DNA of 64,000 nucleotides from Nymphaea colorata (taxonomy: Eukaryota; Streptophyta; Magnoliopsida; Nymphaeales; Nymphaeaceae), in contig NC_045145.1 in assembly GCF_008831285.2 (NCBI RefSeq), positions 12,646,802 to 12,710,801 of the forward strand, given 5' to 3'. The notes beneath the pieces are model-generated. The model made no database searches, was not told the DNA's origin, and saw only the letters and a list, made by a program, of their open reading frames with translations. Below, one piece after another: positions 1 to 64,000 of the stretch. Both the position numbers and the translations under genes were made by a program. Position 1 is the first letter of the stretch; each line of letters opens with the position of its first letter.

Positions 1-155
1 CCAGTCGGTTCATTACCAGACTGATCATCATAAGAATCGTGCACAGTTGATTCATTATTAAATTGTTTCTCAATCAGTTCATTGCCAAACTGTTATCCAG
101 TTGGTTCATTGTCAAACTATTCCTCAATCGGTTCATTGTCAGACTGATTATCTGA
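1..155. repeat. Imperfect short tandem repeats (about 27 bp) around a TTCATT core
   Basis: The core (G/A)(T/G)TTCATT followed by an A-rich CAGACTG or CAAACTG-like block recurs at about 10, 51, 78, 106 and 132. The last three intervals are 26-28 bp, which is nine codons. On the minus strand the unit reads roughly as an NEP-containing acidic nonapeptide. It is therefore probably a repetitive linker of the Copia fragment rather than a satellite. Confidence 0.6.
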
Positions 156-345
156 ATAAATCAGATCCTCCAGTAGATCGTTATGATCTCCCACTAGATT
201 ATTGTATTCGGTATTCTTATTCGAACACTTCAAACTCATGCATAAAAAGAAAATGTCATATACCCTACTTTCATTTGGGTATCCAATACATATGTATTTG
301 CAAACACATCGTTTCATTTTTAGATATGCATTTAACATGCATTAT
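1..345 (-). mobile_element. Ty1/Copia polyprotein fragment (end of integrase and acidic linker), degraded
   Basis: Read on the minus strand, 338-117 contains a segment like KYICIGYPNESRVYDIF followed by CSNKNTEY. This fits the C-terminal part of a Copia integrase, where family members have a GYP-E-RGY block followed by a V(S)TN-T-FL/Y block. After it comes an acidic linker, with repeated NEP motifs down to position 1. In-frame stops interrupt it, so it is a remnant. The reverse transcriptase would lie to the left of the window. The family call rests on motif memory over a short stretch. Confidence 0.5.
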
Positions 346-499
346 AGATCTCCAAGGATCTCAATATGGATCTAATTAGTGTGGATCTCATTATTTTCAT
401 GACTATTATTTTATACATCATGAAAAATTTAAAATCAAATTCATCCTCAAACAGAAACTTGCTTAATAACAAGCTAGCTTTGTTTGATCCTCAAACGAA

Positions 500-2160
500 T
501 AAATAACATAATATGCTTGGATCTAATATAAACAAGATATGGATGTTTAACCATATATCCAAATATATATTCAAATCCGAATCAATGATGTATATAAGGT
601 GGATCTCAAACAATGAATAGATCCAATTCCAAAAGCCACATGAATATAAAGATTCAGATGATATTAGTATAGATCCAAACCAGAAACATTCACAATACAA
701 TTAATATGAGTTTAAAACACATGATCCTCATTGAAATATTATACAATATGATTCAACAACCATATTTGGATCATTGCTAACTCATCTCTCTTTTGAGAAA
801 AACAAGTTATCATGTATTAGCACTTTAGTGCTACAAAGGTTCAAACAAATGCATTCTTGCCTTCATTTTCCTAAGAAAGAAAGGCAAATGAAGCTTTATT
901 CAATGATTTTCAAGAATAACCTTTGGATCTAGAATGACAACACGTATTGCAGCATGATCATATCCAAAGGCAACCATGATAACATATATTGGAACTAAAA
1001 CAACAGGATATGAATTATTCTCACATATCCAAACAAGTCAGTTTAGATCTGCAGCGGATTTCATTAATTCAAATATGGAAATTCAGATCCAACCAGCAAT
1101 ATCCACAATACAATAATCTGAGTTTAAAAAACACAAATGATCCATATGAAGTATTGTGCACTATGATTTCAATAACCATGCTTGGATCTAAACAATAGTC
1201 CAACTTTTGAACAAGGTGAAACAAGAAAAATTTCTCTACCTTAAGATGATGCATGTTTGTACCAAAACTAATCCATCACCCTTAAGAGCAAATAAAGCAA
1301 GTCTTTAAATCAAGACATTCAAATTTATACGGGTTTCAGTCCAAGAGTGTTACATTACACCTCTTGAATATATATTTTAAAACAAGTTCACCTCATTAAT
1401 GGAGTAAATAAAGCCTTGTTCAATAGCACTCTAGAATGATTTGAATCTAAAAGGACAACAAATATCACAATATCATTGGATCCAAAAAGCAAACATGATA
1501 TATTGTGTTTAGTAACAGTACGAGAATTTGGATCCAATGATTCAACCAAGTTAATTTGGATCTTAATGTATCACGACCCAACATAATGTTATAAGGATCT
1601 CACCATGTCTAAGAGTGTTGATTTACACCTCTTAGCATATCAACATGCGATAACATAATCATTCCTTCTAATTGGAATTCATCTTTAGCACTCTAGTGTT
1701 ACACATTGCAAAAGTACAACCTGTAAAACCATTAGATCTAAAAATCAAAGCTCATCATAATATGTTTAGATCTAATATAGATCTTGAACAAGTCAAATCA
1801 GATCATGCTCCAAAAGAGTGCAACGTTTAGTGTGAGATCCAAATTCAACAACTGAATATGGATTTTGAAAACAAAAGTTTTGGTCATATCTAATATCTGC
1901 ATAGACCCAAAATTAAAATGAATATTCATAAATCAAGTATAATAACATATACTTGAACCAACATAAACAGGATATGGATTTTTAACCAATATCCAAACGA
2001 ATTTAGATCTGAATATGTCATGATTCAAACTGAATACAAATATGGACCTTAAGCAACAATCAGATCCAAAGCAAAAATCCAAATAATTATTTAATTTCAG
2101 ATCTTACTCATGTGGATCCACATACAATAATATCAACACTATAATTGATATGTATTTAAA
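500..2160. repeat. AT-rich degenerate long repeats, no gene
   Basis: No coding sequence was seen from 346 to 2330. Blocks around 500-780, 960-1200 and 1930-2150 resemble each other: each has a GATATGGAT/ATCCAAA part, and the first two also a CACAATACAAT...GAGTTTAAAA part ending near TTGGATC. A second motif, AGCACT(C/T)TAGTG or AAGAGTGTT..TACACCTCTT, alternates with it at about 820, 1340, 1607 and 1685. The spacing is about 450-480 bp. This looks like the non-coding region of a retroelement, not a gene. Confidence 0.5.
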
Positions 2161-2514
2161 CAAATAAAAAGGATCCAAATTTAAATTTAATATGAATGTT
2201 TTTCAACATAATATCCATATCCAAATATGACACAAGGTTTATAACGTCATTGGGTCATGCATCCATAAATAACAAAACTGCATAAACATACATACATATT
2301 ACAAACCATGTAGTTTTTGGTTCTTGACCAATTTTGAGGCTCCCACTCTAAAAGCCATTACCAAATTAATTCCATGACAAACATAGAACAATAATACATG
2401 GAAATCAATAAGGAGAATAATATATCAAATATCTCCAAAACCATTCTAAGGTATCACTTAAATAAGGAAAAGTCATATTAAAATTTTAGACCGTGAGTTT
2501 CCTTTCTCATTTTC

Positions 2515-2830
2515 AAAATTGCCTTTAGAACTCTTTTTTGTAATTTTAATAAGCCTGAGTGGTACTTGTATGCAATTTTACAAAATAGCTCGGTCTTTCA
2601 CCGAAATTGCAAAACAATCTTCCGGAACCCTCTTTCAGAAAATTATAATAAATCTGAGGGTATTACGACGCAATTTCATATAAAATCACGGAGTTCTGTT
2701 GAAATTGCAAAATAATTTATCGGAACCCTCTTTTAGAAATTTATAATAACTCAGGGTGTACCCCTAAGAAATTTCGCATAAATTTCTAGGTTTTCACCGA
2801 AATTAACTTTCGCAAACTTCTTCTGAAAAA
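2515..2830 (+). repeat. About 98-bp tandem repeats upstream of a TATA box
   Basis: Three full units and one partial unit start near 2515, 2603, 2701 and 2799. Each full unit carries GGAACCCTCTTT(C/T)AGAAA-type and GCA(A)TTT..ATA blocks, and units begin at GAAATTGCA-like sequence. Direct repeats just upstream of a TATA box are typical of enhancer arrays in LTR U3 regions, and are also found in some gene promoters. The last two intervals are exactly 98 bp. Confidence 0.7.
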
Positions 2831-2933
2831 GTTTTCGCACAAACGTTGCGGCATTAATTTATCAAAATTGTAACAGTGTTTTTGCAAATTATGCAAAATT
2901 GGTGGAATGATTTTGTAATTTTCACACTTTTGG

Positions 2934-2941
2934 TATAAATA
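2934..2941 (+). promoter_or_regulatory. TATA box of an orphan promoter
   Basis: TATAAATA lies directly downstream of the 98-bp repeats and about 30 bp before a CT-rich leader (TCTTCTCTCTCC and onward). This is a good plant core promoter. No protein-coding exon that I recognise follows on the plus strand, so it more likely belongs to an LTR or a decapitated gene. Confidence 0.5.
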
Positions 2942-3945
2942 CCCCTCCGAACCGTTTTTTCACACATTTTTCGCCCGATCTTCTCTCTCCTCGAGCGAGA
3001 GCTGCCTCCTCTTCCTCTCGTCTCATCCGGCGGTGGACCTCCCATCGCCGCCACCGCCTTCTCCCTCTTCGTCCTCGCGCCTCACCCGACGGTGCTGCTT
3101 CCACCGACGCGACCTCCCTCCTCTCGCTCGTCTGGCGATGGCTTCTTCCTCAACTCTCCATCCCCAAAACCAGAGAGGAGAAGCTCCCCGGCTCACGCGA
3201 GAGTTCCCTCCTCGCCTGATTCGCCCGACGGTGAAGCTTCCGTCGTCCTCCACCATTCCTTCAGCCACCCAAAGCCAGCCTGAGCGGGTGAGGAAGCTCC
3301 GATAGTGGGTTTCCACACCACCGCCTCCTCTGCTCACGGTTTCCAGCATCGTCAATAGGGGGAAACCGGCAGGAGAAAGGGGATGACAGGAGGAGTTCTG
3401 CTCGACGGGCGTTCCTCATTTTCCCCAAATCATCTCTGCCGCTCGTATGAGGCAAACGACTGGTTTCCAGTCGGGTGGACGATTCCCTCCACTTGTTGGT
3501 AACCCTAATGTGTTTCTTTGCTTTCCTCGTTTTTGTGTGTTTGTTTCACCCTTGCTGGATGTCGAGCAGAGCAGGCCTTGCCCTGTGTTGGCTTCGTTCA
3601 AAGCCGTTTTCTTTTTCAGACATGCGTGCTCTGCCCTTGGGATTGAATGTAGTTTGGTTTCTCAAGGATGAACACACATAACATAATACAGGAAACCGAG
3701 GGTTTCAAAGTTCAATCGACACCAATATGCCTCACTCCTAGCATGCTTTGTTTTCTTGAAAATCATAAGGAAGTAGAACGTAGAGCACTATATTTCCATT
3801 TCAGCATATAACCTTTCACGCAGGGATTCAGATTTAGGTGTGCACACACATAGATCCATCATTATATCATGCAACATATATATATATATATATATCTATA
3901 TCACAGGCACTGCTACGGTCGAGTTCACTTACTTGGAATTCGACA
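2942..3945 (+). other. CT-rich, GC-rich transcribed-looking leader, no recognisable protein
   Basis: The stretch 2960-3470 is clearly richer in G and C than its surroundings and holds many C/T runs on the plus strand. Open frames exist on both strands, but they are compositional and match no family that I know. From 3480 the sequence drifts back to ordinary intergenic composition. It could be R/U5 and leader of an LTR element, or a promoter and first exon whose partner exons are lost. Confidence 0.35.
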
Positions 3946-3952
3946 AAAAAAT

Positions 3953-3965
3953 GGCTCTGATACCA
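3953..3965 (-). other. Primer-binding site for initiator tRNA-Met (minus strand)
   Basis: On the minus strand TGGTATCAGAGCC starts one base after an LTR end (CCTACA, then g, then TGGTATC). This is the canonical plant Copia primer-binding site. It fixes the orientation of the adjacent LTR as minus, with the element's interior to the left. Confidence 0.85.
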
Positions 3966-3966
3966 C

Positions 3967-4305
3967 TGTAGGAACTTTAGGTTCCGCCCAGGATCTCCAA
4001 CCAAGTTTGGCCTGCAACTCTGCGAGCAAGAGAGGAAGAAAGAAAGAAAACTAGAGAGAGAGAGATTTTTGGGGTTTACTTCCAAGGGGCCTCTCACAGG
4101 TTGATGTGTTAGAGAGAGATCCATCAAACTCTGGATATGCTAGGAATATATAGTCTAGCCAGCCCCTTAGGTTTTCCCCAACCCTAGCTGTGGTTAAGTG
4201 AGTGAGAGATTTTAGGTGAGCATTAAAGCTAGTAACTGTAAGTGGGCCCCCCTTGCAGTTACGATATGAATGGGTAGGGCTCATGGCCACTACCACTACC
4301 CAACA
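3967..4305 (-). mobile_element. LTR of a Copia-type element, 5' LTR in minus orientation
   Basis: Read on the minus strand, the block begins TGTTGGG at 4305 and ends CCTACA at 3967, one base before the primer-binding site. The TG...CA ends and a length of about 339 bp suit a Copia LTR. A TATATA-type core lies at 4148-4153, about 180 bp before the end. Position 4308 is also where homology of the flanking cystatin segment starts, which supports 4305-4307 as the true outer edge. The second LTR is not in the window, so the direct-repeat test cannot be made. Confidence 0.65.
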
Positions 4306-4307
4306 CA

Positions 4308-5140
4308 AAGAATGGATTGTGACTAGAATCAGAACTTAAATGAACAGAGAAACATGCAACGACAGAGAACAAGGGGTTCTAGGAGAGTTCCATAGAACTT
4401 TATCATGAGCTATGAACAGAATGAATGCAGAGGTTCAACACAGAAGATGGCAGCAGCAAGCAAGCATTGCTTAATCAAGGAAAAACAGGCTCAAACGATG
4501 GCAGGTTCTTGACGTTCTGCCACGGCTTCTCATACACAAGAGCCCTGTAGTGCTTGACATACCCTGCTTTGAGGGCCTTGATAAGCAGTCTGTGGTTGGT
4601 TCCAGCCACCAACTAGCTCTGAGCCTCCACCACCTCTACGAACACAAGGGCTGCTGCTTCATGGTGCTTCTTGTTGAATTCAGCCACCGCAAACTTACCC
4701 AGCTCCTGTACATGCTTGTTGTTCTTCACGTCCGGGATTGGATGGAAACCGCCGTGAGCTGTCACTAAGGAATTGGAAGAAGCCATTAGACAGCGAATTG
4801 AGAAGGGATCAGATCTATGGAGGAAAGAAGGGATAAATTTTGAAATGAGTTAATATATCAGCCAACGACCAACGATGGTCTTGAGAAAGCTGCATGAGCT
4901 CATATTTATATTGCTAATTTGGCACGTTGGGATCCCAAAGCAAACGTCTGGAGGATAAGACATGCAACTAGAAAGAGCGTTTGACCCGTCCTCTTCCTCA
5001 ATTTTCAGCCTTCGCCACTGAGTTGAAATGCATTACGTGGTCAACCTTTCTTTCTTCCTTCCTATGCATTTTAACAATAACCCGTTCTTTCTTTCTTTCC
5101 ATTCTTTATTTAATACTACTTTATATAGTAAATGCTGCTT
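4308..5140. repeat. Duplicated cystatin segment, copy A
   Basis: This segment matches 21455-22400 through the cystatin coding region and both flanks. Matching stretches include the 3' flank (TTCCATAGAACTTTATCATGAG) and the 5' flank with CAACGTGCC and an ATAAATATGAGCTC TATA region (minus strand). It is a dispersed segmental duplication with the two copies in the same orientation, about 17 kb apart. Confidence 0.85.
4475..4786 (-). pseudogene. Phytocystatin pseudogene with a stop in the QxVxG loop
   Basis: The minus-strand reading from the ATG at 4784-4786 to the TGA at 4475-4477 is collinear with the intact cystatin at 21661-21975. It is 104 codons including the stop, with no frameshift. Codon 58 (4613-4615) is TAG, at the position where the intact copy has the Gln of QVVAG, the papain-binding hairpin loop. 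The following residues read LVAG, and the PW of the second loop is kept. Apart from this stop the frame is open, so the loss looks recent. The truncated product would lack the first inhibitory loop, the second loop and the C-terminal half, and should not inhibit. A stop-codon sequencing error cannot be excluded from one sequence. Confidence 0.85.
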
Positions 5141-5201
5141 TTCTTTCTCTCTGTCCTGTCTATGAGAGAGAGAAACAAGATCATTCTGCAACCCATGGAA
5201 T

Positions 5202-5397
5202 CAGGGGCGAAACCAGGATTTTTTCTAGGGTCGGGCCAAAACGATTCGCGGACCAGGCCAGGGTCGGGCCAAGAGGAGCGACGAGAAGCGATCGGTCGGG
5301 CCAAACTAAAAAAAATTGATTTTTTCAATGTAAAAAAAAAATTCTTGCGCTCACCTGGGCCATGGCCCGGGCGGGTCCTCCCCTCCCTCCGCCCCTG
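5202..5397 (+). mobile_element. Short hAT-like non-autonomous element (CAGGGGCG ends)
   Basis: The element is 196 bp, starts CAGGGGCGAA and ends CCTCCGCCCCTG, and is flanked by the perfect 8-bp direct repeat catggaat (5194-5201 and 5398-5405). CAGGGGCGGA-type ends and 8-bp target duplications fit the Tip100 branch of hAT transposons. The interior is GGGCCAA-rich with a central A/T run. A close relative lies inverted at 12170-12337. It sits just outside the 5' flank of the cystatin pseudogene. Confidence 0.85.
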
Positions 5398-5417
5398 CAT
5401 GGAATACCCAAATCCTA

Positions 5418-5418
5418 A

Positions 5419-5498
<80 letters not shown>
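5418..5498. repeat. (CT)n(TA)n microsatellite
   Basis: A run of CT dinucleotides changes directly into a run of TA. The same compound (CT)n(TA)n pattern is seen in PI-PLC intron 3 and in B12D intron 2. Confidence 0.95.
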
Positions 5499-5500
<2 letters not shown>

Positions 5501-7466
5501 TCATGCCATTAATTTGAATTTTATCGAAGGCATGATTTAGTGCACCATCCATTAAAATTCCTCGGAATCTCGCCAACAAATTTAGGATTTAGTTTTGAAA
5601 AAAATGCAAATTATCCCCATCTAGGACCTCAACCAAATGTCAATAACAAATTGCCCACTCCAAGACTTTGACAAAACAATATTAATGTGGACCCCGAACA
5701 CATAGATTTTCTGGTTTCATTTGCTCAATCTTCAGCATTCTTTCTTCTTTAATTTGATCAAACTTTTGATTGTATGTGATGATCCATAACGTGTCATACT
5801 TTGTTTCACTAGTCTTATCTTCTTTCCTTGTTACTGCTTCTCATGAATATATGATCATATATGTCAAAGAATATGCATATATGAAAGCTCCTTTTTTCAT
5901 TGAATGAAAAATTGATGACTCCCGGTTCGTGGAAATATTGAAATTTTATGGAAAGATATACTTTTAAGATACATCAGATCTGATTGTGAAATAAACCCGC
6001 ATCAAAGGACCTTGCAAGAAGTGTGGTCTATGCCACTATCACACGAAGGGGATAACTTTAATTGAGAAATTGTTTCGCATAGAGTGTAGCACTACGTAAA
6101 ATATCGTATCAAAGCTTCCATTAGATAAGCTTGTCTATTGTGTTTTGCATGTGTGTTCTTGTGGTGCCTTAGAGGTTGTTTGATTGTTGTCCATTAGGAC
6201 AGGACAAACAGGACATCATGTTCATTACATTATGTCCTGTCCTCATGGACAATGATGTTCGTTGTCCACCGATTGATTACTTTAGGAACAGAACACTACG
6301 TTGTTCTTGTCTGACGTTTGTTTCGTATATGTCTGTTCTGTCTGATGTTTGTTTCTGTCCTGTTTGTTATGTCTGTTATGTTTGGTGTTTGTTTTTATGT
6401 TTTGTTTGAACTGTCTACTCTATATGATGTTTGTATCTTCTTTAATCAGTTTTGGCTATTATATTTGTTTTGTCTGCTATATGATGACAAGAATATCTTT
6501 TTTTTTTGGGCAGGTTATATCAAAACAAGTATAAAATTCATAACATGTTATATGCAAATCAATACATTCGATAATACGATCTATAAAAAATCAACTCTTT
6601 CAATAAAAAATCAACTCTTTCAACAGGGGCATATATATAACAAAAACATCATTACTGTAAAATATTCAAATATCTATATAATCACCAGTATCAAGTAAAA
6701 CTACAAAATACACATAGTTTAAAATGTTCAACTATTCAAAGTCATATGTTAGAGTACATTGACATAAAAATATAGTTCCTATATAATCACCTTCTGTCCT
6801 ACACACTACTCTTCCCATCAAAACCATGTAATACTTGAGAAGAGGCATCACCGTCTGGTTCCTGCATTTCAGAAATTAAAAAAAACAAACAAATAATTAG
6901 GTTATCACCATAAAGTATTAAAATAATCAAGTATAATTAAAACAATGACATATAATATAATAAAAATGTTACACAATCAATATCTTACTTGAAACATAAT
7001 CATTCCATAGAGGACAAATTGACATCAAATGGGTATATATTATTGTCATCTTTGAAACAATAATAAAGTATTGGGAATTGTTGTTGAATGTCTTTGTTTT
7101 GTAACCTCTGTACTGAAGCGAACAGATTGACATCAAATGGCTTCCCAAAAAACTATTGATTTTACCAAATTGCCCTTTAAAGTTAGTATGGAGAAACCAA
7201 TTAAAAGGTTAAATTAATTTTCTGCAACTTTAATGCAAAATCAGATCCAAAATCAATTCAACACATTTCCGAATGACCTCCAACAAATTAACAATTGACA
7301 GAAAACAGTAGCATGAGAACACCCCATGAAAATTGAAATCAAGCTTCCCCCACACTTTTAAGCATCAGTGACAACTTTTAGTGATTTTTTGGCTAACAAT
7401 GCCACCGATGATGCAACACCTGTCATGGAAGACTTTAATAGTGAATTTGACATCCCATGTGTTGGC
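5499..7466. other. AT-rich intergenic stretch, no gene
   Basis: No supported coding sequence. The stretch 5638-5810 (CCAAGACTTTGACAAAAC and onward to CCATAACGTGTCA) repeats at 22845-22975 and 23158-23300. A block at about 6172-6260 has inverted TGTCCTGTCC/GGACAGGACA motifs and begins GAGGTTGTTTGATTG, like the end of a transposon, but I found no matching second end. The open frames at 6176-6698 are low-complexity T-rich reading. Confidence 0.5.
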
Positions 7467-7882
7467 TAGGGGTGAAGACGAGATGAGTGAGCATGAGTTC
7501 AGCCAGCTCGACCTCGGCTCGAGCTTGACTCAGTAGTTACGTGTTGAGCTCAAGCTCAACTCGTTTAAGGCTCAATAAACTCAGTTGAATATATGGACTA
7601 TTATTTGGCCATAAATCGAGTTTGACTAGATTAAGGCTTGACAAACTTGAATGAACTTTTGTAAAAACTACATAATTAATTAAGGTCAATATACAGGCTT
7701 TTTAATTAAAAAATAAGTCAGACATTTAACAATTCAATATACAGGTTTTCAAGCCAAGTCGAGCTTTAACAGTTTGAGAATTAACTCAATTATTTGAACG
7801 AGTCGACTCATGACTCGAGCTCAATTCGTTATGCAAATGACTCGGCTCAAACTCAAATAGCTTGACTCGTTGTTCACCCCTA
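7467..7882. mobile_element. Small hAT-like element (TAGGGGTG ends), 416 bp
   Basis: The ends are TAGGGGTGAA and TTCACCCCTA, a perfect 10-bp inverted repeat. The 8-bp flanks are gtgttggc (7459-7466) and gtgttggt (7883-7890), a target duplication with one mismatch. The subterminal parts are dense in GAGCTCGA/ACTCGA motifs. The same ends and subterminal motifs occur in the larger element at 17439-19271, so the two belong to one family. There is no coding capacity. Confidence 0.85.
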
Positions 7883-7890
7883 GTGTTGGT

Positions 7891-9210
7891 TATTTATGTC
7901 CATTAAATCTGTCACTGGTATTACAATAATATTCCAGTGCTTTTTTGCTATCATTATAGTTTATTGGTTGGAAACAGTGGCTCAAAACTTCCCAAAAGGT
8001 GAAATAGCTGCCACCTTATAGAGTTTCATCACCTCAAATAAGTTACCATCTTATCACCAAAATTAACAAGAAAAATGATATTGGAACCAGAAAAATTAAC
8101 AAAAAATATATACTGCCTCTTATAGTGGCTGAAAATGGTGAAATAGCCGTCATTGTACATATCTTCAACGCCTTAATAAGTTATAATTTGCTCTCCAAAA
8201 CCAACACGAAGTTAGAAACAAAATTTCAGAACCAAACAAAATGAGAATTAGAAACCAACTGCAACCTTCTTAGTTATGTCTTTTTTTTTTTTTTGAAAGC
8301 TCATCTGATTTCACAAGATCTTGGAGTGCATCCTTAACCCAGAATGAAAACAATGATAAAAATCAGGATCAAAGATGCAGCTCCAGTCAACCTTCAAAAG
8401 TTTTCTTTTGCCTAAATCATGTAATGTCCAATTTGTTTGAGAAAGCAAAAGAACATGAACCATAAGGCAAACTTAACAGAACTTGGCAGCTTCAAAAAGT
8501 TCTTGGCAGCTTCAAAAAGTTCATATAGCAGTGTAGAAAGAGATGGATGTGTATTAACTGCAGAAAGTGGAGTTGTACAAGTAGAAAAATTAACGAGAAA
8601 ATTTAAGCTTGAGAAATTAGCAGAGCTACAATGTGGCTGGTGTGGGCAATTGCTCACCCCAGCCTGTGTAAACCTTCGTAAAAATTTGTTTATCATGTGT
8701 TGGACTCAGGTCTAACCATATGGGGTGTCCCTGCCAATGCTTTGTAGCTCTACATGCACCCAATTAGCATGTCATGTTATCTTTTTAGTGTTTTTATTTT
8801 AACTTTCCTAATTTTAAGATTTTTCCTTTCTAAAAAATTGCTGAATTTTTCTTAAATTTTTCCAGAATTTTGAGCTCGCTTTGCCTAAAAATACCCAAGG
8901 AAGTCCTCACCAAACTGGTGTCTTGGCAAGAAGCCTATCAAAGTTTTCTGACAAAGGTACTCATTAGAAGGCAATTTGGTTGAAAAAAAAAGACAATGAA
9001 GACGAACTATGTCTAGGCATAATCTTTGGTGAACTTTGGGTGTTCCTTCAACAAGCGAGTGTGCTCACTACATGAAGGACGACAAGGATGAACTTGTTGA
9101 TATTCACAGCGATGCTATTGAAGAAGATGATAGAGGTGCATGATTTAGAGACACTCTAGGCCATAATCTCAGGTGAGCCTCAGGTCAGCGGCAACGCCAC
9201 ATGGTGCATG
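7891..9210. other. Intergenic, no gene; a short tandem duplication and a palindrome
   Basis: A 20-bp unit TTGGCAGCTTCAAAAAGTTC is directly duplicated at about 8482-8521. An imperfect 30-bp palindrome, GGCTGGTGTGGGCA and its complement, lies at 8635-8664. The open frame around them (8437-8715) has no family resemblance that I can see. Confidence 0.5.
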
Positions 9211-9289
9211 GAGTGGGAAGTTGCCCACACTAGTCTCTTAAAATTTCTTTATTTTAAAATGGGCAATGAAGAGAAGAAGGAGAAATCGC

Positions 9290-9770
9290 AGCAAAGGTGT
9301 GTGGGTTGTCGGCACGCCAAGGAGAGAGAGGAAAGACAAAGAAGAAAGAGAAAATGAAGGGAGTCTTCATTAGGTGATTTCATTCTTGAATCTTTGGGGC
9401 TCTTTTTTTCATCTGTATAAAAGAGTGTTATTGTTCTCTTGAGTTCACTGTTTTTCTTAAAATAGTAGGAATATTGCTGCTGGTGTATTTGGCTCCCTTT
9501 CTTGATATATAGAAAGTTTCTCTTGCCTGTGGTTTTTTACCACATTATTGTGGGTTTTTCCACGTAAATTGGTGTCTCTTGTTTTCTGCATTATTTAGCA
9601 TATATTTTGATATAAATTGCTGCAACATTGGTATTGGAAACTCGATCTTATGCTCGCAGTCCTGTGATTCTGATTTTCAGCAATTTTGTGCATGTTCGTC
9701 TATCATACTAGGTTGTTTGGTCTGTTTTATTATTGTTGAAGCATTCTTTTTGGAGAAAACAACTATAACA
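9290..9770 (+). mobile_element. 5' LTR of a broken Copia element (left edge uncertain)
   Basis: The right edge is clear: ...ACTATAACA ends at 9770, then three bases, then the primer site TGGTATCAGA at 9774. A TATAAAAG core lies at 9416-9423. The left edge is a guess because no second LTR survives for comparison; it could be anywhere from about 9210 to 9300. The T-rich U5 region is typical of Copia LTRs. Confidence 0.55.
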
Positions 9771-9773
9771 AAG

Positions 9774-9786
9774 TGGTATCAGAAAC
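9774..9786 (+). other. Primer-binding site, initiator tRNA-Met type
   Basis: TGGTATCAGAAAC follows the LTR end by three bases. The canonical site is TGGTATCAGAGC, so the last positions have drifted. Confidence 0.8.
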
Positions 9787-9815
9787 AGGTTGGTTGTGTG
9801 CATTCTTATTGAAGG

Positions 9816-10565
9816 ATGGAGTCGACCCCCACTATGATGGTCTCTCTAAATGGGAATAATTGGACCATATGGAAAGCCAAAATAGAAGATTTGTTGTATT
9901 ATAAAGACCTGTATACACCCATTGAGAACCAGAAGCCAGCAAATATGACAGATGAAAAATGAAAGTTATTGGACATGAAAACCATTGGCACCATCAGACA
10001 ATAGTTAGATGACTGTGTTTTTCATTTGGTATCCACAGAGACGAGCGTGAAGTCATTATGGTAGAAGTTGCATAATCTTTACAAAAGGAAGACAGCTGAA
10101 AACAAGGCTTTCTTGATTAGGCAATTGGTAAATCTGAAACTTAAAGAGGAAAAACCTGTTTCAGAGCATTTAAATGAAGTGCAGAGCATAATCAATCAGT
10201 TGTCAGTCATGAAAATGATATTAGATGATGAGTTACAGGCACGCTTATTGCTCAGTTCTCTTCCCGATAGTTTGGAGACTTTAGTTGTTTCTTTCAGCAA
10301 CTCTGCTCCAAATAGTATACTTACGATGAAGCATGTACCCAGAAGCATTCTAAATGAAGAGACAAGGAGAAAGTCTCTTGGTACTAGTAGCTCACAAGTG
10401 TTACTAATGGGAGACAGGGGCAGACAAAAGAACCGTATCAGATGGCATGACAGATCAAAATCTAGGTTCAAATTAAGGCCCAAGTTGACAGGTAAATGCT
10501 TTAATTGTGGTATTCCAGGTTATAAAAAGATTGATTGCAGGAAATGGAAAGAAGAAAAAGAATAG
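9816..10565 (+). pseudogene. gag: Copia gag, inactivated
   Basis: The frame starts at the ATG at 9816. It reads through NNWTIWKAKIEDLLYYKDLY, the usual Copia gag opening (W-WK-M/I-DLL). It is then broken by in-frame stops near 9959, 10003 and 10060. From 10068 to 10565 it is open and shows the conserved L..LK-EE..V.EHLN..Q.I..QL and LLSSLP.S.E.LV blocks. The zinc knuckle near 10500-10535 reads CFNCGIPGYKKIDC: the fixed His of CCHC is Tyr, so RNA binding would be impaired. The following stop separates gag from the protease region. Confidence 0.9.
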
Positions 10566-10619
10566 AAAAAGAAGACTCAAGAGAATGTGAAGCCAAAAGA
10601 ATACACTGCAGTTGCTTCA

Positions 10620-12114
10620 GATGATGAGGTAGTATTATTTTAATCTAAAAAAAATGATTGTCTTACAGTTCAGAATGATGATTGTACATGGATTTTAGAT
10701 ATTGGGGCATCATATCATGTCACACCATGTAGAGATTTGTTCTTATCCTACAGAGCATGTGATCTTGAAATAGTTCACATGGGCAACAGTGATACTTCGA
10801 AGATTGTTGGGATAGGAAATCTTTGCATTGAGACGAGCACAGGATGCAAATTGACTTTGAGAGATGTGAGATATGTTCTAGATCTTAAAATGAATCTGAT
10901 TTCTGCAGGAAAACTAAGTGAAGATGGGCATTGTACTTTGTTTAGTCAGACAGGTTGAAAACTGACAAAGGGGGTACTAGTATTGGCTAGAAGTAGCAAA
11001 TTTAGCACTTTGTATGGTATGAAGTCTCGAATCAGTAATGTGGTGGTAAATGCAGTTACTGGTGGTACTTCATTAGATTTGTGGCATAAGAGGTTAGGTC
11101 ACATGAGTCAAAGAGAATCAATTTGCTCATAAAGAATAATTTGTTACTAAAGGCAAATGGTGCACAGTTATCTCCTTGTGATCATTGTTTGGTTGGTAAG
11201 TTGCATCGAATTTTCTTTCAAAAAAAATGTTCTTTAAAAACTAAAGATGTTTTAGATTTAGTTTATTCGGATATATGTAGACCTATAAATGTAACATCTA
11301 AAGGTGGAGCATCCTATTTTGTTATATTTATTGATGATGCGTCTAGGAAAGTATAGGCCTTTACAATGAAAAGAAAAGTGAAGTAAGTAGTATCTTCATA
11401 ACTTTTCATGTAGCGGTTGAGCGCGAGACTGGTAAGAAGATGAAGAGACTGTGTACAGATAATAGTGGTGAGTACATAGCATCTTCTTTACGAGAGTATT
11501 GTCTAAAGTATGATATCAGACATAAAAAGACAGTTCTCTATACTCCACAACATAATGAAGTTGTAAAAAAGATGAATATAACTATAATTGAGAGAGTTTC
11601 AAGTTTGCTATCAAGCATTAAGTTGCCTAAGTATTTTTGGGCAGAGGCAATGCGTACTGCAGTTTATTTAATAAACAGGTCTCCTTCAGTATCTCTAGAT
11701 AGAGATATTCCACAGAGAGCTTGGTCAGATGAAGAGGTTAAGTATGATCACCTCAGAGTTTTTGGTTTCAAAGCTTTCATGCATGATCCTAAAGAACATA
11801 GAACCAAACAAGATGATAAAGTTATTCATCTAATATTTCTTGGTTATGCAGATGATGAATTTGGTTATACGTTATGGGATCCAAAGAATGACAAAATCTA
11901 TAGGAGTCGTGATATTGTTTTCAGAGAAGATCAGACGATTGAAGATGTCATAGATGATAAACAGTCAGGTGTGAATGCTAATGGTGTTCATGAGCCAACC
12001 TCTGCAGGACCTGAAGAATTTTCATTTGAGGATGGTGAGACTGATGAACATGTAGATGAAGAAGAAAGAGAGGCAAATGTGCAGTATACAGATGGCAGCC
12101 CTGGCCTGTTTTAG
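10620..12114 (+). pseudogene. pol: Copia protease and integrase region, inactivated, reverse transcriptase missing
   Basis: The order is that of a Copia polyprotein. The protease motif WILDIGASYHVTP (usual D(T/S)GAS) is near 10690-10728. The pre-integrase block LDLWHKRLGHMS is near 11080-11108. The integrase core has D(L)VYSDI near 11255-11275 and LCTDNSGEY near 11447. The third catalytic segment reads PQHNEVVKKMN near 11545-11578, where families have PQQNGVAERKN, so the catalytic Glu is replaced. Three reading frames are used (breaks near 10960 and 11110, another near 11350). Coding ends at 12114 in the linker after integrase. No reverse transcriptase, RNase H or 3' LTR follows, so the element is 3'-truncated. 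Confidence 0.9.
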
Positions 12115-12169
12115 CATGCATTTAAGATCATATGTATTGAACAAGGCGTTCTCCTACTTCAGTCATGGG

Positions 12170-12337
12170 CAGGGGCGGAGGGAGGGGGGGGCTGGGCCAT
12201 GGTCTGGGTGAGCCCAGAAAAAAAAATTTATATGTAAAAAATCAATTTTTTTTAGTTTGGCCCGACCCGTTCTTCCTCTTGGCCCGACCCGCAGATGGTT
12301 TGGCCCACTCCTGAAAAAAATCCTGGCTCCGCCCTTG
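12170..12337 (-). mobile_element. Short hAT-like element of the CAGGGGCG family
   Basis: It starts CAGGGGCGGAG and ends CTCCGCCCTTG. It is flanked by gtcatggg (12162-12169) and gtcacggg (12338-12345), an 8-bp target duplication with one mismatch. Its reverse complement matches the 5202-5397 element along most of its length (GGGTCGGGCCAAGAGGA and onward). It lies 55 bp after the last Copia codon, so it entered or abuts the decayed retroelement. Confidence 0.85.
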
Positions 12338-12722
12338 GTCACGGGGTTTGGTATAGCTGGTTGGATGATCTGAGACTCAGAATCAGGTCTCCAATTTCAG
12401 TCATAATGGCTAGATAGTTATGTCTGATTATAGGGTAACAATGGCATTGGAGAGGACAATCAGGAAAAGTTTACACACCAGGTGAGATTCTTGGTACAAT
12501 AGACCTCTTTCAGCTGCAACGTACAAAAGAAAAACAAGGTCGCACTATCTCCCTCTCTCCCACCATTTATGATGATCTCGCTGAATCTTAAAAAAAAAAA
12601 TTAATTGTACTTTTCACATTTGAAGTTGTATTATATCTCACTGGTTAAATGGAGACTGACTGCTCTACTGCTGTGATTGTTAAAGCATATAGATGGATTG
12701 ATCATGCCAAAATTGCAAAATT

Positions 12723-12792
<70 letters not shown>

Positions 12793-13659
12793 CACACAGA
12801 CACATTATTATGTCCTTGCAACTGATGCCTAAGTGTGAAACATGCATTGCTTTTAGTTTACTGTGCCAGGTTTAACGATTCAGTTAGACCATCTATCTTG
12901 GTGTAGTTTTTGGCTGTACCATTAATAGGGTGAATCATGTTTTCAAAATTCCAGTGTATGACTAGTTTTGAGACATTGTATCTCCACGATGAAAAAAAGT
13001 TCAATTTTTATTTGTTTGTTTGCTTTTATTTGTTATCTGAGATATATAAATTAAGTTTGTTTGCTATTGTGGTGATCCCAATCCCATGGTGATAAATGTC
13101 TTTTGCTGGAGAAGCAGCTGATATAGTGATATGCATCTGGTTGTTTACAGTGAATTCTAGTTTATTTTGAACTTTGGTTCAAATCCATAGATGAATCTTC
13201 CTATTTTATTAGTTTTGAGACAATAGATATGTAGAGCTCCACAATGAGATGCATAATAGCATATTCAATTTTAATTTTGAACATCTAATTTTGTGTATGT
13301 TTGCTAAGGACTTCAAATTATTATTTATTTAGCCATGATATCAATATACAACCAACTACTGTAATTTTATTTAGACTCTTTAATCATGCTTGTCTACAAA
13401 AAGCATGGCTGCTTCTCATAGTGGAAATTTAGTAACGCATTATACCATTAGTAAATAACTATTTGCAACAAAGATTTTCATCACTAAAGCCTTATTTGGT
13501 CCTACACATATGTACAAACACCACGAATTTGCAACACAATTTTTTGTCATTACACATAATTAGTGATAAAACATTTTGTTGTTGATTCTTGATCATTAGT
13601 AACAAACATAATTTTTGTTTCTATTGGATTCAGCTTAGTGACTTTTAGTAACAGACTTT
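12338..13659. other. AT-rich intergenic stretch with a long (TA)n run
   Basis: No gene was seen. A (TA)n microsatellite of about 66 bp lies at 12725-12790. The stretch 13430-13650 carries repeated TTAGTAAC/GTAACAAA motifs on both sides of the next LTR (again near 14300), which suggests the LTR interrupts an older repeat. Confidence 0.6.
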
Positions 13660-13662
13660 GTC

Positions 13663-13675
13663 TGCTCTGATACCA
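13663..13675 (-). other. Primer-binding site, initiator tRNA-Met (minus strand)
   Basis: On the minus strand TGGTATCAGAGCAG begins two bases after an LTR-like end GTGACA. It is canonical. Confidence 0.85.
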
Positions 13676-13677
13676 CT

Positions 13678-14287
13678 TGTCACGGGCCGAGTTTCTTCAG
13701 CCCGCGCGGCGCCGAAGGCGTTCCCCAAAGCCTTCGGCCAGCCGTCTCTCTCTTAAGCTAGCGGAAGCATTCATCTTTTCTTCGGGACTGTGGACTAGAC
13801 GAGGAGTGCTAAGCACTCGGCACACCATCACCCAGGTTTATCCCATTGTCGGCCATCGGCAAGCCATGGCCATGAGGCCCTGTCAGAACTTCGCCATTCC
13901 TCCAAGTGCTTATCTACATCCAAACGAAATCTGAGTGGGGGTAGACTTCCCTTGGGAGGAAGTCCCCAGCCAAAGCCAGTTGACGACTATATGTCATTAA
14001 GTAAGGCGGCCGACCATCGCCCTACTCGACGATGAGCATTCACTTGCTCACTCCCACGTGACTCTACGCGGTTGTGGAACTATGCGCCCACTGGGGGAAT
14101 TACCCCTAACCCACGTGCACCCCATTGTGTATCCAAACACTACGCGTGGGGAACCCAACAGATTCCCCAACGACGGACTTGCACTTCCAAAGGGACTGCT
14201 GATTTTGATGCATTTATACACTTTGTCACTGCACCACCGCGCTGCACATTCCACGTGCATTGCTTTCTACTTGACTTGGTGTCAACA
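13678..14287 (-). mobile_element. Isolated LTR (minus orientation) with its primer site
   Basis: Read on the minus strand, it begins TGTTGACACC at 14287 and ends CCCGTGACA at 13678, beside the primer-binding site. That is about 610 bp. A TATAAATG core lies at 14211-14218. The block is much richer in G and C than its surroundings. No gag or pol and no second LTR follow on the left, so this is a truncated copy or a TRIM-like remnant. The open frames inside it are not genes. Confidence 0.65.
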
Positions 14288-14289
14288 CA

Positions 14290-14883
14290 TTGTTTTTGTT
14301 GGTAAAAACTTTTAGTCACGAAAATGATACGTTACTGAACGTGTTTCTCTTGTTGTGTTTGCAACTTAGACAATGCTATGAATGACTCAATTCACAATGA
14401 AGGACATGGCCATTATAGAGGGTTGCATAGGTGCAATTCAGTCCCGAAGAAGATTCTTCAAACTTGTGCATCAGGCCAACTCATTTTGGTAGATGGGAGA
14501 CAATGTGCTTTTTGTTATATTGTATTCCTAAATGATTGAATAGTACCTGAAAGAGGAACACATGCAGTGTGTAGGATTATTTCAACATGAAAGAAGTGAA
14601 TGCCAGATGGCCTTATACCAGTTGGATTGATGGGGCCATTCTTCTTCATTGTGTCATCATCAATCAGGTCTACTAGTGGAAGCAAAAAATGTACGGTGAA
14701 GAAGGCACATATATGTTTTGGGTGAGTGGGAGGCTAATCTCACTGCTCGAGTAAAGGCCGAAACCCCCAACCACCCTCCCATTTCCCCTTATCTCCTTAG
14801 GGTTCAGGGTTCCTTTGTATATGGTGCTTCGAGATAGTGCCCCCATAATGCACTATTTGCATAACAGTGGCCTCCCTTTTGCA
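14290..14883. other. Intergenic, no gene seen
   Basis: Ordinary AT-rich sequence up to the edge of the tandem duplication. No repeat, TIR or coding motif was recognised. Confidence 0.5.
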
Positions 14884-15082
14884 GCACAGAGAGTTGACAC
14901 CAGGAGAAAATAAAATAGAGACTAACTGCCTAACTATTAGCCCTCGCTTCGACCATTGCACCAAGTCCCTTGGGGATAGGCACATACATGTTTGCCTTTT
15001 CCTCTTGAAAGGGGGCGAGGGTGTGTCCTTAGTGGCATCAGCCACAGCCCACCAAATTCTAAGTACTATTAAAAATTTCATA

Positions 15083-15119
<37 letters not shown>

Positions 15120-15247
15120 TATATATATATATATACACACATATGCAAGTCTGATTTTGCTATAGTTTTTTGGCATTATGTGAGCTCTTTATTTATTATT
15201 GTTCAAAATCATGAGATTTAGTCATGCATATTGCATAATGTAACATC

Positions 15248-17073
15248 TAGGGATGCACACGAGCCGAGTCGAACCCGAGCTTGCCCAGCTCGAGCTCGAC
15301 TTGACTCAAAGAGCTCGAACTCGAACTCAAGTCGAGTTCCCCAACACGGGCTCGAGCTCGACTCGTTTAACTCGTTTATTCCTCCGTCGGTGCTGCTGAA
15401 GAGCACGGTGATCATCAGCGGCGTCCTTTGGACAAAGCCCATCTTCTTGTCGGAGGACCCGCCGTACCAGAGGCTGGGGCTCATAGATGGCGGAGCCATC
15501 CTCTTCGACGGCCTGCTTGAACCCAATCAGGTCATCGGAGGCCGAGAGCTCCAGAAGAGCGGAGCAGGCGGTAACCTTGCTGCTACCAACGCAGAACCGT
15601 GTGTCCTCCATACCACAACACAACGCCTGTTGCTTCAAGCCCTCTGGTCCTCCGCACATACACGACCCTCTTACCCTGCACAAGAAACCTAATCAACTAA
15701 ACCATCAAAAGAAGACACTCAAACTCCTTTTCCCCTCTTCTTCTTCCCCAAACAAGAAGGGGGTAAACAGGCAAAAAGACTTGCAGTTTTCTACCACAGA
15801 GGAACAGAATGGTAAAGAGTGAAGGAGGAAGATGGTGGGTGGTGCTCTGGCGAAATTATAAAAGGAGCTTCGTGCACCTAATCCACAATGGACAGGAAGG
15901 AAAGAAAACGATAAAAATGAAAAATTGATGACCGCCATCTCTTGCTTACCCAGACAACCAATCCATTGAGCAGAAAAGCAAGAAACTTTACTTTCTAGAC
16001 AACCAAAGCACTAAATAACGCAAGACCACCATGAGAAGGAATTATAATTTCACGATTTGTACCAAGTTTTAAGAGACACACATAGATGGCTTACCTACCG
16101 AAGAGTTGAGTCTATGATCAAAAGCGAGAACGGGAAGTTCTCTCTCCTCTTCTGTATCTGCCTGTCAGATGCGTGCTCACACTGGCTTCCTTTCTCCCCT
16201 TCTTCTACCTCAAGAGTGGAGGGAAGCAGGGAGGAACGGACACTTCCTCCCTCGCTCTCCGCCTCCATTCTTCCTCCTCCCTGGTATTTTCCTCCTCCCA
16301 CCTTCCCTTCTTCCTATGCCGCCTTTCCTCCTCCCTCCTTCCCTTTTTTCTCCTCCCTTGCCTCTGAGGAAGAAAGAGAGGGAAAGAGGGGATGCCATCA
16401 CCCGTAGCAGCTACGTCTCATGCCAAAGGAAAAAGAAGGGGAAAGAGGATAACCCTAATATTTTCTCCATTCCGCCTCTTCTTCTTCTTTTCCTTCTTCT
16501 TCATTTTTTGTTTATGTGTCATCCATGGCTACGTCCAGCAAATATGCCCTTGAAGAAAAAGAAGGACAAGAAGAAAGTGGAAATACATAGAAAAAACCAA
16601 ATAACTTATCTTTAATTTTCCGGATGGACAGACTCACTGGTGGCTAGAAACCGCCGGATGCCGCCGAACGCTGCCACAGGGCGGTGGTGGTGGTCAAGGA
16701 ACTTCATGGTTGGAGAAATAATGGAGAGCACAAAGACAGAGAAGAGAAGGAGAAGTCTAAGAGACCGAGAGAGGGAGGGTCGGAGTCGGAGAGAGGGAGA
16801 ACGGAAAAAGGAAAAAGGAAACCTAAACTGAAAAGGAGTTACGAGTTTCCCACCTGAGAAGTGCTGAACTGGTTTTTTTAAAGCCGGTATTTTAACTAAT
16901 CGAGCCGAGTCGAGCTTTAACGAGTCCACTTCAGTGAACTCGAACTCGGCTCGATTAGTTAAACGAGTCGACTCATGAACTCGAGCTTGACTCATTTAAC
17001 TAATGAAGCAACTCGAACTCGCTTACGAGTCGAGCTTAAACGAGTCGAGCTCGAGTAGCTCGATTCATTGTGC
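15248..17073. mobile_element. hAT-like gene-carrying element, copy 1 (right tip lost)
   Basis: It starts TAGGGATGCA at 15248, preceded by gtaacatc (15240-15247). The interior is the same as copy 2. Its right end breaks off at CATTGTGC, lacking the final ACCCCTA, because the tandem-duplication junction falls there. It therefore should not be mobile on its own. It carries a fragment of a CCCH zinc-finger gene at its left side (minus strand). The remaining open frames are compositional. Confidence 0.9.
15381..15659 (-). pseudogene. Captured N-terminal piece of a CCCH zinc-finger/ankyrin gene, copy 1
   Basis: Minus strand from the ATG at 15657-15659 (MCGGPEGLKQQ). It reads through CSALLELSASDDLIGFKQAVEE, then, after a one-base shift at the GGGG run 15476-15479, through PSLWYGGSSDKKMGFVQRTPLMI. 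These blocks match the N-terminal region (start of the ankyrin part) of plant CCCH proteins of the SZF1/SZF2/AtC3H29 type. In that family the order is LLELA..DDL.GFK..VEE, then DEPSLWYGR, then KMGFE.RTPLMI. The CCCH fingers are absent. A plausible 3' splice acceptor (TTTCTTGTGCAG) precedes the ATG. The fragment stops abruptly at the element's GAGCTCGA-rich end. This copy has Tyr where copy 2 and the family have Asp before EP. Confidence 0.8.
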
Positions 17074-17264
17074 GCACAGAGAGTTGACACCAGGAGAAAA
17101 TAAAATAGAGACTAACTGCCTAACTATTAGCCCTCGCTTCGACCATTGCACCAAGTCCCTTGGGGATAGGCACATACATGTTTGCCTTTTCCTCTTGAAA
17201 GGGGGTGAGGGTGTGTCCTTAGTGGCATCAGCCACAGCCCACCAAATTCTAAGAATTATTAAAA

Positions 17265-17332
<68 letters not shown>

Positions 17333-17438
17333 TATGCAAGTCTGATTTTGCTATAGTTTTTTGGCATTATGTGAGCTCTTTATTTATTATTGTTCAAAAT
17401 CATGAGATTTAGTCATGCATATTGCATAATGTAACATC

Positions 17439-19271
17439 TAGGGATGCACACGAGCTGAGTCGAACCCGAGCTTGCCCAGCTCGAGCTCGACTTGACTCAA
17501 AGAGCTCGAACTCGAACTCAAGTCGAGTTCCCCAACACGGGCTCGAGCTCGACTCGTTTAACTCGTTTATTCCTCCGTCGGTGCTGCTGAAGAGCACGGT
17601 GATCATCAGCGGCGTCCTTTGGACGAAGCCCATCTTCTTGTCGGAGGACCCGCCGTACCAGAGGCTGGGGCTCATCGATGGCGGAGCCATCCTCTTCGAC
17701 GGCCTGCTTGAACCCAATCAGGGCATCGGAGGCCGAGAGCTCCAGAAGAGCGGAGCAGGCGGTAACCTTGCTGCTGCCAACGCAGAACCGTGTGTCCTCC
17801 ATACCACAACACAACGCCTGTTGCTTCAAGCCCTCTGGTCCTCCGCACATACACGACCCTCTTACCCTGCACAAGAAACCTAATCAACCAAACCATCAAA
17901 AGAAGACACTCAAACTCCTTTTCCCCTCTTCTTCTTCCCCAAACAAGAAGGGGGTAAACAGGCAAAAAGACTTGCAGTTTTCTACCACAGAGGAACAGAA
18001 TGGTAAAGAGTGAAGGAGGAAGATGGTGGGTGGTGCTCTGGCGAAATTATAAAAGGAGCTTCGTGCACCTAATCCACAGTGGACAGGAAGGAAAGAAAAC
18101 GATAAAAATGAAAAATTGATGACCGCCATCTCTTGCTTACCCAGACAACCAATCCATTGAGCAGAAAAGCAAGAAACTTTACTTTCTAGACAACCAAAGC
18201 ACTAAATAACGCAAGACCACCATGAGAAGGAATTATAATTTCACGATTTGTACCAAGTTTTAAGAGACACACATAGATGGCTTACCTACCGAAGAGTTGA
18301 GTCTATGATCAAAAGCGAGAACGGGAAGTTCTCTCTCCTCTTCTGTATCTGCCTGTCAGATGCGTGCTCACACTGGCTTCCTTTCTCCCCTTCTTCTACC
18401 TCAAGAGTGGAGGGAAGCAGGGAGGAACGGACACTTCCTCCCTCGCTCTCCGCCTCCATTCTTCCTCCTCCCTGGTATTTTCCTCCTCCCACCTTTCCTT
18501 CTTCCTATGCCGCCTTTCCTCCTCCCTCCTTCCCTTTTTTCTCCTCCCTTGCCTCTGAGGAAGAAAGAGAGGGAAAGAGGGGATGCCATCACCCGTAGCA
18601 GCTACGTCTCATGCCAAAGGAAAAAGAAGGGGAAAGAGGATAACCCTAATATTTTCTCCATTCCGCCTCTTCTTCTTCTCTTCCTTCTTCTTCATTTTTT
18701 GTTTATGTGTCATCCATGGCTACGTCCAGCAAATATGCCCTTGAAGAAAAAGAAGGACAAGAAGAAAGTGGAAATACATAGAAAAAACCAAATAACTTAT
18801 CTTTAATTTTCCGGATGGACAGACTCACTGGTGGCTAGAAACCGCCGGATGCCGCCGAATGCTGCAACAGGGCGGTGGTGGTGGTCAAGGAACTTCATGG
18901 TTGGAGAAATAATGGAGAGCACAAAGACAGAGAAGAGAAGGAGAAGTCTAAGAGACCGAGAGAGGGAGGGTCGGAGTCGGAGAGAGGGAGAACGGAAAAA
19001 GGAAAAAGGAAACCTAAACTGAAAAGGAGTTACGAGTTTCCCACCTGAGAAGTGCTGAACTGGTTTTTTTAAAGCCGGTATTTTAACTAATCGAGCCGAG
19101 TCGAGCTTTAACGAGTCCACTTCAGTGAACTCGAACTCGGCTCGATTAGTTAAACGAGTCGACTCATGAACTCGAGCTTGACTCATTTAACTAATGAAGC
19201 AACTCGAACTCGCTTACGAGTCGAGCTTAAACGAGTCGAGCTCGAGTAGCTCGATTCATTGTGCACCCCTA
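17439..19271. mobile_element. hAT-like gene-carrying element, copy 2 (complete, 1833 bp)
   Basis: The ends are TAGGGATGCACA and TGTGCACCCCTA, an inverted repeat with one mismatch. The preceding 8 bp (17431-17438) and following 8 bp (19272-19279) are both gtaacatc, a perfect 8-bp target duplication, diagnostic of hAT-type insertion. Subterminal arms (about 130 bp left, 190 bp right) are dense in CTCGAGCTCGA/GACTCG motifs, as in the small element at 7467-7882. Between the arms lies foreign sequence: a CCCH-gene fragment followed, in minus direction upstream, by CT-rich 5'-leader-like DNA. No transposase is encoded, so it would depend on one in trans. Confidence 0.9.
17572..17850 (-). pseudogene. 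Captured N-terminal piece of a CCCH zinc-finger/ankyrin gene, copy 2
   Basis: Same fragment and same one-base shift (GGGG at 17667-17670) as at 15381-15659, so the shift predates the duplication. This copy keeps IDEP, as in the family, but reads SDALIGFK where copy 1 and the family have DDL. Each copy has thus picked up its own change since the duplication. It carries no zinc finger, and whether it is transcribed is unknown. Confidence 0.8.
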
Positions 19272-20265
19272 GTAACATCCTTATGACATGCCACCAAGAT
19301 TGAACACATGGAGGACTGTAAACCCTACGCTTATGGGTCCTCGGGTAATAGGCACACTCTTCCAATTAATCAACTTTAAAGATTGGGGTATATTTAATGA
19401 AACATTTGTTCTAATATACCATGAATCTGCCTTATAGTGTCCTTATTGCCAGACAACCCTTGAAGGGTCAGCCTTAATCCAATTGCCCAAGGATATAAAC
19501 ATCTCTCCATCTCTCACTCAATTTTTGCAATTCATAATGTCACATGTGTACACTACCCTCAAGATTTACAAAGGAATATAGATCAAGACAAGAGAAGTAG
19601 AATTGATCACACTCAATGACACATGCGCATGCTATTGAGTCTGCCTCTTGATAATTAAAAAACTATAAACTAAGATTGATATAAAGATTAATAGTCCCTT
19701 TGACATGATCCAAACCCCTAAGCCAAACTGCATATCTCGTTGGCACCATTGATTTGTTCGACCACGAGAATGAGTTTTGCATTCTGTTTCATGTACATAA
19801 CGAGCGTACGCTAAATGTGGACCCTACTATCAATGAATATTTATTTCAATGCCCTAACATTATATGTGCACAATAGATATTCTTAATCATGTCATTGTCT
19901 CATACCTCTGTCATTACATTATACCAATTATTTCATACTCCTAACATTATCAGACCCTTGTCGTTTTCCCATACACATTATTTCATACATCTACCATTAG
20001 CATACCCTTCTCATACCCATTATCGCATGCCCCCATCATTATCATACTGATGTTGTTTTCTCATACTTTTATCATTATCATATATCCATAGCATGTGAGA
20101 TGATAACAGTGAGTGACATGAGATAAAATAAGGGTATGAGATAATGTGTATGAGATAACAACATATGTATGAGGTAACGACAGAGGTATGAGAAAAAGAC
20201 ATAAGCGGGACAAAAAAAACACGAAGACGATTCTTTTCCGCTCAGATTGGTATATTGGTCATAAC

Positions 20266-20302
<37 letters not shown>

Positions 20303-20870
20303 TCGGACTGACACAAACCATTCAGTTTACACATTATTGAATCCCAAAATCTTACTTTTCAATTTTTTTTTTTTTCCTACGAAAGTTTTCTTTTTCTATT
20401 AACTGGCTCACTTTTTGTCATCATTAAATTGGTGAACAAAAATTTCATATACGACACGACATATATAACCTACTTTGGTGTTGACACAAGCATCGAACCC
20501 TGTCATTTGAGAGGAAGAAACATGTAAATGATACAATGGATAACCTTCATTAGGTTGTGCCAAAATTTGGGCTGGATGCAAGCTGGGTTTGTTTTGCCAG
20601 GTCTAGGGCCGAGTTTAAAGAAAACCACCAAACAATAATAAATGAGCAAAGAACCTTGTACGTTATCCAATTATTTGCATATTAATCTATACATTATCCC
20701 TCAAGTCCTTCCACATAAGCAACTTATCCGACTGATGCGGCTGTAATAAGGAGACTTACAAATGTATGATGCATATGTATTCATACGCATGTTGTATATG
20801 GTGCATGTATATGGTGCATACATATTTGCATAAGTGTGCAGACTGGCACTTGTGTTGAAGAACACATTAA
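19272..20870. repeat. Segmental duplication, copy 1 (partner 24410-25665)
   Basis: Collinear stretches include GTAACAT...CCAAGATT (19272), AAGATTTACAAAGGAA and TGAGTCTGCCTCTT (19560-19660), and CATCGAACCCTGTCATTT through ATGCATATGTATTCATA (20490-20790). The equivalents lie at 24411, 25077-25165 and 25314-25600. The hAT-like element at 17439-19271 sits exactly at the left edge of this copy and is absent from the partner. Copy 1 also has a (TA)n run at 20269-20300 and ATCATA/TATGAGATAA repeats at 19870-20190 that the partner lacks. No gene. Confidence 0.8.
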
Positions 20871-21660
20871 GCCCCTTTGGATAAACTTTTTTTTTTTAAT
20901 GCATATTATTTGTCGTTTTGATGTTGAAGGAAGTACATATTGGCTGAAACCAAAATCAATCGGGCCAGGGTCAGGAAACCAGCATATGTACCCATTAACG
21001 AAGGAGGGCCATAAGACCAGCTTGATCTCGGAGAAAAGGCGATTCAATCAGTTAAGGGATGTCAATGCATTAATTGGATTCAAATCACATATGCTCTTTC
21101 ATGTATCTGTTTCTTTGCAAGTTCATGTATTCGGATTTATATACTAATGAAAAAAAATCTAGATCATATTTGAATCTGAATCACAACCCTAATCTAATTT
21201 TTGAATTGGATCCAAACTGTAAGATATGTTAAGATACTGCATAGATATTGGGTATGAGATATTTATTTAAAACTATACCTTTTCTGAAATTGAGTCGGAA
21301 CAAATATTTATTTAAATCTGATCCCGATCCGATGTCATTGTTTAAGTTCCAATGTGAAGCACGACATGCACGCAACATAATTTAATTAATTTGGACAACT
21401 ATACAACACTTTCAGGACACTAAATATTAAACAATGCCAAACGACTTATTACAAGATCACCAGTGAATGAATTGTGCTTAGACACAGAACTTGGACGAAG
21501 AGAGAAACATGCAATGACAGAGACCATGACGAGTAACGACGTGGGGTTCTTGTAGCGTTCCATAGAACTTTATCATGAGCTGTGAACGGAATGAGTTGTG
21601 AACGGAATGAATGCAGAGGTGCAACACGGAAGATGGCAGCAGCAAGCAAGCAATGCTTAA

Positions 21661-21975
21661 TCAGGGGAACACAAGCTCAAACGATGCCCGGGTCTTGACT
21701 TCCTCCCATGGCTTCTCATACACAAGAGCTTTGTAGTGCTTGACATACCCCGCTTTGAGGGCCTTGATCAGCAGCTTGTAGTTTGTTCCCGCCACCACCT
21801 GGCTCTGAGCCTGCACCACCTCGACGAACACTAGAGCTACTGCTTCATCATGGTGCTCCTTGTTGTACCCTGTCAGCGCAAACTTACCAAGCTCCTGTAC
21901 ATGCTTGTTGTTCTTCACGTCCGGGATCGGCTGGAAACCGCCGGGAGCTATCACTGAGGATTTGGAAGAAGCCAT
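21661..21975 (-). CDS. Phytocystatin (cysteine proteinase inhibitor), intact
   Basis: A single-exon frame of 104 residues from the ATG at 21973-21975 to the TGA at 21661-21663. The cystatin signatures are present in order. A Gly pair lies near the N-terminus (residues 12-13). The plant-specific helix block is ELGKFALTGYN (28-38; consensus LARFAV-x-x-x-N). The first hairpin loop is QVVAG (59-63), and Pro-Trp is at 89-90 in the second loop. Together these wedge into the active site of papain-family proteases. The length is that of the short, single-domain phytocystatins without signal peptide or legumain-inhibitory extension, so it is probably cytosolic. It may regulate endogenous cathepsin-like proteases or act in defence. 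A TATA-like box lies upstream at 22126-22133. A broken paralogue lies at 4475-4786. Confidence 0.93.
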   Translation of the reverse strand: MASSKSSVIAPGGFQPIPDVKNNKHVQELGKFALTGYNKEHHDEAVALVFVEVVQAQSQVVAGTNYKLLIKALKAGYVKHYKALVYEKPWEEVKTRASFELVFP

Positions 21976-22125
21976 TAGGACAGGGAATTGAGAAGGGATC
22001 GGATCTAAGGAGCAAAGAACTCAGAAGCAAGCTCGGGTTATCTGGTTTCTGTTTCTGGATAATAATGAATCGAGTTATATGTCAGCCAACGATGAATGAT
22101 GGTCATGAGAAAGCTGCCTGAGCTC

Positions 22126-22133
22126 ATATTTAT
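22126..22133 (-). promoter_or_regulatory. Probable TATA box of the cystatin gene
   Basis: On the minus strand CATAAATATG lies about 150 bp before the cystatin ATG. The equivalent ATAAATATGAGCTC is kept in the pseudogene's 5' flank, so promoter duplication came with the gene. Confidence 0.5.
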
Positions 22134-22399
22134 GGGACTGATTTGGCACGTTGGGATCCCAAAGAAAGCTCTGGAGGATAAGACATGCAAGTAAAAAGAG
22201 CGTTTGACCCGTCCTCTTCCTCTTGCTCAATTTTCGGCTTCCGCCGTCCTTCCGAAGATCACACTGCACACAGCAAATATGTTAATTGGTCAACCTTTCT
22301 TTCCTATTTCCATTTTAACGGTACTTCATTAATAATATTTGTTTCTTCGCATATTAATACTGCTTCATTTAGTAATATAGTAAATGATCATGTATTGCC

Positions 22400-23301
22400 T
22401 TCTCTCTCCCTCTCAAAAAAAAAAAAAAAAATACAAGAGGTTAAGGGTAATTTTACCCATCAAAAGTTTATTCTGCAAAATTTTTTAATCCTTTGTCTGT
22501 GTGTGTCAGTGTGTGAATCTACCTACTTTTAAGTTTAAAAGCGGATCAATCCTACTTACATGGTTTAAATTTTCAAAAGAACTAAAAATTCTTTCTTCTT
22601 CCCCAAAAAAAAAAACCATCCGGTGATAGCCGAAACCCCCTCCTTTTCCTTTCCACCAAAGTTTAGAACTAGGCCAATACCAGGTGGTGAGATTTCTATG
22701 CGCTTTAACTTGCATGTTGGATTTGTTGTCTACCTTATGCCCTTTTGGGGCAAAAAAAAAAAAACTTACAATTTAATTTTAAGATCATTTAGTACATTAG
22801 AAGCACAATGTGACCGTCTCTAGAACTTCCAGGAAATAAGTCCATAACAAATTGTGCGCTCCAAGGCTTTGACAAAACCACATTTTCAAGCATATATTCT
22901 CTGGTTTTGCTAAATCCCCATTGTCCGTTCTTCGTTCATTTGATCAAACTCTTGGTTGTATGTAGGCCCGTGCCTGGCCCAAGTGTGGTCCAGCCAGGTC
23001 TCGGCCAGGTCTCGGCCAGGCCTGGACCAGTTCAATTTTTAATAAAAAATATAATAATATTTAAAATCCTAACTTTGTATGCGTGTATTTTGTAATGTTC
23101 GGAGCTATAAAATGTAGTTTGAAATATATATATATATATATATGCGAAAAAAAAATAGGTCAATAACAAATGGCGAGCTGCAAGACTTTGACAAAACATA
23201 AATTCTCTTGTTTTGCTCGATCCCCAGCTTTCTCTCTTCCTTGATTTGATAGAACTCTTGGGTGTACGCGGAGATCCATAACGTGTCAAACTCGCTTTCA
23301 C

Positions 23302-23332
<31 letters not shown>

Positions 23333-24405
23333 CATCTCATCACTACAAAAGCACATATTTCAAAGAATGGATTATTGGTGAGGGTTTAATTCTTTCATTA
23401 AATGGACATCGGATTGGATTCAGATATATAGCCGACCAAATTGAAATTCAGGTTCGAATACATTTAGTTTTAAGCAAATATCTTGTTATATTCAACACCT
23501 TTACATTTTGAAAATCAGCCACATTTGATTCAAATTTTATATTTAGATGAAAAGCAAAGATCGGATTTCGATAGATTCGAATTATTAAATCGGATTTTTA
23601 TTCAGATTCGAATGACTTTTCGTGATACGAATTCGACTGGCGAAGGCACTTAAAAGACAAGCAATTTCTTTTGACCAACTGATTGGTGCAACTTAATTGA
23701 AGAGCTCCAGCTTCGACTGACTGAGATCAGACATGGATTATCGTGAAGGAGTCAGAGAAGTGGCACATCACTGTAGTGGATTTCTATAACTTTGTTGGAT
23801 CTTCAGCGAACATGTTTGCCCTGTGGGTGGCAGCCTGCACAAGAAATGACTAAGGGGACCACGGTTATTTGCATGGAAATATTGATATACTTTGCCAATG
23901 GATGTAGAACTCTAGATATTTTAGCTTTTTAAGAAAAGTGTTTCTTACTTAGAGGGGCTACTTAGAGGGGCGTTTCATAGCTGGTCAGTGATAACCCAGT
24001 CATGAGTTTGATTTCTATGAGTGCTAATCTTTTATTTAGACCACAAACATTGACATACACTACTTTCGAGTTGAATGAAGTAGCTGTAAGTTCACCAAGT
24101 CCCAAAACAGCCCTAAAGCCCAAGTGGGGTGGGGGCGCAAGGGAAATGGGGAGGGGCTTCGACAACTTTGTGGTTTCTATGCAAGGGTTTGACTTAATTC
24201 GCAACTTAGAGTTTTGTATTGCAATTCCATTGGCCTTATAATGCAATCAAGCTGTAGTCTGTCCCACATCAAAGCAAACAAAGGATTTCAAAGACAGCCT
24301 AAGGAGAACGACACCATTATATATCATAACAGGTTCTACAAAAGTTTGAATTGTTTTTTTTGCTAAACATTTTTGGTATTACATTAGAACTTGATTTAGT
24401 ATTGC
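22400..24405. other. AT-rich intergenic stretch, no gene; repeated short segments
   Basis: Two stretches, 22845-22975 and 23158-23300, resemble each other and 5638-5810. The shared parts are CCATAACAAATTG, CAAGG/ACTTTGACAAAAC, TTGATTTGAT.AACTCTTGG and, in two of the three, GATCCATAACGTGTCA. Between them, 22960-23035 is GGCCAGG-rich. Poly-A and (TA)n runs are common. The open frames at 24002-24246 show no family motif. Confidence 0.55.
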
Positions 24406-24509
24406 GTTAATGTAACATACTGTGACCATGCTAACAAGATTATAGAAATGAAAGAATGTAAAACCCTACACTCAATGGTAGCTCTCGGTCCAGTTGTGCA
24501 GGGATATAA

Positions 24510-24830
24510 CCTAAGGCTGGGTATCGGGTTGGGCGGTTGGGCCGCTGGCAATATCCAGTACCCGGCCTGACTCGAGTCCCAAAAAAAGGGCACTGGGCTG
24601 GCTAGATAAGCTCGGTTGGGCTTGATAATTTGTTTTTAATATTTATTTGATTAATTTATATATATAAATATAATATTTTATTAAGATTAATTAAATTGAT
24701 ATATTATTTTATATTTAAAATTATATTTTTTAATTTAATCCAGTCGGCTCAGGTTTTAATGGTCGGGCCAGGCCCAAGCCCAAGTTTCGGGTGTTGGGCC
24801 GGGCAGGGGCTTAGGCTTAATATGACCATC
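24510..24830. mobile_element. Short inverted-repeat element (GGGCCGG-rich ends)
   Basis: The left part begins TAAGGCTGGGTATCGGG and the right part ends GGGCCGGGCAGGGGCTTAGGCTTA. The middle is almost pure A/T. The insert is absent from the paired duplicate at 19.3 kb. A relative at about 56823-57105 ends with ATACCCAGGCTTA, the complement of this left end, which supports TAAG(G/C)CTGGGTA as the family's terminus. Exact ends and target duplication were not resolved. Confidence 0.5.
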
Positions 24831-24899
24831 CGCTCCATCTCTCTCACAATTGTTACATTTCCTAATGTCAATTGCCTCTTCAGTGCACTGGCAATTGTT

Positions 24900-24927
24900 G
24901 CTGGTGTGGGCAACTGCCCACACCAGC
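24900..24927. repeat. Palindrome with 13-bp perfect arms
   Basis: GCTGGTGTGGGCA, then AC, then TGCCCACACCAGC. Degenerate versions occur at 8635-8664, 9212-9231, 26741-26771, 38745-38762 and three times at 53722-53868. It could form a strong hairpin in RNA or single-stranded DNA. Confidence 0.9.
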
Positions 24928-25665
24928 CCAAAGAAACTGACATTATTTACATGTAAAATTTCATTTTTTTTACATATGAGTGCCCCTTGAGATTTAAAAT
25001 TTAGACGTGGAGTGCCCCTCAACCACAAATTTCTGGCTCCACCACGCCACTGCTTGAGTGCCTAAACACTACCAACAAGATTTACAAAGGAACCTGGATC
25101 AAGAGAAGAGAAGTGGAATTGATCATACTCAATTACACAAAAACACATGCTGCTGAGTCTGCCTCTTTCTTTTATCATTACAAAACTATAACCTGTGGTT
25201 GATATAAAGAATAACAAATACAATTAGCAGTCCCTTCGACCACACGGTCCGACCCCCTAGCTTGTTGGCACTGTTGATTGGTTCAGGCGCAGACTCTGGC
25301 GGATCGAGCACAGGCATCGAACCCTGTCATTTCCGAGCAAGAAACATGTAAATGATACCATAACCTTCATTAGGTTGTGGATCCAAGCGAGGAATGCTTG
25401 GTTTGCCAAGTTCAAGGCCAAGTGCAAAGAAAGGCACCAAACAACAAACATAAATGAGCAACGAACCTTCAAAGATATTCAATTATATGCATATTAATCT
25501 ATACATTAGCTCTCAAGTTCTTGCACATAAGCAACTTATCTGACTTTTGCGATTGTAATATGAGGACTTGCGAATGTAAGATGCATATGTATTCATAGAC
25601 ATGTATGTATATGGTGCATGTTTGCATGAGTGTGCGCACTGGCACTTGTGTGTGAAGCACACAAA

Positions 25666-27246
25666 GAAAAGCAGACATACTGGAGGCAAACGAAGATACA
25701 TATGAACATGAAGGATGATCTTCTATTTACTCACCAGCTTCATTTTCATTTTTCTTTTCCTCTGCAAATATGAGGAAAATAGTGGATTAGTTCATATTCC
25801 ATCACTAGGATCAGTAGAGATGATGACGGAAACTGTATTCGGATTGTACATTTTTGGATTCCTTTTTTTGGATTGATAAAAAGAATATGTGTTTGAAGAC
25901 AATCAAGAAGTAACTTAAATGGAATATTATGAGATTTATTTAGAAATAGACAAAAAAATATGAAATCCATTCCGTGCATGTCATCATTATGTGGTGAGAA
26001 TCAGGGATAAAGCCAAATTTTTTTCATGAAGCAGACCGAATCAAAATTTGTAAATTTTGAGTATGATCGAAATATCATTTTTTAAAACTTTTATATAGAA
26101 CAAGTGAAAATTTTTTAAATTTACATGTAAATTAAAAAAAAAATGAAGGTGGGATCAGGGCCCATGCGGGTCCTACCTTGCCTCCGCCCCTAGACGAAAG
26201 CAAAACGGTAGAAGATTTGTATGTCCCTGAGTAGACGGGCTTATCATTAGCACGCCAAACTGAGCTCGAGCAAATTGGATTACAAGGTTTAGGCTAGACC
26301 CAGATCCAGTTGGAAGGATTTCTTTCAGAACCATATCCAGATGTGACTACCACAGGTCCAAATGTAACATGAACCAGAGTCCAAATCGAGTTGAACTGGA
26401 ACTTATATCACCCATTTGAACTCAAAACTGCACAGCGAACCCGGGTCCAGTTATACAAAAGGTCCTATTCTTGTTTATCGGACCCGCATTCAACTAGATA
26501 GATACAGATTTTTACATGTTGGTTTGGATTTTAGTTGTACTGGGGTTATACCACACGTGTACACAATTCAGATCTTATTTATATCATTTACAATTTAAAC
26601 AATCGATTTCAGATTCAGATTGACGGATCCATTGTCCTCCTTAACAAAAAAAAACCAAAAAAAAAAAAACATATCTAAAAAAGTTTAGAAAAGTAGCACT
26701 TATAGAAATCAAACTAACAACTACTAGAGGAGCTACGTGTGATTAGTATGGGCCACTGCCCACGACAGCCCTTAAAATACTTATTGTGACCTAGGTGAAC
26801 CTAGGTTCAGCCATATATTGTGTCCACTCCAGGACTTAAGCATGTGCCCTACAAGCATTCATCCCTTAAAGAAAATTGTATGGCTCCGCAACATGCTAAT
26901 GCGATGCCTGTCCAACCAGTTATGCCATACCCCTCGAGCTTCTTATAGGATTTTGTCAACAAAGCAGATCTCTAAGGGACCTTTTCTATCTTTTCTAGAT
27001 GTCTGATAAAATGTTGCCAAGTACACAACCAAAGTTGTGATTGAATGATTGAAGCAGTGACAAAAATTTAGCAGCGAGAAACTAAACACATGAACCTAAT
27101 AATGGAACACATGTAGGAGTACTAAACGATAGAAAAACTATAAAACCACCAACGATACCACAACAAAATGGAGATCATGTGCTAATATTCAAACTACATG
27201 GGATTTTAAGGTCTCACAGCAATATTGGGTTCAGAAGAGTTCATCA
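25666..27246. other. Intergenic, no gene; decayed hAT-like element
   Basis: A degraded member of the CAGGGGCGGAGCCA family lies at about 26004-26194, starting CAGGGATAAAGCCA and ending CCTCCGCCCCTA. No target duplication is left. A degenerate palindrome lies at 26741-26771. A missing last exon of the PI-PLC gene could lie here, but I could not find one. Confidence 0.5.
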
Positions 27247-30200
27247 TCAGCTTACCCCGCAATAGTTGACATCGTTACTTCCGCACAAGAGCTTCCCGTT
27301 AATGGCATCAATAGCTCCAAATGCACCTTCACCTTCACTCCTCTGCCCATTTAAAAACCAAGAACAAAGAATTACAATAAACATATTTAAATATCTCATT
27401 AGTAAAGCTAATAGTATGTGCTTAACACCAATGAGCATCATAGTCACAGACCTTGTAGAAATCAACAGCCAGGAAGTTGGCCCACCGATTGCCGGCGGCG
27501 GCATAGCATGTTTTGATCACGTTCATGAGGCTGCCGGAATTGTCAGAGCAAGCCATTCCCTGCACCGGCATTGACGGGAAGTGGTTCACGAGCACCAGAG
27601 ATTTGGTCATGTCATTAAGCGGCGGAGATTCAGGTCGGTTAGTGCACGTACCATTCTCTCCTGCATCACCATCTGTTGAAGTAACAGAAATTATGCTCAA
27701 GTTAGGCGCTGGAAGAAGGACTCCAGCCGCTCCACATGAGATCCCCACATGATTACTAAGTGGCGATTTGAATGGAACCGGGACCATGGGATCAGTGAGA
27801 AGGTTAGGGACGCTAACGGGTCAAGTCATATTTCATGTTGTTTCTATGCATGAAAAGATGCAAGGAATCTTACATTCATTCTCAACTATGTAGTTCCATT
27901 CGTATGCAATCCCTTCGCTCTGCTCCTTGGAAGCAATGGAAGTGAAAACCAGGAGCCTCTCGTTGCTCGCCACCATGTCCCGGACCAGCGGCCAATCTTC
28001 TCCCTTCTTTGGCATTTTTGAGACTGGGAACCAGAACTTGCTCAGACCAGAGTCATTGAAGACCTTTCTTAGTGCATTCGGGGTGTGAACGTAGTCCTCC
28101 AAGATCAGGGTGATGATCTCAGATGGATTTGCAGACATGAACGATTCAATCTCCCTCAGTGTATCGATTGCCCGCTCCTGTCAAAAAAGGACAATCATGA
28201 TCAACAAACATGCAAGGAATGATAACACCAACAGATTACAATAATAGTCCATCAGAATAAATTAATAACAGTAATAGTAATTGGAAGTAGACATTTAATA
28301 ATACACACTTACTGGGTTTGATATTGTTAAAACTTAAAAACACTTAAGCATTACAGTGTCGATAAAATATAACCTTCTTGCAATTGAACTCTAGGGCTCT
28401 CATTGACTTAAAGATGAGATCATGAAAAGACTAAAATACTCTTAATGTAAGCAAGTTTCTTGTTGATTTGCTAATTTAGCTTGTATTAACCTTTTTACAT
28501 TATTATAATAATAATATCCAAGTTATTTGTTTTTTATCGGTAATATCAAAATTAGTTAGGTAAGTGTTGCTTTCATCACAGTTGGGAAGTTATGAAAGAA
28601 ACGCTTAGTTGTAATTGCAAAATTTTTGGTATATTTTCATTAAATTAAGCTCAAGTACACTAGCAATTTTTTTTTTTGTTCTTTTGTAAAAGACAAACTA
28701 GTAATTTTAATAAGTTAACAGTCTACTTGATAAAATACATTTTTCAGCTTCAGAAAAACTAGAACGCGTTCTAGAATGCAGAAAAAGTTTGGCATGTTTT
28801 TTTGTTACCGATTAATGATTTAACTGTGTGATTGAAATTTTTTTCTAATTATAATCATAATAATGCTAATGACAATAATAACAACGACAATAATCATAAT
28901 AATAAAAATGCAATTTTAATTGTTCAAGCTCTTAAAGAAAGGAGATGGATTTGAGTCTTTCAGGGTAATCACTTCTTGCAATGGATACAAAGCTATGATG
29001 CCGATATATTTTCCCTCAATATTTTGATTGATCATATTCACAAGAGATCCTTACAACATACGCACGAAGTAAATATAAGAATTTTGAATACTAATCATAA
29101 GTGTCCAATAACTTGATTAACGACGGCTCCCAAGTTGCCATGTATGAAAAACAAAAATGTGTTTAAAATGAATACTTTGGCTGATATCCACATTTTTTTT
29201 TTTACAAATTGTTTTACCAGATCGATCAAACAATTGATAAATTAGCACACCATTTATTCCATGAATCCAATAAACTATTACGAGTTGTCAATCAAATAAA
29301 TTGGATGAATTCATATGACGTGACTCATCAAAAGTGCTTTTAAAAAGTAAAAGTCAATAAATAACGCTGTGAAAAGTTTCTTTCGACGTAACGGCATAGG
29401 AAGCATGCAAACGTATTTGCCTTGACTTGTGATGGTTTAAAATGGAGAGAGGAAAGATGGGTAGCAATAAATATGAGCATTAGTTGTTTACATCAACTTT
29501 AATCGTCCAATATTCTATATGGTCATACAATTTTTGAACTCAGGGGAAAAAAAATTGTTAGTTAATTTTTAAAAAGCTACTGTATACATTGTGAGTCATT
29601 CATTGGTATTTAAGACTTAATGAACCTGGTGCGTGCAACTGACCAACTGTATTCCTAAATATGTGTATGCATGCTTATAAAAAAAAATTCATTTATCACC
29701 TAAATTCTATCAAGTGGCCGAGTCGGGAAAATTTTTTTGAGTGTCACTCATTCACAAATTTTCGTATCTGGAAGAGCACTTTTATATATATATATAACAA
29801 AGCAAATATTTGAAAATGTTAATGCAAAAACAAAAAAACATTGAAGAGATGGCGTGGAAAACTCCGCCGTTGGTTTTGTCCTTTGTTTTGTCACTAGCTA
29901 AGGGGTTGTGATTAAGAACTATGAGTTTTTTCTAGAAGAGTTTGTGGAGTCCATAATTTTTCTCCACGCTTACGCTAAAGAATCATAAGGACCTCCGGAA
30001 GTTTATCCGAGTCCCCAAAATTCTCTAGGGATATTTCTTCATCACTTCCAATTATTGCCAAAAAAAATCGCTGCATTCAAAAAAAATTGCAAAAAAGAAA
30101 ATTAAAAAATTAACCTATTTATATCTTTTCTATGTTTATTCTAATGTTGTAATTATTTTTTTAACGTTAATCAACGTTTTTTTTCCAAAAATTGGTTTAA

Positions 30201-33200
30201 AAATTTCAAATTTTCACAATGTTTTATTACTCGAAAACTTTTAAATTTTTTCTGAATTTTTTCAAATTAATAAAGAGAAGTATCTTAATTAATACCAAGA
30301 AAAACTTCACCAATATAAAACTGGAATCTTGCTTTCAATGTCCCTCTTTTGTTTTTTTGCCGGCTGTTGAAAAACCTTCATTGATGAGATCATTAGCGTG
30401 AAAATTCTCAATTCTCCTCACCCACTAAAGATTTAGCGTACACCCAAAACTTCCACCTCAAGTCCAGAGGGACAGAACCATATGTGAAATTGTTCACACA
30501 GCTCACTAAAAATCCTATATTTACACGTTGGTTTACTCTAAATTTTTGCATATTTATATTTTTATTGCCCTTCAAACATTTATTTGTACATGGTGAGCGG
30601 CCCACGGCCAAATATATCGAGCTCTGCAACCACATGACTAGGGGCGGAGCCAGAATTTTTTTACGAGAGGGACCGAATTAAAGTTTTTAAATCTTGACTA
30701 TGACCAAAATATATCATTTTTCAAAATTTTCATATAAAACAAGTGAAATTTCTAAAATTTACATGTAATTTAAAAAAAAAAAATTGAGGTGGGGCCAAGG
30801 CCCACACGGGCTTGGCTCCGCCCCTAAGCATGACAGGTCACAGACATTGGTGGCATTGAGCGATCATATAAAACAAGTGAAATTTTTTAAAGTTTACATG
30901 TATTTTTTTTAAAAAAAAAAATTTGAGGTGGAGCCAGGGCCCATGCGACCCCCCCTGCGCATGCATGACAGATCACAGACATTGGTGGCATTGAGCGTGA
31001 CCGCTGTTCCAATTTGGTGACGCCCTCTCCTCTTCATTAATATAATGTGAGTGTCACGCGTGACTTATACACCAGTTCACTCGTTTTCCATGCCCACCAA
31101 CTCCAAGATCTAATGCACCAAATACAAGCAAACCCTCTCCACCCCCAACCTTTCTGCGTAGAGTGTCTTTCAAGTATTCTCTTGAAAATCTAGAACAAGT
31201 AAAAATAATCGAGTGACTTTTACTTCAAGTTTCTTTTTTCATATTAGCCAAGAATCAAGATCTTCCATGCCCTTCCACCCAAATAAAAAAAAAGTTTGAC
31301 TTACCTCATGGCATGAGTTTCTTGGGAAAGCAAAAGACACTGCTTTTATGTGGGGTTCTTTGTGCCCTCCATTGTTTTGCTTCCCTTTGTATTCCATACT
31401 GCTGTTCTAAGTAACATAAGAACCTTAATCTCCAAGCTTTTTCTACCAACTACTTCAACAGATGTGGAGGGAAACAAGTAATCGTAATTTCACTGCTAGA
31501 ACGGCCACAACTTCATCTACTAATTAGTGGACAGTAGAAAAAAGATTGCGTAGCTGTTTAGTACTGGATTTTCCCCTTTAATTTGGCAAATTCTCAAGAA
31601 CCTCATGCAGGAGCGCAAGCAGGAGAAATTTAGTTATGGACTTGGTTTTTATTTAGTTTATTTTAATTTTTTTAAACTTAGATCAAGATCTATGGATCCA
31701 CTTTTTGTCTATATAAATGAGTTTAAGTCTTATTTTAAGCAATCTAATAAACACCCTAGTGGTTATTGGCGTTTTTTTCTTTCTCTCTGTCCAAATAATT
31801 GCATTCTATTTTGCACGTGCTCGATTCCACACTAGATTGGTGATGTGTTGATCGAGAATTACAGGTCTTTTCCACTGCATCGGTACCTCTAGTCTTTGGG
31901 GGTGTTTGATGGATTAGAATTTTAATTCTGGAATCAAATTTCCACTTCAACTTAAAATTGGAATGAAAATTCCTGTTTTCATTCTAGAACTAAAAAATAA
32001 CTTGTTGGATGAAAATGGAATTAAAATTCTAGAATGCATAAGATATAAAAATAAATTCCATAATTCTGGAATCATAATTCCACCCCCTAGGATGGGATCG
32101 TAATTCTAGAATTTTAAATTGTTGATGAGTCTCATAATCAAAATTCTTTGTTTGATAATATAATTCTCACTTTAAAAAAATGAGAAAAATGATTTTAGAA
32201 TTCCGTTGATTCCAAGTGAATCAAACACCCCCTAGAAGTTCAGGATTAATTAATTCAGAAGGCTTAATTTAGGGAACTGGAAATTTCAAGAAATGCGCCA
32301 AATATACAGACGGTTTTGCTACTCAAAAGGTAGGGGAAAGAAGAAGTACTTACAAATGCGGTGAAGTTGTAGCACTTTCCCCCATAGGAATGGCACAGCC
32401 ACACATCTCCTTCGAAGTCATACGTGTCCAGCATCAACGCCCGAACCCCATTCTGCAAACATTATTTTAACGCAAAAATTTGACATTTTCACACCCAATA
32501 AATTAGCAAGAGCGATAAGCTTGATTCACCTTACCTTACCGGGACAGAATCGTCAGTTTTCCCGTAAAACTTTCAAGTTAAAACCTGTCCTGTTCAAAAA
32601 TTAGATTGTACCATGTTCACTTTTTGACATTTTAATTGTTCTTACTTGCTGACTGAAATTTTGCTTACCGTGAAATGTATTCATGCTGCCTAATTAAACT
32701 GTCGAAGAATATTCCTATTCTCACGGTACAATGTTTCTTTCTTCAACTTCTCATGATGAATTTATTGGCATTTGCAATTGTAAGTTCTAAGAGTTGCCAT
32801 GTTAAACTCTCTGAAAACGAGGGAGAGTGTGTCCCCAAGAGGGTTGGGGCGCAGGGATCATCAGTATCCACTTTGAACATCATCCTTCTGTTGTAAAATG
32901 TGGCATGGGCAGGTACTAAAAGCAGGAGAAGGGATTAGGTAGAAACTTGGCCTCGCCTTTTATCGAAACCCAAAAAACGACAGAGAAGTAACTTTTTAAT
33001 GCATTGCATGTCACACACTCAACTTTACCAAGAGGCCTGAGTCTTTTGAGGGTCGAGGATTTTAACTTGTATATACATATATATATATATAAGTGCCTTT
33101 TTGCAAAACTAACAATGGCAATGTAACGTGCATAATTGATTGTATAAGAATTAAAAACTAGCTTGTTGATTGCAACGATTTAAAATGATACAAAATCATA

Positions 33201-33263
33201 ACGACCTAAAGTTGCCATTAAATACTTTAGCCTAAAAGTCGTATTTTTTGTGGAAAAAATGGT

Positions 33264-33317
<54 letters not shown>

Positions 33318-36300
33318 ACCTTGAGCTGTTGAGTGACGGTGTCATCTTGGTTGGCAAAGGTAAGGCGTTGGACTCCAGTGTGAGAAGGCTCGCCCGCTAT
33401 TGCATACGAGTTATGAGTGGTCAGGTACGCGTACTTATTGAACGGCAAGGAATTATTCTGCCAGAATAAACAAATACCATATGTTTCAAGACTAATGAAC
33501 ACAAAATGGCATCAGAACAAGTAAGCTAAAGTAACAAATCCGGCGCTTAGTTGACTAATGAAACCAAAAGATTGGCTCACATAGTTCAGGCTACACTTTC
33601 TATGCACTCCCTAGAAAAAAAAAAATTTATACGCTTATTCTTAAACTTTTAAAAGATAGTTACTAAAAGCTTTTCCTACATGTATTTCTTAAATATTGAA
33701 ACTAGAGAGATATTAAAAGTTTTCGTGAATCTCTCTCTCTCTCTGCCAAGTATAGCACAGTTACCGACGCATGAGACGTATATAAGGTGTCGATTATTCT
33801 ATTTTTGTTGGCATTACTCTCTTCTTGGCATTGAGAGTTGGGCAGACCGGTATTCATTTGATTGAGTGAATTCCCCTCCCCTTCCTTCCTCTCCTTTTTC
33901 TTTTTTATCTGACTTGACTCCCATGATGCTATTCTCCTAAACATTAGAATTGGATTGATGGGTTTGAAGTGGATTGCCGATTCTGCCATTCTCTCGTAGT
34001 AAAGGAGGAAGGAAAAACACTTTTATAATTTATTAAGGAGAAATGTTTTTTATATTTTTTTATTTCAAATTTTGTCGTTTTTTTAATATGAACTAAAGGT
34101 ATTTTAATCACTGACACACGAAAAATCATACGATACATATAACCAGGTTCGCTGCGGTGCATGTGGAATTATTTTTTGCATAATAAAACAAGTGCATCGC
34201 TCAAGGGTCGGGGAAATTGCCCATGCGGACCCTAAAATATATATATTGATATATTCCTAAACAAATTTTTTCATTCATATATTAACGTCCTTTAGAAATT
34301 TAAAATCTTATATCTACTGCCATTTAGTCAGAATTTTCCAGATCGAAGGCGTCGGCCAACCACCATGCTTTACCAACTCCGTTGCCTTTTCAAATGTTAT
34401 GCCTTTGAATGTATATTCTCTCTTTCGTATTGATCAAACAAAGGGAGTAAGAAACGGCAACGTCTCCGTCTCCGTCCAAGAACATCCTTTTCGATCATCC
34501 AAAATACTTTCATTTCACACTTATACCAACCCATTTCGTATTTTATGATACTTTATGTAAAATGGAATTTATAAGTATTTTAAAACGTATGATTCACCTT
34601 GTCATAAGTTATTTTGATTTTTTAAAGTTGTTGGAATTTTTATATGATTATCTTACTTTGACAAGTGAGATCGGTGCCCACATATGTTAATGTATGGTAG
34701 TGTTTATAATTTTATAAAATCTGTATAAAATATGAGCAAGTATATGCACTAAACTCAACCTTCAATTAGTATGTTCTTATAATCACAAATAGACATTACA
34801 GTAGCTTTCAAAAAAAAAAAAAAAAATCAAACTAATAATCACTTTGAAGAATTAGCCCCATTTTATTTCAGTTGACATTTATTTATAATCATAAATCTAT
34901 CATAATTCAAGAAGTTTGTAAAATTTTCCAAAGCACTCACACCATGTACCCAAAACCAGGCCACTTCTTAAATGCAGGTGTAAAATGCTTTTTTAATGCA
35001 ATTGACCTTGTAGAACTGATCTTATTATTTACTAAGAGACGACAACTCTCTGGCCTACATATGTCTTTTTGAAACATATGGAAATTAATAGCTCTTATAA
35101 TGCAAAGTTTATATATATATATATAAAAAAAAACATAGCGTTTTTCTTTAGATCATTGATATATAATACATTAGTAAGTTATAAGCACATTTGTGTTTTA
35201 ACCTTATGTTCAAATATGCATTCTAAGTGGACTAATTTTGGCATCTAATGTAAGTAGTCGAGGACATAGTCATTCTTATATAAATATTAGCTGCACAGAT
35301 CATATGTCCACATGGTCAAATTTGATCTATAAAACTTAGAAAAACAACACCCTAAAATGGGTTCAAAATCATGCATCCCATGTGACACAGTGGCTGAAAC
35401 TTTTTTTAATTAAGAACCACATGAATAATTAGATGCCAAAGTGCCTTTAAACATTGTTGTTTAATTAATGATAACTGCTGCATGCCAAAGACATTAAAAA
35501 TGACACCAATTTTTTCAAGAGAAAATAATGGAGAACATCTTATAGGCAACTTAACTGCATAACGATTTGTGAGGTCATCTAGACCAACTCTTCTCTCATC
35601 ATTTGAAAGTAAAAACTGTAAACTGAAAGCACCCTAGCCGTTGCTAAAAGCTGCACGCTAAAACTGTTCCAAATGTTCATATTACGAGCCGTTGGCTGCA
35701 CGCTAAAACTGTTGAAAATGTTCATATAACGACTGAGTTTTAGTTAAAGATTTTTGAATTTTAATTTTAGTCGTCCGGCAAGTTTCATATATTATGCATG
35801 TATTCAACCATTTGTCTCTTTTCGTTCTGAGTTCAATGAGCAGGTTTGCAGAGGCCTGCTCCTTTGACTGTTTCTATTCTATTGAACTAATTAATCATAA
35901 AGACTAGCCGCCATTAATGGAAAAAAAAAGGAAGAAAATCAGTTTCTGCAAGTTAATGTTTGATAGCTTTAGATCTATGCATTAAAAGGTGGGCATCTTA
36001 AATCCATGTTCCATATAAAAAACAGCGGACCGGCCTTAAATCTAAGAATCTAAAATTCTCAGATCCACGGTCAAACAAACACATCCTAAAGGTTTTTCCT
36101 TATCGTTTAACAAGAAATAACGCAAACATTTGAAGCGCTTAACCTGACCATCCACAATCTCCTGGGTAGTTCAAATTTTCAACTTTCTTCTCATATTTTA
36201 TCAGAAAATATAAAGCACAAGATGGTGAAAAGGTTCAAAAAGCATATTGAAATTAGAAATGTCTGCAAAAAGGAAACTTTTTAGTTTTCAAAAGCAGAGA

Positions 36301-37336
36301 AGGCTTGAGAAATGTCCAAACATCAGTTCAGGTTTATTTTTAATTGGAATGCGGGGTTTTTTAATTTTTTCTAAAGAAAAAAATTCCAATATGTGGGGCT
36401 TCATGTGAGATGAATCTCAGCAACATGTCAAAACAAATCGCCCTAGTTTGATAATTCTATTTCCAATATCGACTCAGGAAATTACAGAAGTTAACAATCA
36501 ACCAATCGCGATGATTATATATATTTCCAGAAAATGCTAACTGAACTTTTAGACGCACAAAAAAGTTAGAAAAAATGGTGGCAATACATTATCGAGATGA
36601 GAAGCACCGAGCAGAACCCCAACTTTTCCATCTTTATCGGGATATAAGTCGCTTGTTTCAAATGAAAAGCTACTGAGATTTCAGTCCCATCGGTTGTCAG
36701 ATTTCTCATTTTTCATTTGAACCAAAACAAGAGGAATAAATATAACATGCAGACGAACTAAACGCAAAATCAGGAAAGAGAAAGGGAAGGATGTGAGTAC
36801 CAGGAGCTTAAATTGGTCGGAGACGGCATCCCTGATGCATCTTGTTCCAGAAAACCCTTGGGAGCACATTCCGCAGTAGAATCCGGCTCCGCAGTCCCCA
36901 TCGTTTGAACACGGATCCAGAAGCTGATACAGATCACAATTTTCAGCATAATCCCAATTGCTGTGAGATACAAGATACACACACGCATACACACACACAC
37001 ACAAAGAGAGAGAGAGAGAGCAGAATGTGAAAAACAGAGATGGGTATGCGATGAAAGCTAACACCAGAATGAATAGCAGAGAGAGAGAGAGAGGGACAGA
37101 TAGCAAACTGTTAAAAACAGAGATGGGTATGCGACGAAAGCTAACACCAAAATACCGGAGAATGAATAAGAGAGAGAAGAATTTGAGAACCAGAGAAGGG
37201 TGTGCGATCAAAGCCAACACCAGAGAATGAATAATGTAGAGAGAGAGAGAGAGAGCAGAGAGCAGAGCAGAGCAGACTGCAAAAAACAGAGATGGGTAGA
37301 CGATCAAAGGCAACAACAAAGAAGGGATAGTAGAGA

Positions 37337-37377
<41 letters not shown>

Positions 37378-37441
37378 TGGATTGTGTTGCAGGAAACAAA
37401 ACGAGGAACAAGAGAATGATGATGGCTCTCGGAAATCCCAT
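27247..37441 (-). CDS. PI-PLC X domain-containing protein (At5g67130 type), 7 exons
   Basis: Exons (minus): 37376-37441, 36801-36960, 33320-33457, 32354-32452, 27874-28177, 27452-27672, 27247-27342. All have GT/AG borders and agree in phase, except the exon 1/2 join. Exon 1 encodes a signal peptide (MGFPRAIIILLFLVLFPATQSK). Exon 2 is a Cys-rich module (CSNDGDCGAGFYCGMC). Exons 3-5 hold the X domain, with catalytic His in LTTHNSY (33413-33415), R-LMLDTYDF, and a second His in WLCHS (32390-32392). Exons 5-7 carry the conserved ILEDYVH, FPVSKMPKKGEDWP, VDFYK and LLCG blocks. The family has the phosphodiesterase fold and is thought to be extracellular or GPI-anchored, with unproven substrate. Oddities: exon 1 ends in phase 0 while exon 2 from 36960 needs phase 2 (an in-phase acceptor is at 36923). 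The frame stops at TGA 27247-27249 right after a possible donor (GG|GTAAGC), so the C-terminal GPI region may be missing or in an unseen exon. Confidence 0.88.
30639..30826. mobile_element. Short hAT-like element inside PI-PLC intron 4
   Basis: The ends TAGGGGCGGAGCCA and TGGCTCCGCCCCTA form a perfect 14-bp inverted repeat. The flanks cacatgac (30631-30638) and agcatgac (30827-30834) agree in 6 of 8 bases, a worn target duplication. The interior ATTTACATGTAA followed by poly-A is shared with 26004-26194 and 30840-30950. The right flank GCATGACAG(G/A)TCACAGACATTGG occurs twice (30828 and 30963), so part of the element was duplicated with its flank. Confidence 0.8.
31898..32232. mobile_element. 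Fold-back MITE in PI-PLC intron 4
   Basis: GGGGGTGTTTGAT at 31898-31910 is the exact complement of ATCAAACACCCCC at 32220-32232. The 335-bp interior is also largely self-complementary, with repeated TTCTAGAATTTTAA/ATTCTGGAAT motifs. No clear target duplication was seen. Confidence 0.8.
33263..33318. repeat. (TA)n(GA)n microsatellite at a splice donor
   Basis: On the gene's strand, intron 3 begins GTTCTCTCTCT and continues as (CT)n and then (TA)n directly from the donor. Confidence 0.95.
33458..36800 (-). other. Intron 2 of the PI-PLC gene, 3.3 kb
   Basis: AT-rich and without coding sequence. It has a direct tandem duplication at 35637-35732 (next entry), poly-A runs and a short (TA)n at 35112-35124. 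Nothing else was recognised. Confidence 0.7.
35637..35732. repeat. Two-copy tandem repeat (51 and 45 bp)
   Basis: Both copies start GCCGTTG and share GCTGCACGCTAAAACTGTT and AAATGTTCATAT.ACGA. The first has six extra bases (CTAAAA) near its start. Simple local duplication. Confidence 0.9.
37029..37374. repeat. Minisatellite plus (GA)n in PI-PLC intron 1
   Basis: A unit with the core AACAGAGATGGGTATGCGA and AAAGCTAACACCA starts near 37029, 37112, 37183 and 37280, with (GA)n linkers of different length, so the period is 75-95 bp. A pure GA run (37341-37374) reaches the splice donor of exon 1. Nearly the whole 415-bp intron is therefore repetitive. Confidence 0.9.
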
Positions 37442-37691
37442 CCCCCCTCTGCCAACAAACGAACGGTTGTGCAGGAAAAAATGGGGAGCCGCTTCTCCCT
37501 CCCCTCCCGCAACGACCACCACCACCTCCTCTGCTCTCTTTTGTGATCTACTGGAAAAGCGCCAGAACCAAGCAAGACACCATGTTAAAAGAGAACAGGC
37601 ACAATACGCGTGTTTTTTGGCAGATTTTTGCTCCTCCCCCGACCCAGTCCCACTCACCACCGTCACCACCGCCCCCCCTTCTTAAGCCCCA

Positions 37692-37737
<46 letters not shown>

Positions 37738-39965
37738 CGGAAACCCCAATAATGTTTGTTGTATTATTTTATTTATTCATTTCTTTTTTCTTTTATTTTG
37801 GGATATGCGATAAACAAACCAATATGGATCTTGCTTTCTTTAGTTTTTTCGCTATTTTTCGATCATATTTGAACCGTCTTTAAACACCCCAAACGACACA
37901 CCAGAACTAGCCCTTGCAAACGGTTCACCCTCCTACATTGAAATAACAAAATGCCAGTGCTGAACAAGCCGTTGCATATAAATTCAAATATATAGTTTTG
38001 TCTCTCTAGAGTGAGTCCCTGACGGTTTAATGTCGCTATTGGACTTGTTTGATCGGTCTTCCTGAGAACGCAAGGAACAAGACGTTTGGATCCTGATATT
38101 CCAGTTACAACAAGAAGAAGCGCAAGTCCGCAGAAGGCGCTTGATTCCTGTGAAGGGAAGGGAAGGGAAGGCTAATATTAAAAGGAGCATTAGGACGTAG
38201 CTTTACCTACATTGAATCTTAGATCCAATGTGATTTCAGATTTATTTTAAGATCTTGGGATTGTTTCATGCCTTTTGGTGTCCAGCTCTTTCTTTCTCTC
38301 TCTCTTAGTGATTGGTAGCACAACTGGTTGGGTTGAATGGCCTGTTATAGTCAGGTTCTTAGTTCCTCTCTTAGAGGGTGCTATCTTGAAGGTATTGAAG
38401 AATGTTGAGCTTGGGATTAAAAGTGTCATTATAAAAGCTAAGTGGACGGACTATTGTCCTTCCTTCTTCCCCCCATCTCCTCTCTCTCGCCGCCCTGCCA
38501 TCACCATTGCTATTCAGAGCTTGACAGCAACTGGTCGTAGTATGTTGTTGTTATTCTGGTGAGGACTTTCCACCCCCACCCACCCTTGTCATATTTGAGA
38601 TCTTTGGATTTTGGCTTCCACTGTTGAGTTAGAAAATTCTGGCTAAGGGGCTTCAATTTTAAAAGGTATCAATATGTAAATGAGAAAAATTATTCTAAAG
38701 TAGCAATATGAAAATAAGTTTTTTTTTTTTTTTTGTTAAGTCTATGTGGGCAACTGCCCACACAATGCGCACACCGGCCTTCACCCTTGGCTTTCACGGG
38801 GATTATAAACCCACAGATCTCAAATCTATTGTTTAGTAAAACTTTGGATGTCTCCACAAATCCAAAGTTAACAAATACCCCTTAGTTCTTCTGTTCTTGA
38901 AATGCCTAAATAGTGTTACACATTTGATTCCAATTTTAATCTAGAAAATGGTGGCCTTTTTGTTTCATCATTCTGCAGGTTATTGAAGTCCCTCATTATA
39001 TAGCTCAAAAGTTGGGACTGATAAGATATATAGACCTGTAGAAGAAATAGTTTAATAGTGCAAATGTCAAATGCAGCAAATAATTACTTATATATGTTTA
39101 TGCTTCTTGTATCAATATTCCTAGTGCTTCCTAAGCAATTAGTAAGTGTTGCCCATGTAAAAAAGCAGGTGAGCACCATATCCTTATTAGTCATTTTCTC
39201 TGCAGCACCACATACGAGAGGAAGGTCACAATCAAGCGAACCAGAATTTTCTTTTAACTAAACAATGTGTCAAAACCTGTGATAGAAGATATAGTTATTG
39301 TCGATTAGAAGCTCGTGATTTTTTGTAAATTCTCATAAATCTCTTAAAAATGAAAACAAGGAATACATCCATTTCTATTTATAGCACAAGACAGTCACTC
39401 AAAATGCAGAAATCCTACAATTATGAGTATATGAAGAAGAGACTTCAGCTACAAAAATTATAGATGAAGAATTCATGCTGCTTGTTTCACCATTCTCAAT
39501 CCATAATTTGACAACTTATCGTTATCGGCTCATTTAAAAAGTTAGCAGGTCCATGTTACGTAAAATTTTTGTACTGTAGTTGCTTATGTTAACTCTATAT
39601 GTTTAATCCTTCCATAAAAAAGTATGATTTTTTGCTATAGAAATAATAGACTTGTTGTCACCATAAAGTTGGGTTAGACTTCCTTGTTTTATATGTAAAT
39701 ATTTTAAAGTATGTCTCGTCCAAATTGCTTCTCATGTAACAATAGTAGTAGCAGTATATTTTGTTCCTGAAAATGATTGTTGATCGAATACAACAAATAA
39801 CCATTTTTGCTACACCAAGTTATTGCGCCAATGAATTCTACCTAAATCTTGAGATCAAACTTTCAGAGAACACAATAACTGGCGAGTATTTATCAAGATC
39901 CACACTCAAATTTTCATTGGTGTTCATGAGAGTTCTACAACCTTTGCAAATCATCATTTTAATTT
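37442..39965. other. 5' flank of the PI-PLC gene and intergenic DNA, no gene
   Basis: A (TA)n run at 37692-37736 lies about 250 bp upstream of the start codon. An 18-bp perfect-arm palindrome TGTGGGCAACTGCCCACA core lies at 38745-38762. No coding family was recognised in the short open frames. Confidence 0.55.
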
Positions 39966-39969
39966 TTTC

Positions 39970-42020
39970 TTTTCAAAAGGTATAACGCATACTTTTTTTG
40001 AAACATGAGAATTTCTTAATCACTTTGTATTACTTGAAGACCAATAAAATAATGTGGCAATCCCAAATCAGTTATTTCAAATTCATTTATCATATATTTT
40101 CGAAATTCTGCAACAAGCTTAGAGGAACAACCAATGTAAATAATGTCATCCACATAAACAGTATTTATAAGTAAATATTTTTTGGTCACCTTGACATAAG
40201 ATTGGTTCACTATCACTCTTTAAAAACCATTTTAATGAAAAATTTTATCAAGACAACTATACCATGCACGAGTGGCTTGTTTGAGTCCGTATAGGGCCTT
40301 TCTAATTTATAAACACTTTTTTACATTCTCATAAACCCATTCATTGATCAGCATATACCTTGTTATTCAAATGACCACTTAAAAATGCAGACTTAACGCC
40401 AAGCTGAAAAACATTTCATTCGTGTTTGGTTGCAATTCAAAGAGCTATCTTAATTGTCTTGAGTCTTGCAATAGATGAAAGTGTTGGTCAGTATAATCAA
40501 ATAACCACTTAAAAATGCAGACTTAACATCAAACTGAAAAGCATTTCATTTATATCAGGCTATAATTGAAAAAGATATCATAACTGTTTCGAATTTAGAT
40601 GAAAAAATTTCAGTGAAACTAATTCCATACTTTTGTATAAAACCTCTAACAACTATTCTTGCTTTACATTTTTTTACATTTCCTTTAATATCATGTTTAA
40701 TCATATAGTCCCATTTTACTCTAATTAGTTCATTTCCTTGTGGCAAATTAGAAAGCTCCAGTGTGTCGTTCCTGTTAATAAGGAATGTACTTTTTTTGGG
40801 GAATGTTGTTATCAATTGTGCACTATATACCTTCAATGGTAGGAGCATTTGAAAAATCATCTTTCCGATTTGATATTTTTGATAATACTTCATCAAGATG
40901 GTTTGATTGTGTTCAAACTTCATCTAAGTGCAGCTTCATAGATCCATCCTTAGCCCATTTTTAACATGTTTTTTCATAAAAAATGTCATATTTCCTTATA
41001 AACAATTTTTTAGTAGCAGCATTATAAAAACAATAACTTTTAGCCTCACTATTACAGTCAGTAAAGATGTACTTTTCACTTTCCTTGTCTGCCTTGGTTC
41101 TATCATTAGAATAAATTAAGACATATTTTATACAACCAAAAACTTTCAACGCACTTATATTTGGCTTCTAATTCCACCAATCTTCATTGAGAATATATGT
41201 CGTTGTGTGAATAACTTCTGCTCAAAATTCATTCGACAATTGTTTTCTATTTGACAAGCTACATGTCATTTCCACCATTATGCAATTTTTCTTTGTAAGA
41301 ACTCCATTTTGTTATGAGGTTTTTCTTCTTGTAAATTGCTTGTGGATGCCATGTTCTTTACAAAATAAACTAAATTCATCAAATAAGAATTCTCCCACTC
41401 TATTTATATACAAAATTTTTGTAGATTTGAAATTTTTCTTTTTTGCAAAGACTTTGGAATCCTTAAATTTATCAATTGCATGACATCTATAACTAAAGAA
41501 AAAATCACTCAACTCATTATAATGAAATCATCATAAAAGGAAAAACATATTCGTTGTCAATTAATGAAAGAGGTTTCATGGGCCATAGGTATCTGTGCGA
41601 ACCAATTCATGGGGCCATAGGTATATGCATGAACTTATTCAGGCGGCCATAGGTATCTACATGAACCAATTGAAGCAGCATTTTAGCTTTTCATGTTTTT
41701 TCAATTGAAAATGAAGATATATGTTACTTGTTATAAATATACCTTTCAAACATCATTTTTGCAATCAATGAATGACAAACCAAGCAGCATGTTTTTTTGA
41801 TGTAAAAGTTTGAGCTGAGTGAAGGTGTCCGTACCACATATGTCATAGCTTAAAATGTCATCAATCATTTTCATGCAAGCACAATCATCTATCTTGATTA
41901 TTTTGAATCATGTTAAGTTTTGCAAGAACTGCACCACTTTTATTTTTTATTTTACAAGCATCATTTTCCAATAAAAAGGTATGACCTTTTTTAATCAATT
42001 GTCTCACACTAAAATTTTCA
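39970..42020 (-). pseudogene. Degraded Ty1/Copia polyprotein (pre-integrase to reverse transcriptase)
   Basis: The minus strand in order shows these parts. Pre-integrase-like YGHL near 41820. WPMKPLSL..N.YVF, resembling GPMK..SL..N.Y, near 41550-41600. SKVFAKKK..FCKEHGIHKQ, integrase core, at 41330-41460. VFGCIKYV..KSEKYIF, integrase end, at 41000-41145. KWDYMIKHDIKGNVKKCKARIVVRGF, N-terminal reverse transcriptase, near 40640-40720. TVYVDDIIYIG with YFIGLQV, the polymerase catalytic YVDD block, at 40020-40165. Many stops and frameshifts separate them, so the copy is old. LTRs were not found. The stretch ACTTAAAAATGCAGACTTAAC occurs twice (about 40376 and 40506), showing an internal duplication. 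Confidence 0.85.
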
Positions 42021-43143
42021 GCTAATCTAAGAACATAACACACATCATGGATAAGTTATTATATGTATGTTTTTGTTTTGATGTTAACTATTTTTTTGCA
42101 ATTTGCACTAGCCAATTGCGCACAATAAGGACGTGTTTGGATGCACGCCCAAAAATGAGTTGTGGTTTTTGCCTAAAAAAAAATACTCCATATTTGGTTT
42201 GTTTGAGTCGATTGAAAAACTGTTCTTATAAGAGAGCTAAAAAACTACCCCCTCCTCTCAAGTTATTTATTTGCCCGCCCACTCAAACAAAAAAATAATG
42301 TTTTCCAAAATTTATTAAAACATCATTTTATGAAACCAAGTTTTTTGAAAAAATAATCTTTTCAATGCATCATTTAGATGCTACCCAAGTAAATTTTGAG
42401 CTAACCGAAAAACATAGTAGGCATCATGGATAAGTTGTTTTGTATTAATGATTTGTTTGCCATTTGCATTTTTAAGTTTTAAGGAACATAGCATAGCTGA
42501 TCGGGCTGGTGGATTGATAGAAACCCAATTGCGAACACTAACACTGTTTATATGAACCACAAATGGTGGTATGTATTATGACCTCAGATTATTCACCTAA
42601 ATAAATTGCTTTGAAGGTGTATAAAATCCCTTCAAGGTGGCAATCTCAACTTATTTTTTCCTAAAATAAGTTATATTTCATCCTAGTGCTAATTAGAGCA
42701 AAACAATGACCACTAAACTAAGCTCTAAATGAGCCTAAACTCAAAACCACCACCAACCACCTTTTTCAATGTCCGACCGATACGCATCCTACCAACTGCA
42801 CCGTTCAAACAATTTAGAGAAAAAATAATTTATTTTTCAATTATTGTACATTACTTTTTAAATATTTTACAATTTTGAAAAAAAGTCAATACAAGCCACT
42901 GATGTCGTATCGGTCGGTAAACCAATAAAAGACCGATCCTACTTATTCGGTCCGGATCGGTCTGGTCCGGCCCGACATCTGATTTTCGTTAAGCCAAAGA
43001 AAAATGCGAATCGGGTGTTTGCCGGAAGAGGAAAGCCCTAAACTGTTGGGAGGCCAGGTGTCCGTCAACACAGATCCTCCTGCGGTTCCGGGGGGAGGAG
43101 GAGGCGCAAACTGCCGCCCCAACGGCACAGCAAAAACGCAGCC
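42021..43143. other. Intergenic DNA and 5' flank of the cytochrome b5 gene
   Basis: No gene was seen. The last 200 bp turn GC-rich with CCGG(A/C)TCGG(T)C motifs, as in a promoter and 5' leader. A block at 42133-42160 starts GTGTTTGGATGCACGCC like a transposon end, but no partner end was found. Confidence 0.5.
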
Positions 43144-46100
43144 ATGCCAACCATTACCAAGCTCTTCTCCATGCAGGAAATTTCCAAACATAACAGCCAG
43201 AATGACTGTTGGGTCCTCATCGATAACAAGGTGCGTGATTGATGCTGCTGAACTCCTCCCTCGTGGACTGCCCATTTGCTTGCTTCTTCTGTCTCTTGAT
43301 TTGTGGCTCTCTCCTGGTTTCTTGTTGTTGAATCCATTTTTGCTATGACTTACTGGGTTGTGGGTGTCCGTTTCCGTGCGTGATTGTGGGGTTTAGAATG
43401 GATTATGGAAGATGGGTTTTTGGTGTCTCGATCTGATTGGTTCATTTTCCTTTTGTTGGATTGTGGGTTGGTTTATTGTTTTTTTTCGATTATATTGAAA
43501 TGTAAGGTCCTGTGCTGATTTTTGTTTATTTAGATTCAAGAAATGGGTTCCTCATCTTTCAGATGGGAGGACCTAGTCTGGTGTAGGGTGGGATTGTTAT
43601 GGGATCTTTACCAGCTTGTGATCAGTAGTGAAGTGGATCTATTGATGTTATGCGTGTCCCCTCCTGGCTAGTCATAGAAGATGGGCAGGTTCCTGGTTGG
43701 TTGATTGCTGGGAATCGGTTTTTTTCTCTTCGTTTTTGGCTTTTGTTGATGGTTATGAATTGTTGATGAATGGGAGATGAATTGTTGCATTTATGGAATT
43801 TCTTGTGGACTGTTTCAACTTTCAACAATGGAAGTGGTCAAGGTGACATGGTTTCTTACCTTCAGATGCTGTACAACTTCTTTGTCCTAGTATCTTTGGT
43901 GAGGTTTCATTTGTGTGAAAAGCAAATATGTATATCTTCTGAAACGAGAATAGAGCTACCGTTTTATTTGTAAGATGGGAATACGTCCTCTGTCACTGCT
44001 CAATCATAGGTACATAAACGGTTAGTATATATTTGTAGGATTGGTATCTTTGTCTCTACCAAATTCTGTTATCCGAGTTCAATGTGTTTAAAGTTTTAAA
44101 CCATCCTAAACTAAGCCACTTACATAGCTAGTAGGTGTCACTTTAGTCAACTGATCTCTTCAACTTTTGGGCCAATGCTCTTTTCCTTCCTTTTGATGAT
44201 TGGAAATCTTGTTGTTAGATTACTTCTTGGGTGGAAAGGTTGATTAGTTAAGTCATTTAAACACCATTTATGGCCTTTTTGTTTCTTTAAATGTACATTT
44301 TCTTCTGAACCTTTTGAAGCTGTACCTTTTTTTTTCCTTAATAACTTTTCGCTTTCCATTTTATGCTCGCTGGATCATGTTTGATAAAATGTAGCAAGTG
44401 ACACAACATACAGCATCATTTTGTTATTAGTGAAGACTAATTGAGCTTACCTGTTGCATTTACGATATGTAATTCATACTCATGATGATTGTGCTATAAG
44501 TGAGTTACCTCCAAGTTCACAGATTTAAATGTTTCTGCTTCATCCTTCATTTTTTTGAGGATTCTGACTTTGAGAGCCCAGGAGAAAATTGATGTCTAAG
44601 CTTTGGGAAGAACATTGTAAATTTTAGAGAAGTCATTGTACTTTCATTGTATGTGAAACTATCCTTTGAAAAAAAATATATTAAGTTATTAACTTTCTAG
44701 AATTAAAGTATTACTGAAAATAAATGGATTTAGACTGTTCAAGGTAAAACCAGAAGAAAACCTGAATGAAAAATAAATAAAGATGGCTAACTGATTAAAT
44801 ATTCAGAAATGTGAAAGGACAAGAAAAATGAAGAAAAGAAATCAGGTACCCTTGAATCAGCCAAGAATAGTATAACCTGGAAGAACAAAAGAATTAAGAT
44901 TATATGTAGAACAGAAAAATGTGATCAAGTAATTCCAAATTTATCAGTCTTTCCAACATTCTACAGCTAAAATGCAGTGAGTACTATCTCATAGTTTGCC
45001 TGTAAAATCAATATAGTAGAAAATGAAAAGAAAGAAATTACTAAGCTAATGGTTGTTAAGAGCTAAAGAATGCATTTGCTAACATGCTTAGGCCTCTAAG
45101 AGCACTTTGGACGAGTGAAAGTAGCCACTGCAGAGATCCGTAAATGTCTGATGTCTCACCTTGGTGGTTTCATAGAGCAGAAACAAAACAACACGAAAAG
45201 TGAAACATGTAAATGATCATATGTAGGTAAAGTTATAAATATAGTTGGGGCATGAACATTTTGATTAAAAGGTGGTAGGTTCACCTGATGCACTGGTAAG
45301 ATGTGATTGGTTGAGAAAGGGTCAAAAGCTGTTTGCATTTGTGATAAAATGTGCTCTACGTTCAATGGCTGTGATGAATAGGAAGTTTATCAATGAGTTA
45401 GTGATAAATACTGCTCTTTGTTGCAAAAGCATTATAATTTTACATTATGGCATTTAAAATATCAATTCCTTGTATTGCTAGTTTTTCTATATCAAAAGTA
45501 CTTGTTCATATTTAAAAAAGTTGAAAGCAATCCAAAAATCATTGCAGCAATTGTTGTTGCTATTTAAAGGAGCTCCTTTCTATCGTAGAAGCATAGCCAC
45601 AAATATCATTCTCTGGATTCTAACAACAAGGCTTTTCTCTGTTAGTATCAGCAAAGTTGTTTTTCTTGAGAAAATCTCGCTAATTTTTTTTAAAAATGAG
45701 AAGACCCTAAAAACAGCTAAAAATAAAATAAATGAGAAAAATTAACAAGATAGCATGAAATTTAACTAGCTAAAATAATAAAAATGATGAGTGATGATAG
45801 AAACAATGATAAATAATTTAATTTATGTTTCGGATTTAAACACAGCTAGAACTAAGACATGAAAAACGCATGATAAGAAGTAAGAACACTTTATTTTCAT
45901 TTTTCAAAAAAAAAAGTGCCCTTTCATGTTCTTTTCACTTTTATTTTTCTCAATGTTAATAGCGAGCTTTTAAAAAAAACACAATACCTGTTGCTACGTA
46001 GAAGCTACAAGAGAAATTTCATTTACAAACTTACTTAATCTATGTGAAGCACATATATCAGTATAGTATACTAGCTTCCATTTGCAAATGTAGATAGTCA

Positions 46101-49100
46101 TTCACCTCTCTCCTTATTTCTCCATCTTTTGCAGAGCTCTTTTAAGTAGTTTTTAGATTTTATTTTACCGTGCTAATATTTCTACAGAATCATATAGGAA
46201 TCTTTATGCCAATAAAGGCTCCACCCACTTGGTTAGAATGTTGCTTAGGACATTTGAATGGAAATAGGCCAAGCTGTTTAATAGTTGGGACCTGTCTGCA
46301 ACACCTTATATATGTGAATAACTTGGCAGTAGTCTGGTATCAGCCAGAACAAAACATGGTCTCATGTATTCTTTGGCCTAATTATTGCCTTGTGCTTTGG
46401 TTCATAATCTTATTTAGGCGTTGAACAAAATAGCCCACAGCCTATGTAACACGGATTCAATATTTCGAAGACCAGACTCTTATTCGTTGGTCTGGTCCAA
46501 ATTCAGGTCTGAATACATGTCTGATTTGGTAGTATATGGTTGGACCTGTATCAGACATGGTGTACAACTTTACCATATTAGTTGCTGCTTTGATGTTCTC
46601 AGCTTACTCACACATGAAAAAATTTGCTCTTGCGCTCCCACCAAAAACAAATCTAAAGTACAAACTGAAGGGAACTAAACTTGAGGGCTTTTAGATAACT
46701 TTTGAAATGGTTAGACTCATGACAAATGGCAATGTCTGTTTTGTCAAGGAAGCACCATACAACCCTTAACAAATTATAACCTACAGACTTTGAAGGGTCC
46801 TTTTTTATAGAGAAAAAGTAGCACCTTTTTCTTCTCTCCCATCAATACAGGACTAAAATGTTACAGTGATGGTCCTTGTACAAAACAAAACATGTTTCCT
46901 GTCAACATAGGATCAGAACTTAAAAGGGTTAGTTTGTATACCAAAGTGAAAAGGAAACATAAAAATAAATTGATTATGAAGTACTAACTATTAGAGAAAA
47001 TTGCACACAGAAGAATTTAGATAAAAAGAAAAACAAGGTACTTAAAAAGTTTTCTTAAGTAAAAGCCCTTCCTTACTTTAGTTAATTGAACAATAAAAAT
47101 TGAGAAATTTTACATGCCAAAGCAAGAAAATAAATTGGTTATCAGACCGAAATACCAAATGTATGAACTTGTCTCTGATTTTTCAACTCTAGGTCAACTT
47201 AAATGTGCAATTGTGCATGTACATAGTTGTTTGCACTTTTCATGGCTGATTAGGGTGAAATTATGATAGGGATGTGCCATTTTATTAAAGAGTCGGGCAA
47301 AAACCAGGCTACTCAATTCTGCAATTGTTCTGTAGGTCTCCTCTCCTCTCTCAGATTCACCAATTCTAGGGTGGGCAGATGGTGGTGGAAAGGAAAAAGG
47401 GCAAAAATGGAGGGGGAGAGAGAAAAAGTAGGTGAGAGAGGGAAAGAGATAGGAGGGGTTGGAAAAACGAGTCCCAAAATCAGACTGGTTAAACTCATTT
47501 CTTGTATACAGACGCACACTGAGCTGTACCTTCCTCTGTCTGTATGGCAGTATCTGTCATACCCTAGTTTTCTACTTTTCTTATCCATTTCTAATCATAT
47601 ACCCTACAAGGCAGGCTTTATGTTGGATACAATGCTCAGGATAATTTTGGGATGGGTTGTTTTGTGGACTCCGGATAATTCTGGGATGTATTGTTTGTGG
47701 ACTTATTTCTCTTTTCTTAAACTGGAGGTCACTGCATAATCCTAGAAAGAATAAAAAGTTTTATGTCCATACTTGTTTCTGTGACCCTCTTTTTTTCTAT
47801 GTATATATGTGTGTGTTGGTGCGTGTAAGGTAATAAACTTTTGCCATAGACACCAGGAAAAGCTTGGATTTGACATTCAGCATTGGAGAATGATCATATC
47901 CTTCACCATAATGTGTATGAGTAGGATCATTTTCTCTGTCCTCCATTGTGCCATCTTCTAAGTATGTTACGCCACCAGCCATCTGCGACATAATTTGGAC
48001 TTCACGGCCATTTCTTCCAGGCATCAAGATGTGGAATAACACTTATTCCTCTTTGTAGATTATTCTTTTGCCTAAGATGTTGATACTAAAATTTCTCAAG
48101 ATAGGGCAACTAAAATTAGATAAAAAATTAAATTTTAAAAGCATTAAAAGGTTAAGCATCTGATCTGAAAATAAAGGAAAACTGGCAATATTGATAATTG
48201 GTAAAGTAGAAACTCTTCTCTGCCTAATAAACTTGAAGTTATAATGAAAAAGCATGAACTTTTTATTTGCTTATTTTCTACCTTGTTAGAATGCGTTCTA
48301 CATTATTTTGTGCAATTTCTTAAGGTATGCATTTATATAAACCTTTGTTGTGAACGCATCCAGGCTTTTATTGTGTTCTCCTGGCAGAAGTGACAGATTC
48401 AGATAACTAACTTCTCATAAATATAAACATAGAATAAACTTGTACAGTAGGGCAGTGACCGAAGCATGAAATGCTTACATTTTCTTTGGTGCCCCGGGCT
48501 TCCCAAGAAAAGTATCTAGTCATTGTATTTCACCAGTTGAGTCCTTTTGTGATGTTCATTCCAACGACTATGTGTGATTTAGGTGGTTCCCTTGGTGACC
48601 CATTTTTTGTGGAAGTGAATGAGAAACGTAGCTAGCTTTCTCACGTCAGGAGGTTGATGATGTTGTTTACTTTATAACCATATTTACTTAGCAAAATTAA
48701 AGCAACATGCATTCTGCTGCTTTGCTGCTGCTTTCACTCATTTTTCTTGTATTACCGAGCAATTTGAGGGCTTTAGTAAAAATAAGCTGAACAGGGCTCT
48801 CTTTCTCTCTCTAAAACATGTAAGATCACTATTTTGAAGAGGCCACCTAGATTGTATATAGGATTCATAAGGAAACTGTTCAAAATTTGGTAATACTGAA
48901 GTTTAACCTACTTATAACCAAGAATTAAGTTGATGCTCTGATAAGGATTAATATTGCTTCTCTATTCAAAGGTTTTCAACAATGATTTTGAAAGGAATTA
49001 GATATCATTTCCTCTGCAATTGATATTAGAAGTGTGCATTTTCGTGAAACTAGTGACCATACTAATTTATGCATCTTAGCTAAGAGAAGATGCCTTCAGG

Positions 49101-50581
49101 AACTTTCCTCTCTCTCAATCAATCCACACCAGTCCCCCAGAAGAATTGATCATCTGAAAAATAGTTAGTGCCGGGAAATTTCATTAGGAGTTGAACCTGT
49201 TGCCACAGTCAAAATAGGTGGTTTAATGGTATTTTGAGGAAAAAAAATTGTGCACTTTGAATTTTCATCCAGAAAATTGATCGAATTTTGGTGGTTTCAG
49301 CTGGCAATATCTCTTGCCTGGCGCCATAATTACTTCCCTGGAAGGACGTATTAGCAGCCAGTCACATGGCAGGGACATTTATGACCATTTTCAAAATGGG
49401 GTAAATTTTATGCATTACATACGCCGCATGGGGCCAAGTAGTATCTGATCCTTGTGGAACTTATTGCTGGGAGCGATAATGAGGAATCATTTTCTTTAAT
49501 CAATTTTCATACTGCACTGAAGTTTTGGTGCGCCCACAATGCATGTAGTACAAGTTTGTAGAGTTATGTTGATTCATCATTACGTACTTGAACTTTTCCT
49601 TTTTCTGGTTCTTTACTTGTCTTATTGGTTATATCTTATTCTTTGGAGATGCTTCGTTCCTTTTCTAAAAGTTTCTGTCTTATCTTTGCTGATGATGCTT
49701 TCCGATTGCTGTATTGGCTGTCTTCTCCCCCCCCCCCCCCCTCCTTTTTTTTGTGATCTTTCTTGCTTTCTGTTCTTTAATATTTGCTGTAATATGAACA
49801 AATATATTCACAGTTTCCGAGCATAAATTATCAACAAATAAATATAAACACATTCTTAAGTGGCTTGCATTTGTTTCCCAGCTGGTGACTTATATACATT
49901 TGACCTTGTCTCAATGCCAGGTCTATGATGTGACCAGTTACTTAGATGACCATCCTGGTGGAGATGAAGTGTTGCTCTTAGCAACTGGTATTTCTTCCTT
50001 CTCTTTCTTTTTCAAGTTAGCTACATCAGGCCGAGCATGCTGGGATCAGTTTATGAAGAACTGTATTTAACGGAAAATGGGTTCTGATTAACATTAAGGC
50101 ATGTTAAACATCTGCAACGAGTGTAGTTCAGCAACCCTGATCTTGGCAGGATGGCTGTTACGATACCCAAAGAACTCGTCCGCCAGCCATGGGTGTCTGT
50201 TGTTTCTGTTAAATTGCCAGCATTTAATTAAGTCTTGAGTTAGAATTTGCTGTCGATTGGACATATCTTAATGAACCATCCTGGTACGACGGGGAAGTTT
50301 TAATGCGAGACTTGTTGTATATTATAGGTAAAGATGCAACCGAAGAGTTTGAAGATGCAGGACACAGTGCTGAGGCAAGAGAAATCATGAAAGAGTACTG
50401 CATAGGAGAGCTGGACCCATCTGCTTCTGTTTCTGAGGGACAGAACGCCACAGAAACTCGATCTCTGGCGGGAACTCTGGGCTTCATAAACAATTACAAG
50501 CAATCGCTTTACTGGGTTCTTCCGGTAGCCATTGCTGGCGTTGCTGTGTTTGTGAGCTGGGTGTACTTGAAGAAGAAATAG
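43144..50581 (+). CDS. Cytochrome b5, ER tail-anchored, 3 exons
   Basis: Exons: 43144-43230, 49921-49987 and 50328-50581, with GT/AG borders and phases agreeing throughout, giving 135 residues, the usual length. The haem-binding core has the first axial His in DDHPGGDE (His40) and the second in EDAGHSAEA (His64). The sequence starts [21 protein letters not shown], like family members (EVS.HN...DCW). A single hydrophobic segment at about 112-132 followed by KKK is a C-terminal ER anchor. The protein passes electrons from NADH-cytochrome b5 reductase to desaturases, hydroxylases and some P450s. The exon 1/2 border just before VYDVT and the exon 2/3 border in ATG|KDAT match plant relatives. Intron 1 is unusually long (6.7 kb). 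The gene converges on B12D, with 180 bp between stops. Confidence 0.95.
43231..49920 (+). other. Intron 1 of cytochrome b5, 6.7 kb
   Basis: AT-rich and without clear coding sequence. An open frame on the minus strand at 47797-48042 contains a non-repetitive stretch ([18 protein letters not shown]) that looks protein-like, but I cannot assign it. It may be an old gene fragment. The open frames at 47263-47739 are GA-rich and compositional. There is a poly-C run at 49727-49741. Confidence 0.6.
50261..50312 (+). other. Possible relic of a second exon 2 in cytochrome b5 intron 2
   Basis: The sequence TCTTAATGAACCATCCTGGT, then a GAAGTTTTA block, resembles exon 2 (ACTTAGATGACCATCCTGGT, then GAAGTGTTG), the HPGG haem-loop region. 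The relic has small indels and a stop, so it is not an alternative exon. It sits 15 bp before exon 3. Chance similarity is possible over so short a length. Confidence 0.4.
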
Positions 50582-50760
50582 AATCCAGGAAATTTTGATA
50601 ATTATCCATCTGTTGGGAGTTCAAATTTTTGGCCACAACATTCATAACTTCTTTGAAAATTTTGGTAGCACTGTACTACATAATATGGGCATCAAATCCA
50701 TTGAATCAAATCATAACGCGCACACACAAGCACGTACGTGTGTTTTACATGTTAATTACT

Positions 50761-50973
50761 CTATTTGTTGGAATCGGAGGAGAAGAAGCTGTTAATGGCA
50801 GGCATGACCTCCGGCGGACGTGTTCGGAGAAATCTGCGGAAGCCATGATCCGCGTACCTCTCTCCTTCTTCATAGTTCTCAAGAACAGCAGTCGCGCGGT
50901 GTTCCTTATTGACTCTGCGAAAGAACATATAATGGTGTTATTTACTGTAAAATATAATGATAAGATTCTGCTA

Positions 50974-51037
<64 letters not shown>

Positions 51038-51410
51038 TGAGAGAGTTGACGAACCTGACGTCGGGGTTCATGAAGAGATTGCGGGTGAGGGAGAAGACGC
51101 AGATGCTGCTTACGAAACCCATGGCAGCCAGTAGCGGGTACACCTGTTCCCAACCCCAGATAAGAAAAATGGACATCACCAAATGTGATCAGAATCATAT
51201 AAAAAAGAGAAAGAGAGCATAGAGATCTACAAACAAAGAGAGAGAGAGCATGGCGAAAGGAGGGATGATTGACTGCACCATGCCACCACCTTATGCCAAG
51301 CGTCTCTCTCACCACCACAGCCGGTTTCTTCCTTCCATGGGGGCACCATAACACAGAAAAAGATTAGAGAGACAGAGAGAGAGAGAGACCTCCGGTTTGA
51401 GCCAACGCAT
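50761..51410 (-). CDS. B12D-family small membrane protein, copy 1, 3 exons
   Basis: Exons (minus): 51390-51410, 51055-51143 and 50761-50914, 264 nt in all, giving 87 residues. The phases fit exactly. It starts MRWLKPEVYPLLAAMG and has one hydrophobic stretch (about 9-27). The conserved LTRNLFMNPDVRVNKEHRA block follows, then ENYEEGERYADHGFRRF and a C-terminal P-VMPAIN-FF. B12D was first known from barley aleurone and germinating seed and is linked to mitochondria, senescence and hypoxia. Its molecular role is not settled; it resembles the small NDUFA4/MLRQ-type subunits of mitochondrial complexes. Introns begin with CT-rich tracts. Copy 2 at 55726-56344 differs at only four residues (V38I, G61A, R67Q, S83T). 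Confidence 0.93.
50978..51036. repeat. (TA)n(GA)n microsatellite in B12D-1 intron 2
   Basis: It is on the donor side of the intron and absent at the same place in B12D-2, so it arose or was lost after the duplication. Confidence 0.95.
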
Positions 51411-53721
51411 GGTGATTGGTTGCCTTCCTGCAAAATCTCAAAGCTGTATCGATTTGATATGAAAAGGGTGTCCTCTGCGTGGATATTTATATGGCTTCTC
51501 TCCATAGGGAGAATGTTGCCCCGTAAACGGGTCGATCTGAAATTCCTGTGGGCTCACTCAGTCAACCCCGCCATCATAAACCAGGAGCTATGCACCCATG
51601 GTTTCTTCGTTATTCAAACTCTGTCGATCTTTCTATCTTTCTGTATAAATATTTTTTTATATAAAAGAAAGTCCCTAAGATCTTGGCACGAAGGTGCCGG
51701 TAAAGCCAAGTTGAGATAAGGCTTCACAAGCGGCCCTTTTAGCCGCCTTTATGTTTTACTTACATGGCAAAAACTCTCAATAATCATTGTGAAAGATAAT
51801 AACGCCTAAATTTCGATGGCTGCAGTATCTTCAAATGTCAAATTAATGTCATAATGAATTTAGTGATTTTTCAACATAAATAGACATTTTATTTTAGCTA
51901 AAGCCATCTTCAAAATCTGAACTAAATCTGTTTGTTTAATTGTGTAAACACTTACAAATAGTTCAAGAAAAGCTCTTTATCTCCCTCTATATATAGTTAT
52001 GTTGCACAACTCAAATCATTTAATATCTTGAGGGAAAATCACTGTTCTATCTTAAATAAAATCGGTTTTTTATATTAACAATTTGTTACATAACATGTCT
52101 ACTATATAATTAATTTCATTTCCCTACATTAGTAAGTAGTAACATTCTATAATTGCACGGGGCAAACTTGCAAGTCATTCTTGTGAAAAAAATCAATGGG
52201 TGTCGATAACTACCATGTGTTCACGATGAGACATGAGAGATCCAAATTAACTAATAAGCAATAACTAACCCTTGACAATGTTTATCATGAATAATCGATT
52301 TTTTTTAGCTAAAATAATTGAAAATCTGAGGTAAAACTATAAAGTTCAATTGGTTTAGCACTTTTTAAATCATAACAATTACATTATAAATTCATTAATT
52401 TAAGAAATTGAATATTTACAAAATTTCACTTGTGTCAGAGCTTGTCACGTGGTGTGCTGGAAATCTGCTTCGACTCTTGAATACAAGAACAAAGAAACAA
52501 TAAGCTTTTCGTTATAAACAATGTTGTTAACGGAATCGAGTCAAAGTTTTAAATGGTGACGTTTTTCTCAAGTGTAATATGGTGAGCTTAAAAAAAATAC
52601 AATAAATTTTTAAAAATATTAAAAACTAAAAATAAAGAAAAAATAAAATAAGTGAAAACTAATAACACATTAAAAGATAAGTAGATTCACAACAAATGAA
52701 AAATGAAAAAAAAACTCTTGGCATTAAAAAACTAAAAAAAATGAAAAAAAGTAAAAAAAAACGAAAAAACACGTTAAAAACACGTTAAAAACGATTTTTT
52801 TTTTACATTTTTTTTCAAAAAAAATGTTATTTTTAAGAACTTATTTACTTGTAATTATTTTTCATTTAGTTAAAAAAATGAATTTATTCATATTTTTGAC
52901 TTGACCGTTTAAATCGGGCAGGTCATCCATGGGCCCGCTTTCTATTAATCGGGATGAGCTTTGAAAAAGGACGAAAGTGATATCACGGACAGCGACGGTG
53001 GAACTCTGTTTTCCAGGGATAACGATAAGACCTTCGAAAGCAGTGGAGACATGATTCTTTTTTGGGGGCCAAGAAAACTTTTCATAACGGTTTTTTATAG
53101 TTTTCCAAATTTTCATTAGGATCAAAGTATGCTTAGGAGAGTTATGAGATCAATGGATGGGCAAGATGGTTAATTTTTGTTTCGACTCTTAGGGATGCCA
53201 ACTTCTTCTTATTGTAAAAAAGGTAGATATAAAGCATAACAAAGATATCATCGACATGTACTCTAGAGATATTATATGACATACACACAAAGGTAGAGAG
53301 AGAGACTCTATGTAGGAGCTGATTTTTTCCTTGAAGTTCTTTTTTTTTTCAGTTATATAAATACATTTTGTGTAAAACTACCACATAAATATGATTGCTA
53401 CTGACCCCCTTGACTTGATCTTATCAGTTAATTGGACAAATAAGCTTACTATCAAAGCACAAATGTTGTTTTTTTGTTGCTAAAACCTCTCAAAAAAACC
53501 AACATGTAACTAATGATCCTAGATTATTTTTATGATACAGGAGTGAAGCTAGGGGGCAGTAGGGGCCCCTAGTGGCGGAGCCATAAAATTTTCGTTGAGG
53601 GGCACTAGCTAATCTCTCGTTTAAGAGGATGATTGCTTGCAAGACACTGACTTAAGCCTCATGTGAGCACCATATCTGGATGGACTTAACTGAACATAGG
53701 TCTAACTTAGTCCAAATACAT

Positions 53722-53868
53722 GATTTCAAGGGCTGGAGTGGGCAGTGGCCTACACCAGTCACACAATAGCGATTTCAAGGGCTGGAGTGGGCAGTGGCCT
53801 ACACCAGTCACACAATAGCGATTTCAAGGACTGGAGTGGGCAGTGACCTACACCAGTCACACAATAGC
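53722..53868 (+). repeat. Three tandem 49-bp units containing a palindrome
   Basis: Units start at 53722, 53771 and 53820 (GATTTCAAGG(G/A)CTGGAGTGGGCAGT and onward to CACACAATAGC). Each holds a degraded form of the GGCTGGTGTGGGCA palindrome. The third unit has a few changes. Confidence 0.95.
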
Positions 53869-54110
53869 TCGCTACTGCATGACTCTCCTTGAATTTGAAA
53901 AAAAAAAAAAAATCAAAATTTACCTTTATTTTTTTTTAAATATTGTTCGGCCCCATAAAAATGTGGAAAATCCTGTTTGGCCCCTCCATGGAATTGTTTT
54001 TGACTCCACCCATGTTCTGCCATATAAAACTATTTATCTATCTATATTTGAAAAATACATTATATTAACAGCAACAACTAATGATCCTATATAGTTTTCT
54101 ACCAAACTTG

Positions 54111-55299
54111 TCACTTCTGCAATGCTATCAAAACATTCTAAAGAACAAAGCAAAATCTTGAATCTCAACCCTCATGAAGAAGAGCCTCTACAGAAAGCTG
54201 TTCCGGTAAAAGTTTGTAGAAAGATTATAGCTTCATATGAATGTCGGGAAGGTTGTACAGCCTCTGCAAGCCATTCTTTACACCAATTTGTTCCCCCCAA
54301 AAAAGCATTTTCAAGTGAATTTGGTCATTATATATTACATTACTAGATCAGCGCCCTTTCATCCACAATAATATGAGACCATAGACAATATGGTAAACTT
54401 ACCACAATCAATCATATAAGAGAAATACTAAAAATATATATAGATGCCATTTTTATAGAATTTGGCTTCGTATTATGCCTTGGTGAGATCAGCCTAAGAA
54501 AGACTACATGCCTTACTCCCTTGTTTGCGATGAACACAAGTCTTATGAAGAGCAGATGATGGTTGCTTTTTTGGGGACAAATTCATGAGACTTTCATCAA
54601 ATTACTCTATAGCCAAAGTACATATGTTTACATACAATGATATCCCCATTCTAGCAAATGCTTATTTTAGGTCGAATCTTCTTGTGGTCATGAATCAGGT
54701 ATTGACTGTGGTGGTAGAGCTTACAGTTGACTTGGCTTCTCCTAGCTATAAAAGTTTTTTCATGTGACACCAAGCATAGCTAAAAAGTTTTCAATTAACC
54801 ATGAAGCAGTAACTCAGGTCTCATCGAGCTGTCCTATAAGAGCAAACTCAGATTCACTCAAGTTTAATTTAAACTTTCAGGGAATGGGCTTTGTAAGGCA
54901 TACGTCCCACGGTGTTCCCTCCTATCTACGCGCCTCTGTATTGTGGTAAATGATGTTGGAATAAACCTTATCAACCTTTTGCCGTATCGTCAGCCTCTAC
55001 TAAGATAACAACTCAGGCTGCATTTCCTACTTTTGATCAGACGCCTAAATCCTAACATCGTTGGCTGAGCCATTCACCCTTAATCTATTCCGTGCTAAGT
55101 ATGACCAGATGTTATCACGTCGATCTACTACACTCTCCAGTTCCACAGTTTGTGATGGATAGAACATTCTTTGTAGGGACTAAGAAACAAAATCAAAATC
55201 AAGATAAGTTATGGATAATGGATTCAAGAGCATTTCGTCGTTTTTTGTGGAGATTCCAAGAGCTTCTTCACCTGATTTCCCTTCTGCCCATGATAGATT
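54111..55299. other. Spacer between the two duplication copies, no gene
   Basis: The short open frames match nothing that I recognise. The part 54443-54690 is repeated, diverged, at 61916-62105 (GATGCCATTT..ATAGAATTTGGCTT, AGAGCAGATGATGGTTGC, CTGATATCCC-type matches). Confidence 0.6.
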
Positions 55300-55309
55300 G
55301 GTAGATGGA

Positions 55310-55520
55310 CAAGGGAAGAGGTTTGAAGATGCAAGATACAGTGCCGAGGCGAGAGAAATCATGGAAGAGTACTGAATAGGAGATCTGGGCCCATCTGCTT
55401 CAGTTTCTGAGGGACAGAACGCCACAGAAACTCGAGGAGCAATCGCTTTACTGGGTTCGTCCGGTAGCCATTGCTGGCGTTGCTGTGTTTGTGAGCTGGG
55501 TGTACTTGAAGAAGAAATAG
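55310..55520 (+). pseudogene. Cytochrome b5 exon 3 pseudogene
   Basis: A diverged copy of 50340-50581 with no exon 1 or 2 upstream. TGC of the KEYCIGE segment is TGA here (55374-55376), a nonsense change. About 40 bp coding for the linker before the membrane anchor ([13 protein letters not shown] region) are deleted after ACTCGAG (near 55436), which also shifts the frame. The membrane anchor sequence and the final KKK and stop are otherwise kept. It still converges on B12D-2 with about 205 bp between ends. Confidence 0.93.
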
Positions 55521-55725
55521 AATCCAGTAAAGTTTGATCATTACCCATCTGTTGGGAGTTCAAATTTTTGGTTTGGCCGAAACATCCATAACTTCTTTGA
55601 GATTGAAACAGAACTCGAAAATTTTGGTAGCACTGTACTACATAATATGGGCATCAAATCCACTGAAATCAAATCATAACGCGCACACACAAGCACGTAC
55701 GTGTGCTATTACATAGTCAATTACT

Positions 55726-56344
55726 CTATTTGTTGGAATCGGTGGAGAAAAAGCTGTTAATGGCAGGCATGACCTCGGGCGGACGTGTTTGGAGAAATCT
55801 GCGGAAGGCATGATCTGCGTACCTCTCTCCTTCTTCATAGTTCTCAAGAACAGCAGTCGCCCGGTGTTCCTTGTTGATTCTGCAAAAGAACAACATATAA
55901 TGGTGCTATTTACTGTTCAATTCCCCTATATCGTTACCACCATCTTAGTAAAACAGAATGCTAAGATCCTGCTATATACACGCACTATATATACGAACCT
56001 GACGTCGGGGTTCATGAAGAGATTGCGGGTGAGGGAGAAGACGCAGATGCTGCTTACGAAACCCATGGCAGCCAGCAGCGGGTACACCTGTTCCCAACCC
56101 CAGATAAGAAAAATGGACAGCACCAAATGTGATCAGAATCGCATAAAAAAGAGAAAGAGAGCATAGAGATCTAGAGAGAGAGCATGGCGAAGGGCGGGAT
56201 GATTGACTGCACCATGCCACCACCTTATGCCAAGCGTCTCTCTCACCACCACCGCCGGTTTTTTCCTCCCATGGCGGCACCATAGCACAGCACAGAAAGA
56301 GGGATTGAGAGAGAGAAAGAGACCTCCGGTTTGAGCCAACGCAT
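55726..56344 (-). CDS. B12D-family small membrane protein, copy 2, 3 exons
   Basis: Exons (minus): 56324-56344, 55999-56087 and 55726-55879, the same lengths (21, 89 and 154 nt) and phases as copy 1, giving 87 residues. All splice sites are intact and there is no stop or frameshift. The four differences from copy 1 are mild substitutions, and exon 2 differs only synonymously, which suggests purifying selection or a recent origin. Intron 2 is shorter and lacks the (CT)n(TA)n tract of copy 1. The promoter side is conserved for about 300 bp, so expression may be similar. Same inferred role as copy 1. Confidence 0.92.
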
Positions 56345-56729
56345 GGCGATTGATTGGTTTCCTTCCTGCAAAATCTGAAGCTGTATCGATTTCAGCTGTA
56401 AGACATGAAGAGCGTGTGCAGCGCATGGGTATTTATCTTGGCTTCTCTCCATAGGGAGACTTCAAATTCCTGTGGGCTAACGCAGTCAACCCCGCCATTA
56501 TAAACCAGGAGCTGTGCACCCATGGTTTCCTCCTCCTTCAAACTCTGTAAACTCTGTAAGTAAGAATATTTTTTATATAGCAGAAAAGTCCCTAAGATCT
56601 TGGCATGAATGGGACCCCCTTGGCTCCGGAAAGAGATATTTTCGGGGAAGGCGCAGGCGAGTTGGGGAGAAAGTGGACCCCCATCCACATCAGAGGCGAC
56701 GTGACTTTATCCAACTGCGATATGGATAA

Positions 56730-56961
56730 GGCTTAAACGCCGACAACTTTTTTTTTTTTTCCTACAAAAATAAAAATATAAGTTGGGAGAAAGAAACCAC
56801 TCTAGGGAAGTTATAAAGATGCCTGCCGATCCGAGCTCGAGTTTCGACTCGAATCGCTTCGCTAACAACTAGCTAAGTTGGATTTGGTTCGATTAATTTT
56901 TTTTTATATTATTTTATTATTTTAATATTTAATTAATTATATTTATATATTTGTTTTGTAA

Positions 56962-56993
<32 letters not shown>

Positions 56994-57405
56994 AACTTAA
57001 CCAAGCCTAAGACTAGGTTTCGAGTGTTGGGCAGCTCGACTCTTTATCCAGCCGAATCAAACTCCTTATCCAGCTGAATCAGCCTAATACCCAGGCTTAA
57101 TCAAATTTCATTGGAACAACAAAATTTTTAAAAATAACTAATTAATAAAATATAAAAATTATTTAATATTTCATTGTTATAATTGTGTGAATTAGTATAG
57201 GATGTTACTGTTTCATTCGTCTGTTTTCAAAATTACAACATGTAAAATATGTATCATAGATATGCCGCAATTTTAGGCCAGATGTGCAGTAACAAACTTG
57301 TTATTATTACGGAATGGCGCCTAAGTATTATCTATTTTGAAATGGTATGTCTATTATATGTAAATTTTGAATGTCGTTTATGCATTTGTTTTTGAATTTT
57401 ATAGC
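56730..57405. mobile_element. Insert in duplication copy 2, containing a GGGC/CTGGGTA-type element
   Basis: Copy 1 runs from AAGGCTT to AGCCGCCTTT within about 20 bp (51720-51742). In copy 2 the same points are 0.7 kb apart. The insert includes a GAGCTCGAG-rich left part at about 56830, an A/T middle with (TA)n at 56958-56985, and a right part ending ATACCCAGGCTTA at 57105, related to 24510-24830. The exact ends were not resolved. Confidence 0.6.
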
Positions 57406-58640
57406 CGCCTTTATGTTTAGTTACATGGCAAAAAATCTCAATAATTATTGTGAAAGATAATGACGACTTAATTTTATAATGAATTTATTGATTTTTCCAC
57501 ATAACTAGACATTCTATTTTAGCTAAAACCACCTCTGACCTAAATCTGTTTGTTGAAGTGTGTAAACCATTACTAGTAAGAAATAAAAAATAAATAGTTC
57601 AAAGTGATCTGCAAGCTCTCTCAAAATCTATTGTAACAAATAAACAATTAAGTGTGTATCATCACCGTAGTAGAGAGAGAGAGAGAGATATTATGTGTAG
57701 GAGCTAACTTTTTCTTTGAAGTTCTTCTCTTCTTCAGCTATATAAATACATTATTTGTAAAACTCCCACATAGGTATGACTCCAATGCTTAGAAATGTAG
57801 AATAAAAAAAATCATGTTTTTTGAGCAGATGGGTATGATTTCACTAATCAAGAAATTTCTCAACTGTGGATTTTCAACTCCTTGTTAAATATAGGTGTCT
57901 AGAAAAAAAAAAAAAAATTCTTTGATTCCTAGCTAGGTTCTTAATTATGGATATCAGATAAAGCTGAGTTTGGGAATGATCCTCGACTATTTTCCATTAG
58001 AGGAGTCCAGTCAGGGGGCAGTAGGGGCCATGGCCCACCCCCATGATTAAAAATATCTTTAAAAAAAAAAAAAAAAAAATCAATAATTGGCCCCTGTAAA
58101 AATTTTGAAAAATTATTGTTTAGCCCCTGTAAAAATTTTGAAAGTACGGTTTATCCCCTGTAAAGAAAAATTTCTGACTCTGCCGCGATTGTGCCAAATA
58201 AGACTATTTATCTATCTATATTTTATCAATTGAAAATCCATTCTATTGCCAATAATAACTAATGAAGCTATACTGTTTTCTTCTACATAAGACTATCGAT
58301 CTATATGTTAATGTTACGTGAAGGAAGATCCATTTTGTTACCAACAATAAGTAATATTCCACATTTTGGACATTGCTCTGCTCAAGTTGTTGATCCTCTA
58401 CTTATTAATATATGAAACTGAATGTTGTTTATTAGTCTTGTTCTGCAGCGCATCAAAATTAGCAAGGCGTTGTTCCAATTTGTTCTTCAAAGTGGTATTA
58501 GAAAATGTAGTCATTAGGATACTTTCATCTGCAATATTCCATTTCATGTCACTTGAGTATTTAACCTTTCGGCTGAATGTGGCACATACACTCGTGACTT
58601 CTGTAATGCCATCTGAACATGACAGAGTCCAGACATCATG

Positions 58641-59719
58641 TTGGTGTTTGTCCTGAATCTTTTCTAAAAGATCGCACTTGGTGATGAGAGTAGGGCTAAA
58701 TTAAGTTCAAAATTCTAATACCAATTGGTATTTGGAGTCACAATCACATATTGATAGTGAAACTTTGACGGGGCGGAGCCAAGGGCCTCTCAATTTTTTT
58801 TTTTTAATTTATATGTAAATTTTAGAAATATAAAATTTTTGAAAAATGATATTTTTGCCCATATCAAAATTTAGAAAATCAAAATTTTTGGTTCTGCCCC
58901 TGGATGTGGCCATATATTATTGGTCGAGGGAAACTAATTAAGAAGCTCTCACAGTTTTAGGGCACGACTGCGATATAAATGAGTAGACCATTTAAAGCAA
59001 CAATATGAAACTTAAGGGCTTTTTCAGGGCTGTGTGGGCAGCTCTGCCTATATGTGGCTCTACCACTGGCCATGGGCTTGACTTGAATTTTTTTTCCAGC
59101 ATTTCTACTAATATGTTTAGCTCGCGATCGGTTAAAACTACAGTAGTATGAACTTGTAATTTGTTTTGATGAAAACTCAGATGAAAGACAGTTGATGCAC
59201 TCGATCTTTCAATAAACCTATATCTTACCAAATAAAATCAAGGTGGATGTCCACCTGCCGGCTGTTTGGGAACCTATATATTACCATATCGACGGGCAAG
59301 TTTGCAAAACTTTACTGAAAATACAAACGTTGGTTCAAAGAAATAGTAAAGGCAATAAGAGAGAAAGGTTATATGCACCTCTTAGGTAATCTTGCCCTAG
59401 AAACAAATATGAACTACCTGTTGAGAAGAAATGCAGGCATCTTTTTAAAAAGTTACAACCTATCATGTGTATGTAGGAAATATATATATATATATATATG
59501 AGTAAGTGAATGGTGACTCTGGTTATCTAAAGTTACCAAACCATCTAACGAAAGTCATCCATCTGATGCAAATAGATGGTTGAAAGAAAAAAGTAAAAAC
59601 TAATATATATGACAAAAATACTCATGACATTTTTCTTCTTATTTTTCTCTTAACCAGCCATTATGCTAGAACCGACGGACGGTTCATGTTAGATAGCTGA
59701 ATGACTCTAAAAAGCCAAG

Positions 59720-59764
<45 letters not shown>

Positions 59765-59937
59765 ACTGCCAAATGATTAAACAATCACAAATTGTCATTA
59801 AAATCACCATGCTACAGTAAAATTATCAACGGTTTCTAGTGTATTGACAATTTATGGTTTTAATAGTGATTAATGGTGCTTTTAGTGATGTGTGTTTATT
59901 TATTTAGATATCTGAGAACATTCATAACACACACACA

Positions 59938-59982
<45 letters not shown>

Positions 59983-62900
59983 GAGAAAGAGAGAGAGAGG
60001 AGGAGCTAGTAGGGGTCATAACACCCTCTCAAATGTTTAAAAAATAAAAAATATAATATAAATTTCAAAAATTTTATTTTGGTATATATAAAAAATTTAA
60101 AAAATTATATTTGAACCTAGGTTAAAATTTTAAAACTATAGTTCAGCTCCTACAAAAAATTACTAGCTCGTGCATATTTAGATGTTGAAGGTACAAAGAA
60201 CAACCTCAACATTTAATTTTTTCAGGTCAATTGTTAAAAAAAAATAACGAAAAAAGGTAATAAGATATTTTAGTTCATACTGTTTTTTTAGTAGGCATAC
60301 ATTTATTTGTTTATTGCAAAGCGTGTTGACTAGCATCAATTAAGGCCAATTTGTTCATTCCACCGGCTATCCAACTTGGCAGCAGGCATGGCAGTGGCTA
60401 CTTAAATCATCGCCTACGTCATCAACCTGTCCTATCACGCCGCCGCGATGTATATCCTTCGGCTTCTTGGAGTTCTTGTTTTCTCGTTGACGATTTAAAA
60501 AAAAAAAAGATGTGCTTAGCCACACCCAATCCGATGAACAATCAGATCAGTGCCAACCCTTTTTAAGAATTTTTAGTTTTCAATTAATTTTTTAAATGAT
60601 TCATATAAATAGCCTAACCTTAGATTCATATACATTAAAAAAAAAAAAAAAAAAACAATTGCAAATCATGCACTTCTTGATTTGAAACTGTGGTCAATCA
60701 AATTTTTGTGCGGAATATATCATTTGCAACAGTTTTTGAACATTACAAAGTATAAAAATCAACATCAAATAATAGTAGATCTGATGGAAGTTGGCGGTTG
60801 ATTTCAATTCTTTTGGAGACTTGGCTACATAAGCTCATAAAAGATGTAACCAGTGAGATATTAAATGAATTCCCATGCAAGGTTGGAAATAATTAAGCAG
60901 ACCCACCAAATCAAGTACAATTATTAACAATTGCAACTTGGTTGATCTAAAACGTATCGAATACGTTCTTTTGGATTAAAAAAAAAAATTGTGTTGTAAA
61001 TTCATGCGACCGAAAAGACTTCGACGTGCATCGCATTTTGGGCAGAAACAGATAGATCCAAATCCAAATTTTGTAAGTGGATATAGATAACTGTGAATAC
61101 ATGTAAATAGATTGAGAACCGAAATCCATTCATTCCTTTGTAGAAAAGAGTGTATGTTTCATTTTGTACAGTTGGTAGAAGAAATGAAAGGAATGAAAAT
61201 GCAAGTTCTTGTTGCTTTTCTCTTCTTTCTTTAAGTTTCAATCAGTTCGTTTGGTTTTTAGTTAGCTTTAGTATCATCCTGCCTTAGTTTTTAAACCTGA
61301 CAGATTAGGATTCGTTTATCTTAATCCGTCTTATCAGAGCGAGGCCTTGGAGTTGGAGAGGCAGTAAAGTTCCACCATTAATGGAAGAATAGGTGCAGCA
61401 GATATGAATCTCAATGTGATTTAGCTTATACCAAGCAAAGATTTGCTGCCATGGCAAGGTAAATGGAGGAATTCAATGGGATGTTCTGCTTGGTTCTGCA
61501 GTATGCACAAAATCTTCAGAGACTTGCTGTGGTAAACACCCGCTCGGCCATGGGAGGATCGTCGTCGGAAGGGGTTCCCGCCGGAACCTCACTTCAGTCT
61601 CACGAACCCATCGCATCGGCAAGGGCCCACGCCGGAAACCCATTAATGGTGGCGTCGCTCAGACAGAGTTTTGGACAGGCAATTTCTTCCACCGACGAAC
61701 CAGTTTCTTCATCCACCCACGATCGGCTGGGTTCAGGCGTTGTAGGCAGATTGGAGGAGATAAAAAACCGATGCCAAATGTTCTAAGGAGGAGTATCATT
61801 TTGGTAATATGATGAATTTAAAATCCGTCGAGGATCCAACCTGGGGAGTTTGATGCAGAGCCAGAAGCAGATAGATGCAGATCCAGATTCATATAAAAGC
61901 CATTAAGAAAACATTGATGCCATTTAATAGAATTTGGCTTAGTGCGTGAGATTAGCGTATGAGAGACTCAATGACTTATCAAGAGCAGATGATGGTTGCA
62001 CATTTCTTCCTACGACTTTCTTCTAACTCTAAAGTATAGATACGTATGGGCACTGATATCCCTACTCCATCATATGCTTACAATGTGTTGAATCATCATG
62101 CCTTATCTTTTCCTTACTAGTGCCCAAGTGATTCTACTACATCTGAAGATTTTATAATGCAAATCTTTATGAGGGCATAAACTAAACTTCTGAAAATTTT
62201 AACACGTAAAACTTTCATGGTCCATGCCAAGCCCACATGTTCCTCATCTCTTAGTTAGGATTAGGAGCGGAGGTAATCAAAATATAGTTTCAAAATTTTA
62301 ATAGAAGGCTGAAATATAATTTTTAAAAATTTTTATATATGTTAAATTCTTTCAAAATTACATGTCTCTTTTTTTTTGTATATGTTAAAATAGAGAGCAC
62401 CTTTAAATAATAGGCAATAATTAAAAATGCATGTTTACTTTTGAATAATAGACAATATTAAAAAAATTTCATATTTAACTAAAAAGGTTACGAGTTTATT
62501 TGATCAGGCAACTATTTATTTGTAAAAATTTACTATTGTTGGGCTCCGTGATAAAACAACAGAAAACCATCTAGTTTGGTGAATATTGTATTGAAACTTG
62601 ATAGATCAATCAATCATTCTCTACTATTTGCCCGTCCGTCTCTCTTTAATGAGGCCATTATAGAACGGTGCCATACTCTTTTCCTTCCATTTAAGATCAT
62701 CTAACCAAATTGTAGTTAGTTTTTGAAATTTGATTCCACCAATCAGCTTAAAAGTTCTAAATTTATAGACTCTGGAAAAAAAAAATGTCGAATCCCATGC
62801 ACGAATTAAATCCTTAACCTCATTACTTTGATAAATTCAAGATAACTTTGAAACTAATAATTCTGCATTGTGATAAAAATGAAGTTAGTTTCTGCATTGG

Positions 62901-63186
62901 ATGTCGAGTACGTTCTTTAATTTTGAGTTCCTGAATTCAGTGTATGTCGTAGATAATCTGAGAGAATAAAAAACAGTTCTAAATCAACTTCATGAGAACT
63001 GTAGCGGAAGAAAATCCATTTCGTAGCTGTAAACAGAGAACAAAGCCATTCACGGCATCCAGGAAGCAATCTCAAAAGAGGAAGAACAAGAAAAGGAAAA
63101 AGAAAAAAGAAAAAAGCAAAGCAAAAAGAAAAGAAAAGCAAAAGATGGGAAGAAGCCAAGTGAAAGAAGAATAACGCCACGACCAA
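58641..63186. other. AT-rich intergenic stretch, no supported gene
   Basis: Decayed short elements of the CAGGGGCGGAGCCA family lie at about 58769-58902, with a relative around 60000-60165. (TA)n runs lie at 59480-59500, 59724-59762 and 59939-59982. The GC-richer frame at 61463-61786 (107 codons) has no family motif. The part 61916-62105 repeats 54443-54690. The last 200 bp (63000-63180) are purine-rich, probably the 3' UTR side of the DUF247 gene. Confidence 0.5.
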
Positions 63187-64000
63187 CTAAAAACGGGACG
63201 GTGGAGGTGCAGAAAGTGACGGCGGCGGAGGAGAAGAATTGTTCTGGTTCAAGGAAACGTAGTAGCTGAGCGCAGAGTAGACGGTTTGGGCGATGGTGAG
63301 GCCGAGGAGGACGATGGCAGCAAGGAGGGAGAGGAAAGCCCAAGGGCTTCTGAAGTAGGTGTGGATGAGGTTGGCCCTCCAGACGTTGGTCTTCTGCAGG
63401 GAGTAGGCGCCGAGCGCCCTGTAGACCTCGCCGAGCTTGGAGTTGGGGTCGATGGTGACGTCCCTGCTCAGCTCGTTGAACAGCTTGGCCACGGCCTTGT
63501 CGCTGCCGAGCGCGTTCAGAATGATTCCCTTCTTCTGCAGCAGGGCGACGTCCTTATCGGTGTCGATGATTTCGTCCATGAAGGAGACGTAGGCGCTGAC
63601 CTCGATGCCGGCGCCGACGTGCAGCCGCTCGAAGGCCAGCAGGTTCAGCAGTGACGACTCGCTCGTGTCGTCCAGCATGATCCACGGCAGGCTCAGCACG
63701 CCGTGCCTGAACTCGATGTCCTTGAGGCTGTTCGTCTTGCTCTTCGTGAACCGGACTCCCGCCTCGTACAGCTCCGTCACGCTCCTCACCACCACGCTCT
63801 GCTTCTTCCCGTCGACCGACCGATGGAGCCGGACCGGCCCCTCGATCCGACCCTTCCTGTACACGTCCAGTACGTGCAGCCCCAGACCACTGCCGGGGGC
63901 CTTGGTTGCCTCAATATTCAAGGAGAAGAAATCGGCCACCAGTTTGTGCACGTACCCGTCCTCCGACTTGGGCTTCCTCGTCTCCGCCGCCACCAACCTG
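63187..64000 (-). CDS. DUF247 (UPF0481) protein, C-terminal part, runs off the window
   Basis: Minus strand, stop at 63187-63189, open to the window edge (about 270 residues). There is no ATG in the visible part; the first candidate is a TTG, so the true start lies beyond 64000. Family marks are the LHVLDVYRK block, SVTELYEAGVRF, FRHGVLSLPWIMLDD, SLLNLLAFE, VSAYVSFMDEIIDT.KDV.LL and LF.ELS. A C-terminal membrane helix (PWAFLSLLAAIVLLGLTIAQ) follows. After the helix comes a Ser/Pro-rich tail. DUF247 proteins are plant-specific single-pass membrane proteins; members act in grass self-incompatibility (S and Z loci), but most have no known role. Third codon positions are strikingly G/C-rich against the AT-rich window. 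No intron was seen. Confidence 0.92.
   Translation of the reverse strand, partial: RLVAAETRKPKSEDGYVHKLVADFFSLNIEATKAPGSGLGLHVLDVYRKGRIEGPVRLHRSVDGKKQSVVVRSVTELYEAGVRFTKSKTNSLKDIEFRHGVLSLPWIMLDDTSESSLLNLLAFERLHVGAGIEVSAYVSFMDEIIDTDKDVALLQKKGIILNALGSDKAVAKLFNELSRDVTIDPNSKLGEVYRALGAYSLQKTNVWRANLIHTYFRSPWAFLSLLAAIVLLGLTIAQTVYSALSYYVSLNQNNSSPPPPSLSAPPPSRF

Follow-up and report, generated by a model that had tools for sequence, protein, structure and literature searches.

The systems closest to the element described here were reported in three studies, which we take to be those of Du and others on Ds elements of maize, of Gisby and Catoni on Pack-hAT elements of maize and rice, and of Tan and others on animal Pack-TIRs. 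Pack-MULEs move intron-containing gene fragments between their TIRs, and the present element is set apart from these by its superfamily, its short TIR, its 8-bp target-site duplication (TSD) and the hAT transposase found in a relative. In 2011 it was shown that maize Ds elements carry gene fragments with introns and with known donors, and the authors, who found no precedent among hAT elements, called the feature rare (PMC3260210). The maize elements Ds2 and Ds-l4 (Ds2-22, Ds-l4-354) resemble the element described here as short non-autonomous members of the hAT superfamily that have an 8-bp TSD and contain intron-bearing pieces of genes from a different chromosome, and filler can also derive from other transposons in the maize elements (PMC3260210). 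Pack-hAT elements, i.e., non-autonomous TIR elements with host gene fragments, were surveyed in maize and rice in 2022 and were commoner in maize than in rice; this survey also describes large hAT clusters as well as neighbouring copies that mostly have one orientation, a further likeness to the present case (PMC8903248). Comparable animal Pack-TIRs such as Pack-hAT-N8_XT are multicopy, were attributed to template switching with microhomology at the breakpoints and include one tandemly duplicated locus, Ssk-FB4 (PMC8277862).

Compared with the maize elements, the present element differs in that its capture is found at six loci and that a gene piece and a PIF/Harbinger-like piece are fused in one element (PMC3260210). 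Its TIR has 12 bp (TAGGGNTGCACA) whereas that of Ac/Ds has 11 bp. The surveyed Pack-hAT clusters are described in terms of separate local insertions, while the neighbouring copies here arose by a tandem duplication including flanking DNA (PMC8903248), and from the animal Pack-TIRs the present element differs by its plant host and its two-source filler (PMC8277862). The initial annotation of the locus had stated that capture is less known for hAT elements, which is fair in comparison with other superfamilies, but gene capture by hAT has already been published (PMC3260210; PMC8903248). The element belongs to the Pack-hAT kind and combines a two-source filler with several copies of one capture.

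The element was analyzed in a window of 64,000 nucleotides from Nymphaea colorata, in which it occupies positions 17439-19271 (1833 bp, minus strand). Its TIRs TAGGGATGCACA (17439-17450) and TGTGCACCCCTA (19260-19271) are identical at 11 of 12 bases, and the TSD GTAACATC at 17431-17438 is repeated exactly at 19272-19279, so that the initial description as a non-autonomous hAT element with perfect 8-bp flanks was borne out. The left terminal and subterminal arm (17439-17575, minus strand, transposase 3' side) is rich in GAGCTCGA and was delimited by its match to the terminus L071 and by MITE copies, and the right arm of about 350 bp (18923-19271, minus strand, transposase 5' side) by arm copies and its match to the terminus L072. 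The terminal motif occurs five times in the window with at most one mismatch, compared with 0.44 expected, and none of 100 shuffles reaches five. The 5' 17-mer TAGGGNTGCACACGAGC has 348 occurrences in the 408-Mb genome (168 + 180), compared with none for the reversed control, and together with the excess of the terminal motif this assigns the element to a hAT family with many members. This family includes a MITE-like copy of 462 bp with matching GGTTTGGA duplications (L067) and at least 27 right-arm copies without the capture among the best 40 of 1495 candidates scored. The two arms, a gene piece and a PIF/Harbinger-like piece fill the 1833 bp save for short stretches at the joins, and eight of the longest stop-to-stop frames (102-165 codons) gave no Pfam match at E <= 0.1; by composition and frame check the element has no transposase of its own. 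The 8-bp TSD, the short hAT-type TIRs and the related ends of a transposase-bearing element on contig C3 place it in the hAT superfamily. The window also contains an older relative that is MITE-like and shares the hAT type (7467-7882, 416 bp, TAGGGGTGAAGA...TTGTTCACCCCTA), its flanks GTGTTGGC and GTGTTGGT matching at 7 of 8 positions. Another family member, L065, has no match to L063, L064 and L066 past position 382 and may contain a different captured piece.

The transposase-bearing element on C3 is a full-length relative (C3:18643934-18650683) that is bordered on either side by CGTCCATC and has an uninterrupted frame of 699 codons, which contains PF14372 and PF05699 (hAT RNase-H and dimerisation) and whose best PDB relatives are the Hermes transposase; no BED finger was reported in this frame. 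Positions 1-118 of the window element match the terminus L071 at 81% and positions 1617-1833 the terminus L072 at 82%. As the ends are only 81-82% similar and the right TIR of the C3 element, TGAACAGCCCTA, differs from that of the window element, the C3 element is not necessarily the actual helper. Its transposase reads from the counterpart of the right arm toward the counterpart of the left arm, which is why the window element is assigned to the minus strand. PF05699 was found within 12 kb on the inner side of seven of 27 right-arm copies, at 3.9 to 9.1 kb and in the same direction in all seven, and on the outer side of two of the 27, at 10 kb or more; the tally covers the best 150 of 1113 candidates, of which 147 were typed and three on small contigs left out, and the arm copies are the non-capture ones among the matches listed (40 of 1495 candidates scored).

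Between the arms, positions 17576-18427 (minus strand, element positions 138-989) are a captured fragment of the CCCH/ankyrin gene L009 (C5:16132441-16133303), which it matches at 90% over 875 alignment columns. The donor L009, located on contig C5, is intact with 680 codons and presumably of the SZF1/SZF2 type named in the initial annotation, and it has ankyrin repeats (about residues 78-149) followed by CCCH fingers, namely an AtC3H23-type finger (PF25512, 219-252) and a second one (PF00642, 263-284). The fragment consists, all on the minus strand, of a part of the predicted exon 1 and 5' leader (18286-18427, homologous to L009 4660-4804), a predicted intron of 419 bp (17867-18285) and the start of predicted exon 2 (17576-17866), with the ATG at 17850 and donor residues 1-92, the frame being broken in the window copy. 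The predicted splice sites, an AG/GTAAGC donor and a TGTGCAG/G acceptor, are also present in the donor gene, and retention of the predicted intron with both of them indicates that the fragment was copied from DNA. A zinc finger is missing from it, and of the ankyrin region it includes just the first residues. The minus-strand peptide blocks that had been read from the sequence are 89% (donor residues 1-62) and 81% (62-92) identical to the donor protein and, owing to an insertion of one base, lie in different frames; the proposed capture of a 5' leader, an intron and the N-terminal coding start of a CCCH/ankyrin gene is likewise supported by the L009 alignment.

The identity of the donor is clear, since the best pieces of the hAT copies match it at 79-90% between residues 1 and 92, compared with lower or shorter matches of other CCCH genes. 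Two of these match at 55% over residues 161-675, with N-terminal parts at 42-47%, three others match at 67-73% over the finger region, and none of the other CCCH genes matched in the genome reaches donor residues 1-27. The search for the parent gene that had been suggested thus led to L009, and the 9 kb read around this gene contained no hAT arm. A donor query of 1601 bp, chosen to overlap the captured segment and reach beyond it at either edge, matched eight places (all eight candidates scored), of which one is the donor itself and seven are copies within hAT elements, and the matches of the seven copies all end within query positions 227-1108.

The second source is represented by positions 18434-18922 (plus strand, element positions 996 to about 1484), an inside piece of a PIF/Harbinger-like non-autonomous transposon with the relatives L010, L013 and L019 (84% to L010 2542-3001). 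The source is a dispersed repeat of about 1.3 kb with the ends GGGCCTGTTTGATGGGC and its inverse. Two of the three copies with ends read are flanked by TTA (L013, in which the first bases of the left end are missing) or TAA (L019), the third (L010) being not clear; the TTA/TAA duplication and the GGGCC-type TIR are as expected for PIF/Harbinger-like elements. The captured piece starts about 195 bp inside the repeat. The core, described initially as non-repetitive, is made of two pieces, the gene piece and this dispersed repeat, and the view of all of 17572-18830 as gene was rejected, as its right part belongs to another transposon. At the join of the PIF/Harbinger-like piece with the right arm, AGAGCACAG is common to L010 and two of four arm relatives and absent from the other two, the join between gene and PIF/Harbinger-like piece has short filler, and that between gene and left arm shows nothing clear.

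The gene fragment is present in seven copies at six loci, including a pair in the window, so that more than one mobilised copy carries one and the same host gene fragment with an identified donor between TIRs, as in Pack-TYPE and Pack-hAT elements. The undeleted copies beside the window pair are L014 (C9) and L015 (C2), and the order of gene piece, PIF/Harbinger-like piece and arm is identical in these four. L016 and L017 have a common deletion of element positions 792-1183 and L018 lacks 692-1146, with both source pieces still present. As both deletions span the join of the two sources, the chimera is older than the deletions; for the same reason the state of L016 and L017 was rejected as ancestral. 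The TSD is perfect for the window element (GTAACATC), L014 (CCTGATAG), L017 (GGTCCCAT) and L018 (TGGGAAGG), that of L015 matches at 7 of 8 positions, which is weakened by the fact that its right flank is another hAT-like end, and in L016 the right end is gone. L018 retains donor-like sequence that was lost in the other six copies, including about 20 bp of extra gene at the left join, and in a tree with the donor as outgroup it is the first branch with moderate support (82/85); support inside the family is weak, one of five inner branches being starred, that of the window pair. Among the 651 columns for which five or more copies have sequence, all copies deviate from the donor in the same way at 20, a single copy deviates at 82 and some copies at 39, and the copies also have indels in common relative to the donor. 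These common differences and indels point to one capture that was followed by spread. The search for sister elements proposed in the initial annotation thereby gave both the copies at six loci and the MITE-like family copies.

Directly upstream of the element in the window sits the sister copy (15248-17073, minus strand), in which, according to the alignment and the junction print, the right terminus stops 7 bp short. The two copies belong to a tandem direct duplication of 2.19 kb, whose first unit (14884-17073) and second unit (17074-19264, both plus strand) are 99.2% identical over about 2191 bp and include 364-365 bp of flanking DNA. Except for AT-repeat matches, no other genomic place for this flank was found among the best 40 of 335 candidates scored, and there is no microhomology at the tandem joint. 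An independent insertion of the upstream sister was rejected because the two copies have the flank in common. The pair has intact outer ends (15248 and 19271) with GTAACATC on both outer sides (15240-19279), which is the layout expected of a composite transposon, and it is a possible composite that may be mobile as a whole. The duplication may also be an assembly artefact of two haplotypes differing by 0.8%, against which the position of the junction, 7 bp from the element end, argues weakly.

We regard it as highly probable that the element is a Pack-type hAT as far as identity and spread are concerned, the route of acquisition being a separate matter. Its ends and TSDs, the donor, the second source, one common architecture and a transposase-bearing relative are all observed. 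In the explanation proposed here, an ancestral hAT element would have kept both ends while its inside was replaced by DNA of two unrelated sources, the 5' end of the CCCH/ankyrin gene and a part of the PIF/Harbinger-like transposon, and template switching during double-strand gap repair in or at the hAT element would have brought these in. Full-length relatives would presumably have supplied the transposase that then moved the chimera in trans to six loci or more, and internal pieces would later have been lost from some copies. Because one genome contains the donor, the second source, the joins, the copies and a transposase-bearing relative, the capture becomes readable step by step, as DNA-level copying, two-source filler, spread and later internal deletions. 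Gap repair as the acquisition step is favoured with some reserve, as the candidate microhomology AGAGCACAG is missing from two of the four arm relatives and the other joins have filler or nothing clear. A composite mechanism, in which two hAT elements flanked the donor piece and their outer ends were mobilised together, has been put forward for the Pack-TYPE elements of every DNA superfamily (PMC8903248) and would fit the tandem pair in the window with its intact outer ends and matching GTAACATC; we hold it to be unlikely in view of the 9 kb around the donor without a hAT arm, the joining of two unrelated sources inside one element and the start of the PIF/Harbinger-like piece about 195 bp inside its source repeat and not at its end. 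That an ordinary pseudogene is by chance flanked by a hAT element, with which the broken frame of the window copy would agree, is hardly credible, as none of the seven copies has homology reaching beyond its hAT element, as these copies occupy six loci of which five have a TSD of their own, and as the predicted intron retained in the window copy speaks against a processed pseudogene. An extension of the CCCH homology past the TIRs, named by the initial annotation as the observation that would tell against capture, was looked for with the 1601-bp donor query and was seen in none of the seven copies.

Returning to the chimeric element, the captured fragment and the transposase of the full-length relative are read in one direction. 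The promoter of the family would be expected in the right arm (18923-19271), on the 5' side of the transposase, and, given this colinearity, transcripts that the element itself starts would have the sense orientation of the donor gene. The earlier expectation of antisense RNA is not supported by this orientation and would need another promoter. The window copy and the donor have exact 21-mers in common (23 in predicted exon 1, 41 in predicted exon 2 and 108 in the intron), through which small-RNA action would be possible. A regulation of the donor, in which sense or antisense RNA of the element would give rise to small RNAs silencing the CCCH gene, could draw on these matches and seems quite improbable to us, the sense direction of the fragment disfavouring its simple antisense version.

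The captured frame is kept in two of the seven copies, L014 (residues 1-86) and L016 (6-92), and broken in five. Coding divergence from the donor is 7.2-10.7%, compared with 6.3-8.4% for non-coding sequence, and is not the lower one in any of the seven copies. The ratio of non-synonymous to synonymous changes relative to the donor is 0.9 to 2.2 in all seven copies, below the neutral value of 2.9, and the pooled tip changes of six copies comprise 51 non-synonymous and 27 synonymous ones where 75% non-synonymous changes are expected (P = 0.066, not significant and based on a crude estimate of the ancestor). Selection on the captured fragment is thus not established, the low non-synonymous ratios giving a weak hint, and a host function of the element is probably nil. 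The idea that the captured ORF has been maintained to encode a short novel protein of about donor residues 1-90 finds some agreement in the two intact frames, in the ratios below neutrality and in the pooled tip changes, but we consider it very remote given the non-significant test with its crude ancestor, the coding divergence that is nowhere below the non-coding one, the frame broken in five of seven copies and a content of no zinc finger and the ankyrin edge only. In a more far-reaching reading, the right-arm promoter would drive sense chimeric RNA of the PIF/Harbinger-like piece and the CCCH leader, intron and N-terminus at several loci, transcripts and small RNAs would act in trans on the stress regulator, and the tandem pair in the window would be a composite able to move and to take along another 365 bp of host DNA, in effect a stage, caught in progress, by which gene-carrying transposons grow; this combination, too, is quite improbable.

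Further features were observed in the window. Two stretches, 4310-5016 and 21465-22245, are 79% identical, and the second one contains an ORF for a cystatin-type proteinase inhibitor on the minus strand (21664-22020; PF00031, PF16845). The ORF at 11347-12111 has a retroviral-polymerase SH3-like domain (PF25597) and is probably part of a copia-type retrotransposon. A dispersed duplication is formed by 50332-51692 and 55303-56609 (83-85% identical), and the ORF at 50228-50578 includes a partial cytochrome b5-like domain. A DUF247 plant gene (PF03140) at 63190-63999 runs off the window edge.
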